From contig NZ_PDKF01000004.1 in assembly GCF_004118855.1 (NCBI RefSeq), positions 1 to 64,000 on the forward strand: a stretch of DNA of 64,000 nucleotides, written 5' to 3'. The notes under the pieces are model-generated. The model searched no databases. It saw only the letters and a list, made by a program, of their open reading frames with translations, and was not told where the DNA came from. The position numbers were made by a program, and so were the translations under genes. Source of the stretch: Arcobacter sp. CECT 8983. Its GTDB lineage: Bacteria; Campylobacterota; Campylobacteria; Campylobacterales; Arcobacteraceae. Below are positions 1 through 64,000 of the stretch, piece by piece (the stretch's first letter is position 1; each line of letters starts with the position of its first letter).

Positions 1-17
1 ATGTTTGATACTCATAT

Positions 18-135
18 TGCTGGTGGTTTTAGCGAAGTGGAAATACCCAGCTCCATTCCGAACCTGGAAGTCAAGCACTTCTGCGCTGATAATACTGCAG
101 GGTCCCCTTGTGGAAATGTAGGTCGCTGCCAGCTC
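18..135 (+). rRNA. rrf: 5S ribosomal RNA
   Basis: The segment folds like 5S rRNA. A 5' GCTGG arm near position 19 pairs with CCAGC at 129-133, and the conserved CCATTCCGAACCTGGAAG loop lies at 53-70. It is followed by a strong terminator, so this is the 3' end of an rRNA operon whose 16S and 23S genes lie to the left of the window. Exact ends are uncertain by a few bases. Confidence 0.93.
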
Positions 136-153
136 TTGAGTATATTTATACTA

Positions 154-204
154 AAGCTTACCATTACCAACTTATCTTAGTTGCTAATGGTAAGCTTTTT
201 TTTT
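154..204 (+). terminator. rRNA operon terminator
   Basis: A 13-bp perfect stem (154-166 with 185-197) is followed by a run of T. It lies directly after the 5S gene and is a typical intrinsic terminator. Confidence 0.92.
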
Positions 205-291
205 ATCCTGCTTATTTGGATCCCTCTCCCTTGTTAGCCTTTCTTTTAGCCTTTTTATATTTTTTGTAATCACATTGAAATACTATCAATC

Positions 292-297
292 TATAAT
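292..297 (+). promoter_or_regulatory. -10 box of the 79-residue ORF
   Basis: TATAAT stands 27 bases before the start codon in T-rich DNA, with no clear -35 box. An AAGGAG ribosome binding site follows at 313-318. Confidence 0.5.
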
Positions 298-323
298 TTT
301 AGTATCTTAATTAAGGAGTAGAT

Positions 324-563
324 ATGAAACTTATATATTTAGTATTATCAGAGGGTAGTGAGCTAGAGTTTGTGGGTACAGATGTTGATTATACTATTTT
401 AAAAGAAGAATATTTAAAATATATGAAAACAGGCGAACAAGAACAATATTTATACTCTTTTCCTAATGAAGGAGAACTTTTAATTAACTTTGATGAACTT
501 GTTTGTATATATGCAGAGGAAGATACAGATGAGGACGAAGATATAGAAGAAGATTTTATTTAA
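324..563 (+). CDS. small acidic hypothetical protein
   Basis: This is a 79-residue protein that I do not recognise. It has its own -10 box (292-297) and a strong AAGGAG ribosome binding site, so it is very probably translated. The N-terminal half is mixed alpha/beta in character (KLIYLVLSEG, then LKEEYLKYM). The last 15 residues are almost all Asp and Glu. It has no signal peptide or membrane segment, so it is cytoplasmic. It sits alone between an rRNA operon terminator and the convergent cyclophilin gene. The acidic tail may be a binding surface, but that is a guess. Confidence 0.75.
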   Translation: MKLIYLVLSEGSELEFVGTDVDYTILKEEYLKYMKTGEQEQYLYSFPNEGELLINFDELVCIYAEEDTDEDEDIEEDFI

Positions 564-582
564 GAGAACTCATATTTAAACT

Positions 583-604
583 GCTAGAGAGTTAACTCTC
601 TAGC
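583..604. terminator. palindromic bidirectional terminator candidate
   Basis: A perfect 22-bp palindrome lies between two convergent genes. It has no strong T run on either side, so its termination function is inferred from position. Confidence 0.5.
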
Positions 605-610
605 TATATA

Positions 611-1123
611 TTAATCTCTTGCTTCTAAAATCTTAATAGAGTTGATTTTATCACCTTGTCTAATTGAATCAAGTACTTCAAAACTCTCTTCATCATTTTC
701 TTCAATCTCACCAAAAACTGTATGTTGACCATCTAAGTGAGGTTGTGATTCAAAACAAATAAAGAATTGACTTCCACCAGTATTTGGTCCAGCATGAGCC
801 ATAGATAAGCTTCCTTTATTGTGTACTTGTTTATCTGCATCAGTTTCACACTCTATTGCCCAATCAGGTCCACCCATACCAGAACCTTCAGGACATCCAC
901 CTTGTGCCATGAAACCTGGAATAACTCTATGGAAGTTTAAATCATCATAAAAACCATCATTTGCTAATGTTGCAAAGTTAGAAACAGTATTAGGAGTTTC
1001 TTTATTAAAAAGTTTAATAAAAATTGTTCCTTTTTCAGTATCTATTTTTGCATATTGAAATTTTGCTAACTCTTCAGGAGAGTAATTATATTCTTTAAGT
1101 TCTTTTCTATTAAAACCAAACAT
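611..1123 (-). CDS. ppiB: peptidyl-prolyl cis-trans isomerase, cyclophilin type
   Basis: This is a 170-residue cyclophilin that catalyses cis-trans isomerisation of proline peptide bonds during protein folding. The family core is clear: FHRVIPGFMAQGG at about residues 64-76 with the active-site Arg66, SQFFI at 118-122 and HLDGQHTVFG at 129-138. It has no signal peptide, so it is a cytoplasmic form. An extra N-terminal stretch of about 25 residues precedes the domain, as in other Campylobacterota proteins. The upstream gene on the same strand is ftsI, which ends 17 bases away, so the two may be co-transcribed. The gene converges with the small acidic ORF. Confidence 0.93.
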   Translation of the reverse strand: MFGFNRKELKEYNYSPEELAKFQYAKIDTEKGTIFIKLFNKETPNTVSNFATLANDGFYDDLNFHRVIPGFMAQGGCPEGSGMGGPDWAIECETDADKQVHNKGSLSMAHAGPNTGGSQFFICFESQPHLDGQHTVFGEIEENDEESFEVLDSIRQGDKINSIKILEARD

Positions 1124-1140
1124 TTTAATCCTTTATTATT

Positions 1141-3015
1141 TTAATTTTTTGAAATTATATCTTTTTTTGGTGTAAGATAGTTTAACTTTACTAAGTTATT
1201 AATTGTTTCTTTAAAAACAGGTACTGCTGACCATGCAGCATAATAATAATACCAGTTTTTACCTGTTGAAATTGGATCAACAACTGTTACACCAATTGTA
1301 TATGAACTTTTTCCATCATTAACAAAGCCAAAGAATGATGAAATATATTTTCTAACATATTTTCCACCTTCAGCAACTTGGGCAGTTCCAGTTTTACCTC
1401 CAATTTCTAAACCATCAATTTGAGCTGCTTTTCCTGTTCCTTTTTGAACAGTTTTAATAAGAAGTCTTTTTATCTCTTCGGCAGTAGATTTTTTAATAAT
1501 TCTTTCCCCTTCTAAAGTATCTTTTTTAAACTTTTCATTATCAAGTTCAATATAAGATACAATTTTAGGTGTAATCATTTTTCCACCATTATTAAATACA
1601 GAATAAGCTTTCATAATTTGCATAAATGTTGAAGTCATACCTTGTCCATATGAAACAGTTGCTTTAAATACATTATCTTCTTTTTCTTTGTCATTTGCAG
1701 CAAACTGCCAAACTTTTGGCATGACACCTATTTTTTCATAGGGTAAATCAATTCCTGTTTTTCTTGTAAAACCAAATCTTTTCATTCCTTCAAAAAATTC
1801 TGGTCCACTAAGTCTTTGTGCTAATTGCAATGTACCAATATTTGAAGAGAACATAAAAATATCATCAAGGGTTAAATAATGTTTTTTGAATTCATGATCA
1901 TCTTTTATAAAAAATCTATCTAATTTATATCTTCCCCTAGGATATTCACCTTTACTGTTTGCTCTACCTTTTGTATTGTATGCAAAGAAAAGCTCATTTT
2001 TCTTTACTCTCCCTTTATCTAATACCAATGCAATAGATATTGGCTTAATAACAGAACCTGGTTCATATTGATACTCAATGGCATTAACATTTAAAGAGGG
2101 AATATCTTTTTGATAAATTCTTTCTGGATTAAATCTATTTGATGAAGCTAAAGATAAAATCTTTCCAGTATGACTTTCCATTATTGAAACAATAATCTCT
2201 TCAGCTCCTAGTTTCTTTTTATATCTATCTAAAATTGATTCATTGTTCTTTTGAAGTTTTAATGGAATATTTAAAACTAAATTTGCTCCATCAACTCTTT
2301 TTTTAATTGTTGAGTCTTTATTGAATGAAATATAAGATAAAACGTCTCTATTCCCACTAAGAACTCCATCTTTACTGCTATTTAAAAGGTCATTAAATTT
2401 TTTTTCTAAACCTTTAATTCCTTTTACCTTTGTTTTTCCATTTTCTGACTCATATTTTCTAATATAACCTACAACTGGAGTTAAAGTATCTTCATATGAG
2501 TAAACTCTTTTTTCACCACTTTCAACTATACTAAGACCTCTTAGAATTCTTCCCCCATCAACTTTTCTTGCTTTAAATACATCTAATTTTCTTAATTTAA
2601 ATCCTAACTCTTTTAAGTTCTTTGCAGTTCTTGAATCTATATTATATGAAAGTACAACGTATCCTGGATTACGTAAAGATTCATCTATCTTTTCTTTTAC
2701 TTTTTCATAGGGAATATTACTATAAATTGCAAATAGCTTTATAAATAACTCTTTTTTATTTTTATCTAAATATCTTGAATCAATTGAGGCTTTATATATT
2801 TTTTTAGAACTTGTAATTTTAAAGTTATCAGCACTAATTATTTCACCTCTAACTGAAAGCTCCTTTTTTGAAGTTTCTAGTCTAGGTAAATCTCTTTCAT
2901 TATTAATTGTAAAATATACTGAAGTAATTAATATAATAATTAAAAAAAGTATGAAAAAAAATAGAATTACAATTTTCTTAATTTTGTTATCATTATCGTT
3001 AAGTTTTGAAGACAT
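1141..3015 (-). CDS. ftsI: peptidoglycan D,D-transpeptidase FtsI (class B PBP)
   Basis: This class B penicillin-binding protein cross-links septal peptidoglycan in the periplasm. With the start chosen here (MSSKLND, 624 residues) there is one N-terminal membrane anchor at about residues 15-37, a dimerisation domain, then the transpeptidase domain. The catalytic motifs are SVIK (Ser321, Lys324), SSN at 390-392 and KTG at 541-543. The reading frame is open 14 codons further upstream. The inner ATG has a GGAT sequence at the right distance, and the longer form would overlap ftsW. It is divergent from ftsW, its usual partner in the divisome. A second class B PBP such as PBP2 is less likely given that neighbour. 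Confidence 0.88.
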   Translation of the reverse strand: MSSKLNDNDNKIKKIVILFFFILFLIIILITSVYFTINNERDLPRLETSKKELSVRGEIISADNFKITSSKKIYKASIDSRYLDKNKKELFIKLFAIYSNIPYEKVKEKIDESLRNPGYVVLSYNIDSRTAKNLKELGFKLRKLDVFKARKVDGGRILRGLSIVESGEKRVYSYEDTLTPVVGYIRKYESENGKTKVKGIKGLEKKFNDLLNSSKDGVLSGNRDVLSYISFNKDSTIKKRVDGANLVLNIPLKLQKNNESILDRYKKKLGAEEIIVSIMESHTGKILSLASSNRFNPERIYQKDIPSLNVNAIEYQYEPGSVIKPISIALVLDKGRVKKNELFFAYNTKGRANSKGEYPRGRYKLDRFFIKDDHEFKKHYLTLDDIFMFSSNIGTLQLAQRLSGPEFFEGMKRFGFTRKTGIDLPYEKIGVMPKVWQFAANDKEKEDNVFKATVSYGQGMTSTFMQIMKAYSVFNNGGKMITPKIVSYIELDNEKFKKDTLEGERIIKKSTAEEIKRLLIKTVQKGTGKAAQIDGLEIGGKTGTAQVAEGGKYVRKYISSFFGFVNDGKSSYTIGVTVVDPISTGKNWYYYYAAWSAVPVFKETINNLVKLNYLTPKKDIISKN

Positions 3016-3032
3016 ATTTATCCATAATATAA

Positions 3033-3038
3033 TATAAT
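3033..3038 (+). promoter_or_regulatory. -10 box for ftsW, possibly leaderless
   Basis: TATAAT ends only 5 bases before the ftsW ATG at 3044. Initiation 6-8 bases downstream of this box would give a leaderless or nearly leaderless mRNA. No ribosome binding site is visible before the ATG. Confidence 0.45.
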
Positions 3039-3043
3039 AGCGA

Positions 3044-4264
3044 ATGCATTCTAACAAAAATCAAATTAAAAATAATAGAGTTTATCAAGCTGATTATGTA
3101 CTATTTCTACTTGTTTCACTACTTATTATTACAAGTATCATATTCTCATACTCTTTAAGCGTGTATACAGTACAGTATTATGAGTATAGTCAATTTCATT
3201 TTTTTATAAGACAACTATTTGTTGGAGTTGTTTCTATTCTTGTAATGTGGGTATTTTCTTTATTAAGTCCAGATAAAATTGTAAATAAACTTGGAATGTT
3301 TTTATTTATATCATTTTTTATACTTATGGCAATAATGCCTTTTTTACCATCTTCTTTAGTAACTGCATCAGGTGGAGCTAATAGATGGATTAGATTACCT
3401 GGATTTTCCTTATCTCCTGTAGAATTTTTTAAAATAGGATTTATATATTTTCTTTCTTGGTCATTTCATAGAAGATTAATTGAAATACCAAAAAAAATTA
3501 CACTTAAAGAAGAGTTTATTCTTCTACTACCATACTTTTTTAGTTTTATTATTATTGTCTTTATAATTGCATTTTTACAAAAGGATTTAGGACAAGTTGT
3601 ATTGCTTGGTGGAATTTTGTTTATTCTTTTAATCTTTGCAAATAGATCATATAAAGTTTTTGTTACATTAGGTTTAGTAGGATTATTGGCTCTTGTTGGA
3701 TTAATTCTTGCAGCACCACATAGAATACAAAGAATTTTCTCTTGGTGGGCAATGGTACAAGATGGAATTCTTATGGTTTTACCTTCATGGGCAGATAAAT
3801 ATTTAAGAATTGAAGATTTGCCAGAACCTTATCAAGTTTCCCATTCATTAAATGCAATGAATAATGGTGGTTTTTTTGGGCAAGGTATAGGACTAGGAGA
3901 TATAAAGCTTGGTTTTTTATCTGAAGTGCATACGGACTTTGTTTTAGCAGGAGTTACAGAAGAAATAGGTTTTATAGGTTTAGTATTTATAACTGCTATT
4001 ATGTTTTTAATAGTGCTTAGAATCTTTAAGATAAGTGGAAGAGTAGAGAATAAGATTTATCATCTATTTACTATTGGTGTAGCATTGATGATTATAATTG
4101 CATTTTTAATAAACTCTTATGGAATATCAGGGATGATTCCAATAAAAGGTATTGCTGTTCCACTTTTATCTTATGGTGGTTCTTCAATGTTATCAATGGC
4201 AATAGCTATTGGTATGGTATTATCTATTAGCAAATCAGTCGATATGAAAAAAAAGGTTAAATAA
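3044..4264 (+). CDS. ftsW: cell division protein FtsW (lipid II polymerase)
   Basis: This is a 406-residue SEDS-family glycosyltransferase that polymerises lipid II at the division septum. About ten membrane segments are visible. Family hallmarks include GGANRWIRLPGFSLSPVEFFK around residues 105-125, QKDLGQV near 180 and the C-terminal PLLSYGGSS. It could be RodA, but murG overlaps its stop codon (TAATG) and ftsI is divergent from it, which favours FtsW. The start has no visible ribosome binding site, and a -10 box lies 5 bases upstream. Confidence 0.88.
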   Translation: MHSNKNQIKNNRVYQADYVLFLLVSLLIITSIIFSYSLSVYTVQYYEYSQFHFFIRQLFVGVVSILVMWVFSLLSPDKIVNKLGMFLFISFFILMAIMPFLPSSLVTASGGANRWIRLPGFSLSPVEFFKIGFIYFLSWSFHRRLIEIPKKITLKEEFILLLPYFFSFIIIVFIIAFLQKDLGQVVLLGGILFILLIFANRSYKVFVTLGLVGLLALVGLILAAPHRIQRIFSWWAMVQDGILMVLPSWADKYLRIEDLPEPYQVSHSLNAMNNGGFFGQGIGLGDIKLGFLSEVHTDFVLAGVTEEIGFIGLVFITAIMFLIVLRIFKISGRVENKIYHLFTIGVALMIIIAFLINSYGISGMIPIKGIAVPLLSYGGSSMLSMAIAIGMVLSISKSVDMKKKVK

Positions 4265-5289
4265 TGAAAAAAAGTGTAGTAGTTACTGGTGGCGGAACTG
4301 GTGGACACTTAAAAGTAGCAGATGCTTTTATTGAAGAGTTTCATAAAAGAGGCTATAAGGTTATATTTATAGGTTCTGCAAATGGACAAGATCCTAATTG
4401 GTTTGAAGATGATAAAAGATTAAAAAAAGCAATATTTTTAGACACTAGAGGAGTTGTAAATAAAAATATATTTGGGAAAATCCAATCTTTAATGCAAATA
4501 GTTTCTCAAGTAAATAAGTGTAGAGCAATCTTTCAAAAATTTAAAGTATCTACAGTAGTTAGTGTAGGTGGTTTTTCAGCTGCACCTGCAACCTTAGCAG
4601 CTATTACAACAGTAGATTGTTATTTATTTATTCATGAGCAAAACTCAGTTATGGGTAAATTAAATGAAAAAACTGCACGATTTGCCTCAGAAGTTTACTC
4701 ATCATTTTTAGTAGATTCTCCAATAAAAGATTATCCTGTTAGTGAAGAGTTCTTTGATAATGCAAGAATAAGAGATGAGTTAAAAACAGTTATTTTTTTA
4801 GGTGGTTCACAAGGGGCAAAAGCTATTAATGATTTTGCACTTAGTGTTGCTAAGGACTTAAAAAAATTAAATCTAAAAATTATTCATCAAACAGGTAAAA
4901 ATGATTTTGATAGAGTAGAAAAAGAGTATAAAAAATTAGGAATAGAAGCTGATGTTTTTGCTTTTAGTGATGATTTAGCTTTAAAAATGGGTAAAGCAGA
5001 TTTTGCAGTAAGTCGTTCAGGTGCTTCAACTTTATGGGAACTATGTGCAAACTCTTTACCTACGCTTTTTATCCCTTTTCCTTATGCAGCAAAAGATCAT
5101 CAATATACAAATGCTAAATTTTTAGAAGATAAAGGTTTATGCTATGTATTAAGAGAAAATGAACTAAGCTCTGAGAAATTTATGAATATTTTAAAAAAAG
5201 ATAATTATAGTATAAGTAAAAAGTTAGTTGACTCTATAAAGTATAATGCTATAGAGTCAATCGTTGATGATATGTTAGGCAAAGCTTAA
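4264..5289 (+). CDS. murG: lipid II synthase MurG (GlcNAc transferase)
   Basis: MurG adds GlcNAc from UDP-GlcNAc to lipid I to make lipid II on the inner face of the membrane. At 341 residues it has the usual length. The N-terminal glycine loop is GGGTGGH at residues 9-15. The C-terminal donor-binding motifs are [11 protein letters not shown] near 250 and [10 protein letters not shown] near 272. It is translationally coupled to ftsW by a TAATG overlap. Its last 15 bases overlap the end of uppP on the opposite strand. Confidence 0.93.
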
Positions 5290-6042
5290 AAGTAAAATAC
5301 CAAAAACTATTCTATAGATTCCAAAGGCAACAAAAGTGAAGTTTTCTAGGAATTTTAAGAATAGTTTTATTGCTACAAATGCAACTAAGAATGATACTAT
5401 AAAACCTATTGCAAGATTTATAAAGTTTCCTGCAATAAATAGTTCTTCATGATGTTTTAAAAGATCATATCCTGTTGTTGCACACATTACTGGAAATGCA
5501 AGTAAAAAAGAGAATTCAGCACTTGCTTTTCTATTTAACCCAACAAGCATAGCTCCTATAATAGAAGAACCTGCCCTTGATGTTCCAGGAATTAGTGCAA
5601 AAATTTGAGCAAGACCTATATATAGTGATTGTTTAAAAGAAATATCTTCTACATCAGAGGTTATATGTTTTGATTCATCATAAAACTTTTCTACAATTAA
5701 AAAAACAATACCACCGATTATAAACATCCAAGCAACTATTTGTATAGAAAACATTGCTTTTACTTGGTCTGAAAAAATAAAACCAATAGTTGCAATAGGT
5801 AAAAAAGCTATAAGAACTTTAGTCCAAAGATTAATATGGGAAAAAGTAAACTTTGAAGGATAGTTTAATACAACTGCTAAAATAGCAGCAAATTGAATAA
5901 TTACTTCATATGCTTTATTTACATTTGTTTGATCTATTCCTAAAAATTCGCTTGCAACAATTAAGTGCCCAGTTGAAGAAATAGGCAAAAACTCCGTTAA
6001 CCCTTCAATAATTCCTAAAATAAGTGAATCATATATTGTCAT
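5275..6042 (-). CDS. uppP: undecaprenyl-diphosphatase UppP (BacA)
   Basis: This integral membrane phosphatase recycles the undecaprenyl carrier for murein and glycan synthesis by removing a phosphate from undecaprenyl diphosphate. At 255 residues it is of normal length. The active-site motifs are [14 protein letters not shown] at residues 13-26 and PGTSRAG at 152-158. Seven to eight hydrophobic segments are visible. The start overlaps the stop of mqnA by one base, so the two are coupled. The 3' end overlaps murG by 15 bp in convergent orientation, leaving no room for a terminator between them. Confidence 0.94.
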
Positions 6043-6695
6043 TATAAACTCTTTGTTAGTTGTAAAAATTTTTTGATGGCTCTTTTCTCTTTTATTCCAA
6101 TATCATAATCTATCTTTTTCAGATATTCTGTTATTGCCTTTTTAGGAATGCCACTTCTTTTTGAATAACTTTCTAATATATATTGTGGAATATATATTTT
6201 TCTTTTATCAAATCTTTTTGTAACTTTTTTTAAGTACTTTTTATTTTTGTTAAAACATAAGGTTGCAAAAACAAAAGGTAAATTATATTTGTCTTGCCAA
6301 GCAAGAGCTAAATCGATAAAATCTTTATCCTTACTATCATGAAAATATTTTAAGGCTTTATCTCCAATTAAAACTTTCCCTTTTAATCCTAATACTTTAG
6401 CTAGAGCATTAGAAGTTTCACTTTGATAGTCTTCTTTTTCTTCTCCTGGAATCAAAATAACAGATTGTACATCAGCTCTTGCAATAATTCCAAAATCTAA
6501 TCTTTTTTCACCCCTTGAAGCAATTGATGAGATAAAAGCAGAATCTACTTTTCTTTTTTTAAACTTTTTATTGATCACTGAAGGGTAAGATTTTTTGTAC
6601 TCTATGATAGCTTTAACTTGATTGGACTTTATGTTTCTTTTTATATAAACATGAAATGGTAGTAAATTTATAAAATCTATTTTAGCAAATAACAT
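6042..6695 (-). CDS. mqnA: chorismate dehydratase MqnA-like (futalosine pathway)
   Basis: The 217-residue protein matches the MqnA/MqnD family of menaquinone biosynthesis. It begins with [14 protein letters not shown], the family's N-terminal substrate-binding strand, and continues with [11 protein letters not shown] and a periplasmic-binding-protein-like fold. MqnA dehydrates chorismate to 3-enolpyruvylbenzoate in the cytoplasm. It is somewhat shorter than most MqnA proteins (about 230-280 residues) and has a basic C-terminus. An AGGA site stands upstream of the ATG. It is divergent from moaD and coupled to uppP. The split between MqnA and MqnD was judged from motifs only. Confidence 0.78.
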
Positions 6696-6729
6696 TGATT
6701 TAGGTCATCCTAACTTAAATTAAATTTGA

Positions 6730-6735
6730 TATAAT
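6730..6735 (+). promoter_or_regulatory. -10 box for the moaD-moaE operon
   Basis: TATAAT lies in the divergent region 31 bases before the moaD ATG and is followed by an AAGGGG ribosome binding site at about 6753-6758. Confidence 0.6.
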
Positions 6736-6765
6736 ACATAATATTTAGTAAATAAGGGGTTAAAT

Positions 6766-6987
6766 ATGGTTAAAGTAGAATTTCTTGGCCCAATAAATAA
6801 AGAAGCATTAAATGTTGAAATTTCTAATTTAAATGAGTTAAGTACATTATTAAAAGAAGATCAAGATGTTTCTAAGTGGTTAGAGACATGTGCAGTTGCT
6901 GTAAATGATACATTAGTTGCATCAAAAGATGTTGCTTTAAGTGATGGAGATAAAGTTTCATTATTGCCTCCTGTATGTGGTGGATGA
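6766..6987 (+). CDS. moaD: molybdopterin synthase sulfur carrier subunit MoaD
   Basis: This 73-residue ubiquitin-fold protein ends in CGG. The C-terminal double Gly is thiocarboxylated and donates sulfur to precursor Z within molybdopterin synthase. The strand pattern (KVEFLGP, then CAVAVNDTLV, then LSDGDKVSLLPPVCGG) fits the MoaD/ThiS family. The next gene is moaE, its catalytic partner, 29 bases downstream, which settles MoaD over ThiS. It has its own promoter. Confidence 0.93.
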   Translation: MVKVEFLGPINKEALNVEISNLNELSTLLKEDQDVSKWLETCAVAVNDTLVASKDVALSDGDKVSLLPPVCGG

Positions 6988-7016
6988 TTAATTAAATAAA
7001 AAGTGAATAAAGAATA

Positions 7017-7466
7017 ATGAATAATAAAAAACTACAATTATTTGATGGAAAACTACCTGTTGAAGATATAACTAATGCTTGGTATGATGAATTTAAAAAT
7101 TCTAACTATGGAGCAATTATAACTTTTGTTGGTGTTGTTAGAGATGAAAACTCAATTGATGGATTAAGTTTTGATATATATGAACCAATCTTAAACTCTT
7201 GGTTTGATTCATGGCAAGAAAAAGCAAATGAAAAAAATGCAATAGTTTTAATGGCTCACTCAAAGGGTGATGTTTTAAATCATGAAAGTTCATATATTGC
7301 AGCTGTTTGTTCTCCTAAAAGAAGAGTAGCTTTAGAGATGATTGATGAATTTGTAGAAGATTTTAAAGCACAAGCTCCAATCTGGAAATATGATATTATT
7401 GATGGAAAAAGAGTTTATGCAGAAGATAGAAGTACAAAAATTCAAGGTTCAGGTATTTTAAATTGA
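7017..7466 (+). CDS. moaE: molybdopterin synthase catalytic subunit MoaE
   Basis: MoaE forms the large subunit of molybdopterin synthase and, with MoaD, converts cyclic pyranopterin monophosphate to molybdopterin. The 149 residues show GAIITFVGVVRDEN, HSKGDVLNHE and the active-site stretch with APIWK near residues 124-128. It is co-transcribed with moaD, and its TGA stop overlaps the TTG start of the PHP gene. Typical MoaE has HR in the SPKRRVAL segment, where this protein has KR. I read that as family variation. Confidence 0.92.
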   Translation: MNNKKLQLFDGKLPVEDITNAWYDEFKNSNYGAIITFVGVVRDENSIDGLSFDIYEPILNSWFDSWQEKANEKNAIVLMAHSKGDVLNHESSYIAAVCSPKRRVALEMIDEFVEDFKAQAPIWKYDIIDGKRVYAEDRSTKIQGSGILN

Positions 7467-8278
7467 GTATCATAAAACAAAGAATTGATTTACATAATCA
7501 TACTTCTTTATGCAATCATGCAAATGGAACTACAGAAGAGTATATAAAAAGAGCAATAGAAATTGGAATTGATGTTTTTGGTTTTTCAGACCATGCTCCT
7601 ATGCCTTTTGATCCAAAATATAGAATGGATATATCTCAAAAAGAGTTTTATGAAAATGATGTAAAGTTCTTACAAAATAAATATAAAGATAAAATTGAGA
7701 TACTTCTTGCTTACGAAGTAGATTTTATGCAAGATAAAAATCTTATGTTAGATGAAATTTTAAAAGCTGATGTTGATTATTTAATAGGTTCAGTACACTT
7801 TATTCAAGAAAAAAACAATAATCTTTGGGGCTTTGATAATCCTGAATTTATAGGTAAATATAAAGAGAAAAATATTGATGATATTTGGGCTGATTACTTT
7901 TCTGCAATTGAAGAACTTGCAAAATCAAGACTATTTGATATGGTAGGACATTTAGATTTAATAAAAGTATTTAAGTATCTTCCTAATAAAGATATCAAAA
8001 TGATTGCAAAAAAAGCTATGCTAGAAATAAAAAAAGCAAATATGGTTTTAGAAATAAATGCAGCAGGATTAAGAAAACCAATAGCTCAGACTTATCCTTC
8101 AAAAGAGTTACTTGAATTAGCTTATGAACTTGATATTCCTATCGCTTTCTCTTCAGATGCACATGAGATAGAGCAAATAGGCTTTAAATATGATGAGGTA
8201 ACTAAACTAGCAAAGGATATTGGTTATACAACTTGTATAAAATTTAAGTCTAGAGAAAAAATAGTAGTTAAATTTTAA
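7463..8278 (+). CDS. PHP-domain phosphoesterase, histidinol-phosphatase-like
   Basis: This 271-residue protein has a complete set of PHP metal ligands: HNHTSLCNH at residues 11-19, Asp in FSDHAPMP, Glu in AYEVDFM, His in GSVHF, GHLDL, and SDAHE near the end. It resembles HisJ/HisK-type histidinol phosphatases. Many Campylobacterota make histidine with HisB instead, so the true substrate is uncertain. The start is a TTG that overlaps the moaE stop (TTGA), which indicates translational coupling. An AT-rich hairpin terminates the operon. Confidence 0.83.
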   Translation: MSIIKQRIDLHNHTSLCNHANGTTEEYIKRAIEIGIDVFGFSDHAPMPFDPKYRMDISQKEFYENDVKFLQNKYKDKIEILLAYEVDFMQDKNLMLDEILKADVDYLIGSVHFIQEKNNNLWGFDNPEFIGKYKEKNIDDIWADYFSAIEELAKSRLFDMVGHLDLIKVFKYLPNKDIKMIAKKAMLEIKKANMVLEINAAGLRKPIAQTYPSKELLELAYELDIPIAFSSDAHEIEQIGFKYDEVTKLAKDIGYTTCIKFKSREKIVVKF

Positions 8279-8300
8279 ACAAAATATATAGTTATTTGAA

Positions 8301-8332
8301 TATAAAAAATATTACATTGTATATTTTTTATA
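8301..8332 (+). terminator. terminator after the moaDE-PHP operon
   Basis: A 12-bp perfect but AT-only stem (8301-8312 with 8321-8332) with an 8-base loop ends in a T run. It is stable in pattern but AT-rich, so termination strength is uncertain. Confidence 0.55.
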
Positions 8333-8365
8333 CAGTTTATTTATCTTAGATTTTTTTTATTTAGC

Positions 8366-8371
8366 TACAAT
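8366..8371 (+). promoter_or_regulatory. -10 box for glnA
   Basis: TACAAT follows a long T-rich stretch 31 bases before the glnA ATG. A strong AAGGAG site follows at 8388-8393. I see no convincing regulator-binding palindrome. Confidence 0.5.
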
Positions 8372-8401
8372 AATTCATAACAATTTCAAGGAGTAATTAT
8401 A

Positions 8402-9829
8402 ATGGGAAAATTTGTTAACAACACTGAAGAGTTTTTCAAATTTTGTGAAGAGAATGAAGTTAAATTTGTTGACTTTAGATTCTCTGATCTTAAGGGTATG
8501 TGGCATCATTTAACTTATATGATGAATGCAGTTAGTGCAGATCAATTAGAAGGTGGTATGCCTTTTGATGGTTCATCTGTTGATGCATGGCAACCAATTA
8601 ATAAATCAGATATGATTTTAAAGCCAGATGTAGAGACTGCTTTCTTAGATCCATTTACTGCTGATTCAACAATAATCGTATTTTGTGATGTTTATGATAT
8701 TTATAAAGGTCAAATGTATGAAAAATGCCCAAGATCAATTGCTAAAAAATCATTAGAACATTTAGCTGACGCTGGAATTGGTGATGTTGCATATTTTGGA
8801 CCTGAAAATGAATTCTTTATTTTTGATGATGTAAAAATTAGAGATGACATTAATGAGTCTTATTATAGAGTAGATTCAGAAGAGGGTTGTTGGTCAGATG
8901 ATACTGATTATGAAATGGGTAATATGGGACACAGACCAAGAACTAAAGGTGGATACTTCCCAGTACAACCAACAGATTCAATGGTTGACTTAAGAGCTGA
9001 GATGATGCAAATCTTAGAGCAAGTTGGATTAGAAGTTGTTCTTGGACACCATGAAGTTGCTCAAGCACAAGGTGAAATCGGTATTGTATTTGGAGATTTA
9101 ATTGAAGCAGCTGACAACGTACAAAAATACAAATATGTTGTAAAAATGGTAGCTCATTTAAATGGTAAATCAGCTACATTTATGCCAAAACCTTTATTTG
9201 GTGACAACGGAAACGGTATGCACGTTCACCAATCAATCTGGAAAGATGGTAAAAACTTATTCTATAAAGAAGGTGAGTACGGAAACCTTTCTGAAATGGC
9301 AAGACACTATGTAGGTGGTATCTTCAAACACGCTAGAGCAGTTGCTGCGTTTACTAACCCATCAACAAACTCTTATAAAAGATTAATCCCAGGATTTGAA
9401 GCTCCTTCAATCTTAACTTACTCTTCTCAAAATAGATCTGCATCTTGTAGAATTCCTTATGGAGCAGGAGAAAAAGCAACAAGAATCGAAATGAGATTCC
9501 CAGATTCAACTGCTTGTCCATATTTAGCATTTGCTGCAATGTTAATGGCTGGTCTTGATGGTATTGCAAACAAAATTGAACCTATTGGTCCAATGGATGA
9601 AGATTTATTCGAAATGCCATTAGATGAAATTAGAGAAAGAAAAATTCCTCAAATGCCTCATACATTAAGAGGTTCATTAGAAGCATTAATTAGAGATAAT
9701 GACTTCTTAAAACCAGTATTTACACAAGATATGATTGATACATATCAACACTATAAATTTGAAACTCAAGTTTGGCCTGATGAAGCTAGACCAACAGCAT
9801 TCGAATTTAAATCAACTTATTCTTGTTAA
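8402..9829 (+). CDS. glnA: glutamine synthetase type I
   Basis: This ATP-dependent enzyme makes glutamine from glutamate and ammonia and is the main ammonium assimilation step. It is 475 residues long, dodecameric GSI type. Visible motifs are DGSSVDAW near 62, [10 protein letters not shown] near 134, the metal/ATP segment [11 protein letters not shown] near 273 and [17 protein letters not shown] near 320. The region that carries the adenylylated Tyr in enteric enzymes (NLYDLPP) reads DLFEMPL here, with Phe403 in place of the Tyr. Control by GlnE-type adenylylation therefore seems impossible. It is monocistronic, between its own promoter and a strong terminator. Confidence 0.96.
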
Positions 9830-9848
9830 TAAGAAGATAAATATAAAT

Positions 9849-9882
9849 AAAAAAGGTAAGCTTTTTAAGCTTACCTTTTTTT
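9849..9882. terminator. bidirectional terminator between glnA and pbpA
   Basis: A 14-bp perfect stem (850-863 with 867-880, offset 9000) is flanked by A and T runs, so it can act on both convergent transcripts. Confidence 0.92.
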
Positions 9883-9908
9883 ATGCCTAATTTTTATTTA
9901 TTATAAGT

Positions 9909-11906
9909 TTAGAATTGAATATTTTGTTGTTGTGAATTATTATTTGTAGGAATTGAATCTAATTCTGGTAAAGGTGATTTATCTGTATAATACTCTTTTC
10001 TACCATTAATAATTGAAGTTTTAACTCCCTCAGGTTTTTTGAATTCTCTTTCTATCTCTGGATGAATTTGAATATATTCTTTATAAAAATGTCCAAATGC
10101 AGGACCTGCTGTTGTTCCTCCAGTTTCACTTCTTCTCATAGGAGTATTATTATCTTTCCCAAAATAAACAACTGTTTGAATAGTAGGAGAGAAACCACAG
10201 AACCAAGCATCTATATTATCATTAGTAGTTCCTGTTTTACCCGCTAGCTGGATGCCTTTCACCTTAGCTTTTCTTCCTGTACCTCTTTCAACAGTATCAT
10301 ACATTATTGATTTAGTTAAAAAAACTTGCTCAGGAGAACTAATATATTTATATTCTGGTTCAAATGTCATTGTTTCATTTTTTAAATTTGTAATTGAGTT
10401 AATTAAATATGGTTCAACTTGTGTTCCATCATTAGATAGTAGTGAAAAGGCTTTACTTAAATTTAAAGGTGAAATTGAAAAAGAACCAAGAGTAATTGAT
10501 AGGTCTCTTGGAATATTTGTTATTCCATATGATTTTAAGCCTTTGTACATTTCATTAATTCCAACATCGGTAACTAAATTAATAGTAGCAAGGTTTCTTG
10601 ATTTCATAAGAGCTTCTCTTAATGTGATAACACCTTTAAAAGTACCTCCATAGTTTTTTGGTTTCCATTTTTTCTCTTCTTCTCCAACTTTATACTCATA
10701 TGTTCTTCCGATATCTGCTACTTGTGAAGCAGGAGAGTATCCTAATTCTATAGCAGTATGATATAAAAATGGTTTTACAGCAGAACCTGGTTGTCTTTCA
10801 CTTTGTACAGCTCTATTAAAGTTTGATTCTTTGTAATTTATTCCTCCAACAAGGGCAAGAATTTTTCCAGTACTATTTTCTATAGAAACAAGTGCACCGT
10901 TTAAAGTATCAATAAAATATCCCTCTTCTACAGGTTCTCCATTTAAGTCAACATTGTTTGCAGAATTTTTTTGAAGCCATGCATCCCTTGCTAAAATTTT
11001 GTCATATGCAACTTTTAAAGACTCTCTACCAATTCTTTGAGCTTCTAAATCAATTGTTAAGTTAACAGTATATCCACCTGTTTTAATATCAGGGATATCT
11101 TTCTTTAAAAGTTTTAATGCATAATCTATAATATAAGGAGCTTTATTTAAAGTAAGTGTATCATCATAAACAGTTGGAATATAGTTTATTGCTTCTTTAT
11201 ATTGAGTCTCGTTTATCCAACCTAATTTATGCATTCTACTTACAACTTGGTTAGCTCTTGTAAGTGAATATTTTAAGTTTCTTGTTGGATCATAAAAACT
11301 TGGAGCTTTTGGAAGCCCAACTAAGATTGCAATTTCTTTAAGATTTAGTTCATATAAATCTTTTCTAAAATAACCTTTAGCTGCAGTTCTAATTCCATAA
11401 TACCCATGTCCAAAATATACTTCATTCAGATATCTTTCTAAAATTTGTTCTTTTGTTAAGATAGTTTCTAGTCTTATTGAAAGAAGTGCCTCTTTAATTT
11501 TTCTAATAAGTTTTTTTTCTCTAGTAAGAACAATACTTTTAACTAACTGTTGAGTAAGTGTACTTGCTCCTTCAACATATCCCATGGCTTTAATATTTTT
11601 AATCATTGCTCTTGAAATTGCATCTGGATTTACACCTGAATGTTCAAAAAATTGTGTATCTTCAATAGCAACTAATGCTTCAACAACTCTTGCAGGAATA
11701 TTGTCATAATCTACATACAGTCTATGCTTTTTATCAAAAATATTTGCAATAAGTTTTCCATTTTTATCATAAAACTGTGTAGTTACGTTTGGTTTATAAT
11801 TTACAATTGCATCAATATCATGTCTAATTTCTGAATATAAATGTAGTAACCAACCAGAAATTGCAATTCCTACAAATACAATAAAAGCAAAAAAATATTT
11901 AATCAT
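9909..11906 (-). CDS. pbpA: class A penicillin-binding protein 1A
   Basis: This is a bifunctional murein synthase of 665 residues. It has an N-terminal membrane anchor (about 5-24) and a GT51 glycosyltransferase domain with the catalytic Glu in IEDTQFFEHSG (Glu82) and EGASTLTQQ at 112-120. The transpeptidase domain has SAVK (Ser375, Lys378), SRN at 436-438 and KTG at 557-559. The C-terminal tail is rich in Asn and Gln. It is the last gene of a tight minus-strand operon, starting 1 base after the ABC ATPase stop. Confidence 0.94.
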   Translation of the reverse strand: MIKYFFAFIVFVGIAISGWLLHLYSEIRHDIDAIVNYKPNVTTQFYDKNGKLIANIFDKKHRLYVDYDNIPARVVEALVAIEDTQFFEHSGVNPDAISRAMIKNIKAMGYVEGASTLTQQLVKSIVLTREKKLIRKIKEALLSIRLETILTKEQILERYLNEVYFGHGYYGIRTAAKGYFRKDLYELNLKEIAILVGLPKAPSFYDPTRNLKYSLTRANQVVSRMHKLGWINETQYKEAINYIPTVYDDTLTLNKAPYIIDYALKLLKKDIPDIKTGGYTVNLTIDLEAQRIGRESLKVAYDKILARDAWLQKNSANNVDLNGEPVEEGYFIDTLNGALVSIENSTGKILALVGGINYKESNFNRAVQSERQPGSAVKPFLYHTAIELGYSPASQVADIGRTYEYKVGEEEKKWKPKNYGGTFKGVITLREALMKSRNLATINLVTDVGINEMYKGLKSYGITNIPRDLSITLGSFSISPLNLSKAFSLLSNDGTQVEPYLINSITNLKNETMTFEPEYKYISSPEQVFLTKSIMYDTVERGTGRKAKVKGIQLAGKTGTTNDNIDAWFCGFSPTIQTVVYFGKDNNTPMRRSETGGTTAGPAFGHFYKEYIQIHPEIEREFKKPEGVKTSIINGRKEYYTDKSPLPELDSIPTNNNSQQQNIQF

Positions 11907-11907
11907 A

Positions 11908-12606
11908 CTATTTCCTAAATTCTTTATTTTTAAATGTTGAGTTTATTAACTTTTTCGTATATTCCTCTTTAGGATTAGTTAATACCTCTTTAGTTAAACC
12001 TTGTTCAACAATAGCTCCATCTTTTATGATAATAAGCTCCTCACATAAGTTTTTTATAGATTCAATATCATGGGTAACAAAAAGAATAAGCAAATTTAAT
12101 TTTTCACTTATGTCTTTTATTAAATTAAGTATTGTTTCTTTTGATGTTTCATCTAAAGCTGTAGTTGGTTCATCTAATAATAATAGTTTAGCATTATTAG
12201 ATAAAGCAATAGCTATAACAACTCTTTGAAGTTGTCCTCCACTTAACTCTTTTGGAAAACGATTAAGAAGAGAAATTTCTAATCCTACTAACTTTAAAAG
12301 CTCTTTTTTTCTATTCTCCTCACAAAAGAATTGATCCTTAATTTTTGTCATAGGCGATAAAGAAGTAAAAGGATTTTGAGGAATAAAACCTATTGTTTTA
12401 TAGTTGATATCAAAGTTAGAAGATATTTTTTTTTCACAAGACAAAGTAGAGGGAAGTAAATTTAATATAGCTTTTAAAGTAAGAGATTTTCCACTTCCAC
12501 TTTGTCCTATTAATGCTGTAGAGTTTTTTATAGAAAAACTAATATCTACTAATTTCTTATTATCTACTTTTATGAGTAGTTTTTTGATATCTACAGCTTT
12601 AGACAT
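11908..12606 (-). CDS. ABC transporter ATP-binding protein, lone
   Basis: This 232-residue nucleotide-binding domain has Walker A GQSGSGKS (34-41), signature LSGGQLQR (121-128) and Walker B LLLLDEPTTALD (141-152). The last is typical of the peptide/nickel (DppD/NikD) branch. No permease or binding protein lies next to it. It sits between gpmI (2 bases away) and pbpA (1 base away). It may have its partner elsewhere, or serve a non-transport role. I cannot name its substrate. Confidence 0.85.
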   Translation of the reverse strand: MSKAVDIKKLLIKVDNKKLVDISFSIKNSTALIGQSGSGKSLTLKAILNLLPSTLSCEKKISSNFDINYKTIGFIPQNPFTSLSPMTKIKDQFFCEENRKKELLKLVGLEISLLNRFPKELSGGQLQRVVIAIALSNNAKLLLLDEPTTALDETSKETILNLIKDISEKLNLLILFVTHDIESIKNLCEELIIIKDGAIVEQGLTKEVLTNPKEEYTKKLINSTFKNKEFRK

Positions 12607-12608
12607 AA

Positions 12609-14084
12609 TTAAACTAGAGCCTCATCCATTTCTTTTGGAATATCAAGATTCATAAGTTTAAGTATAGTTGGAGCAATATTATTTAAACTTCCTGTTTTTA
12701 CTTTTTTTACATTATCTGCCATAACAAAACAATATACATCCCCAACAGTGTGATTTGTTAAAGTTTTACCTGTTTCATCTTTCATCATTTCACAGTTTCC
12801 ATGATCACTTGTTAAAACAACACTATATTCAAGCTCTTTTGCTTTTTCAAAGATAGCTCCAAGTTCTTTATCAACAGCTTCAACAGCTTTTACTCCAGCT
12901 TCATAAATGCCAGTATGACCAACCATATCTCCATTTGCAAAATTCACAACAATAAAGTCAGTTTCATTATCCATTGCTCTTTGAACTTCAATACTTACTT
13001 CAGGTGCACTCATTTCAGGTTTTAAATCATAAGTTGCAACATCAGGTGATGGAATTAAAACTCTACTTTCATTTAATACAGGTTCTTCAACTCCTCCATT
13101 AAAAAAGAAAGTTACGTGTGCATATTTTTCTGTTTCTGCTGTGTGTACTTGAGAAAGTCCTGCATTTGAAATAACTTCTGCTAAAGTATTTTTTGGAGTC
13201 TCTTTTGGAAATAGTATTGGAAGAGGTAAGTTTTTATCATATTGTGTCATTGTTGCAATATTTAAATTACCTTCAAACTTATCAAATTCACTAAATTGTT
13301 TATTTGCTAAAGCTGTTGAGATTTCTCTCATTCTATCAGATCTAAAGTTGCAGAAAATCAAACCATCATTTTCTTTTAATCCTTCGTATCCTTCAAAAGC
13401 AGTAGGTTCAATGAACTCATCATATATATCTTCTTTATATGAATTCTCAACATACTCTAAAATATTTGAAGATATATTTGGAGTTGCAAAAGCTACTACG
13501 TCATGACCTTTTTTAACTCTTTCCCATCTATTATCTCTATCCATAGTATAATATCTTCCAGCAATAGTAGCAATTTTAATATCTTCATCACAAATATCTA
13601 TAAGTTGTTTGATATATTTATTTACACAATTTGGTGCAACATCTCTTCCATCTGTAATCACATGAATAAATACTTTTTTATTTTTATCTTTTGCAATTTT
13701 TGCTAATGCAATTATGTGTTTGATATGAGAGTGAACACCACCATCACTAATTAGACCTAAAAGATGAATATTATTAGATTTATCAATTGTTGTTTTTAGA
13801 GTTTCATTATCTTTTAATGTATTATTTTCTATAGCCATATTTATTTTTACTAAATCTTGGTATAAAACTCTTCCACTTCCTATTGTCATGTGTCCTACTT
13901 CAGAATTACCCATTTGTCCATTAGGTAATCCTACATGGTCTCCGTAAGTATGAATTAATGAGTAAGGAATATTTTTAAATAAGTAGTCATATGTTGGTGT
14001 AGAGGCATTTGTAAATGCATTAAATTTGTCTGATTCATTGTGCCCAATTCCATCAGTAATTATTAATATTGCTTTTTTCGTCAT
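12609..14084 (-). CDS. gpmI: 2,3-bisphosphoglycerate-independent phosphoglycerate mutase
   Basis: GpmI interconverts 3- and 2-phosphoglycerate in glycolysis and gluconeogenesis. It has 491 residues and two metal ions. The phosphatase-like domain starts at ITDGIGHN (Asp11), and the phosphoserine nucleophile lies in GNSEVGH (Ser61). ITDGRD near 145 and TSDHGNCEMM near 430 carry further metal and substrate ligands. It is the first gene of the minus-strand operon with the ABC ATPase and pbpA, and is divergent from mraY. Confidence 0.95.
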   Translation of the reverse strand: MTKKAILIITDGIGHNESDKFNAFTNASTPTYDYLFKNIPYSLIHTYGDHVGLPNGQMGNSEVGHMTIGSGRVLYQDLVKINMAIENNTLKDNETLKTTIDKSNNIHLLGLISDGGVHSHIKHIIALAKIAKDKNKKVFIHVITDGRDVAPNCVNKYIKQLIDICDEDIKIATIAGRYYTMDRDNRWERVKKGHDVVAFATPNISSNILEYVENSYKEDIYDEFIEPTAFEGYEGLKENDGLIFCNFRSDRMREISTALANKQFSEFDKFEGNLNIATMTQYDKNLPLPILFPKETPKNTLAEVISNAGLSQVHTAETEKYAHVTFFFNGGVEEPVLNESRVLIPSPDVATYDLKPEMSAPEVSIEVQRAMDNETDFIVVNFANGDMVGHTGIYEAGVKAVEAVDKELGAIFEKAKELEYSVVLTSDHGNCEMMKDETGKTLTNHTVGDVYCFVMADNVKKVKTGSLNNIAPTILKLMNLDIPKEMDEALV

Positions 14085-14121
14085 AATATAACCTTAGTAA
14101 AATTATTAAGTTAAGTTTTAG

Positions 14122-14220
14122 TATAATCTCGCGATTATATCAAAACTTTCTACTATCTTCGCTGAAGTATAATCTTATAAATAAGACTAAAAAGTTTTGA
14201 AGAATTCGGGATAATTTCCC
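14122..14220 (+). promoter_or_regulatory. promoter and structured leader of mraY
   Basis: A -10 box TATAAT lies at 14122-14127, with a second one at 14168-14173. Between them and the gene a 10-bp perfect stem (14140-14149 with 14191-14200) encloses two smaller hairpins (14156-14166 and about 14174-14187). A GGGA/TCCC hairpin follows at about 14208-14220. Whether this folds in RNA depends on which -10 box is used. Function is unknown. Confidence 0.45.
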
Positions 14221-14238
14221 ACTAATTAAGGTTTCAAT

Positions 14239-15300
14239 TTGTTTTATTGGTTTTATAGACACTTAGACATAAATATTTTTCAATATATCTCAGTTCGTGC
14301 AGGTCTTGCATTTTTTATATCATTTTTTCTTACAATGTATTTGTTACCAAAATTTGTAAGGTGGGCTAAATCAAAGAAAGCCTCACAGCCTATTTATGAA
14401 TATGCTCCTAACTCTCATCAAGAAAAAGCTGGAACACCAACTATGGGTGGAGTAGTATTTATTTTTTCAACTATTATTGCAACATTATTAACTGTAAAGC
14501 TTAATAATTTTTATGTAGTTGGTTCTTTATTAACACTTGGGCTTTTCTCTTTAATTGGAATGAAAGATGATTTTTCAAAGATTGCAAAAAATGCAAATAA
14601 TGAAGGATTGTCTTCAAGGGCAAAATTAATTTTACAATTTATAGCTGCCTTGATAGTAGCCGGGGTATTAATAACTTATAATCACACAACAACACTATAT
14701 ACACCTTTTTATAAATATCCTTTATTTGATATGGGAATATTTGCATTAGTTTTTTGGATATTAGTAATGGTTGCTGCATCAAATGCGGTAAATTTAACTG
14801 ATGGTTTAGATGGTTTAGCAACAGTACCCTCTGTAATGGGACTATTTACTTTATCTGCAATTGTATATGTAAGTGGACATGCAATTTTTTCTTCATATTT
14901 ATTATTACCTAATATTAAAACATCAGGAGAATTAGCAATTGTAGGAACAGCAATGATTGGCTCTTTAATTGCCTTTTTATGGTATAACTGTCATCCAGCA
15001 CAAGTTTTTATGGGGGACAGTGGTTCCTTACCTATTGGAGCATTTATGGGATATATGGCAATAGTATGTAAATCAGAAATATTATTAATAGTAATTGGAT
15101 TTATTTTTGTTATAGAAACAGTATCAGTTATCTTACAAGTAGGTTCATATAAATTAAGACAAAAAAGAGTTTTCTTAATGGCTCCAATACATCATCACTT
15201 TGAAGAAAAAGGTTGGAAAGAGAATAAGATTATTGTAAGATTTTGGATTATATCATTTATGGCAAATTTAGTAGCTCTTATGAGTTTAAAAATAAGATAA
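14239..15300 (+). CDS. mraY: phospho-N-acetylmuramoyl-pentapeptide-transferase MraY
   Basis: MraY makes lipid I by transferring phospho-MurNAc-pentapeptide to undecaprenyl phosphate. It is an integral membrane enzyme of 353 residues with ten hydrophobic segments. Motifs are [11 protein letters not shown] near 72, [10 protein letters not shown] near 185, FMGDSGSL near 258 and PIHHHFE near 316. The start is TTG with an AAGG site 7 bases upstream. No in-frame ATG lies near. murD follows after 10 bases, so the two form an operon. Confidence 0.95.
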
Positions 15301-15310
15301 AGAGTAAAAC

Positions 15311-16471
15311 ATGATTAGAGTACTTGGTAAAGGACTTACAGCCCAAGCTATTAAAGAAGAGTATGAAGATGTAGTTCTTTATGATGATAGTGATTTTAAT
15401 ACATATGATAAACAATCTAATGAGATAACAGTTGTAAGCCCAGGTATTCCACCTAATAATAAGATGGTAAAAAACTCAAATAATATAATAAGTGATTATG
15501 ATCTTATATATAAAGAGATGCCTTTTTCTATATGGATAAGTGGAACAAATGGAAAAACAACAACAACTCAAATGTGTCAACATATATTAAAAGATAAAAA
15601 TAGTGTATGTGGTGGAAATATTGGAACACCAGTTTCCAAGCTAAACAAAGAATCTAAAATTTGGATTTTAGAAACATCTTCTTTTACTTTTCATTATACA
15701 AAGTATGCAAAACCTAATTTATATTTATTGTTACCAATTTCAGATGATCATGTTTCTTGGCATGGAAGTTTTGAAGAGTATGAAAAAGCAAAATTAAAAC
15801 CTTTATATATGATGGAAGAGAGTGAAATTGCAATTGTTCCTGAAAAGTATAAAGATATAAACACAGTATGTCATCTTATAACATATAAAGATAGTGATGA
15901 TTTATGTGAGAAATTTGATATAGATAAAACACAGATTAATTTTAAAGAACCTTTTTTATTAGATGCACTTCTTGCCTTGGCAGCAAAAAAGATAATATTT
16001 GATGAGGTAGATTACGAAACTATTAATACATATAAAGTTGATGAGCATAAAGTAGAAGAGTTCAAAGATAAAAAAAATAGACTTTGGGTAAATGATTCTA
16101 AAGCTACAAATATAGATGCAACAATTAATGCTATTGTACCTTATAAAGAAAAAAGAATATATTTAATTCTTGGTGGAGATGATAAAGGGGCAAATTTAGA
16201 ACTTTTATTTGAATTTATAAAAGACTTAGATATCGAAATATATGCTATAGGAAGTAATTCTAATAAATTAGAAAAGTTAGCAGAAAAATTTTCTATAAAA
16301 TTTTATGGATGTAAAATATTAAAAGAAGCTATAAAAAAAATATCCACAAAGCATGATTTAGAGGCTGTTGCAATGCTATCACCAGCTGCTGCATCTTTGG
16401 ATCAATATACATCTTATAAAGAAAGAGGGAAAGAATTTAAAGAGTTTGTTTTAGGATTAAGCTTACTTTAA
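15311..16471 (+). CDS. murD: UDP-N-acetylmuramoylalanine-D-glutamate ligase MurD
   Basis: MurD adds D-glutamate to UDP-MurNAc-L-Ala in the cytoplasm. It has 386 residues, shorter than the roughly 440 of enteric MurD but normal for Campylobacterota. It has an N-terminal Rossmann-like domain, the ATP loop GTNGKTTTT near 77-85, ETSSFTFHY near 120, DDHVSWHG near 145, NDSKATN near 260 and the C-terminal LSPAAASLDQY. It lies directly downstream of mraY. Confidence 0.93.
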   Translation: MIRVLGKGLTAQAIKEEYEDVVLYDDSDFNTYDKQSNEITVVSPGIPPNNKMVKNSNNIISDYDLIYKEMPFSIWISGTNGKTTTTQMCQHILKDKNSVCGGNIGTPVSKLNKESKIWILETSSFTFHYTKYAKPNLYLLLPISDDHVSWHGSFEEYEKAKLKPLYMMEESEIAIVPEKYKDINTVCHLITYKDSDDLCEKFDIDKTQINFKEPFLLDALLALAAKKIIFDEVDYETINTYKVDEHKVEEFKDKKNRLWVNDSKATNIDATINAIVPYKEKRIYLILGGDDKGANLELLFEFIKDLDIEIYAIGSNSNKLEKLAEKFSIKFYGCKILKEAIKKISTKHDLEAVAMLSPAAASLDQYTSYKERGKEFKEFVLGLSLL

Positions 16472-16493
16472 TGTACTTCTGTATATAATTTCA

Positions 16494-16499
16494 CTCCAA
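16494..16499 (+). promoter_or_regulatory. -10 box of the tRNA cluster
   Basis: TATAAT lies 31 bases before the tRNA-Phe gene, just after murD. It probably drives the tRNA cluster and perhaps tuf. Confidence 0.55.
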
Positions 16500-16529
16500 T
16501 TTAAGAAGGACGCATTAAAAAGCGTATCT

Positions 16530-16605
16530 GGTTCGATAGCTCAGTCGGTAGAGCAAAGGATTGAAAATCCTTGTGTCGGCAGTTCGATTCTGCCTCGAAC
16601 CACCA
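16530..16605 (+). tRNA. tRNA-Phe (GAA)
   Basis: A complete 76-nt cloverleaf with encoded CCA. Acceptor GGTTCGA pairs with TCGAACC, and the anticodon loop TTGAAAA gives GAA. Confidence 0.97.
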
Positions 16606-16623
16606 CTTAAATTAAATTTGGAT

Positions 16624-16700
16624 GCTGGTGTAGCTCAGTTGGCTAGAGCAGCTGATTTGTAATCAGCAGGTCGGGGGTTCAAGTCCCTTCACCAGCTCCA
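16624..16700 (+). tRNA. tRNA-Thr (TGT)
   Basis: A complete 77-nt cloverleaf with encoded CCA. Acceptor GCTGGTG pairs with CACCAGC, and the anticodon is TGT. Confidence 0.96.
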
Positions 16701-16763
16701 TTCAAATTGTCGTGCGTAAGTCTTAAGACCAGCGCTTGACCAGAACAATAATATTTTTCAACC

Positions 16764-16848
16764 GGTGAGGTTGGAGAGTGGTCAAATCCTACGGACTGTA
16801 AATCCGTCGCCTTAGGCTTCGAAGGTTCAAATCCTTCCCTCACCACCA
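16764..16848 (+). tRNA. tRNA-Tyr (GTA)
   Basis: A class II tRNA of 85 nt with a long variable arm and encoded CCA. Acceptor GGTGAGG pairs with CCTCACC, and the anticodon is GTA. Confidence 0.96.
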
Positions 16849-16858
16849 CGCAAATGTT

Positions 16859-16935
16859 GCGGGAGTAGCTCAGTTGGCTAGAGCCTCTGCCTTCCAAGCA
16901 GATTGTCGCGAGTTCGAGTCTCGTCTCCCGCTCCA
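16859..16935 (+). tRNA. tRNA-Gly (TCC)
   Basis: A 77-nt cloverleaf with encoded CCA. Acceptor GCGGGAG pairs with CTCCCGC, and anticodon loop CTTCCAA gives TCC. Confidence 0.96.
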
Positions 16936-16954
16936 TTAATTATTTATTGATTAC

Positions 16955-17016
16955 TGGGAGCTGAGTTATAACGCAATTATACATTTATAACTCCTTTTTA
17001 TTCAAAGTAACTCCCA
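16955..17016 (+). other. nested inverted repeat after tRNA-Gly
   Basis: TGGGAG (16955-16960) can pair with CTCCCA (17011-17016), and inside it GAGTTATA (16963-16970) pairs with TATAACTC (16986-16993). It may be an RNA 3' structure of the tRNA transcript. The role is unknown. Confidence 0.4.
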
Positions 17017-17105
17017 TTAAAGTTTATATTTAGTATTTTTTAAGTAAAATACCAATCCACAAAAAGATATTAGTTTATTTTTTTGTAATTAATAACAACA
17101 AACAC

Positions 17106-17147
17106 CCCTCTGAATAGAGAAGCCACAGGGCTTATCTACTCAGAGGG
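17106..17147 (+). promoter_or_regulatory. long hairpin in the tuf leader
   Basis: Positions 17106-17124 pair with 17129-17147 in 17 of 19 places, closed by an ACAG tetraloop. It ends 30 bases before the tuf ATG and is not followed directly by a T run. It looks like a leader structure, a processing site or a translational control element rather than a terminator. Confidence 0.6.
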
Positions 17148-17177
17148 CAATAACCAAAATTTTTTAAGGGGAATTTT

Positions 17178-18386
17178 ATGGCAAAAGAAAAATTCGAGCG
17201 AAGTAAACCGCACGTAAATATTGGTACTATTGGTCACGTTGACCACGGTAAAACTACTTTAACAGCTGCAATCACTATGTGTTTAGGGCTTAAAAATGGT
17301 CAAGCAACTATGGATTATGATCAAATTGATAATGCTCCAGAAGAAAGAGAAAGAGGAATTACAATTGCTACTTCTCACGTTGAGTATGAAACTGAAACTA
17401 GACACTACGCTCACGTAGATTGTCCAGGTCACGCCGATTATGTTAAAAACATGATTACTGGTGCTGCACAAATGGATGGTGCTATTTTAGTTATTGCTTC
17501 AACTGATGGACCAATGGCTCAAACAAGAGAGCACATCTTATTATCTAAGCAAGTAGGTGTTCCATACATCGTTGTTTTCTTAAATAAAGAAGATCAATTA
17601 GATGATGAAGATAAAGAAGAGATGTTAGAGTTAGTTGAAATGGAAGTAAGAGAATTACTTTCTGAGTATGACTTCCCAGGTGATGATACTCCAATCGTTG
17701 CTGGTTCTGCATTCCAAGCTTTAGAAGAAGCAAAATCTGGTACAGCTGGTGAGTGGTCTGAAAAAATCTATAAATTAATGGATGAAGTAGACGCTTATAT
17801 TCCAACTCCAGAAAGAGATGCTGATCAAGATTTCTTAATGCCTGTTGAAGATGTATTTACTATTCAAGGTAGAGGTACTGTTGTTACTGGTAGAATTGAA
17901 AAAGGTACAATCAAACTTAACGAAGAGATCGAAATCGTTGGTATGAAAGATACACAAAAAACTACTGTGACTGGTATTGAAATGTTCAGAAAAGAAATGG
18001 ACGAAGGTCAAGCTGGTGATAATGCTGGTATCCTTTTAAGAGGTATTAAAAAAGAAGATGTTCAAAGAGGACAAGTTCTTGTTAAGCCAGGTTCAATTAC
18101 ACCACACACTAAATTCAGAGGTGAAGTATATATCCTTTCTAAAGAGGAAGGTGGTAGACATACTCCATTCTTCTCAGGTTATAGACCACAATTCTATGTA
18201 AGAACTACAGACGTAACTGGTTCTTGTGAATTACCAGAAGGTACTGAGATGGTTATGCCAGGTGATAACGTTGAATTAACTGTTTCATTAGTTGCTCCAA
18301 TTGCTCTAGAAAAAGGAACTAAGTTTGCTATTAGAGAAGGTGGTAGAACTGTAGGTGCTGGAGTTGTTGCTGAGATTATCGAGTAA
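17178..18386 (+). CDS. tuf: elongation factor Tu
   Basis: EF-Tu brings aminoacyl-tRNA to the ribosome as a GTP complex. It has 402 residues. The GTPase motifs are GHVDHGKTT (about 19-27), DCPGHADY (81-88), NKEDQLDD (about 136, with Glu where many species have Cys) and GSAFQAL (about 175). Domains II and III follow. It has an AAGGGG ribosome binding site and a long hairpin in the leader. It starts the tuf-rpmG-tRNA(Trp)-secE-nusG cluster. Confidence 0.98.
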
Positions 18387-18395
18387 GGATAACTT

Positions 18396-18566
18396 ATGGG
18401 TAACGGTGTAAGCATCAAAATTGGACTTAAATGTGAGGAGTGTGGTGATATTAACTACACTACTTACAAAAACCCAAAAACTCACACAGAGAAAATGGCG
18501 GTTAAAAAGTATAGTCCAAGATTAAAAAAACATACAATTCACAAAGAAGTTAAGTTAAAGTCGTAA
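18396..18566 (+). CDS. rpmG: 50S ribosomal protein L33
   Basis: This is a 56-residue protein with the L33 signature: [19 protein letters not shown], then [20 protein letters not shown] to the end. One CxxC pair is present. The second zinc half-site of C+ type L33 is only partly kept, with Ser where others have Cys in KKYSPRL. It lies 9 bases after tuf and just before tRNA-Trp, the order seen in many Campylobacterota. Confidence 0.95.
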
Positions 18567-18592
18567 GACTTTCTTAACTCTCTTTATCTTAT

Positions 18593-18668
18593 AGGTCAGT
18601 AGCTCCAATGGTAGAGCGCCGGATTCCAAATCCGATGGTTACGGGTTCGAGTCCTGTCTGGCCTGCCA
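18593..18668 (+). tRNA. tRNA-Trp (CCA)
   Basis: A 76-nt cloverleaf with encoded CCA. Acceptor AGGTCAG pairs with CTGGCCT, and loop TTCCAAA gives anticodon CCA. It lies between rpmG and secE. Confidence 0.96.
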
Positions 18669-18741
18669 CGATAAAATTTTTTTAAAAACAGTCGCGACTT
18701 TTTTTAAAAGAATTTTTAAGCTTAAATACTTGGAGTCGATT

Positions 18742-18924
18742 GTGAATAAATTTAAAACATACTATAAAAATGCTAAAGAAGAACTATTCAAAGTAATTTT
18801 CCCTATTAAAGAACAAATCAGATCTGCTTATCTTTCTGTTTTTGTTGTTGTAACAGTTATTACACTGTTTTTAGCATTAATTGACACAATCATGTCTTTA
18901 AGCTTATCAGCTGTAATGAACTAA
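18742..18924 (+). CDS. secE: preprotein translocase subunit SecE
   Basis: SecE is the small essential subunit of the SecYEG channel. The 60-residue form starts at GTG 18742 (MNKFKTYYKNAKEELF), with GGAG 7 bases upstream. A TTG four codons further upstream would consume that GGAG site. There is one amphipathic helix ending in KVIFPIKEQIRSA and one membrane segment (VFVVVTVITLFLALI). It lies directly before nusG, with 9 bases between. Confidence 0.93.
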   Translation: MNKFKTYYKNAKEELFKVIFPIKEQIRSAYLSVFVVVTVITLFLALIDTIMSLSLSAVMN

Positions 18925-18933
18925 GGATAATCA

Positions 18934-19461
18934 ATGGCACAACAATGGTATGCAATACAAACTCACTCAGGTAGTGAATTAGCAGTTAAAAGAGCACTTG
19001 AAAGACTTTCAGAAGAAATGGCAGATGAAAGAATCTCAGAAGTATTAGTTCCAACAGAAGATTTAATTGAAGTAAAAAAAGGTAAGAAAACAATAGTTGA
19101 AAGACCTTTATATCCAGCATATGCTTTTGCTAAAATTGATTTAGATACTGCATTATGGCACAGAATTCAATCTATGCCAAAGGTTGGAAGATTTATTGGT
19201 GAATCAAAAAAACCAACTCCATTATCAAAAAAAGATATTGATGCTATTTTAGATAAAGTACAAAATAGAGCTGCGGCTAAACCAAAAGTTTCATTTGATG
19301 AAGGTGAAACTGTAAGAATAAATGAAGGACCATTTGCAAACTTCAATGGTATTGTTGAAGATTTTGATATGGCATCTGGAATGTTAAAATTAAATGTTTC
19401 TATTTTTGGAAGAAATACTCCAGTAGAGATTACATATACACAAGTAGAGAGAGTAATTTAA
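18934..19461 (+). CDS. nusG: transcription termination/antitermination factor NusG
   Basis: NusG binds RNA polymerase and links it to Rho or the ribosome. It has 175 residues, with an NGN domain starting WYAIQTHSGSE and a C-terminal KOW domain (VRINEGPFANFNGIVEDFD near 127-145). It is in the usual place between secE and rplK. Confidence 0.96.
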   Translation: MAQQWYAIQTHSGSELAVKRALERLSEEMADERISEVLVPTEDLIEVKKGKKTIVERPLYPAYAFAKIDLDTALWHRIQSMPKVGRFIGESKKPTPLSKKDIDAILDKVQNRAAAKPKVSFDEGETVRINEGPFANFNGIVEDFDMASGMLKLNVSIFGRNTPVEITYTQVERVI

Positions 19462-19470
19462 CTCTCTTAT

Positions 19471-19529
19471 TTTAGGCATTAGGCAATAAAACTTCGCTTC
19501 CTTTAGAGTTTTATTCCCTAATGCCTAAA
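19471..19529 (+). promoter_or_regulatory. long stem-loop before rplK
   Basis: Positions 19471-19493 pair with 19507-19529 in 22 of 23 places (one C-C mismatch), around a 13-base loop. It ends 34 bases before the rplK ATG and has no T run after it, so it is more likely a processing site or leader element than a terminator. Confidence 0.6.
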
Positions 19530-19563
19530 TCACATTAAAAACAAAATTTAAAAAGGAATTACG

Positions 19564-19989
19564 ATGGCTAAAAAAGTAGAAGGTTTACTTAAACTTCAAA
19601 TACCAGCTGGTGCTGCAAATCCATCACCTCCTGTTGGTCCTGCATTAGGTCAAAGAGGTATTAATATTATGGAATTTTGTAAAGCATTCAATGAAAAAAC
19701 AAAAGATAAAGGTGGATTTACAATTCCTGTAGAAATCACTGTATATTCTGATAAAAGTTTCACGTTTGTTACAAAACAACCACCAATGACAGATTTAATT
19801 AAAAAGGTTTCTGGAATCAAAAAAGGTTCTGATAATCCATTAAAAAATAAAATTGGAAAATTAACGAAAGATCAAGTACTTGAAATCGTTGATATGAAAA
19901 TTGCAGATTTAAATACTGATGATAAAGAACAAGCTTCAAAAATTGTTGCAGGTTCAGCAAGATCAATGGGTATTGAAGTTGAATTATAA
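19564..19989 (+). CDS. rplK: 50S ribosomal protein L11
   Basis: L11 forms part of the GTPase-associated center of the large subunit. It has 141 residues, with the proline-rich hinge [19 protein letters not shown] near the N-terminus and the rRNA-binding C-terminal domain. It has the usual length and gene order, with an AAAGGA ribosome binding site. Confidence 0.97.
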
Positions 19990-20061
19990 TTCAACAAAAC
20001 AAGCCTGACCACTGGCTTTAAATAGCGGTAGCAAAAAAATATAAAAATTGCGGAGAAAAAA

Positions 20062-20763
20062 ATGGCAAAAAAAGTTTCAAAAAGATTTAAAGCATTATCT
20101 GAAAAAATTGAAAATAGAAATTATTCATTAGCAGAAGGTTGTTCTTTAGTAAAAGAATTAAAATCTGCTAAATTTGATGAGTCAGTAGAAGTTGCGCTTA
20201 ACTTAAATGTTGACCCAAGACATGCTGACCAAATGATCAGAGGTGCTGTTGTACTTCCAAATGGTACTGGTAAAACTGTTAGAGTAGCAGTATTTGCAAA
20301 AGGTGCTAAAGTAGACGAAGCAAAAGCTGCAGGTGCAGATATCGTTGGTAATGATGATTTAGTAGAAACTGTACAAGGTGGAGAAATTAACTTTGATGTT
20401 TTAATTGCAACTCCAGATTGTATGGGACTAGTTGGTAAACTAGGTAGAATTTTAGGACCAAAAGGTTTAATGCCAAATCCTAAAACAGGAACTGTTACTA
20501 TGGACGTAACTAAAGCAGTTAATGATGCTAAAGGTGGTCAAGTAGCATATAGAGTTGATAAAAAAGGTAACATGCAAGCAGCTGTTGGTAAAGTATCATT
20601 CTCTGAAGAAGCTATTAAAGAAAATATTGAAGCATTCGTTGCAGCAATTAATAAAGCAAAACCTGCATCAGCAAAAGGTAAATATATTACTACTGCAGCT
20701 GTATCTTTAACTATGTCTCCATCTATCAAACTTGATACATTAGAGATTATGGATATTAAATAA
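20062..20763 (+). CDS. rplA: 50S ribosomal protein L1
   Basis: L1 forms the L1 stalk and in many bacteria represses its own operon by binding the leader mRNA. It has 233 residues, with [12 protein letters not shown] near 50 and [18 protein letters not shown] near 130. Its stop codon lies inside a 9-bp hairpin (20758-20779). Confidence 0.97.
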
Positions 20764-20779
20764 GGATTTTTCCTTATTT
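20758..20779 (+). other. hairpin over the rplA stop codon
   Basis: A 9-bp perfect stem with a TTTT loop encloses the TAA of rplA. No T run follows. The stem arms are repeated in the next hairpin, so alternative pairings are possible. Confidence 0.55.
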
Positions 20780-20827
20780 AATAACATTCAATAATAAGGA
20801 TTTTGATCCTTATGTTTGAGTGTTATT
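20780..20827 (+). other. second hairpin between rplA and rplJ
   Basis: An outer 12-bp stem (20780-20791 with 20816-20827, one G-T pair) and an inner 8-bp stem (20794-20801 with 20806-20813) form a stable hairpin upstream of the L10 leader. Confidence 0.6.
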
Positions 20828-20849
20828 TCAAAGCACTGATATAAAACTA

Positions 20850-20905
20850 AAGACAGCTGGTAAGGAACTTCCTCGTTCCTTGTAAATCCCGCCGAAGTCG
20901 ATGTT
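20850..20905 (+). promoter_or_regulatory. ribosomal protein L10 leader
   Basis: The segment has the L10 leader consensus: AGACAGCTGG, an internal hairpin (20862-20868 with 20875-20881) and TAAATCCCGCCGAAG. In known cases the L10(L12)4 complex binds here and represses translation of rplJ-rplL. The rplJ start lies 22 bases after it. Identification is by recall of the motif, not by a covariance search. Confidence 0.78.
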
Positions 20906-20927
20906 TTGAAGGGAGGAAAAAACAAGA

Positions 20928-21416
20928 ATGACTAAAGCACAAAAATCAGAAGTTATTGATTTTTTAACTGGTGAATTTAAAGAGTCTCAAGCAATCGTTG
21001 TATGTGATTACAAAGGACTTTCTCACAAAGAGTTAGAATCTTTAAGAAAAGATGCTAAAGAAAATGGAACAAAAGTTCAAGTTGCAAAAAACTCTTTAGT
21101 TACTATCGCAGTTAAAAATGCAGAGTTAGGTGACATTGAATTAAATGGAACTAATATTTTCTTATGGTCTGAAGATCAAATCTCTGCTTGTAAAGTTGCT
21201 GATAAATTTGCTACTGCAAATAAAGATAAGTTCGAAATTAAGTCTGGTATTATTGAAGGTCAAATTGCTGATCTTGCAACTGTTAATGCATTTGCTAAAT
21301 TACCATCTAGAGATGAACTTCTTGGTATGCTTGCAGCTACATGGATGGCTCCAGTTACTAACTTTACAATCGGGCTTGATGCTCTTAGAAAGAAAAAAGA
21401 AGAAGAGGCTGCATAA
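20928..21416 (+). CDS. rplJ: 50S ribosomal protein L10
   Basis: L10 anchors the L7/L12 stalk to the ribosome. It has 162 residues, starting MTKAQKSEVIDFLTGEFK, with a central CDYKGLSHKELESLR segment and a C-terminal helix for L12 dimers. A GGGAGG site precedes the ATG, and an L10 leader stands upstream, which suggests autogenous control. Confidence 0.97.
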   Translation: MTKAQKSEVIDFLTGEFKESQAIVVCDYKGLSHKELESLRKDAKENGTKVQVAKNSLVTIAVKNAELGDIELNGTNIFLWSEDQISACKVADKFATANKDKFEIKSGIIEGQIADLATVNAFAKLPSRDELLGMLAATWMAPVTNFTIGLDALRKKKEEEAA

Positions 21417-21525
21417 TTGACCCCGCAATGAGCGAGGACAATAACTATTATGTAGAGTGAATAATTGTTGGTTTGTAAAGCAAACTATTAATAAAAATTA
21501 AAAGAAAATTATAAGGAACAAAGAA

Positions 21526-21900
21526 ATGGCAATTTCTAAAGAAGACGTATTAGAGTATATCTCTGGTTTATCTGTATTAGAGTTATCTGAATTAGTTAAA
21601 GAATTCGAAGAAAAATTTGGTGTATCTGCACAACCTGTAGCTGTAGCTGGTGCTGTAGCTGGTGGAGCTGCTGAAGCTGCTGAAGAGCAAACTGAATTTA
21701 ACGTAGTATTAGCTGACGCTGGTGCTAAGAAAATTAATGTTATTAAAGTAATTAGAGCATTAACTGGTCTTGGATTAAAAGAAGCTAAAGCAATGGCTGA
21801 AGAAGCTGGTGCAATCGTTAAAGAAGGTGTTTCTAAAGAAGACGCTGAAGCTGCAAAAGCTGAATTAGAAGGTGCTGGAGCATCTGTAGAATTAAAATAA
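21526..21900 (+). CDS. rplL: 50S ribosomal protein L7/L12
   Basis: This stalk protein recruits translation factors. It has 124 residues, with an N-terminal dimerisation domain, a hinge rich in Ala and Gly ([16 protein letters not shown]), and the conserved C-terminal domain ([19 protein letters not shown]). A spacer of about 110 bases separates it from rplJ, and a terminator-like hairpin begins at its stop codon. Confidence 0.97.
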
Positions 21901-21920
21901 TTACTAGAAAGTAATTTTTT
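21899..21920 (+). terminator. attenuator after rplL
   Basis: A 7-bp stem (21899-21905 with 21910-21916) followed by a T run lies right at the end of rplL. By position it would partly terminate transcription before rpoB, as known in other bacteria. Confidence 0.65.
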
Positions 21921-21925
21921 ACCTG

Positions 21926-21952
21926 TATACAAGGCTATAAAAGCCTTGTATA
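21926..21952 (+). other. perfect 11-bp hairpin between rplL and rpoB
   Basis: An 11-bp perfect stem with a 5-base loop. No T run follows. It could be an mRNA processing or stability element. Confidence 0.55.
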
Positions 21953-21957
21953 AGATT

Positions 21958-22019
21958 AGCATCTTTGAAGGTTAAGGTTAGAATTTTAAGGAATTTTAAC
22001 CCTATCCTTTAAGGATGCT
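21958..22019 (+). other. long hairpin upstream of rpoB
   Basis: Positions 21958-21971 pair with 22006-22019 over 14 bp with two G-U pairs, and the interior can pair further. It resembles an RNase III-type processing stem by position, which is inference. Confidence 0.55.
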
Positions 22020-22049
22020 TTTGCGCTTTATACACAAAGCTAAAAGTAA

Positions 22050-30750
<8,701 letters not shown>

Positions 30751-30756
30751 ACCAAA

Positions 30757-30772
30757 TAGGGCTTTTGCCCTA
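30757..30772 (+). terminator. weak hairpin after rpoC
   Basis: A 6-bp GC-rich stem with a TTTT loop. It lacks a T run after it, so it may not stop transcription into the following gene. Confidence 0.35.
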
Positions 30773-30785
30773 ATGGTATATAAAG

Positions 30786-31175
30786 ATGGATATACTTTCA
30801 CTTTTTTTCATTTTTGTAGCCATTGAACTTTTTGAAACAAACTGGCAAAAATCAGATTCTATACATGGAATCTTACTTAATAACTATAAAGTATATAGAT
30901 ACAACATTTTCTTATTTTTCTTATTAAACTTTAGTTTTATTTATTCAATTTTTTTAGTAATATATTTACAAAATAACTCATTTTGGATGTTAAGTATTGT
31001 AGGTATAAAGTTTTTAGATATCGCATTTAAACTAAATATTATGTCAAGAATCAATAGTGATACACCTTTAGAAAATATTATGCCTAATATTAAAGTAGGT
31101 TTATTATTTAGATATGCAAATGTAATAATTTATCCAATTACTTTTTTATTTGCTACAAATTATTTTATTTTTTAA
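30786..31175 (+). CDS. small integral membrane protein of unknown function
   Basis: A 129-residue hydrophobic protein that I do not recognise. Four membrane segments are likely, around residues 1-17, 38-60, 65-82 and 108-127. A polar loop follows the third (SRINSDTPLENIMPN). It starts 35 bases after rpoC, with only a weak hairpin between, so it may be read from the rpoC transcript. It has no clear ribosome binding site. Confidence 0.65.
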   Translation: MDILSLFFIFVAIELFETNWQKSDSIHGILLNNYKVYRYNIFLFFLLNFSFIYSIFLVIYLQNNSFWMLSIVGIKFLDIAFKLNIMSRINSDTPLENIMPNIKVGLLFRYANVIIYPITFLFATNYFIF

Positions 31176-31211
31176 AATTGATAATCACTATTAATTAAAT
31201 TTAAGAATAAT

Positions 31212-31937
31212 ATGGATATTATTTTATCCATGAATACACAAGAATTTAAATACCTTATAAAAAATGCAAAATATAAAACAAAGTACGAACCAATAATCTC
31301 TTCCATAGATGATTCTATCTACGCATATGAAGCACTTTCAAAATTTGAAATTAAACAAGATGTAATTAGTACAGAGGAAATATTTAGAAAACTGCATCAT
31401 AATAATATGCTTTTCTTTGAACTTGAAAGAAGAAATAAAGAGTTACAAGTTGAATGTTTTGATATGGATAAAAAATTATTTCTAAACTTTGATGCTGATA
31501 TTGTTAATACAATTGAGCAAAAAGAGTATTGGGAGAATTTTTTAAGTCCACATAAAAAAGATGTAGTAGTAGAAATAACTGAAAATGGAAGTGATGATGA
31601 AAAGAGTGCAGAAATAATAAGACAATTTAGTCAATGGCTAAAAAATAAAGATATTGACTCTGCACTAGATGATTTTGGACAAGACGGATCAATGTTTTCT
31701 TTCTTTTTAATGGGACAAAGTAAATATATTAAAATTGATAAATCCTTTTTAAGACAAATAGCTTCAAATAAAAACTATATTTACTATTTAGAAGGATTAT
31801 TAAAAACTATCAGTAGAAATGGGCAGAAGTCTATTATTGAAGGTATAGAAACAAAATATGATTATCAATTGGCAAAAAAACTAGAGTGTGACTATATGCA
31901 GGGTTACTACTTTAATCATTTAGTAATCATAAAATGA
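31212..31937 (+). CDS. EAL-domain protein, c-di-GMP phosphodiesterase candidate
   Basis: The 241-residue protein is a bare EAL domain with no sensor or membrane part. The expected ligands and catalytic positions are all visible: Glu in YEALSKF, Asn in LNFDADIV, Glu in VEITENG, Asp-Asp in LDDFGQDG, Lys in IKIDKSF, Glu in IEGIET and Gln in MQGYYF. The EALLR motif has become EALSK, and loop 6 (normally DDFGTGYSS) is altered, so activity against c-di-GMP is uncertain. Start at 31212 is chosen. An in-frame ATG at 31230 is possible. Confidence 0.8.
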   Translation: MDIILSMNTQEFKYLIKNAKYKTKYEPIISSIDDSIYAYEALSKFEIKQDVISTEEIFRKLHHNNMLFFELERRNKELQVECFDMDKKLFLNFDADIVNTIEQKEYWENFLSPHKKDVVVEITENGSDDEKSAEIIRQFSQWLKNKDIDSALDDFGQDGSMFSFFLMGQSKYIKIDKSFLRQIASNKNYIYYLEGLLKTISRNGQKSIIEGIETKYDYQLAKKLECDYMQGYYFNHLVIIK

Positions 31938-31964
31938 TATACTTTTAAAAAAGAAGGAGTCCAA

Positions 31965-32252
31965 ATGCAATACTTAGTAATAGCATATGATAATGAAGGT
32001 GCATTAGAAAAAAGACTTGAAGTAAGAGATGCTCATATTGAAGGTACAAAAAAATTAATGGCTGAGGGGAAAGTAATTAAAGCTGGTGCTTTAATTGAAG
32101 AAGATCAAATGGTAGGTTCAACTTTATATGTTGATTTTGAAAATGATGATGAAATCAATGAATGGCTTTCAAATGAGCCATACGTACAAAATGGCGTATG
32201 GAATATGGAAGAGTTCCAAATCGTACCTGTAAAACTACTTCCAAACGCATAA
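31965..32252 (+). CDS. YciI-like protein
   Basis: A 95-residue protein of the YciI/ferredoxin-like dimeric fold family. It has MQYLVIAYDNEGALEKRLEVR, with the family His in RDAHIEGTKKL, then GALIEEDQMVGSTLYVDF and EWLSNEPYVQNGVW. Biochemical role of the family is mostly unknown. An AAGGAG site precedes the ATG. A GC-containing hairpin follows. Confidence 0.85.
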   Translation: MQYLVIAYDNEGALEKRLEVRDAHIEGTKKLMAEGKVIKAGALIEEDQMVGSTLYVDFENDDEINEWLSNEPYVQNGVWNMEEFQIVPVKLLPNA

Positions 32253-32267
32253 TAATATTTCCAAAAA

Positions 32268-32296
32268 AAGCCCATAAACTCTTATAATATGGGCTT
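32268..32296. terminator. hairpin terminator after the YciI gene
   Basis: A 9-bp stem (32268-32276 with 32288-32296) is preceded by an A run. It marks the end of the conserved region and the left edge of the accessory scar. Confidence 0.55.
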
Positions 32297-32409
32297 ACTT
32301 TAATCCAAATCTTTCCATTAATTTTCGATTCTTTTTATATTATTCACAGTTTTTTAACGGTACTATGTACGGTACTGAAGAAATATTAAAAAGTGAGTAC
32401 CGTAATAAA

Positions 32410-32487
32410 ATGGCAAGAACCGTTAAACTCCCTAGATTATACGCAACTTAAAAATGCTATAAAATGAACTCGTATGTTAATATCCTT
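32410..32487 (+). pseudogene. N-terminal remnant of a tyrosine integrase
   Basis: A 13-codon open frame reads MARTVKLPRLYAT and stops. A neighbouring frame continues TQLKNAIK. Together these resemble the N-terminus of phage/island integrases of the P4 type (MARTVKPL, then TQLKNAK), broken by small deletions. Short repeats of ACGGTACT lie just upstream (32357-32377), as expected near an attachment site. The matching C-terminal piece lies at 33236-33550. Confidence 0.55.
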
Positions 32488-32562
32488 TATTCTCTTCCCA
32501 CTCTAAATTAATTTATTAAAGGTGTAATATAATATTATTTTAAATTAGAAAAAGGCAAAAAA

Positions 32563-33147
32563 TTGGGTATAAATAAGCTTGATAAGAAAAGAAGGATTAT
32601 AGATATAATAAAGTTTGCTATTATTTGTGTAATAGTTTTTTCTTTTTTATTATTATTTTTTCCTTCAAAAATTTTAGTAGTGTTTTCTTTTATTTTAATA
32701 TGTTTATTTAGTTTAATTTCTCTTTTTTATTATTCTTATCGTGCAAATGAAGATGATAGAAAAATAATTATTGATATGTGGAAAATTTATTATTCATTTA
32801 TTTTTGTATTTATAACTACTTTATTTGCTTTATTGGGTTATGGGCTGGATAAAAGTATTGATATGCAAAAAAATAAAATTGATTATTTGGTGAGTGTAAA
32901 GAAAAAAAAAGAAGCAGAAAAAATATATCAAGATTATTTAGAAACGAATGAAATTATTATTAATCTTTTTTCTCCTCTAACAATAGTAGAATTCTTTGAA
33001 GAAAGAAATTTTTCGTCATCTAGTAATAATAAAGAAAATAATGCTTATATATTTTGGTATATAAATTTTTTATGTTTATTAATAAGTTTAATGACTTTAA
33101 TTCTATTTTTAAGAGCTATAGTTGAATTTAATGAGTTTAAGAAATAA
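32563..33147 (+). CDS. membrane protein of unknown function inside an integrase scar
   Basis: A 194-residue protein with a TTG start. Membrane segments are likely around residues 14-32, 36-55, 73-92 and 165-186. Between the third and fourth lies a charged, helical loop with KKKKEAEKIYQDYLETNE. I do not recognise the family. It lies between the N- and C-terminal remnants of an integrase, so it arrived with, or replaced, the middle of that gene. The codons are extremely AT-rich. A role is unknown. Confidence 0.6.
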   Translation: MGINKLDKKRRIIDIIKFAIICVIVFSFLLLFFPSKILVVFSFILICLFSLISLFYYSYRANEDDRKIIIDMWKIYYSFIFVFITTLFALLGYGLDKSIDMQKNKIDYLVSVKKKKEAEKIYQDYLETNEIIINLFSPLTIVEFFEERNFSSSSNNKENNAYIFWYINFLCLLISLMTLILFLRAIVEFNEFKK

Positions 33148-33196
33148 AAGAATTAAATGTACATAAAATTGAATATAGAATTTGTGTCTTTTCCTT

Positions 33197-33204
33197 CCCC
33201 CCCC
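33197..33204. repeat. C8 homopolymer tract
   Basis: Eight consecutive C stand in very AT-rich DNA (TTCCTT before, TTCTCT after). In Campylobacterota, long G/C runs often vary in length by slipped-strand mispairing. This one lies between the 194-residue ORF and the integrase remnant. Confidence 0.7.
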
Positions 33205-33235
33205 TTCTCTAACTTATAAAAGAGATAAAATCATA

Positions 33236-33550
33236 TTTAAGACTAAAAGGAAATCTGTATTTTCTTCTCCTCAAAAAAGTAATAGAGGTGTCTCAGGTGT
33301 AACTCTAAGTAATACATTAGTAAGACTTGGATATTAAAATAGGCATATTGTGCATGGCTTTAGAAGTATGTTCTCTACTACTGCGCATAATTTTTATAAA
33401 GAACATGGTTTTCATTCTGATAGTATAGAAGCTTGTTTATCTCATAAAGAAAAAGTTTAATATAATAGAGAATCAAAGTTTAAGTACTTTGAAGAGAAGA
33501 GGGAGCTTATTCAGTGGTATGCAGATTGGTTGGATAAACTCCTCTGTTAA
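33236..33550 (+). pseudogene. C-terminal remnant of a tyrosine integrase
   Basis: One reading frame runs through 33236-33550 with two internal TAA codons. It reads like the catalytic half of a tyrosine recombinase: VFSSPQKSNRGVSGVTLSNT, RLGY, then HGFRSMFSTTAHN (the H-x-x-R box), LSHKEKV and YNRESKFKYFEEKR with the nucleophile Tyr position, ending IQWYADWLDKL. The stops fall after RLGY and after HKEKV. It is a dead gene, the partner of the fragment at 32410. Confidence 0.82.
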
Positions 33551-33568
33551 GATAACTAAAAAGTTATA

Positions 33569-33706
33569 TTAATCTTCATCTTCATCATGATTATAATCAT
33601 CATAGGCATCATTGTTGTCATTATGAGCATCAGCCCAATCATCCATATCTGCATCATTGTTTGGATTATTTATATCACTCCATAAATCATTATAGTCTCT
33701 AGACAT
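33569..33706 (-). CDS. 45-residue Asp/Asn-rich acidic protein
   Basis: A small ORF starting MSRDYNDLWSDINN, then mostly Asp, Asn, Tyr and Trp, and ending DEDED. It has a clear AAAGGA site 6 bases before the ATG, so it is probably made. It lies 17 bases after the HicA-like gene on the same strand. The very acidic composition resembles DNA-mimic or antitoxin-like proteins, but that is only suggestive. I do not recognise the family. Confidence 0.6.
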   Translation of the reverse strand: MSRDYNDLWSDINNPNNDADMDDWADAHNDNNDAYDDYNHDEDED

Positions 33707-33723
33707 TCTTTTTCCTTTTATAT

Positions 33724-33954
33724 TTAATTGATATAGTTGATAAACTCTATTTTTGAAACGTTGATATTCTTTAATATGCTATAGAGTAAACCTAACTTTA
33801 CTAACTTCTTCTTATCCACTGGAATAATTAATATCTTTTTATTTTCTTGCTTATAGACTCTGTGATTACCCTTGTTTAATCTTTCAAACTTATAACCAAT
33901 TGAATTTACATATGATATTAACTCTTTTTCAGTTAAATTAGATTTAGAAACCAT
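33724..33954 (-). CDS. HicA-like toxin family protein
   Basis: A 76-residue protein with the double-stranded RNA-binding fold pattern of HicA mRNA interferases. It has TEKELISYVNSIGYKFE, then KGNHRVYK in place of the usual GSH box with the catalytic His kept, then LIIPVDKKKLVKLGLLYSIL. HicA cleaves mRNA and is normally paired with HicB. No HicB-like gene lies next to it. Its start overlaps the end of the broken small ORF upstream (TAATG) and it is followed by a 45-residue acidic ORF. Confidence 0.72.
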   Translation of the reverse strand: MVSKSNLTEKELISYVNSIGYKFERLNKGNHRVYKQENKKILIIPVDKKKLVKLGLLYSILKNINVSKIEFINYIN

Positions 33955-34093
33955 TATTTTCCTTTTGAACCTTTTGGGTTATTAGGATTCAATTGAGATC
34001 TCCTATTTCTATGTACTTTTGAATAAACACTATGTGTGCGTTAGTATCTTTATTTGAATTTGCTTAATTTCCTTTATGGTTATTGTTTGTCAT
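33954..34093 (-). pseudogene. frameshifted small basic ORF upstream of hicA
   Basis: A very strong AAGGAGG site precedes an ATG at 34093, but the frame (MTNNNHKGN) stops after 9 codons. A different frame then stays open and reads THSVYSKVHRNRRSQ, then LNPNNPKGSKGK, ending in a TAA that overlaps the hicA ATG by one base. The most simple reading is a small basic protein broken by a stop and a frameshift. Programmed frameshifting cannot be excluded. Confidence 0.5.
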
Positions 34094-34172
34094 ATCTTCC
34101 TCCTTAAAAATTTAATTGAAATTGTGTCACAATATGTTAATTTAAGATAGGAATTAGGCTGGACAACTTTTT

Positions 34173-35756
34173 ATGGATGGAAAAATTAGAAGTATTGAAG
34201 AGGTTTTTGATTGGTATTTAAAAGCAATAGATGTAAAACTCGATAGAAAAACTATTGAAAGATATATAAAAAATGAATCTCAAAAAGTAGAAAAGAATAC
34301 TGATGTTTTCGATAATTTAGTAAATAATATTCTAGAATCAATAGAGTTTCAAGATAATTCTAAAGAACATTTTAAATACTTGCTAGAAAACTTTATTGAA
34401 GTTTATAAATGTTTTACTCAATATGTTGAATCTTACCATACCTCACAAAAACAATTAGACTTTTTATTAGCAAAGGACATCGTTATTCCATTTCTTGCTC
34501 TATTCAGTTCATATGTGTTTGGCAAGCATTTAATTATATTAAGACAAATAAAACCAGATGAAGTAAAAAAGTCTTTTCAAAAATTTTTAGTTTGGGCAGA
34601 AAGAAACATCTGTCAGCAAGATATAAAAAAATATTTAATAGGTACGTACGAAAAAGATGAAGACTATGACAAAGGCTATGATACTGTAAGAAAGTTAATA
34701 AACAGTTGGCTTGATTTAGAAGAACAAACTATTCCTAAGAAAGAACACCTTCAAAAAATAGTTCAATATTTAAAATATTGTAACAAAGCAACACACCTTA
34801 ATTTACATAACCTATCACTTTTTTCAAAGCTTTTTCAATTTATTAATAAAGAACTTGAAAATAATTTTAATTATAAGGAAATAGAACTTCTTGTAGAACA
34901 CTATTTTTGCTTATTAGAGTTTTATTCAGTTTCATCAACATCATTTGATATTCAAGAAACTGAATATAGAATTTATACTGAGCTTTTAAATCATATTAAT
35001 CCTAATATAATAAATCTTAACCATTATTTTGATGATTATTTTATATGGCTTCGAAAAGTTGTAAAAAGAGATTATATTACTCCCTATAAATTGATAAAAA
35101 AAGTACTTGAGAGAAATAGGTTATTTTACAATTTATCTGAAACAGATTGTATGAAATATATTGAAACAAATCTTCCTGTATTATATTTTAATAAAACTAA
35201 ACATCAAAATGAATATGTTGATTTATGGAATCAAATGAATTCACAAAAAGACAATATTGAACAACTTACACAATCAGCTAGTAGTAAGTTACTGACTAAA
35301 CTGTACGTTGAACATTTAGATATGAAAAAAGAGAAAACTCTGGATGACAAAACAGAATGCCATGAGATTTTCAAGAAGTTAGAAAGTGAATTTAAAGAGG
35401 ATGATACAAATCAATATATATGTTTTTTAAAAACTCGTTACTTTATTTTTGATAATAAACCAAAAGAAGCATTAGAATATTGTAAAAAATGTGTTGAATT
35501 AGGCATTGGAAAACTGGGAGAACATTTTAAAGAAGCTGTTATGACTGGTATTTTACTATCGGCTAAGAATAATAGAAAAAAAGAATATAACTTTTTCAGA
35601 ACGATAGCAATCAAATATGATAGCTTGTTTTTTAACAGATTAAAAATTCCAGCTTATGGAAGAGGTGGCAAAGTGGTCGATATTCCTGAAGACAAAAACA
35701 ATTTTACAGAGCTTATAAATGAATATAACAATTATTTTTGTCATAAGTTCGAATAA
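34173..35756 (+). CDS. 527-residue helical protein of unknown function
   Basis: I do not recognise this protein. It is soluble, rich in Lys, Glu, Asn and Tyr, and almost wholly helical in pattern. The first 30 residues (VFDWYLKAIDVKLDRKTIERYI) could form a helix-turn-helix. From about 400 to 500 there are helix pairs like tetratricopeptide repeats (YFIFDNKPKEALEYCKKCVE, then EAVMTGILLSAKNN). No enzyme motif is visible. It is divergent from the small minus-strand cluster with 79 bases between. No strong ribosome binding site precedes the ATG. Its place in a decayed island suggests an accessory role, possibly defense, but nothing proves it. Confidence 0.72.
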   Translation: MDGKIRSIEEVFDWYLKAIDVKLDRKTIERYIKNESQKVEKNTDVFDNLVNNILESIEFQDNSKEHFKYLLENFIEVYKCFTQYVESYHTSQKQLDFLLAKDIVIPFLALFSSYVFGKHLIILRQIKPDEVKKSFQKFLVWAERNICQQDIKKYLIGTYEKDEDYDKGYDTVRKLINSWLDLEEQTIPKKEHLQKIVQYLKYCNKATHLNLHNLSLFSKLFQFINKELENNFNYKEIELLVEHYFCLLEFYSVSSTSFDIQETEYRIYTELLNHINPNIINLNHYFDDYFIWLRKVVKRDYITPYKLIKKVLERNRLFYNLSETDCMKYIETNLPVLYFNKTKHQNEYVDLWNQMNSQKDNIEQLTQSASSKLLTKLYVEHLDMKKEKTLDDKTECHEIFKKLESEFKEDDTNQYICFLKTRYFIFDNKPKEALEYCKKCVELGIGKLGEHFKEAVMTGILLSAKNNRKKEYNFFRTIAIKYDSLFFNRLKIPAYGRGGKVVDIPEDKNNFTELINEYNNYFCHKFE

Positions 35757-35770
35757 TAGATACATAAATA

Positions 35771-36169
35771 CTAGTTTTTATACAAATAACTATCAACTTC
35801 CATATCATTACCTCTAGCACTTTGTTCTGTTAAATTTGATTCTTCAATTTCATATCCATACTTGTCTAAATAATTAGTTTACTCTAAGTACTTATCTAAA
35901 AATGCAAATAAAGTAGGATTTTTAATTATTCGTTCTGATTCAGCTAATAAATCAATAAGTAAGTCAATTTTTTGACTAGGCTCTAATCTGATAAGCTCTT
36001 TGATATCATCAAATTGTTCCATTGCTTCATCAAGATACATTGCTAACCTAAATGGACATTTGTATTTTTTTATTTCATCAATAAAATACTCATATTCAGT
36101 TTCATAGTAGAATATTGCACAATCTCCAACTGCCTCTACAGGTTTTCCTAGTTTTATTTCAATAATCAT
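35771..36169 (-). pseudogene. small hypothetical gene cut by an in-frame stop
   Basis: The frame starts with a good AAAGGA site and gives 96 residues (MIIEIKLGKPVEAVGDC to FLDKYLE) before a TAA at 35879-35881. The same frame then stays open for 35 more codons (TNYLDKYGYEIEESN onward to YLYKN) up to a TAG at 35771. This looks like one gene of about 130 codons with a nonsense mutation. The truncated 96-residue product may still be made. Family and role are unknown. Confidence 0.6.
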
Positions 36170-36311
36170 AGTTTTTCCTTTTTAAATTGAATACAGAAAC
36201 TTTACAATAGCATTGATTCTAAATAATAGTATAGGATCTACTCCTGTACTAAAAATTACAAGACTATAAAATAACTTAACAATATACCTTAATATCAATA
36301 TTAAAATTAAA

Positions 36312-36317
36312 TATAAT
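36312..36317 (+). promoter_or_regulatory. -10 box for the DASS transporter
   Basis: TATAAT 62 bases before the ATG. An AAGGAG site stands at 36370-36375. Further AT-rich alternatives lie between, so the exact start is uncertain. Confidence 0.35.
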
Positions 36318-36379
36318 AAAAGAAAAAAACTGCAATAATTATAAATATATTTCATAATATAAATAAGAAGGAGTTAATT

Positions 36380-37789
36380 ATGTTATCTAATAAGATGAAA
36401 ATGGTTTTACCCATTATTGTTGCAATTTTTATTGCTATTTTACCAACTCCAGAAGGTTTAACAACAAATGCTCATTATTTCTTTGCAGTATTTATTGGTG
36501 TAATCGTAGGATTGATTTTAGAACCAATTCCAGCAGCAATGATTGGATTAGTAGGTGTTGCATTTAGTGCAACTTTTGGATTAGTAAGTGATAGTGCAAA
36601 GGCAAGTAGAGATTGGGCTTTAAGTGGTTTTTCTAATGGTGTTATCTGGCTTATTTTTGCTGCATTTATGTTTGCCCTTGGATATAAAAAATCTGGGCTT
36701 GGTAAAAGAATAGCCTTATTATTAGTAAAAAAACTAGGAAAAACTTCTTTAGGATTAGGGTATGCAGTTGCTTTTGCAGATGGTATTTTATCTCCATTTA
36801 TGCCTTCAAACACGGCAAGAAGTGCAGGTACTATTTTCCCTATTGCAATTAATATTCCACAAATGTTTAATTCAACTCCTGATAATGAACCAAGAAAATT
36901 AGGTGCTTATATCTCTTGGGTTGCAATTGCAGCTACTTGTGTTACAAGTTCTATGTTTTTAACCGCACTTGCACCAAATTTACTTGCAGTTTCTTTAGTT
37001 GAAAAAAATGCTAACATAGTTATCTCTTGGGGACAATGGTTTTCAACATTAGCAATTATTATGATTCCACTGTTTTTATTAGTACCATATTTAGCTTATT
37101 TAATTTATCCACCAGAACAAAAACATTCTCCCGAAGCTCCAGCTTGGGCAACTGAAGAGTTGAAAAAAATGGGTTCTATTACTAAAAAAGAACTTATTAT
37201 GTTAGGACTTGGTATGTTAGCTTTAGTATTATGGATTTTTGGTAAACAAGTAGGAGTAAATAGTACAGTTGCAGCTATTTCTGTATTATGTTTACTTGTT
37301 TTAACAAATGTTATTACTTGGGATGATGTTATTTCAAATAAAGGTGCAATCAATGTATTTATTTGGTTTGCAACTTTAGTTGCTATGGCAGGAGGGCTTA
37401 AAAAAGTAGGTTATTTAGATTGGGCAGCAGGATTAATTTCTACTTGGCTTCAAGGCTTAACTCCTTCAATAGTAGTATTGGTACTTGTTGTATTATTCTT
37501 CTTATTCCACTATTTATTTGCTAGTGTTACGGCTCACGTTGTAGCTTTATTACCACTATTTTTAGGAATTGGAGTAAACCTTATTCCTGCTGATATGGTT
37601 CCTTCATTAGCTCTTTTATTAGTTGGATCTTTAGGTTTAATGGGTATTTTAACACCATATGCAACAGGACCATCGCCTATTTGGTATGGAGCAGGCTATA
37701 TCTCTCAAGCAAAATGGTGGATGTTAGGTGCAATCTTTGGAGCTATCTATTTAGCAGCACTTGTTCTTTTAGCATTATTTATATTATAA
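36380..37789 (+). CDS. DASS-family anion:Na+ symporter or dicarboxylate antiporter
   Basis: A 469-residue membrane protein with 12 or more hydrophobic segments. It belongs to the divalent anion/Na+ symporter family (CitT/SLC13). The two hairpin motifs that hold substrate and Na+ are visible: PFMPSNTARSAGTIFPI near residues 138-154 and TPYATGPSPIWYG near 427-439. Likely substrates are C4-dicarboxylates, citrate or tartrate, and the sequence alone does not decide which. It is monocistronic, with its own ribosome binding site and terminator. Confidence 0.9.
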   Translation: MLSNKMKMVLPIIVAIFIAILPTPEGLTTNAHYFFAVFIGVIVGLILEPIPAAMIGLVGVAFSATFGLVSDSAKASRDWALSGFSNGVIWLIFAAFMFALGYKKSGLGKRIALLLVKKLGKTSLGLGYAVAFADGILSPFMPSNTARSAGTIFPIAINIPQMFNSTPDNEPRKLGAYISWVAIAATCVTSSMFLTALAPNLLAVSLVEKNANIVISWGQWFSTLAIIMIPLFLLVPYLAYLIYPPEQKHSPEAPAWATEELKKMGSITKKELIMLGLGMLALVLWIFGKQVGVNSTVAAISVLCLLVLTNVITWDDVISNKGAINVFIWFATLVAMAGGLKKVGYLDWAAGLISTWLQGLTPSIVVLVLVVLFFLFHYLFASVTAHVVALLPLFLGIGVNLIPADMVPSLALLLVGSLGLMGILTPYATGPSPIWYGAGYISQAKWWMLGAIFGAIYLAALVLLALFIL

Positions 37790-37791
37790 AG

Positions 37792-37817
37792 AAGTAGCAC
37801 TTTAAGTGCTACTTTTA
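37792..37817 (+). terminator. terminator after the DASS transporter
   Basis: An 11-bp self-complementary stem ending in TTTT directly after the stop codon. Confidence 0.85.
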
Positions 37818-37830
37818 TAAAATAACTCTT

Positions 37831-37944
37831 ATGACACCCTTTCAAAAATTTAATAAATGGTTTGACCAAAACTCAAATAAAATTCTATGGATAGTATTAG
37901 GCTTACAAGCTTTGATTGTAGCAATTGCAAGTTACAATAATTAG
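37831..37944 (+). CDS. 37-residue single-pass membrane peptide (candidate)
   Basis: A short ORF reads MTPFQKFNKWFDQNSNK followed by one hydrophobic segment (ILWIVLGLQALIVAIA) and SYNN. Polar head, amphipathic stretch and one helix give a plausible small membrane protein. The ribosome binding site is weak and it lies between a terminator and the nickel operon promoter, so expression is uncertain. Confidence 0.45.
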   Translation: MTPFQKFNKWFDQNSNKILWIVLGLQALIVAIASYNN

Positions 37945-37999
37945 TTCATAAAATACATAACAATTCATAAATTTTATTCTTCTATAACTGCCTTGTAAA

Positions 38000-38005
38000 T
38001 ATAAT
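38000..38005 (+). promoter_or_regulatory. -10 box of the nickel ECF operon
   Basis: TATAAT 25 bases before the nikK ATG. I looked for a NikR-type operator and found no convincing dyad. Confidence 0.5.
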
Positions 38006-38030
38006 TTCTAAAATAATAGAAAGGCAAATC

Positions 38031-38759
38031 ATGAAAAAAATCATTTCAACTTTAGCAATTATTACTACAACAATTGTAAATGCACACTTTTTGACATTTA
38101 TACCATCTACGGATAATGTTAATTCAAAAAAACAATCAACAATAAAACTTGATGCTATGTTTATTCATCCTTTTGAACAAACTGGTATGACAATGGAAAA
38201 ACCTAAAGGTATTTATTTAGGAAACAAAAAAGAAGAATTGCCTTTAAAAGAAGTTAAAAAGTTTGAACATAAGGCATGGGAAACTACATATAAGATAAGA
38301 AGACCTGGTGTTTATAAGTTTTTTGTGCAACCAGAGCCATACTTTGAACCAGATGAAGGAAAATATATATATCATGTACCAAAATCAATAATTTCAGCAT
38401 ATGGAATGGAAGATGGTTGGGATGAACCACTTGGGTTAAAGTATGAAATCATACCTATGACTAAACCTTTTTCTTTATATGCAGGTAACATTTTTACAGG
38501 TAAAGTTTTACATGATGGAAAGCCTGCTAGTAATGTAGAAGTAGAAGTTGAACTATATAATGAGTTTGGATTAAAAGCACCAAGTGATACTCATATTACA
38601 CAAGTTGTTAAAACAGATGAAAATGGTAATTTCTCTTTTGTAATGAATCACAAAGGGTGGTGGGGATTTGCTGCACTTATAGAAGAAGGGCAAAAAGAGT
38701 ACAAAGGGAAAATGTATCCTATTGAAAATGGTGCATTAATTTGGATTAAGGCTTACTAA
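38031..38759 (+). CDS. nikK: nickel ECF transporter periplasmic component NikK (DUF4198)
   Basis: The 242-residue protein has a signal peptide (residues 1-18, ending VNA) and a DUF4198 beta-sandwich like other NikK proteins. Cleavage would leave His as the first residue of the mature protein (HFLTFIP), a likely nickel ligand. A carboxypeptidase-regulatory-like part follows near 160-215 (GKVLHDGKPASNVEVEVELY). It is the first gene of nikKMLQO, with 2 bases to nikM. Confidence 0.85.
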   Translation: MKKIISTLAIITTTIVNAHFLTFIPSTDNVNSKKQSTIKLDAMFIHPFEQTGMTMEKPKGIYLGNKKEELPLKEVKKFEHKAWETTYKIRRPGVYKFFVQPEPYFEPDEGKYIYHVPKSIISAYGMEDGWDEPLGLKYEIIPMTKPFSLYAGNIFTGKVLHDGKPASNVEVEVELYNEFGLKAPSDTHITQVVKTDENGNFSFVMNHKGWWGFAALIEEGQKEYKGKMYPIENGALIWIKAY

Positions 38760-38761
38760 TT

Positions 38762-39364
38762 ATGCATATATCTGATGGAATTTTAACAAGCGAAGTAGCT
38801 ATAGGAACTGCAATTATTTCTGTTGGACTTTTAGCTTTTTCTTTTAAGGATTTAAAAAACAAAAATATAGCTATAGTATCAGCAATGTCTGCACTATTTT
38901 TCATAGCTTCATTTGTTCATATTCCATTAGGTTTTGTTCAAATACATTTAATTCTTATTGGAGTAATAGGTATAGTTTTAGGAGCTCAAGTTTTCTTGGC
39001 TATTTTTATAGCACTTCTTTTACAAGCAACACTTTTAGGATATGGTGGAATTAGTTCTTTAGGTGCCAACTTAATAATTATGTCTTTACCTGCTTATTTA
39101 CTATATTTGGCTTCTAAAATGCAATTGTTAAATATCTTTCCAGAAAAACTAAAATATTTTATGATAGGATTCTTAGCAGTTTTTCTAGCTACTTTACTGT
39201 TAGCATTGATATTAGCTTTATCAAAAGAAGAGTATTTATATGCTTCATATACAGTATTTTTAGCAAATATTCCTGCTATGTTTATAGAAGGATTAATAAC
39301 ACTGTTTTTAATTAATTATTTAAAAAAATCAATTCCTGATTTATTAGACGAGGCAAAAGTTTGA
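38762..39364 (+). CDS. nikM: nickel ECF transporter substrate-binding membrane subunit NikM
   Basis: NikM (CbiM family) is the membrane S-component. It begins MHISDG, the family N-terminus whose His2 binds the metal. It has 200 residues, with about six membrane segments. AQVFLAIFIALLLQA and GYGGISSLGANLIIMSLPA are family-like. The stop overlaps the TTG start of nikL, so translation is coupled. The neighbours nikK and nikL favour nickel over cobalt. Confidence 0.9.
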   Translation: MHISDGILTSEVAIGTAIISVGLLAFSFKDLKNKNIAIVSAMSALFFIASFVHIPLGFVQIHLILIGVIGIVLGAQVFLAIFIALLLQATLLGYGGISSLGANLIIMSLPAYLLYLASKMQLLNIFPEKLKYFMIGFLAVFLATLLLALILALSKEEYLYASYTVFLANIPAMFIEGLITLFLINYLKKSIPDLLDEAKV

Positions 39365-39768
39365 GAGTAGCTTTTTTAGTATGTTTTTTATGTTTGAATT
39401 TATTTGCACATAAATTGAATCTTTTTTTAGATTATGAAGAGGATAAACTTTATATTTATTCTTATTTTAATTCAGGTGCTCCATGTAAAAACTGTAAAAT
39501 AGAACTTTTTGATTCAAAGCAGATATTATTAAAAACTTTAGAAACTGATGAAAAGGGTGAATACTTTTTAAAAGATTATGAGAAAGTATCATATGTAAAA
39601 GTTGAAGCATTAGGTGGACACTTGGCAAAAGAAAAAATTAATGATGCTTTAAAAAATGACAAAGAGAAAAAAGCAGAAATAAAAAGCGAAAGCTCAATTT
39701 TATCCTCTATTATTGCAATAGGATTAATTATTTTAATTTTCTTAGGTTTAAAAAGAGTAAAAAAGTGA
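39361..39768 (+). CDS. nikL: nickel ECF transporter accessory component NikL
   Basis: A 135-residue protein starting with TTG. A signal peptide (1-16, ending LFA) is followed by His17 (HKLNLF), so the mature form again would begin with His. A small beta domain has CKNC near 42 and a GxYxxKDY strand. One C-terminal membrane helix (SIIAIGLIILIFLGL) anchors it. It takes the place of CbiN in cobalt systems. The stop overlaps the GTG of nikQ. Confidence 0.83.
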   Translation: MRVAFLVCFLCLNLFAHKLNLFLDYEEDKLYIYSYFNSGAPCKNCKIELFDSKQILLKTLETDEKGEYFLKDYEKVSYVKVEALGGHLAKEKINDALKNDKEKKAEIKSESSILSSIIAIGLIILIFLGLKRVKK

Positions 39769-40412
39769 TAAATCTTTCTCCTACGGCTAGTTTTATAGCT
39801 GCAATTTTTTATTCTCTTTTTATTAGTTTCTCAAATGTTGAGTTTCTTTATTTCCTTCCTTTACTTTATGTACTATTTTGTGAGTATAAAAACTTTTTTC
39901 AAATTTTTAAAAGAGTGATTTTACTTAATGTATTTATTGTGATGATTTTTGTAGTTTTACTTTTTCAAACTTCTTTAGATGAAGCCTTAAATGTATATTT
40001 ACGAACAAATATGATTATTATCTTTAATATAGCAATATTTTTCAGATCAAGTGGTTATGATATAGTAAGAGCTTTAAATGACTTGAAGTTCCCTAAAACA
40101 GTAGTTAGTTCAATATACTTTACTCTAAAAATGATACAAGTTTTAAGTGATGAATTAAAAACGATAAGGCAGACTTTAAAAGCAAGAGGTTTTAGGGCTA
40201 ATTCTTCACTTTTTGCTTATGAAACATATGGAAACTTATTTGGACATATTTTTGTTAAATCAATAAGAAAAGCATATGCTTTAGAACAAACTTTTAGCCT
40301 AAGAGGTTTTCATGGTAGAATATATCTTATAAATACTATTAAAATCTCTTTTTATGATTTAATACTAATATTTCTAATCACACTTATTTATGTAAAAAGG
40401 TTTATTGTATGA
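39765..40412 (+). CDS. nikQ: nickel ECF transporter transmembrane component NikQ
   Basis: This is a CbiQ-type energy-coupling T subunit of 215 residues with a GTG start. It has several membrane segments and two Ala-Arg-Gly type coupling helices, KARGFRAN near 143 and SLRGFHGR near 182, that contact the ATPase. The stop overlaps the ATG of nikO. Confidence 0.88.
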   Translation: MINLSPTASFIAAIFYSLFISFSNVEFLYFLPLLYVLFCEYKNFFQIFKRVILLNVFIVMIFVVLLFQTSLDEALNVYLRTNMIIIFNIAIFFRSSGYDIVRALNDLKFPKTVVSSIYFTLKMIQVLSDELKTIRQTLKARGFRANSSLFAYETYGNLFGHIFVKSIRKAYALEQTFSLRGFHGRIYLINTIKISFYDLILIFLITLIYVKRFIV

Positions 40413-41062
40413 GTTGCTCAATAAATGTAAAAAATGTATCCTATGAGGTAAATGAAAGAGTTCTTTTTGAAAATATAATTTTAAATGTATCCCATGAAGA
40501 GAAAATTGCAATTATTGGTTCAAATGGAAGTGGAAAGAGTTCTTTTTTAAAAATTGTTGCAGGTCTTGTAAAACCAAAAGAAGGTGAAGTATTTTTATTC
40601 CATGAAAAAATGAACAAGCTAAAAGATTTTAAAAAATATAGGTCTGATATTGGATATTTACCCCAAGATGTAAATGATCTTTTTCTTTGTCCTACAGTTA
40701 TAGAAGATGTAATGTTTAATCTAAGAGCTAAAGGAATAAAAAAAGATGAAGCTTATGCAAAAGCAATTAAAATTTTAAAAGAGTTAGAAATTGTGCATTT
40801 AGAAAATAGAAATATTTATGATTTAAGTGGAGGAGAACAAAAAATAGTGGCTTTGGCTAGCATTTTAATTACTAAACCAAAAATTTTATTACTTGATGAA
40901 CCAACAAATGCCTTAGATGAAGAAGCCGAAAAGAAAATAGTAAACATCTTAAACAGTATTAAAAAGTCAATGATTATAGTTTCTCATCACAAATCATTTA
41001 TTGAAAGTCTTGCTCCTACAATTTATAGATTAAAAGAAAACTCTTTAGAAAAAATCAATTAG
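40409..41062 (+). CDS. nikO: nickel ECF transporter ATP-binding component NikO
   Basis: The 217-residue ATPase has Walker A GSNGSGKSS near 37-45, a Q-loop LPQDVNDLF typical of ECF ATPases, signature LSGGEQKIV and Walker B LLLDEPTNALDEE. It couples ATP hydrolysis to nickel uptake through NikQ. It is the last gene of the operon. Confidence 0.9.
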   Translation: MSCSINVKNVSYEVNERVLFENIILNVSHEEKIAIIGSNGSGKSSFLKIVAGLVKPKEGEVFLFHEKMNKLKDFKKYRSDIGYLPQDVNDLFLCPTVIEDVMFNLRAKGIKKDEAYAKAIKILKELEIVHLENRNIYDLSGGEQKIVALASILITKPKILLLDEPTNALDEEAEKKIVNILNSIKKSMIIVSHHKSFIESLAPTIYRLKENSLEKIN

Positions 41063-41120
41063 TAAATTAATTGCTAAGAATTTTAGATATACTTACGCTA
41101 ATATATAACATAGGACAATC

Positions 41121-41606
41121 ATGGATTTTAATAAATTAGATACTAAAACAAAAGAAGAATTAAGTTCTCAGTTTAAAGAATATTGTGAAACTTTAGGTGG
41201 GAAAAACTTCTTTTTAAAAACATTAGAAGAAATAAGAGATATCAAACCAAACCCTTTATTAAATAAAACAGGAGCTTTTCATACAAGTAAAGCAAGAATT
41301 TCATTAAGTAAATCTTTATTTAAAGATACTTTTACAACGCTTTTTGACTCAATTAGAAGAGAAGAAAAACTAGGGGATATGCTAGATGGAATCAATCCAA
41401 AAGAGTACAAAGTTGTAATGAATATGATTAAAACTTTAAAACCAACTACAGTAACTTTTGAATCAAAAGAGACAGGAGAAACTTTTACTTTTCCTATTTT
41501 AGATACAAGTGTTGAGAAGAAGACTAAAGTGACTTTTGCATTTAAAGCATTTTTCTTTTATCATTTAGATGAGGCTAAAAAAGCTTTAGCTTATGAAGAT
41601 AAATAG
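41121..41606 (+). CDS. conserved hypothetical protein
   Basis: A 161-residue soluble protein that I do not recognise. It is rich in Lys and Thr and looks alpha/beta, with TVTFESKETGETFTFPILD in the second half and a FFFYHLDEAKKAL helix near the end. It has no signal peptide. It forms an operon with ywbE (its TAG stop touches the next ATG) and yaiI. Confidence 0.72.
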   Translation: MDFNKLDTKTKEELSSQFKEYCETLGGKNFFLKTLEEIRDIKPNPLLNKTGAFHTSKARISLSKSLFKDTFTTLFDSIRREEKLGDMLDGINPKEYKVVMNMIKTLKPTTVTFESKETGETFTFPILDTSVEKKTKVTFAFKAFFFYHLDEAKKALAYEDK

Positions 41607-41804
41607 ATGATAAGAGATCCAAAAGAAAGGGATGATATTAACATTGGATTAAAAGTTAATATTGTTTTGAAAAAAGATCAAAGAACAAATAAACTTACAC
41701 AAGGTGTAGTAAAAAAACTTTTAACTAACTCTTCATATCACCCACATGGAATAAAAGTTCAGTTAGAAGATGGACAAGTAGGAAGAGTAAAAGAGATTTT
41801 ATAA
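41607..41804 (+). CDS. ywbE: YwbE-family protein
   Basis: This 65-residue protein matches the small conserved YwbE (DUF2196) family: IGLKVNIVLKKDQRTNKLTQG, then LTNSSYHPHGIKVQLEDGQVGRVKEIL. The function of the family is not known. The sequence suggests a small beta barrel that may bind RNA. Its stop overlaps the next ATG (TAATG). Confidence 0.88.
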   Translation: MIRDPKERDDINIGLKVNIVLKKDQRTNKLTQGVVKKLLTNSSYHPHGIKVQLEDGQVGRVKEIL

Positions 41805-42253
41805 TGACATTGTATGTAGATGGTGATGCTTTTCCTAATCTTTTAAAACCTATTCTTTTAAGAGCAATTGAAAGACTAGGTTTAAAAACTCTTGTAATAG
41901 CAAACAAAAAAATCAATATTGGTAAATCTTCAAATATCACTTATATGGTAGTAGACCAAGGAGCTGATGAAGCTGATAATAAAATTGTTGAGCTTTTACA
42001 AGAAGGTGATTTAGTTATTACTGCTGATATTCCCTTAGCTTCTAGGACTATAGAAAAACAAGCCCATGCAATAGACCATAGAGGTTTAGAATATACGCAA
42101 GACAATATAAAAGAGTGTCTAGCAGTTAGAAATCTAATGCAAGAGATACGTGATAGTGGTGAAATAACAAAAGGACCAAGTGCCTTTACTCAAAAAGATG
42201 CACAGAAGTTTGCAAACTCTTTAAATGCATTTTTGCAAAATTGCAAAATGTAA
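41804..42253 (+). CDS. yaiI: YaiI/YqxD-family protein (DUF188)
   Basis: A 149-residue protein with the NYN/PIN-like pattern of DUF188. It has VDGDAFPN at the start, VDQGADEADNKI near 48, LVITADIPLASR near 71 and an RG-rich middle (DHRGLEYT). The acidic residues fit a nuclease-like metal site, but activity is not established. It is coupled to ywbE. Confidence 0.88.
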   Translation: MTLYVDGDAFPNLLKPILLRAIERLGLKTLVIANKKINIGKSSNITYMVVDQGADEADNKIVELLQEGDLVITADIPLASRTIEKQAHAIDHRGLEYTQDNIKECLAVRNLMQEIRDSGEITKGPSAFTQKDAQKFANSLNAFLQNCKM

Positions 42254-42294
42254 TACTTTATTTACTCCTTTAAATATTTAGATACCATTGCTTT

Positions 42295-44106
42295 ATGAAT
42301 TTAACTAAAGAACAAAAAGATATTATAAAAGCAGTTAGTAGAAACAAAAATATAAAGATAAATGCTTTTGCAGGTACGGGTAAAACAACTACTTTAAAAG
42401 AAGTTGCAAATGAGTATAATGATAAAAGAATTTTATACTTAGCATTTAATAGTGCAATCAAAAATGAAGCAAGCTCGATTTTTCCAAATAATACAAATGT
42501 AAAAACAACCCATGGACTTGCATACTCTGCAATTAAAAAATATACACAAATAGATTTAAACTCACTTGTAAATTATCGTGCTATTGATATCGCAAATGAG
42601 TTTGAAATACCATACACACAAGCAGTTAGTGCACTAAGAATATTTGAAAACTTTTGTAATAATACTCAAGATGAAATCTCAAAAGATGACACAGAACATA
42701 AAACTGCAAAAAAGATGTTTGACCAAATGCTAATTGGTGTTTTAAAACCTACTCATAGTTTTTATTTAAAGTATTACTATCTTCTTATATCAAAAGAGCA
42801 AATCCCTCAATTTGAGTATGATATTGTGATGCTTGATGAAGCACAAGATACAAATGAAGTAACTTTAGGTATCTTTGAAGCAATTAGTTCTAAGGTTAAA
42901 GTATATGTAGGAGATAGACATCAACAGATTTACTCTTTTAGGGGAAGTAAAAATGCCCTTGATAAAATCTCTTGTGATAAAGAGCTTTTTTTATCTCAAA
43001 GTTTTAGGTTCAACGAAGAGATTGCTTCTTATGCAAATACTCTTTTACAAAACTTTAAAAATGAAAAAGTAAATATTCAATCTCACTTAAATCCAAGTTC
43101 AAAGACTAAAGAGATAAAAAGTCATGGCTATGTATCAAGAACAAATGCCCAACTTATTTCTATTATTTCAAAAAGAATTGAACAAAGAAATCCTTTTGTA
43201 ACTGTTAGAAATCCAGAAGAGATATTTAATCTTAGTATTGAAGTATATTATTTACTAAATAACGAAAGTGACCAAATTAGAAGAAACCAATTTTTAAAAG
43301 GGTTCAAAGATGAAGAAGAGTTAGCTTCTTATGCAAAAGAAGTTGATGATTTTGAGTTAAGAACAGCAATTAAAGTAGTAAAAGAGTATGGTGAGCGAAT
43401 TTTTGAGTTTAAAGAGATAGCTATAAAGTTTTATAAAGCATGGCAAAATAGAAAAATGAACAATTTTGAAAGTAGGGTTGAAGAAATACTTTTTTTAACT
43501 ACAGCTCATACTGCAAAAGGTTTAGAGTGGGATAGTGTAATTGTTGCAGATGATTTCCCAAACTTTGCTGAGCTAATTTTTGATTTGGGATGTGATAGTT
43601 TAAAACAGTTTAAAAAAGAGTTAGAAAAATTATCAAATCAAGAGTTAATTGATGAATTCAATCTTTTTTATGTAGCACTTACAAGAGCAAAAAAGAGTCT
43701 TGTAAAAGACAGTGAAAATTTTCACTATCTTATGAGTTCAAAGTTAGAAAAACTAATTGACACTAAAATTGATGAAGCAAAAGATAGTTTTGAAAAAGGC
43801 GATGAGAAAAAAGCAATTTCAAAAATGGATTATGATGAGGTTCAAAAACTTAAAGAAGAAAAAAACTTACAACAGGGAAAAGCTAAAAAAAGTGGTCTAA
43901 AATGGAGTTTAGAAGATAGAGTAAAAGTAAAGAGTTTATTTAAAAAAGATACAAATATTAAGCTTATAGCTTCAAAATTAGAAAGAAGTGAAAGTGCTAT
44001 ATTAGGTGAACTTTTAAAAAGTGAAGTTATAAATAGGCAAGAACAAATTTTCTTATCAAGCCTATTAAAAAATAATCAAAAAGCTAGTAAAAGTAGTCTA
44101 TCTTAA
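42295..44106 (+). CDS. SF1 UvrD/Rep-type helicase
   Basis: A 603-residue superfamily 1A helicase. It has Walker A NAFAGTGKTTT near 23-33, Walker B MLDEAQDTNE near 181, motif III VYVGDRHQQIYSFRG, motif V TTAHTAKGLEW near 402 and motif VI FYVALTRAKKSL near 460. The size and composition resemble FBH1-like or short UvrD-type helicases, not RecB. The last 90 residues are basic, with a helix-turn-helix-like pattern (LEDRVKVKSLFKKDTNIKLI, then RSESAILGELL) that may bind DNA. It lies in the + strand group with yaiI. Confidence 0.88.
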   Translation: MNLTKEQKDIIKAVSRNKNIKINAFAGTGKTTTLKEVANEYNDKRILYLAFNSAIKNEASSIFPNNTNVKTTHGLAYSAIKKYTQIDLNSLVNYRAIDIANEFEIPYTQAVSALRIFENFCNNTQDEISKDDTEHKTAKKMFDQMLIGVLKPTHSFYLKYYYLLISKEQIPQFEYDIVMLDEAQDTNEVTLGIFEAISSKVKVYVGDRHQQIYSFRGSKNALDKISCDKELFLSQSFRFNEEIASYANTLLQNFKNEKVNIQSHLNPSSKTKEIKSHGYVSRTNAQLISIISKRIEQRNPFVTVRNPEEIFNLSIEVYYLLNNESDQIRRNQFLKGFKDEEELASYAKEVDDFELRTAIKVVKEYGERIFEFKEIAIKFYKAWQNRKMNNFESRVEEILFLTTAHTAKGLEWDSVIVADDFPNFAELIFDLGCDSLKQFKKELEKLSNQELIDEFNLFYVALTRAKKSLVKDSENFHYLMSSKLEKLIDTKIDEAKDSFEKGDEKKAISKMDYDEVQKLKEEKNLQQGKAKKSGLKWSLEDRVKVKSLFKKDTNIKLIASKLERSESAILGELLKSEVINRQEQIFLSSLLKNNQKASKSSLS

Positions 44107-44114
44107 TATACTAG

Positions 44115-45116
44115 CTAAGAGTTTAAAGTGATTTCACAAATAACTAAAGCATGGTCACTTTGAACTAGGCTTCCATCTTTGTTATCTTTTAAGTGATTAT
44201 CAAAGACTTCATAAGAGCTTATCTTTCCTAGATGATTTTTATATCTTTTATCAAACTCTTTTGAAACAAAAATATAATCAATAACATTTCCATATGATTG
44301 ATAATAACTTGTAGGAGTTCTTTTAATCTCTTTTTGTTCTGGATGTGGATTATAAATCTTTTTTTCATATAAATAATAAGCATCATGAAGTAGTTGAAAG
44401 TTTTTATCTAAGTCTTCATGGTAAGTTCTATTTGTAAGTGCATCAATACTTAATGAAAACTCTTTGTCATTTAAATCACAAAGACAAATAATAGGTGATT
44501 TTGTTCTTTTAAAATCATAATACAAAGAGGAGGTTTCACAAAGTCTTTGTTTTAGTGCAGGGGAATAATCCTTTTCTAAAGCCTCTTTAACTTTTTCTTT
44601 TTTCATCTTTAGAGTATCTTTTTTAGTAAAGATATATTCAAACTCATTTAATCTATTTGATTTAAAGTGGTTTACATAAACTGTTATTTCTAAATTGTTT
44701 GGAAACTGGATTAAAGCTTTTATAGGTATTCTTGAGAACCTAAATTTACCTTTAAAATTATACTTCTTTAAACTATACCCATTTGCTTTTACTTCAGAGA
44801 TTTTTTTTATTGGATATTTTGAAGCAAGTGCTAAAGTTGTACTTATGTAAATATTTGGTTTATTTTCATTTACTCTTGGTTTATCAACAGTTGCAAAGTA
44901 GTTAAAGCCTAACTCTTTTGTTAATTTTTCTAATTCTTTACTTGAAAAAACTTCTTGGAAACCTATAACATCACAATTCATTTGAGTGATTTTTTCTTTT
45001 ATCCAAGTTGTTTTTTGTTGCCACTCATCTTGTGTGAATCTTTCTTTTTTTGTGTAATATGAAAAAGAAGGTTCACAAAACTGAAAAAGATTAAAAGTAG
45101 CAAATCTTAAGGTCAT
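44115..45116 (-). CDS. endonuclease/exonuclease/phosphatase family protein
   Basis: The 333-residue protein has the EEP fold. TFNLFQ is at the start, the metal Glu is in FQEVFS near 59, NHFKSN near 162, CDLND near 222, DYIFVS near 290 and the catalytic SDHALV near 323. It has no signal peptide. Substrate is open: DNA, inositol phosphate or another phosphodiester. The gene begins directly after the clcA stop, so both are one operon. Confidence 0.85.
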   Translation of the reverse strand: MTLRFATFNLFQFCEPSFSYYTKKERFTQDEWQQKTTWIKEKITQMNCDVIGFQEVFSSKELEKLTKELGFNYFATVDKPRVNENKPNIYISTTLALASKYPIKKISEVKANGYSLKKYNFKGKFRFSRIPIKALIQFPNNLEITVYVNHFKSNRLNEFEYIFTKKDTLKMKKEKVKEALEKDYSPALKQRLCETSSLYYDFKRTKSPIICLCDLNDKEFSLSIDALTNRTYHEDLDKNFQLLHDAYYLYEKKIYNPHPEQKEIKRTPTSYYQSYGNVIDYIFVSKEFDKRYKNHLGKISSYEVFDNHLKDNKDGSLVQSDHALVICEITLNS

Positions 45117-46472
45117 CTACTTTTTAACTCTCCAGTTAAATTTATTTTTAAAGTTTTCAACTTTACTTCTACTTTTTGTAGTTAAATCTATTTTGCTTTC
45201 TTCTATATTATCTCCAAAATCAATATTTAACATATCTGATTTTGAGAATTTTAAAATTTGAGAAGGGAATACACTTCTATGTCCAGTAAGTAAGAATGTA
45301 ATCACTGCACTAACAGCAGCATAGTGAGCAATTTCAACTCCAAAAAGTTCTACTGCCATAATAGTTGCTGCAATAGGAGCATTAGTTGCCCCAGCTAAAA
45401 CACTTGTAAATCCAAGTGCAGCAAATAATGCAAGATTATCTCCTAATAATGTTCCAAAGAAATGTCCACTTGTAGCGCCCACATAGAATATTGGAGTAAT
45501 AACTCCTCCACTTCCTCCAGCTCCTAAAGTCACAGAAGTATATAAGGTTTTAGCAATAAATGAGTACCACGGAATATCTTCTATAAGTTCAGGATTTGAG
45601 AAAAATAGTTTTGAAATAGTATCTAAGCCTAATCCAAAGAATTGATCTCCAATAAAAAATGATAATATAACAAGAAAAAGACCACCAATAAATGCTTTTA
45701 TATATGGATTTAGTTTTATTGCTCCAATTGTTACTTCAGCTTGTTTTACAAATATTATAAAGAAATATGAAATTAAACCAAAAAATACACCAGCAGCTGC
45801 AACTTGGAATATAAGACTTAAGTCAAAAGGAAGAAAGTCCATTACATAGTAAGTATAATGAACACCTAAAAGTTTGGCTGTAGTATAAGCTGCAAAACCA
45901 GCAATAAATGAAGGTAATAAGACATCATACATAATAATACCTACAATTAATACTTCAATTCCAAATATTGCACCTGAAATAGGTGTTCCAAATACTGAAG
46001 CAAAACCAGCACTAATACCACAGATTACAAGTTTTTTTCTATCTTTTGCAGAAAATTTTGCTAATTTTGAGATAAATGAGGCAGCACCAGCACCAATTTG
46101 AGCACCCGGTCCTTCTTTACCTACAGAACCTCCTGTAAAAATAGTAATAACTGTTGCAACAAGTTTTATAGGAATAACTGCAAAATCAATTTTTCCTTCT
46201 TTTTTATGAACAGCTTCAATAATCTTTTCAGTACCATGACCTGAAGCACTAGGTGCAAAAGTTCTAATAAGATATACAGTTAACATTAAACCAAAGGGAA
46301 GTAAATAATATGAAGGAAAGGGCAGAAATTCTTTAAAATCATCTGATTCATGAATAATATTTAAGAAAAACGTAACAATAGCTCCAATTACAACACCTAT
46401 TACTGATGATAGGAGCACCCATTTTAATACACTAAAAAATATAACTGATTGTTCGATAAGATGTTTTTTCAT
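45117..46472 (-). CDS. clcA: ClC-family chloride channel or H+/Cl- antiporter
   Basis: A 451-residue membrane protein with the ClC anion-selectivity motifs. GSVGKEGPGAQIG near 114-126 carries the external gating Glu, GAGGSGGVITPIF comes near 317 and a GxFxP-like VLAGATNAPIAA near 356. A short basic cytoplasmic tail follows, without CBS domains. The Glu typical of proton-coupled antiporters was not checked position by position. It is co-transcribed with the EEP gene. Confidence 0.9.
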   Translation of the reverse strand: MKKHLIEQSVIFFSVLKWVLLSSVIGVVIGAIVTFFLNIIHESDDFKEFLPFPSYYLLPFGLMLTVYLIRTFAPSASGHGTEKIIEAVHKKEGKIDFAVIPIKLVATVITIFTGGSVGKEGPGAQIGAGAASFISKLAKFSAKDRKKLVICGISAGFASVFGTPISGAIFGIEVLIVGIIMYDVLLPSFIAGFAAYTTAKLLGVHYTYYVMDFLPFDLSLIFQVAAAGVFFGLISYFFIIFVKQAEVTIGAIKLNPYIKAFIGGLFLVILSFFIGDQFFGLGLDTISKLFFSNPELIEDIPWYSFIAKTLYTSVTLGAGGSGGVITPIFYVGATSGHFFGTLLGDNLALFAALGFTSVLAGATNAPIAATIMAVELFGVEIAHYAAVSAVITFLLTGHRSVFPSQILKFSKSDMLNIDFGDNIEESKIDLTTKSRSKVENFKNKFNWRVKK

Positions 46473-46536
46473 TGAGAATACTTTGCTAAATAAATGTCTT
46501 TTTTTATTTTATCAAAATAATATGTTATTTATCTGA

Positions 46537-46542
46537 TATAAT
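46537..46542 (+). promoter_or_regulatory. -10 box for the DUF234-like gene
   Basis: TATAAT in the divergent region. Transcription from here would begin near 46549, upstream of the AAAAAAGG site at 46561-46568. Confidence 0.5.
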
Positions 46543-46575
46543 ACGGTAATTTAAAAATTTAAAAAAGGCTTTATA

Positions 46576-47457
46576 ATTATTTTAACTAATAAAACTTTAA
46601 ATGAACAGTTTCAATACTTTTGTGAAACAAATAAACCAAAAGATATGCAAACAGCAGTAAATTATTTTGCAGTATTTGGTGGACTAGATGTTAAACTAGA
46701 TTTAACTAAACCTTTAAGAACATTGATAATAAGACATATCTTGGATGAATTTTATGAAATTCATGATTTTATAGAAAAAAAGACTAAAAATTCTTCTTTA
46801 TTTCATAAAATATTAACAGGAATCTCTTTAGGTGATAGAAGAATAAATAGTGCTTTTAAAAGAAGCGATTTAGATTATGATGAAGCAATAGATTGTATTG
46901 ATGATTTGGAAGATTTACAATTTATTACTGAAGAAACTTCAATGGACTTTTTAACAAATCAATTTGAAAAAAATGAATCAGCGGATAAACTTCTTTTTAC
47001 TACACCATTTTTAAGGTTTTGGTTTGCTTTTGTTTCTCCTTTATATAAAGGAATAGCAAGAGAAGACTACAATGAGTGTTTCAAAAAATTTGATAACTAC
47101 CAATCTGAATTTATGGATTTAATTTTTGAACAATTATGCCATGAATATACAAAAGAAATTTTTTCAAATGATGAAATTGAAGAAATAGGAAGATATTGGG
47201 ATGATGAAAAAAGAGAGATAAATCTTTTAGCTGAAACTTCTAATGGAAAAGTTATAGTTGGGCTTTGTAAATATACAAACTCAAAGATGAAAAGTAGTGA
47301 TGTAAATAGACTAAAAGAGTTATGTTTAGAGTTAGACTTAGTACCTGATTATGTTGTTCTTTTTTCAAAAAGTGGTTTTACCAATGAATTGAAGTCTCAA
47401 AAGAGTGAGAACCTTAGATTATTTACAGTAAAGAGTTTAAAAGCACTTATTAAATAG
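46576..47457 (+). CDS. DUF234-like protein with non-ATG start
   Basis: This resembles the C-terminal DUF234 half of archaeal-type AAA ATPases, without the P-loop part. It has AVFGGLDVK, GISLGDRRINSAFKRS and TPFLRFWFAFVSPLYKG. A restriction-nuclease-like segment (IGRYWDDEKREINLLAE, then GLCKYTN) follows. Asn stands where relatives often have Asp in that segment. The frame is open and conserved in character from about 46576, but no ATG, GTG or TTG lies between there and the ATG at 46645. An ATT (46576) or ATA (46573) start is therefore likely, with AAGG 7 bases upstream. From 46645 it would be 270 residues. Confidence 0.75.
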   Translation: MILTNKTLNEQFQYFCETNKPKDMQTAVNYFAVFGGLDVKLDLTKPLRTLIIRHILDEFYEIHDFIEKKTKNSSLFHKILTGISLGDRRINSAFKRSDLDYDEAIDCIDDLEDLQFITEETSMDFLTNQFEKNESADKLLFTTPFLRFWFAFVSPLYKGIAREDYNECFKKFDNYQSEFMDLIFEQLCHEYTKEIFSNDEIEEIGRYWDDEKREINLLAETSNGKVIVGLCKYTNSKMKSSDVNRLKELCLELDLVPDYVVLFSKSGFTNELKSQKSENLRLFTVKSLKALIK

Positions 47458-47460
47458 TTT

Positions 47461-48540
47461 ATGAAAAATATTATTGATCAAAGTTATATTAACTATAAAG
47501 ATAAAAAGTTAGTAGAAGAGTTTATCTTTTCAAGGAAAAAAAAGTTTATCTTAGGAATTAATAAATTTACAAAATCTATTCAAAAACATATAGAAGTAGA
47601 TGGAGTGATTGATGACTTTACAAGAGTTCAAAGCTCTAGAAAAAAATCTATTTATAAAATAGAAGAGATTCCAAAAGATGCTCTTATTCTTTCTGTTTCT
47701 ACAGGAAGTCCCTTAGAAGTGAAAAAAGAACTTGATAAAAGAGGCTTTGAAAATATAAACTATCTTAGTTTTTATAAATATTCAGGTCTTGACTTAAAAG
47801 AACCTCCTTTTATCTGTGACTTTGAAGAAGACTATAAGAACAATAAATTAAAATATGAAAAGGTTTATTCTTCTTTATGTGATGAAAAATCAAAAGAGGT
47901 CTTTACAAAAGTTATAAATTTTAAAATAAGTTTTGATTTAAAGTTTATGGATGGTTTTACAAATAACCATGAAGAACAATACTTTGATAAAGATTTAATA
48001 CCACATATAAAAGATATTGTTTTTTTAGATGGTGGTTCATATGTTGGAGATACTCTTCTTTTTATAATAAAAAACTTTCCTGACTATAAAAAAATATACT
48101 GTATAGAACCAAATAAACTTCATATAAATATTGCAAAAAGAGATTTTGGGACTTGTGATAGAATTGAGTTTATAAACTGTGGTTTAGGGAAAGAAAAATT
48201 AGTAAGAGATGAGAATACTCATATAAAACACCATGGAACACATGATTACCAAGCTTTAAATATAGATACAATAGATAATCTAATACAGCAAAAAGTTGAC
48301 TTTATCAAACTAGATATAGAAGGTGCAGAACAAGATGCTTTAATAGGTGCAAAAAATACTATTAAAAAGTATCAACCTATCTTAGCTATTTGTATTTATC
48401 ACAAAGCCCAAGATTGGTATAAAGTTCCAGAGATAGTATTAGAAATTTGTTGTGAATATGATATTTATTTAAGACACTATATGGAAGGAATATATGAAAC
48501 GGTTATGTATTTTATTCCTAAAAGATATTCTTTAAAATAA
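47461..48540 (+). CDS. FkbM-family methyltransferase
   Basis: A 359-residue protein. The first 150 residues hold a small Rossmann-like region (KKKFILGINKFTKSI, then VIDDF) of unknown role. The C-terminal 200 residues form an SAM-dependent FkbM domain with FLDGGSYVGDTLLF near 188-201 and the signature FIKLDIEGAEQDALIGA near 280. FkbM enzymes make O-methyl groups, often on sugars or secondary metabolites. It starts 3 bases after the DUF234 stop and 9 before the alpha/beta hydrolase, so the three may be one transcript. Confidence 0.85.
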   Translation: MKNIIDQSYINYKDKKLVEEFIFSRKKKFILGINKFTKSIQKHIEVDGVIDDFTRVQSSRKKSIYKIEEIPKDALILSVSTGSPLEVKKELDKRGFENINYLSFYKYSGLDLKEPPFICDFEEDYKNNKLKYEKVYSSLCDEKSKEVFTKVINFKISFDLKFMDGFTNNHEEQYFDKDLIPHIKDIVFLDGGSYVGDTLLFIIKNFPDYKKIYCIEPNKLHINIAKRDFGTCDRIEFINCGLGKEKLVRDENTHIKHHGTHDYQALNIDTIDNLIQQKVDFIKLDIEGAEQDALIGAKNTIKKYQPILAICIYHKAQDWYKVPEIVLEICCEYDIYLRHYMEGIYETVMYFIPKRYSLK

Positions 48541-48549
48541 AGGTTTATT

Positions 48550-49344
48550 TTGGCTATTAAAAGGTATGAATATGAAAAAAACTATTTTTTAGAGTATAGC
48601 GATTATAACAGTTCTTGTTCAAAAACTCTTGTTATGCTTTATGGAACTTTTGGAACTATAAAACAAGATGAGTTAGCAAAGTTCTATGAAAAAAAACAGA
48701 CCAGACTTATAGTTATAAGCCGTGTAGGTTATGGAAACTCAACATATAAAGAACTGGAAAACTACCTTGAATATGCAAATATAATAATCAAACTTCTTGA
48801 TAGTTTACAATTAAAAGAATTTTCACTTTTAGGAACTTCTGCTGGAGCGTTACACTGTTATTGTCTTGATACTTTGATTTCGAATAGAATAAAAAACATC
48901 TTTGTATATAGTTCTATGGCAGCAGTTAATGAAGAAGAGGTTATTAAATGTTATGGTAATTATGAACAGATAAAAAGATTTTATGAATTTTTTGCAAAAC
49001 AAAGCAATAAACAAAATGGTGATTTTATGTTTAATTTTTATAATGAGATTTTTGATGAAGAGTTTAAAAAAAGCCATAGATATAAAGATACAATTGCAAA
49101 TGAGAATAAAGCTTTAGGTCAAGAAGTAAAACTACAAAGCAAGTCTTGGGGCTTTTCTATAAAAGATGTAAAGACAAAAGTATATTTACACCATGCAAAA
49201 GATGATAGGGAAGTTCCATATCAAGCAGTAGAACAAACAGCAAAAATACTTAAGAACTCTTCTTTGAAATTAGTAGAAAAAGGAGGTCATAATAATAAGA
49301 CTTCCTTTTTTGATTTTAATGAGTTTTTATCTTCAAAACTTTAA
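48550..49344 (+). CDS. alpha/beta hydrolase
   Basis: A 264-residue alpha/beta hydrolase with a TTG start. The nucleophile Ser lies in GTSAGA near 97, and acid and His candidates are in HAKDDREVPY and EKGGHNN. It has no signal peptide. Substrate is unknown. It lies downstream of the FkbM gene. It is convergent with another alpha/beta hydrolase, with only 1 base between stops. Confidence 0.8.
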   Translation: MAIKRYEYEKNYFLEYSDYNSSCSKTLVMLYGTFGTIKQDELAKFYEKKQTRLIVISRVGYGNSTYKELENYLEYANIIIKLLDSLQLKEFSLLGTSAGALHCYCLDTLISNRIKNIFVYSSMAAVNEEEVIKCYGNYEQIKRFYEFFAKQSNKQNGDFMFNFYNEIFDEEFKKSHRYKDTIANENKALGQEVKLQSKSWGFSIKDVKTKVYLHHAKDDREVPYQAVEQTAKILKNSSLKLVEKGGHNNKTSFFDFNEFLSSKL

Positions 49345-49345
49345 T

Positions 49346-50107
49346 TTATATTTTTAAAATAAACTCTTCTACTTTTGTAGCAAAATAAACAGGACACTCT
49401 ATCATAGGATAGTGTCCTGCTTCCATACACTCTATTATTTCAAAATTATTATAATAACCTTCAAACTGTTTTCTTATATTGTTTTTATGAAAAGCAGGTA
49501 AATCATGATGCCCTACCATTATTTTTATAGGCACCTTTATATTCTTTGCTTCTTCTATAAAATCAGTTGTAAGATACATAGTCATATATCCAGTTCTAGC
49601 TTCTAAGGTTGAAGACTCATATCCCATTTTGATTCTATACTCTTTCCATGGTTGGTTATATCTTTTACTTGCACTTTCAACAACATGTTCGATTAAGTTT
49701 TCATTTTTTTTCATACTTTCAATTAATTTTGCTTGTGCAGTTGGTTTCATTTTTATACCAGCTGCAGAGATAGGAGTGATTAAAATTAATTGTTTAACTC
49801 TATTGTCTATCAAAGCAAGTTTTTGAGCTATCATTGTTGACATTGAGTGTGCAATAATATGTACTGACTCAAGGTTTAAATGGGTGATGAGGTTTTTAAC
49901 ATCATTAGAAGCTTCATTGCATGAATATTCACCTTTGAACTCTTTTGATAAACCATAACCTCTTAGGTCTGTAAAATAGTATGTGAATTTTGTAGTATCA
50001 AGATATGGAAATATTGCTTCGTAGTTTTTACACGAACCCATAAGTTCATGTAAAACAATTATACAAATATCTCCCTTACCTATTTTTTTATAATTTATTA
50101 TAGACAT
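49346..50107 (-). CDS. alpha/beta hydrolase
   Basis: A 253-residue alpha/beta hydrolase. The nucleophile elbow reads AHSMST near 86-91, with Ser in place of the last Gly. Acid and His candidates are in GHHDLPAFHKN and EAGHYPM. The oxyanion strand is VLHELMGS. Such proteins include esterases, lactonases and haloperoxidase-like enzymes. Substrate is unknown. It is convergent with the hydrolase at 48550. Confidence 0.85.
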   Translation of the reverse strand: MSIINYKKIGKGDICIIVLHELMGSCKNYEAIFPYLDTTKFTYYFTDLRGYGLSKEFKGEYSCNEASNDVKNLITHLNLESVHIIAHSMSTMIAQKLALIDNRVKQLILITPISAAGIKMKPTAQAKLIESMKKNENLIEHVVESASKRYNQPWKEYRIKMGYESSTLEARTGYMTMYLTTDFIEEAKNIKVPIKIMVGHHDLPAFHKNNIRKQFEGYYNNFEIIECMEAGHYPMIECPVYFATKVEEFILKI

Positions 50108-50242
50108 AAAAGCTCTTTATTTTTATTTGAATTTTAGTGTGTTATGCCTTAGACTCCATAAAAATTAAATAAATATAAAATTCTTATATTAATATTATAC
50201 TTTTATTGTATAATTAGAATAAGAAATTTAAAAGGGGAAAAA

Positions 50243-52366
50243 ATGAATGTTTCAAGTATAAAATCAAAGCTTTTGATATTATTATTTATAAGTATTTCTT
50301 GTGCATTTCTTATAATTGGATATAAAGATGCTTCAAGTAAGTATGAAGTCGAGTCTTCTTTAGTAAAGAAAGATGAATCAGCATTAGCCCAACAAACAGC
50401 AAAATTTATTAATGATTATCTTCAATCAAAGCTTACTGTAGTAGAGTCTGTTGCTACTATGATTGAAAATGAAAATCTTTCTATAGATAATAAAGTCTTA
50501 GTAAATCAACTTATGCTTGGCAAAAGAGCAGGTGATTTTGCAAGTATGTATCTTGGAATAGAAGAGAGTGGAGATTTAGTTAAATTTAATGGTGTTTTAA
50601 AAAGTATCGCAACTATGAATTATGATGCTAGAATTAGACCATGGTATAAAAAAGCCGTAAAAATAAAAAGTTCAGGTGTTACAGAACCTTTTGTTGATAA
50701 TACTACAAAAAGATTAGTTATTACAGTTTTTGCCCCATATAAAAAAGATGGAAAATTTATAGGTGTAATAGGTGCAAATATATTTTTAGATACTGTAGTA
50801 AATCAAATATTAAATTTAAAATTAGGTGAAGATGGATTTGCTTATCTTTTATCTAATGATGGAAAAGTGATAATTCATAAAAATAAAGAATTATTAAAAA
50901 AAGATAGCCTTTTATTCAAAAGTATTAAAACAGATGAAGATAATAAGTTCGCAGAGGCTAGTGAAAATGGAGTTGAAAAACTTGTAGCTTATAGCAAAGT
51001 TCCTATTCCTTCTTGGTATTTAGTTGTTGAAATAGATAAAGAAGGAGTATATAAAGAAATAAATAAGCATATTTATACACAAGTAGCTATTTATTTAGTA
51101 TTATTAATTATAATCTTATTGCTTTTATATTTTTTATTAAAAAGATTATTGAATCCAATTAATACTCTAGAATCAGGGCTAAATGACTTTTTTGAATACT
51201 TAAAGGGTAAAAAAAATACTGTAGAGCCATTAAATATTAATACAAACGATGAATTTGGAAATATGGCAAGAAAGATTGACGAAGAAATAGAGTTTGTAAA
51301 AGAGGGTATAGATAAAGACAGATTATTAATTGAAAATGTAAAAGAAGTAGTTACTAAAGTTAAAAATGGAAATCTAGATGTTCAAGTAGAAAAAACTTCT
51401 TCAAAAGAATCATTAAATGAACTAAAAGACATTTTAAATGAAATGATAGATGCAATTAGTAAAAATGTAAATAATAATATCAATACAATTTTGTCTGCAC
51501 TTAAAAACTACTCAAAACTTGATTTTGAAAAAAATATAGATAATGCTACTGGTGAAGTTTCTAAAGGGTTAAATGGATTATGTGATATTATCAATGAGAT
51601 GTTACAAGAAAACCACCAGTTAGGTGTAACATTGGAAAATAATGCAAAACAACTTTTAGAAAATGTAAATACACTTAATAATTCATCAACAGACACGGCA
51701 GCTTCATTAGAAGAGACTTCAGCTTCAATTGAAGAGATAACTTCAACTATTGTTGAAAATACTCAAAATATTTCACAAATGGCAGTTTATTCAAATAACT
51801 TACTTAAATCAATTAGTTCAGGACAAGCTTTAGCAAAACTAACAGTTGAATCTATGAATGAAATAAATGATCAAACAAGTGCAATTGCAGAGGCAATTAC
51901 AGTAATTGACCAAATAGCTTTCCAAACAAATATATTATCTTTAAATGCAGCAGTAGAAGCAGCAACGGCAGGTGAAGCTGGAAAAGGTTTTGCAGTTGTT
52001 GCAGCTGAAGTTAGAAACCTTGCATCTAGAAGTGCAGAAGCAGCAAAAGAGATAAAAAATCTAGTAGAAAATGCCACAATAAAAGCAGATACTGGTAAAA
52101 AGAATGCAGATGAGATGATTAGTGGATATGCACAGTTAAATGAAAATATAAATAAAACTACGCAATTAATATCTCATGTGGAAGTTGCATCAACAGAACA
52201 AAAACAAGGAATAGAACAAATCAATGATGTAGTATCAAGTCTTGATTCAAGAACTCAAGAAAATGCTAATGTTGCAAATCATACTTATCAAATAGCAATG
52301 GATACTTCTACTATTGCTAAAAATATTATTGAAAATGTAAATAAAAAGAAATTTAGGAAATCATAA
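50243..52366 (+). CDS. methyl-accepting chemotaxis protein with dCache sensor
   Basis: A 707-residue chemoreceptor. A membrane segment near 9-27 and a second near 275-300 frame a periplasmic dCache domain with RIRPWYKKA near 128, followed by [18 protein letters not shown], the pattern of amino acid/organic acid binding dCache_1. A HAMP-like linker and a long cytoplasmic coiled coil follow, with the hairpin tip [20 protein letters not shown] near 555. It ends without a CheR-tether pentapeptide (KKKFRKS). It has a strong AAAGGGG site and a terminator. Confidence 0.92.
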
Positions 52367-52395
52367 AAACAAGGCTATCTTTTAGCCTTGTTTTT
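52365..52395 (+). terminator. terminator after the dCache chemoreceptor
   Basis: A 13-bp stem followed by T5. It overlaps the last bases of the gene. Confidence 0.88.
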
Positions 52396-52474
52396 ATAAA
52401 TGGTTCAAAGTTTTAAAAGAAAGAAAACATACAGCTATATTTAGTTACTAAGCCTAATTTAATTTTATTTTAAG

Positions 52475-52480
52475 TATAAT
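52475..52480 (+). promoter_or_regulatory. -10 box of the str operon (rpsL)
   Basis: TATAAT 133 bases before rpsL, leaving a leader of about 125 bases. The leader holds imperfect inverted repeats near 52578-52595. A control role is possible but not shown. Confidence 0.5.
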
Positions 52481-52613
52481 CTCTAACTTTTTTAGAAAAC
52501 TCAACGTTTCCTAGAATGGTAGTATCGTTTTGATTATGTAGCTTAACATATGTCAAAGTAGACGAGAAGCATGAGCCGCTTTAAAGCTCAAACCAAATTT
52601 TATAAGGAAAAAA

Positions 52614-52988
52614 ATGCCTACTATCAATCAACTTGTTAGAAAAGAGCGAAAAAGGGTGATTAAAAAATCTAAATCACCAGCTTTAGACAAATGTCCACAA
52701 AGAAGAGGAGTATGTACAAGAGTATATACAACTACACCAAAGAAACCTAACTCGGCTTTAAGAAAAGTTGCAAAAGTTAGATTAACAACTGGATTTGAGG
52801 TTATCTCATATATCGGTGGTGAGGGTCACAACTTACAAGAACACTCTATCGTATTAGTTAGAGGGGGAAGAGTTAAGGATTTACCTGGTGTTAAGTATCA
52901 CATCGTTAGAGGTGCTTTAGATACAGCTGGTGTTGCAAATAGAACTGTTGCAAGATCTAAATATGGTACTAAAAGACCTAAGAAATAA
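52614..52988 (+). CDS. rpsL: 30S ribosomal protein S12
   Basis: S12 has 124 residues and helps decode mRNA in the A site. [14 protein letters not shown] and [13 protein letters not shown] are intact. The two lysines whose change gives streptomycin resistance are present (wild type). It is the first gene of rpsL-rpsG-fusA. Confidence 0.98.
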
Positions 52989-52992
52989 GTAG

Positions 52993-53472
<480 letters not shown>

Positions 53473-53487
53473 TAGGAAACAATTAAC

Positions 53488-55596
53488 ATGGCTAGAAAAA
53501 CACCACTTAACAGAGTTCGAAATATCGGTATTGCTGCACACATTGATGCAGGAAAAACTACAACAACAGAAAGAATTTTATTTTATACTGGTGTATCTCA
53601 CAAAATTGGTGAGGTTCACGAGGGTGCTGCAACTATGGACTGGATGGAACAAGAGCAAGAAAGAGGTATTACAATTACTTCTGCTGCTACTACTTGTCAC
53701 TGGCCTCACCCAAAAACTAATGAGCAACTACAAATAAACATTATTGACACTCCAGGTCACGTTGACTTTACAATTGAAGTTGAAAGATCTATGAGGGTTC
53801 TTGATGGTGCTGTAGCTGTATTCTGTTCAGTTGGTGGGGTTCAACCACAATCTGAAACAGTTTGGAGACAAGCTAATAAATATAGAGTACCAAGAATGAT
53901 ATTCGTTAACAAAATGGATAGAACTGGTGCAGATTTCTATATGGTTGAAAAACAAGTTTCTGAAAGATTAAAAGCTAATCCAGTACCTATTCAATTACCA
54001 ATTGGTGCTGAAGAAAACTTCCAAGGTATAGTTGATTTAGTTGCAATGAAAGCTATTGTTTGGGATGAAGATGCAGCTATGGGTTCTAACTACCACGTAG
54101 AAGAAATTCCAGCAGATATGATGGACAAAGCAGAAGAGTATAGAGAAAAAATGATCGAAGCTGCTGCTGAGTCTTCAGAAGAGTTAATGGAAAAATACTT
54201 TGAAGAAGGTGAATTATCTGAAGAAGAAATTGTTGCAGGTCTTAAAGCTCAATGTTTAGCTATGCAAATTACTCCAATGACTTGTGGTACTGCATTTAAA
54301 AACAAAGGTGTTCAAACTTTACTTGACGCTGTTGCAATGTATTTACCAGCTCCAACAGAAGTTGCTGATATTAGAGGTGAAACTCAAGATGGTGAAGCTG
54401 TAATTGTACCTTCTTCTGATGAGGGTGAAGTTGCTGCATTAGCATTTAAAATTATGACTGACCCATTTGTTGGACAATTAACATTTACAAGAGTATATAG
54501 AGGACAATTAGAGTCTGGTACTTATGTAATGAACTCAACTAAAATGAAAAAAGAGAGAATCGGAAGATTACTTAAAATGCACGCAAACAACAGAGAAGAA
54601 GTTTCAGAACTTTATGCTGGTGAAATTGGTGCAGTTGTTGGTCTTAAAACTACAATTACAGGTGATACTTTAGCTTCTGATAAAGATCCAGTTATCTTAG
54701 AAAGAATGGAATTCCCTGAGCCAGTTATCTCTGTTGCAGTTGAGCCAAAAACAAAAGCTGACCAAGAGAAAATGGGTATTGCTTTAGGAAAATTAGCAGA
54801 AGAAGATCCATCATTCAGAGTAAATACTGATGAAGAATCTGGTCAAACTATTATTTCAGGAATGGGTGAATTACACCTTGAGATTCTTGTAGATAGAATG
54901 AAAAGAGAATTCAAAGTTGAAGCTGAAGTTGGTGCTCCACAAGTTGCTTATAGAGAAACTATTAAGAACCCAGTTAAAAATGAGTACAAATATGCTAAAC
55001 AATCTGGTGGTAAAGGTCAATATGGTCACGTATTCTTAGAGATCAACCCATTACCATCTGATTCTGAAGAAAACTTCAAGTTTAATAACAACATTAAAGG
55101 TGGGGTTGTACCAAAAGAGTATATTCCTGCAGTTCAAAAAGGTTGTGAAGAAGCTATGGCTGGTGGTATTCTTGCTGGATATCCAATGGTTAATATTGAA
55201 GTTACTTTATATGATGGTTCTTACCACGACGTTGACTCATCTGAGATGGCGTTTAAATTAGCTGCATCAATGGGATTTAAAGAGGGTTGTAGAAGTGCTG
55301 CTGCACAAGCTGTAATCTTAGAGCCAATGATGAAAGTTGAAATTGAAACTCCTGAAGAGTATATGGGAGATGTTATCGGTGACGTTAACAAAAGAAGAGG
55401 ACAAGTTCAATCTATGGATGAAAGAGCTGGTGTTAAACTAGTTACTGCAATGATTCCATTATCTGAAATGTTCGGATACTCTACTGACTTAAGATCTATG
55501 TCTCAAGGTAGAGCAACTTACGGTATGTTATTTGATAACTATGCTGAAGTTCCAAAGAATGTTTCTGAAGAAATCATTACTAAGAGAAATGGTTAA
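53488..55596 (+). CDS. fusA: elongation factor G
   Basis: EF-G drives ribosomal translocation with GTP. It has 702 residues and five domains. GTPase motifs are [15 protein letters not shown] near 17-31, DTPGHVDF near 88-95 and NKMD near 142. Domain IV carries the tip HVFLEINP. It ends 4 bases before a long hairpin. Confidence 0.98.
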
Positions 55597-55640
55597 TCAC
55601 GTTAAGTAAGAGTGAATTGCTTCACTTCTTTAGTGATTAA
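55593..55640 (+). other. hairpin at the end of fusA
   Basis: An 8-bp outer stem (55593-55600 with 55633-55640, including the fusA stop) encloses an inner hairpin around 55611-55626. Confidence 0.5.
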
Positions 55641-55645
55641 CGAGA

Positions 55646-55692
55646 TTTACTTTGTTTAATAGAAATCTATGATTTCGTAATTAAACAGTAAA
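55646..55692 (+). other. long hairpin downstream of fusA
   Basis: Three stacked perfect stems of 6, 7 and 6 bp (55646-55651, 55654-55660, 55662-55667 with their partners) close on a 3-base loop. It may protect the mRNA 3' end. That is inference. Confidence 0.55.
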
Positions 55693-55712
55693 TGTCAGAA
55701 CTAATAGCGTTT

Positions 55713-55743
55713 AAAGCTCAAGCTTCGGCTTGGGCTTTTTTTA
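55713..55743 (+). terminator. str operon terminator
   Basis: An 11-bp stem with a TTCG loop followed by T8, a textbook intrinsic terminator. Confidence 0.95.
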
Positions 55744-55812
55744 TACCCACTGCTTTTTAACTTTTAATTAGATAAAATCTCTACAAATTATATAATCAAA
55801 TAGGAAAAATAT

Positions 55813-56682
55813 TTGAAACTTACAAGAAGTGCAAAAAAGCTTAAAACCAAAAGTAAAGCGGGAATCATCTTAAAACCAGAATCGCCTGAAATAGGAAAAG
55901 AGTACTTTGAAATAGTTGATTATTTTAAAGCCCATAATATAGAAACTTTTTTAGAAGAAAAAAGTGCGAAAATGCTTAATCTATATAATGGTGTCTCATT
56001 AGAACAATTATGTGAAAAAGTTGATTTTTTAGTATCAGTTGGTGGAGATGGTACTTTATTATCAGTTGTAAGAAACTCATTTAGATATAATATCCCAATC
56101 TTAGGTATTCATATGGGAACACTAGGATTTTTAACTGATATTGTGTATGAAGAATTACCAAATTTTTTAATTGACTTTTTCAATAATAATTATAGAATTG
56201 ATAATAGAATGCTTGTAGAATGCCAAGTAAATGATAAAACTTTTGTTGCTTTTAATGATATAGTTATTTCAAGAAAAACTGTTTCTTCAATGATTAAAAT
56301 CAAAGCAAAAATTGATGGTGCTTCATTTAATAACTACTATGGAGATGGTGTTATTATATCTACACCTACAGGTTCAACTGCATATAATTTATCAGTTGGT
56401 GGACCTGTTGTTTATCCTTTAACAGAAGCTTTTATTATAACACCTGTTGCACCTCATAGTCTTACTCAAAGACCACTTGTAATGCCAGCAGATATAGAGA
56501 TAGAATTTAAGATAAAAGATGAACAAGGAGCTGTTTTATTAATTGATGGTCAAGATACTTATGAAGTTGATAATAACACAGTAGTAAAAGTAACTATTGC
56601 CAAACAAAAAGCTAAGCTAATACATAGAACTAAAAGAAACTTTTTTGAAGTTTTAAATGATAAATTACAGTGGGGTAATTAA
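55813..56682 (+). CDS. nadK: NAD kinase
   Basis: NadK makes NADP from NAD. It has 289 residues. GGDGTLL near 76-82 binds the phosphate, and the GDGVIISTPTGSTAYN segment near 177-192 is the family signature. FNDIVISR is also present. The start is TTG, with an AGGA site at 55801-55805. It is followed 4 bases later by recN. Confidence 0.94.
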   Translation: MKLTRSAKKLKTKSKAGIILKPESPEIGKEYFEIVDYFKAHNIETFLEEKSAKMLNLYNGVSLEQLCEKVDFLVSVGGDGTLLSVVRNSFRYNIPILGIHMGTLGFLTDIVYEELPNFLIDFFNNNYRIDNRMLVECQVNDKTFVAFNDIVISRKTVSSMIKIKAKIDGASFNNYYGDGVIISTPTGSTAYNLSVGGPVVYPLTEAFIITPVAPHSLTQRPLVMPADIEIEFKIKDEQGAVLLIDGQDTYEVDNNTVVKVTIAKQKAKLIHRTKRNFFEVLNDKLQWGN

Positions 56683-56686
56683 TTTT

Positions 56687-58225
56687 ATGATTGAAAGAAT
56701 TTATTTAAAAGATTTTCTATCGTTTAAAGAAGTAGAAATGGAACTTGATAAAGGTTTAATAGTTTTTACAGGTCCATCAGGAGCTGGTAAATCAGTTTTA
56801 ATGCAATCTATTTTATCTTTATTTGCCATAACTGAGAGTAAAGCAAGTTTAGGAGAAGTATCATTAATAGATTCAAAGATAGAAGATGAAGCTTATGATA
56901 TTTCAAAAGATGATGATATTGTAATAAAACAAATAAAAAAAGATAAAGTAAGATTTTTTTTAAATAACCAAACTGTTTCTAAAAAGAATTTAAATACCTT
57001 TTCAAAGAAATTAATTAAACATCTTCATTTAAAAGATACAAGTGATTTTGATAGTAAAAAACTAATTGCCTTTTTAGACTCGTTATGTATGAAAAACAAT
57101 AAAGAGTTTAAAACATTAAAAGAACAATTTGATAAAGAGTATAAAGAGTTAGAAAAAACAAGAAAAGAGCTTGCAAAGATTAAAGAAGATGAATTAAAAT
57201 TAGAAGACTTAAAAGAGTTTGCCAAGTTTGAAATTGAAAAAATTGATAGTATAAATCCAAAGGTTGATGAATTTGAGGAACTTGATTCTATAAAGAAAAA
57301 ATTATCAAAAAAAGAGAAAATAGAAGAGGCAATAAAACTAGCTAGTCCTATTTTTGATTATACTTCTCATGTAAATAGTGCATTAGAATTATTAGATGAA
57401 GATTCAAGTTTCTTTGATGAGAGTATAAATGAAGTAAATAATATATTTGAGAAGTTTAATGACTCATTATATGAACTAGAAGAGTTAGATATTGAAACAG
57501 TTTTAGATAGATTAGAAAAACTATCTTCGTTACAAAAAAGATTTGGTTCTATTGAAGAAGCAATTGCTTATAAAGAAGAGAAACAAAAAGAGTTAGATGG
57601 ATATGAAAACATCTCTTTTGAAAAATCTGTTTTAGAAAAAAATTTAAAAAAATTGCAAGAAAGTATTTCAATTTTAGTTGACAAAATCTCTTTATACAGA
57701 AAAGAGTCTGTAGAAATTTTAGTTGAAAAAATAAATCATTATCTAAAATATCTATATCTTTCAAATGCAACAATTACATTAGAGAAAAAAGAGTTAGACC
57801 ACACAGGTATAGATGAAGTTATTTTTGAATTAAATGGAGTGAATCTTGATACTATAAGTAGTGGTGAGTTCAACAGACTAAGACTTGCACTATTAACTTC
57901 TATTAGTGAATTTGAAATAGTAAACAATGGAATACTATTTTTAGATGAAATTGATGCTAACTTAAGTGGTAAAGAAAGTTCAGCCATTGCAACTGTTTTA
58001 GAAAAGCTATCACAAAACTATCAAATATTTGCAATATCTCATCAACCACAATTAACATCAACTGCTGATATTCATTTTTTAGTTGATAAAAAAGATGGTA
58101 TTTCTAGTGTGAAAAAACTTGATGATAAATCAAGAGTAGATGAAATAGCAAGAATGATTAGTGGTGAAGATATAACAGAAGATGCATATACTTTTGCAAA
58201 GAATCTTTTAGAAAAAAGAGTTTAA
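56687..58225 (+). CDS. recN: DNA repair protein RecN
   Basis: RecN is an SMC-like ATPase in double-strand break repair. The 512-residue form starts at MIERIYLKDF (56687). A longer frame opens 10 codons upstream but overlaps nadK and lacks the family N-terminus. Walker A is GPSGAGKS near 27-34, then come two coiled-coil arms (about 140-215 and 280-345), the signature SSGEFNRLRLA near 400 and Walker B LFLDEIDANLSGKE near 424. The H-loop SHQPQL is visible. The end overlaps the ankyrin gene by 4 bp. Confidence 0.9.
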   Translation: MIERIYLKDFLSFKEVEMELDKGLIVFTGPSGAGKSVLMQSILSLFAITESKASLGEVSLIDSKIEDEAYDISKDDDIVIKQIKKDKVRFFLNNQTVSKKNLNTFSKKLIKHLHLKDTSDFDSKKLIAFLDSLCMKNNKEFKTLKEQFDKEYKELEKTRKELAKIKEDELKLEDLKEFAKFEIEKIDSINPKVDEFEELDSIKKKLSKKEKIEEAIKLASPIFDYTSHVNSALELLDEDSSFFDESINEVNNIFEKFNDSLYELEELDIETVLDRLEKLSSLQKRFGSIEEAIAYKEEKQKELDGYENISFEKSVLEKNLKKLQESISILVDKISLYRKESVEILVEKINHYLKYLYLSNATITLEKKELDHTGIDEVIFELNGVNLDTISSGEFNRLRLALLTSISEFEIVNNGILFLDEIDANLSGKESSAIATVLEKLSQNYQIFAISHQPQLTSTADIHFLVDKKDGISSVKKLDDKSRVDEIARMISGEDITEDAYTFAKNLLEKRV

Positions 58226-60135
58226 GAAGAAACTTCAAACTCTTTTTTCATATTTGAGATAAGTTTTGTAACTTTCTCTTTTTTAATTGGATCTTTAGTA
58301 CCTTCTAAAACTTTTGGTAAGGTATCATGGAATTTTTTTAAGAAGGTTAAAATATATTTTGTTTTTTTGTGGGGGTTATTAATATGAGCCCCTTTTTCTA
58401 ACATCTCTGAAACAATTTTTGTATAACCTAAAAATGCTGCATAGTTTATAGGTAAAACTCCAAACTTATCAGGGGTATTTAGTAATTCTTGGCAATGAGC
58501 AAAAATATATTTAAACATTTTTAAATCATTTTTCCAAACTGCATTATGAAGCATATGTCTGCCTTTATTATCAACTGCTTTTAAATTTGCTCCATTTTTC
58601 ATTAATATTCTAACTACATTAATATCTAGGTCTAATATAGCTTTATGTAGAACAACACCTCCAAAAGAATCTTTTGCATTTACATTTGCCCCAAGTAGTA
58701 AAATTGTATTTAGATTATCATAATACTTTTTCTTTTTTACTTCATTTTCTTCTTTTAAATTCTCTTCCATATATTTGTAAAGAACATGATAACCTTCCAT
58801 ATCTGTTTGATTTATATCTGCTCCATATCTAATAAGTATTTTGATTAAATCAAAGTTGCCATATCTTAAAGCTTCAAAAAAGTATGGTTCTCTTTTTGAA
58901 TTAAGCATAGTAAGGTTTGCATTTGTATTTTGCAAAATTGCTTCAAATAGCGTAATATAGTCCGTATTTGAGCTAATCTCTGGGAATCTTGGTTTCTTTT
59001 CACTTTTAACCGTTAATATAGCTTCAATTAATTTTTCAATTGCTGTTACACTATCTTTATCTTTTATATTTGGATCTGCACCAAAATCAATTAATATTTG
59101 ATTTATTTCTGTAAAACTTGAGTTTTGAATAATAGATTGGCTAAGTGCAGTTTGTCTATCTCTATTTTTTATATTTATATCAACTTCACAATCAAGTAAA
59201 AGATTTAATATTTTTACAGATTTATATTTTACAGGAAGAGACACAGCTGTTTCATTGGCATAATTACAAGTATCTAAATTAATTCCACTATTTGCAACTA
59301 TTGGTATCATATTAGTTAGATTCTCTAACTCTTTAACTTCTTCCTCATAATTTTCAACAATTCCGTTTTCTATTTTGTACTCTTTTTCTAAAACAATAGA
59401 CAATAAATGCAATAGAATATTATTACCTTTTTCATCAACATGATTAATATCGACAATTTGAGTAAAAGGAGCAAATAACTTTTTACTTTTAACTCCATTT
59501 TCAACAATATAAAACAAAGCATTTCTTTGATGTTTATCTTCAACACTAAACTTATTAAATCTAGGAATTAACAGTTTAAAAATTTTTTCATCTAAAAATG
59601 TTTCATTGTAAAAAAGTATCTCTTCTTTATTTTTTAAGTTTTTATTATCAAGAATATCTTGAACAATCTCAATTGATTTATTCTTCACTGCAAGTTGTAG
59701 AAGGGATAAACCTTTATGGTTTTTTTTATTTACATCTGTAATCTTAGTTTTAATTTTTTTATAAATTTCAACTAAATTGTTTTCAATAATATATTCAACA
59801 GCTGATGTTTTATCATAGTCTAACTTATTTACATCAACATCATACTTTATAAGTTCTTCAATGCATTTAACATAATTATATTTGCAAGCAATTAATAATG
59901 CAGTTTGACCTTCTCCATCAACATCTCTTACATTTATACCATTTTTTAGAAGCCAAGCAACAGCTTTATGATTATTTTCTAATGTTGCAATATGTAAAAA
60001 GTTTTGTAAATTTTGATTTGTATGATTAATATTAATATGTTCTAAAATTGAATTTGCTTTTGATTCACTAAAGTTTTTACTTTTTATTTCTGTAATTAAA
60101 TCATCAGCAGTTTTTTTAAATAGTTTTCCTATCAT
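58222..60135 (-). CDS. ankyrin-repeat protein
   Basis: A 637-residue protein built of about 14 ankyrin repeats. Examples are AVAWLLKNGINVRDVDGEGQ, INIKNRDRQTALSQSI and DINQTDMEGYHVLYKYM. It has no signal peptide or membrane segment. The chosen start (MIGKLFKKTADD) has GGAG 6 bases upstream. The frame is open 10 codons further up. Ankyrin proteins bind partners, so the role is unknown. It is convergent with recN (4-bp overlap) and divergent from the chemoreceptor at 60270. Confidence 0.83.
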   Translation of the reverse strand: MIGKLFKKTADDLITEIKSKNFSESKANSILEHININHTNQNLQNFLHIATLENNHKAVAWLLKNGINVRDVDGEGQTALLIACKYNYVKCIEELIKYDVDVNKLDYDKTSAVEYIIENNLVEIYKKIKTKITDVNKKNHKGLSLLQLAVKNKSIEIVQDILDNKNLKNKEEILFYNETFLDEKIFKLLIPRFNKFSVEDKHQRNALFYIVENGVKSKKLFAPFTQIVDINHVDEKGNNILLHLLSIVLEKEYKIENGIVENYEEEVKELENLTNMIPIVANSGINLDTCNYANETAVSLPVKYKSVKILNLLLDCEVDINIKNRDRQTALSQSIIQNSSFTEINQILIDFGADPNIKDKDSVTAIEKLIEAILTVKSEKKPRFPEISSNTDYITLFEAILQNTNANLTMLNSKREPYFFEALRYGNFDLIKILIRYGADINQTDMEGYHVLYKYMEENLKEENEVKKKKYYDNLNTILLLGANVNAKDSFGGVVLHKAILDLDINVVRILMKNGANLKAVDNKGRHMLHNAVWKNDLKMFKYIFAHCQELLNTPDKFGVLPINYAAFLGYTKIVSEMLEKGAHINNPHKKTKYILTFLKKFHDTLPKVLEGTKDPIKKEKVTKLISNMKKEFEVSS

Positions 60136-60269
60136 TTTTTCTCCATTAAAATTGGATTTTAACATAAATAAAGAAAAATAAAAATAATTTTTACAAATTC
60201 TCTAAGTAACTTGACAAATTTTGTTTTTAAAAGCTAAAATATATCAAAATAATGAAAAGGGATGCTAAT

Positions 60270-63179
60270 ATGGGGGGATTATCTATCAAAGGTAAATTGC
60301 TGCTTATTTCTTTAGTAGCAATAGTACTAGTTGTAGTTACAACTGAAGTACAATCTATTTACTCAATAAAAGAGTTATCTAAGAAGGACGTTGAAAAATT
60401 TAGAAAGGAAGCTTACTTAAAAAAAGAAAAAGAGTTGCAAAACTATGTTTCTTTAGCAATGAAAACAGTTGATTCTTATTATAAAAGAACAGCTATTGAC
60501 AAAGTAAAAGTTGAAATTCAAGAGGATATTAAAAAGCATACAGGCTTTCTTTTTTCAATCTTAGAAGCAGAGTATATTAGATTAAATGGAAAAATATCTC
60601 AAGATGAATTAAAATCTAGGCTTAAAAGTATTGTAGAAGGAACAAGATACGGAAAGACTGGATATTTCTGGATCAATGACACTGATGCAGTAATGGTAAT
60701 GCATCCTATTAAACCTCAATTAAATAATAAAGACTTATCTGAATTTAAAGATAAAGGTGGGAAAAAGATCTTTACAGAATTTGCTAATGTTGCAAAAAAA
60801 GATTCAGAAGGCTTTGTTGATTATGTTTGGCCTAAACCAGGCTTTGAAAAACCACAACCTAAAGTTTCTTTCGTAAAGTTATTTGAACCTTTTAATTGGG
60901 TCATTGGAACAGGTGAATATGTTTCAGATGTTACCGCAAATCTTAAAAAAGAGGCTTTACAAGCTATTAAAAATATGGGATATGGAAATAATGGATATTT
61001 TTGGATTAATGATTCACATCCTAAAATGATAATGCATCCAATCAAACCTAGTCTTGATGGAAAAGATTTATCAGCAGTAAAAGATAAAGCAGGAAAATTT
61101 TTATTTAATGACATGTCAAAAATTGCTAATGCTAAATCTGAAGGTGGTCTTATTAAATATATGTGGGAAAAGCCAGGTAAGGATGTGCCTCAACAAAAAT
61201 TTTCATTTGTGCAAAAATTTGAGCCATGGGATTGGATTATTGGTACTGGAGAGTATGTAGACGATGTAGAAGATAGTATTGTTGCAATGGAGAAAAGAAC
61301 TATTGATGAAATTAATTCAATTATTAAATACACATTTGTTTTTATCTTAATTTCTATTATTATCATTTACATTATTTATTCATATTTAATAAAAAAAGTA
61401 ATTACTAATCCATTAGAAGATTTAAAAGATGCAATAGAAAATCTAAAAAGTTCAAATAGTAATAATATGATTGAGAAAAAGAATGATGATGAAATTGGAA
61501 AAGTTGTTGATTCTTTTAATGGTTATATAAAATCTTTACAAGATGAGCAAGCGCAAGATGCTATTGTAATTGATGAAGTAAAAGATGTAATACAAAAAGT
61601 AAATAATGGATTCTATGTTTATAAAGTAAATGCAACTTCAAGTAATCCTCAAATACAAGAGTTAAGAACTTCTATTAACGCTATGATTGAAGGTACTAAT
61701 GTAAAACTTGAAGAAATAAACAAAATCTTAATTGAGTATGGTAATTCTAATTTTGATTATAAAACAAGTAGTAAACATGCTGTATCAAATGGTATTATTG
61801 GTTCTATTTTCACAAGTACAAAACAACTAGGTGGAACTGTATCTGAGTTTTTATCTATGATTACAACTACTGGTGAGAAATTAAATAATGATACTGATGT
61901 TTTATCTTCATCTTCATCTACATTATCAACTTCAGCTAATGAACAAGCTGCAAGTTTAGAAGAAACAGCTGCTGCGGTTGAAGAAATTACTTCAATTATT
62001 AAATCAAGTAATGAAAAAGTAAATAGAATGTCAATTTTGGCAAATGATTTAAATAAGTCAGCTCAAGATGGTCAAGAATTAGCTACTAAAACAACAAGTG
62101 CAATGGAAGAAATTGATGTGCAAGTTAGTTCAATTAATGAAGCAATTACTGTAATTGACCAAATTGCATTCCAAACAAATATTCTTTCACTAAACGCAGC
62201 AGTTGAAGCAGCAACAGCAGGTGAAGCTGGAAAAGGTTTTGCAGTTGTAGCAGGGGAAGTTAGAAATTTAGCCAATAGATCTGCTGAAGCAGCAAAAGAG
62301 ATTAAAGAGTTAGTTGAAAGAGCAACTAGTAAAGCAAATGAAGGTAAGCAAATTGCTAATAATATGATTGGTGGTTATGCTGACTTAAGTTCTAAAGTAA
62401 CTGAAACAATCGGATTAATTTCAGATGTAAACAGTGCAAGTAAAGAACAAGAAACTGGAATTGTTCAAATTAATGACGTTGTAAACTCTTTAGACCAAGC
62501 TACTCAAAAAAATGCTGAGTCTTCAACTCAAATCAGTAATCTTGCAAATGAAGTTGCAGGACTATCAACAAATATGCTTGAAATAGCAGATAGAGCAAAC
62601 TTTAATAAAGAAAAAAAGAATGAGATTTGTGATATTAATCTTGTCTTTGAAATTGCAAAACTTAAAAATGATCATATTAAATTCAAAAATGATAACTTTG
62701 CAAAAGTAGGAAACTCAAATAGTTCTTGGAAAGTTAAAACTTGTAAAGAGTGTGACTTTGGCAAATGGATTTTAGAACAAGAAAATAAAGGAAAAGATTT
62801 TACAAAAACTTCATCTTGGCCTTCATTAAAAGAACAACATGAAAATGTACACAAAGCAGTACAAGAGTATGTTGATGAAAATGCTAAAAATGCTTCAAAT
62901 GATAAATTAGAAATGATTTCTAAAAAGCTTGAAGATTCTACTCAAAGTTTATTTGATATGATGGATAATATAAAAGTAGAGCATTGTAAAACTTATACTC
63001 AAGATGTGCATGTTGAAAAAAAACCTTCAATAGAACCTAAAAAAGAAACAGTTATAAAAAAACATGTAGAAAGTGAGGTTTCTTCTTCTAAAAAAATAGA
63101 ACCGAATACAAATCCTACTTCAGCAAAAAAAACTATAACTGCAAACAATAATGACGATGATGAGTGGGAAAGCTTCTAA
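60270..63179 (+). CDS. chemoreceptor with tandem Cache modules, CZB domain and EWESF tail
   Basis: A 969-residue chemoreceptor with a start at MGGLSIKGK, which has GGGA upstream. The frame is open 6 codons before. Membrane segments lie near 7-27 and 352-374. Between them are two similar Cache modules, with [11 protein letters not shown] near 127 and [11 protein letters not shown] near 238. The signalling tip [20 protein letters not shown] is conserved. Near 780-885 is a CZB zinc-binding domain with [11 protein letters not shown] and [11 protein letters not shown] flexible tail of about 80 residues ends EWESF, a CheR/CheB-tether-like pentapeptide. It could be a receptor for an organic acid. 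Confidence 0.9.
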
Positions 63180-63187
63180 GAAGCTTC
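63170..63187 (+). terminator. weak hairpin at the end of the chemoreceptor gene
   Basis: A 7-bp stem whose loop is the TAA stop codon. It is followed by only a short mixed T/C run. Confidence 0.35.
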
Positions 63188-63263
63188 CTTCTTCATCTGT
63201 ATAAGCAAAATCTTATAAAATTTAACTAATTTTTTTTAAACTTTAATCTATAGAATTTTTTGA

Positions 63264-63269
63264 TATAAT
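63264..63269 (+). promoter_or_regulatory. -10 box for the U32-family gene
   Basis: TATAAT 41 bases before the ATG, in AT-rich DNA. An AAAGGA site is at 63300-63305. Confidence 0.55.
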
Positions 63270-63310
63270 CACGTTTTAAAAACAGTGTCTTGGAAACACA
63301 AAGGAATATA

Positions 63311-64000
63311 ATGAACAAAAATAATAAGGTAGAATTGCTTTCACCTGCTGGTAATTTAGAGAAATTAAAAATTGCCTTTGCCTATGGTGCTGATGCAGTT
63401 TATGGTGGTGTAAGTCACTTTAGTTTAAGAATTAGAAGTGGAAAAGAGTTTAGTTTTGAAACTTTTAAAGAGGGTATTGATTATGCCCATGCAAGAGGAA
63501 AACAAGTTTATGCAACTATTAATGGGTTTCCTTTTAACTCTCAAATAGATTTATTAAAAAAACATATTATTAAAATGGCAGAGTTAGAACCAGATGCATT
63601 TATTGTTGCAGCTCCTGGGGTTGTAAGACTTTGTAGAGAGCTTGCTCCTCAAATACCAATTCATCTTTCAACACAAGCAAATGTATTAAACTATTTAGAT
63701 GCTCAAGTATTTTGGGATATGGGTGTTAGAAGAATTATTGCAGCACGTGAAATCTCTTTAAAAGATGTACAAGAGATTAAAAAACATTTACCTGACATGG
63801 AAATAGAGATTTTTGTACATGGGTCTATGTGTTTTGCATATTCTGGAAGATGTTTAGTATCAGCTGTACAAATGGGAAGAGTTCCAAACAGAGGAAGTTG
63901 CGCAAATGACTGTAGATTTGAATATACTTTATATGCAGCAAATGAAGATCATAGTACATTATTTAGACTTGAAGAAGAGCCAGGTGTGGGAACATATATC
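63311..64000 (+). CDS. U32-family protein (TrhP/YegQ-like), partial
   Basis: The first 230 residues of a peptidase U32 family protein. ELLSPAGNLEKLKIAFAYGADAVYGG opens the barrel domain (the stretch is shown only in part: LSPAGNLEKL). FVHGSMCFAYSGRC near 172 and RGSCANDCRF near 196 carry the family cysteines. Related proteins act in tRNA hydroxylation (TrhP), rather than as proteases. The gene runs past the end of the window. Confidence 0.88.
   Translation, partial: MNKNNKVELLSPAGNLEKLKIAFAYGADAVYGGVSHFSLRIRSGKEFSFETFKEGIDYAHARGKQVYATINGFPFNSQIDLLKKHIIKMAELEPDAFIVAAPGVVRLCRELAPQIPIHLSTQANVLNYLDAQVFWDMGVRRIIAAREISLKDVQEIKKHLPDMEIEIFVHGSMCFAYSGRCLVSAVQMGRVPNRGSCANDCRFEYTLYAANEDHSTLFRLEEEPGVGTYI

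Follow-up and report, generated by a model that had tools for sequence, protein, structure and literature searches.

RESULTS

Three small genes lie head to tail on the minus strand

The 64,000-nucleotide stretch of Arcobacter sp. CECT 8983 DNA analyzed here (the window) is part of contig C4 in a genome of 24 contigs (G000:C4). Its minus strand carries three small readings in head-to-tail order: a broken basic gene (positions 34093 to 33955), a hicA gene (33954 to 33724), and a gene for an acidic protein of 45 residues, beginning "MSRDYNDLWSDINNPNNDADMDDWADAH..." (33706 to 33569). The last stop of the broken basic reading and the ATG of hicA have one base in common, and 17 bases lie between the hicA stop and the ATG of the acidic gene. 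The order, the 1-base overlap, and the 17-base spacing described in an earlier sequence-only reading were thus all recovered from the coordinates. The same reading had credited each gene with a good ribosome binding site, and an A/G-rich, Shine-Dalgarno-like stretch does precede all three starts, with a strong one at the basic reading. Promoter- and terminator-like sites were no more numerous at the cluster than in shuffled sequence, and Rfam matched nothing between positions 31000 and 37000. We rejected the possibility that the readings are chance ORFs because they are conserved: the Pfam score of HicA, the conservation of the acidic protein, and the match of the broken ORF to a family of intact genes rule it out.

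A 527-aa protein is encoded divergently from the cluster (34173 to 35756, plus strand). A plus-strand reading with stops at 33182 to 33550 resembled the end of a tyrosine recombinase by eye; it was discarded as a candidate after Pfam returned no match to its translation, in which the stops were written as X.

The window encodes a HicA protein without a detectable HicB

The 76-residue product of hicA contains a HicA domain (PF07927, E 5.6e-9) that scores above the curated threshold (36.4 bits; cut-off, 27) and also matches PHROG 353, "toxin" (E 6.5e-9). Its conserved histidine is present as GNH in place of GSH, which upholds the original description of a HicA-like protein that keeps this residue. 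The GNH variant is common to five of its six close relatives, the exception being the GSH of L005. The protein is 58 to 62% identical to the copies in L002, L003, and L004, and its pN values of 0.22 to 0.24, relative to pS values of 0.71 to 0.85, were obtained against L002, L003, L004, L013, and L015. It had no match in plasmid and phage records and is the sole HicA found in the genome.

The statement that no HicB lies beside this HicA also stood, as our local HicB profile gave no match at the window locus. A HicB encoded elsewhere, which the sequence-only reading had named as refuting its guess if it paired with this HicA, was not detected in the whole genome with PF15919, the one HicB model searched.

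The broken basic gene belongs to a family found in many phyla

The first reading of the cluster (33955 to 34093, minus strand) matches a family of small basic proteins that we call "NPNN," with the motif NKGTxGxN ... GNRGKQLNPN (E 1.5e-8 at 33957 to 34037; E 2.9e-7 in a second search). The reading frame of the window copy is interrupted by a stop after codon 9 and changes before the conserved C-terminal half, which bears out its earlier designation as a broken basic ORF. Intact copies are found in relatives (e.g., L002, L003, L013, and L015), and NPNN adjoins HicA in all six close HicA relatives. The basic gene of L002, L003, and L004 encodes 43 to 46 aa, and its stop overlaps the start of hicA by one base.

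With the broken copy counted, NPNN occurs in 12 of the 104 genomes of the window's family and in 31 of 397 Campylobacterota genomes. One scan of named genomes yielded 245 stretches that fit the pattern, of which 211 were confirmed as NPNN and 80 were kept; the hosts include Treponema, Vibrio, Helicobacter, Bacteroidota, Brachyspira, cyanobacteria, and Pseudomonas, among others. None of these 80 named loci has a HicA-profile match within 500 bases of NPNN, and a HicA-like reading lies 830 bases away in L131. The NPNN members tried matched no Pfam, NCBIfam, or PHROGs family (a single NCBIfam line, at E 0.55, was far below the cut-off). The L060 copy had no match in phage records at E 0.1, and our alignment A4 had no confirmed match in viral contigs.

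The surroundings of NPNN are diverse, and in several genomes it lies beside housekeeping-like genes. On a Klebsiella plasmid, it sits between the beta-lactamase genes blaGES-24 and blaOXA-921 (L049:2387-2668). The motif also occurs within larger Vibrio plasmid proteins whose N-terminal parts look alike by eye (L051:2252-2989 and L054:2312-3025); a below-cut-off match to Glyoxalase_8 was obtained for the L051 protein and also for the gene upstream of HicA in L166. A Thg1-like (tRNA-His guanylyltransferase) gene lies 1 bp 3' of NPNN on an Arcobacter plasmid (L056:2462-3338), and related MoxR-type AAA genes lie 5 to 92 bp 3' of it in L073, L081, and L090 (bpMoxR match from L073). A 348- to 426-aa gene, a 265- to 277-aa gene, and NPNN follow one another in L063, L080, L100, L107, and the viral contig L171; the DUF7192 match of the 265- to 277-aa gene comes from L063 alone, in L100 this gene spans two ORFs, and the comparison with L171 was made by eye.

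Classified HicA loci of the Campylobacterota have a HicB-like neighbor, tiny genes, or viperin

An alignment-based search found HicA in 16 of 397 Campylobacterota genomes, and in 10 of the 104 genomes of the window's family. Nineteen HicA loci, with L166 added to the set, were classified with local profiles; L006 (with a HicB-like neighbor by eye), the viral loci L046 and L047, and the HicA-like reading of L131 were left out of this tally. A HicB-like neighbor was recognized at nine of the 19 loci with a profile built from eight neighbors judged to be HicB by eye rather than by Pfam, seven of them at loci in the same set. None of these nine loci had NPNN, acidic, or viperin matches. The 10 loci without such a neighbor comprise six with an intact NPNN gene, one with NPNN and a HicA remnant (L182), one with viperin (L177), one with the acidic gene (L166), and the window itself, with the acidic gene and the broken NPNN gene.

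The third ORF varies even among the closest HicA relatives. A gene that we call DDRG takes this place in L002 and L003, one that we call PSTT does so in L004 and L015, and L013 has none; in L005, DDRG lies upstream. DDRG is itself acidic (pI 4.3 in L003). The acidic ORF of the window is missing from all six relatives (L002, L003, L004, L005, L013, and L015), and the idea of a dedicated HicA partner shared by all of them is therefore ruled out, as other third ORFs or none are found there. DDRG ("DWxDDRGLxDxDWV"; L002, L003, L005, and L028) and PSTT ("PSTTxxPSGxxRGN"; L004, L015, L018, L019, L030, and L165) are tiny proteins that recur near the same small genes.

The acidic gene is conserved and mostly follows unrelated small basic genes

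The acidic protein (gene at 33569 to 33706, minus strand) has a pI of 4.1 and a charge of about -16; at pH 7, the computed charges are -16.3 for this protein and +8.6 for HicA. It contains two W...NxNN repeats. Alignment with homologues, a search of the Campylobacterota, dN/dS, and a tally of neighbors were used to assess it. The window protein is 72% identical to a copy in Vibrio hepatarius and 71% identical to that of L025, from another Campylobacterota family. The gene is known from at least three phyla (Campylobacterota, Vibrionaceae and allies, and Fusobacteriota, where it sits on a plasmid) and from one viral contig. At an E of ≤1e-4, it was found in 11 of 397 Campylobacterota genomes, the window's included, although two of the 11 matches are weak and NPNN-like; it was also matched in 8 of the 200 genomes of G442's family and 1 of the 44 of G433's family. 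Between the window and L166, dN was 0.10 and dS was 1.31 (Nei-Gojobori, one pair), with synonymous sites near saturation in most other pairs. To judge from its conservation at the protein level, the acidic ORF is a real gene. The members tried had no Pfam, NCBIfam, or PHROGs match.

We compared the neighbors of the acidic gene at 22 loci (the window, L166, L158 [the same place as L025], L159 to L163, L165, L189 to L193, L060, L067, L068, L070, L071, L074, L048, and L169). Left out were L167 and L168, whose weak acidic-profile matches have an NPNN look (E 1.9e-6 and 9.4e-5), the divergent acidic readings of L066, L105, and L050, and the acidic tails of L109 and L127. A small basic gene lies directly upstream on the same strand at 19 of the 22 loci, and it belongs to one of three families unrelated to each other: a seed-maturation-like (SMP-like) family (11 loci), NPNN (6 loci), or HicA (2 loci). 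The gap to the acidic gene is 1 to 2 bp for 10 of the SMP-like genes (including those of L160 and L163) and 54 bp for that of L048, 1 bp for all six NPNN genes, and 17 bp (window) or 11 bp (L166) for HicA. At the remaining loci, NPNN is downstream of the acidic gene (L158) or no basic gene was recognized upstream (L165 and L169); the acidic reading of L165 is off frame at its end, and a PSTT gene lies downstream. A profile built on the proteins of L048 and L161 recovers all 11 SMP-like genes (E ≤ 1.5e-9), so that the profiles lead to the same assignment and to the same 19 loci in 22 with a small basic gene before the acidic one. The NPNN-acidic count is biased because those six loci were reached through NPNN; when the count is limited to the 16 loci, the window among them, that were found by searching with the acidic protein, 11 have SMP-like genes, 2 have HicA, and 3 have neither upstream, giving 13 of 16 with a basic gene.

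The SMP-like proteins score below the 22-bit cut-off of the seed maturation protein model PF04927 (L048, E 3e-4 and 21.5 bits; L161, 19.7 bits), and for L048 Ifi-6-16 scored better than SMP, also below the cut-off. No PF04927 match was obtained for the acidic and NPNN members tried. The loci with NPNN directly before the acidic gene are from Vibrio hepatarius, Photobacterium, Aliivibrio, Catenovulum, and two further Vibrio genomes, and none of the six has HicA. At these loci (L060, L067, L068, L070, L071, and L074), ParE_like, NPNN, and acidic genes stand in a row, with gaps of 10 to 17 bp and then 1 bp.

The HicA-acidic pair recurs in a second family

In L166, from a genome of another family, the same acidic protein is encoded 11 bp downstream of HicA. 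It starts MSRDYDDLWSDINNPNNDAD; the start of the window protein is the same but for one residue. The L166 HicA has 77 aa and is above the Pfam cut-off (PF07927, E 6.1e-7; hhalign probability, 94), and no NPNN or SMP-like gene was found at this locus. The HicA-acidic pair is thus seen twice among the 10 HicB-less HicA loci. The two HicA-linked acidic proteins cluster together (ultrafast bootstrap of 90 in a tree of 16), whereas the two HicAs are far apart in a tree of 20; trees of proteins this short are weak.

These results divide the suggestion of the sequence-only reading that the acidic ORF is an unusual HicA partner. The ORF is conserved, no HicB was found, and a search for the pair in other genomes returned L166; on the other hand, 20 of the 22 acidic loci lack HicA, and the closest HicA relatives lack the acidic ORF and have other third ORFs or none.

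Large neighbors stay in place while the adjoining small genes change

Several families of large genes keep their position while the small genes beside them are exchanged. A 343- to 455-aa family (31 to 41% identity between L138/L003, L018, and L159/L189) lies beside NPNN-HicA-DDRG, NPNN-PSTT, or SMP-acidic. A 356- to 358-aa pair (30% identity) lies beside acidic-NPNN (L025) or SMP-acidic (L193). A 106- to 115-aa gene and its 107- to 144-aa partner are found beside NPNN, NPNN-HicA, or SMP-acidic (L013, L014, L015, L020, L160, L163, L190, and L191); between the two groups, a link exists for the partners (E 2e-14), and the 106- to 115-aa genes are linked within groups only.

The 527-aa neighbor in the window is 63% identical to a 530-aa ORF that is divergent to an intact NPNN gene on the Arcobacter plasmid p133_LEO_107 (L056). 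It had no Pfam match above the cut-off and no PADLOC match at 0.01, and its predicted structure was too poor (pLDDT, 39.8) for a fold to be assigned. Matches to N-terminal parts of the PADLOC "Ankyrin" profile PDLC02908 were obtained for large neighbors in G045 (E 3e-42) and in G051 (E 5e-23 and 7e-15). The profile also matches 10 of the 12 genomes searched, mostly via ankyrin repeats at other sites, as well as 5 of 14 control genomes.

ParE-like and viperin genes occur near NPNN

ParE_like genes lie beside NPNN at 9 of the 80 named loci, 10 to 23 bp upstream at seven and at 382 to 543 bp at two; the ParE_like profile was built from these nine, three of which match Pfam PF24732. At 5 of the 80 named loci and at L037, a viperin gene is found no more than 1.2 kb from NPNN (called by PADLOC for L037, L058, L078, L082, and L098 and by a local profile for L087, where the gene is in two ORFs). 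Viperin, ParE-like, and NPNN genes follow in series in L098. An 80-aa Treponema gene between NPNN and viperin (L058 and L050) looked HicA-like by eye; this assignment was dropped, as the gene had no Pfam match and an hhalign probability of 0.3. PADLOC families matched numbered 97 among 140 direct NPNN neighbors versus 32 among 119 distant ORFs, figures that count families, which overlap on single proteins, and not proteins.

A related GNH HicA lies directly 3' of a viperin gene in L177 (local profile), and it forms the branch nearest to the HicA clade of the window, with weak support (62). No viperin gene is near the window. Its genome has one strong viperin match, on contig C8 (G000:C8:501853-502671; L151), that is 51% identical to the L177 viperin. 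This gene is followed by an NYN-domain gene, on C8 and not on the window's contig.

DISCUSSION

The cluster can be read as a HicA module without HicB, with the antitoxin's position taken by a strongly acidic and probably disordered protein of 45 residues. HicA (+8.6 in the window) fills, both here and in L166, the slot for a small basic protein before the acidic gene (-16.3). Given this arrangement, the acidic protein most likely pairs with HicA and holds it in check, HicA being one client among several. We lean, tentatively and at less than even confidence, toward a polyanionic acidic protein that swaps partners among small basic proteins and that here probably restrains HicA. The genes would form two-gene operons in which the small basic protein (SMP-like, NPNN-like, or HicA) comes first and the acidic protein second; in the window's presumed operon, an NPNN gene comes first and has decayed. 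Its negative charge and the two W...NxNN repeats would let the acidic protein bind HicA (charge of about +9) and cover the RNA-binding face of the putative RNase. Loss or titration of the acidic protein, as might occur during phage infection, would then release a HicA that is otherwise kept silent. Since small basic partners without known toxicity are among its neighbors, the acidic protein need not be an antitoxin.

What weighs most against this reading is that different genes take third place in the closest HicA relatives and that the HicA clade has its steady neighbor in NPNN, which is broken in the window. Because NPNN adjoins HicA in all six close relatives, the broken gene is the one tied to the HicA clade, if any small protein is. 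The acidic protein might thus belong with NPNN or SMP-like proteins rather than with HicA, which would have been inserted between or beside them, leaving the window's acidic gene as the remnant of a pair whose basic half is broken. SMP-like (11) or NPNN (6) genes directly precede the acidic gene at 17 of 22 loci, the six NPNN-acidic loci do without HicA, and the third ORFs of the HicA relatives are unrelated, all of which favor such an origin. However, L166 has the HicA-acidic pair with no NPNN or SMP-like gene found, and the window's acidic ORF still looks constrained in the comparison with L166 even though its basic neighbor is gone. On balance, we regard this explanation as unlikely, if a serious competitor to restraint of HicA by the acidic protein.

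A broader and equally doubtful proposal casts the acidic protein as a promiscuous miniature antitoxin or chaperone for SMP-like, NPNN-like, and HicA proteins, carried in interchangeable cassettes beside several families of large proteins and tied to antiphage defense through its ParE-like and viperin neighbors. The Panacea domain is reported as a promiscuous type of antitoxin (PMC8832971). It resembles the acidic protein in that one type pairs with unrelated partners; Panacea is reported to be toxin neutralizing, whereas the 45-residue protein of the window is a putative partner.

The sequence-only reading had also raised a DNA mimic. DNA- and RNA-mimic proteins are small and strongly acidic, and the known ones are folded. 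A putative role of this kind for the acidic protein agrees with its size, charge, and context, although the W...NxNN repeats set it apart from such mimics.

Gerdes 2024 (PMC10865869) describes 14 HicA contexts and reports hicA and relE next to viperins. The window resembles the HicAB systems treated there in its small HicA with domain and histidine, its compact gene set, and its overlapping or close genes, but it differs in that no HicB was found. According to the Results section of that paper, none of the 14 contexts contains NPNN, SMP-like, or acidic small proteins. The window shares a HicA without HicB with the classes in which HicA lies beside prokaryotic viperin (classes 9 and 10), and the HicA of L177 is the branch nearest to the window's HicA clade, weakly supported at 62; it differs in having small basic and acidic genes in place of an adjacent viperin.

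These contexts raise the prospect that HicA is an antitoxin-free effector of a viperin-linked defense, with the viperin encoded elsewhere in the genome and the small proteins acting as adaptors or triggers with HicA or ParE-like proteins. The GNH HicA directly 3' of viperin in L177, the viperin genes that accompany NPNN at distances of up to 1.2 kb (five named loci out of 80, plus L037), the ParE_like genes upstream of NPNN (9 of 80), the genome's own L177-like viperin on C8, and the published viperin contexts noted above are consistent with this scenario. We nevertheless consider it improbable. No viperin lies near the window, and a general enrichment of defense genes beside NPNN does not follow from the PADLOC comparison (97 families for 140 direct neighbors versus 32 for 119 distant ORFs), which counts overlapping families rather than proteins. 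Least probable of all, NPNN, SMP-like, and acidic proteins could be small stress-protective hydrophilic proteins (hydrophilin or LEA-like) without a toxin role and with HicA as a passenger, as their tiny size and hydrophilicity, the weak matches of SMP-like proteins to the seed maturation model (below 22 bits), and the housekeeping-like neighbors of NPNN in several genomes might suggest, but near-identical motifs across phyla (GNRGKQLNPN and DINNPNNDADMDDWADAH) would be unusual for unspecific protectants, and HicB-less HicA, ParE-like, and viperin neighbors recur.

A literature search for four motif strings, in a coverage from which subscription papers were mostly absent, found nothing, and the NPNN, SMP-like, and acidic families are not described in the titles and abstract openings of the literature searched. 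Two very small, unannotated families emerge from the comparison: the basic NPNN proteins, spread over many phyla, and the acidic proteins, known from at least three. Their gene order is unusual in that partners are swapped. The Campylobacterota HicA loci that we classified split in two, those with a HicB-like neighbor and those with tiny proteins of which the members tried had no Pfam, NCBIfam, or PHROGs match (or with viperin). These loci offer a directly testable gene set for the control of HicB-less HicA proteins.
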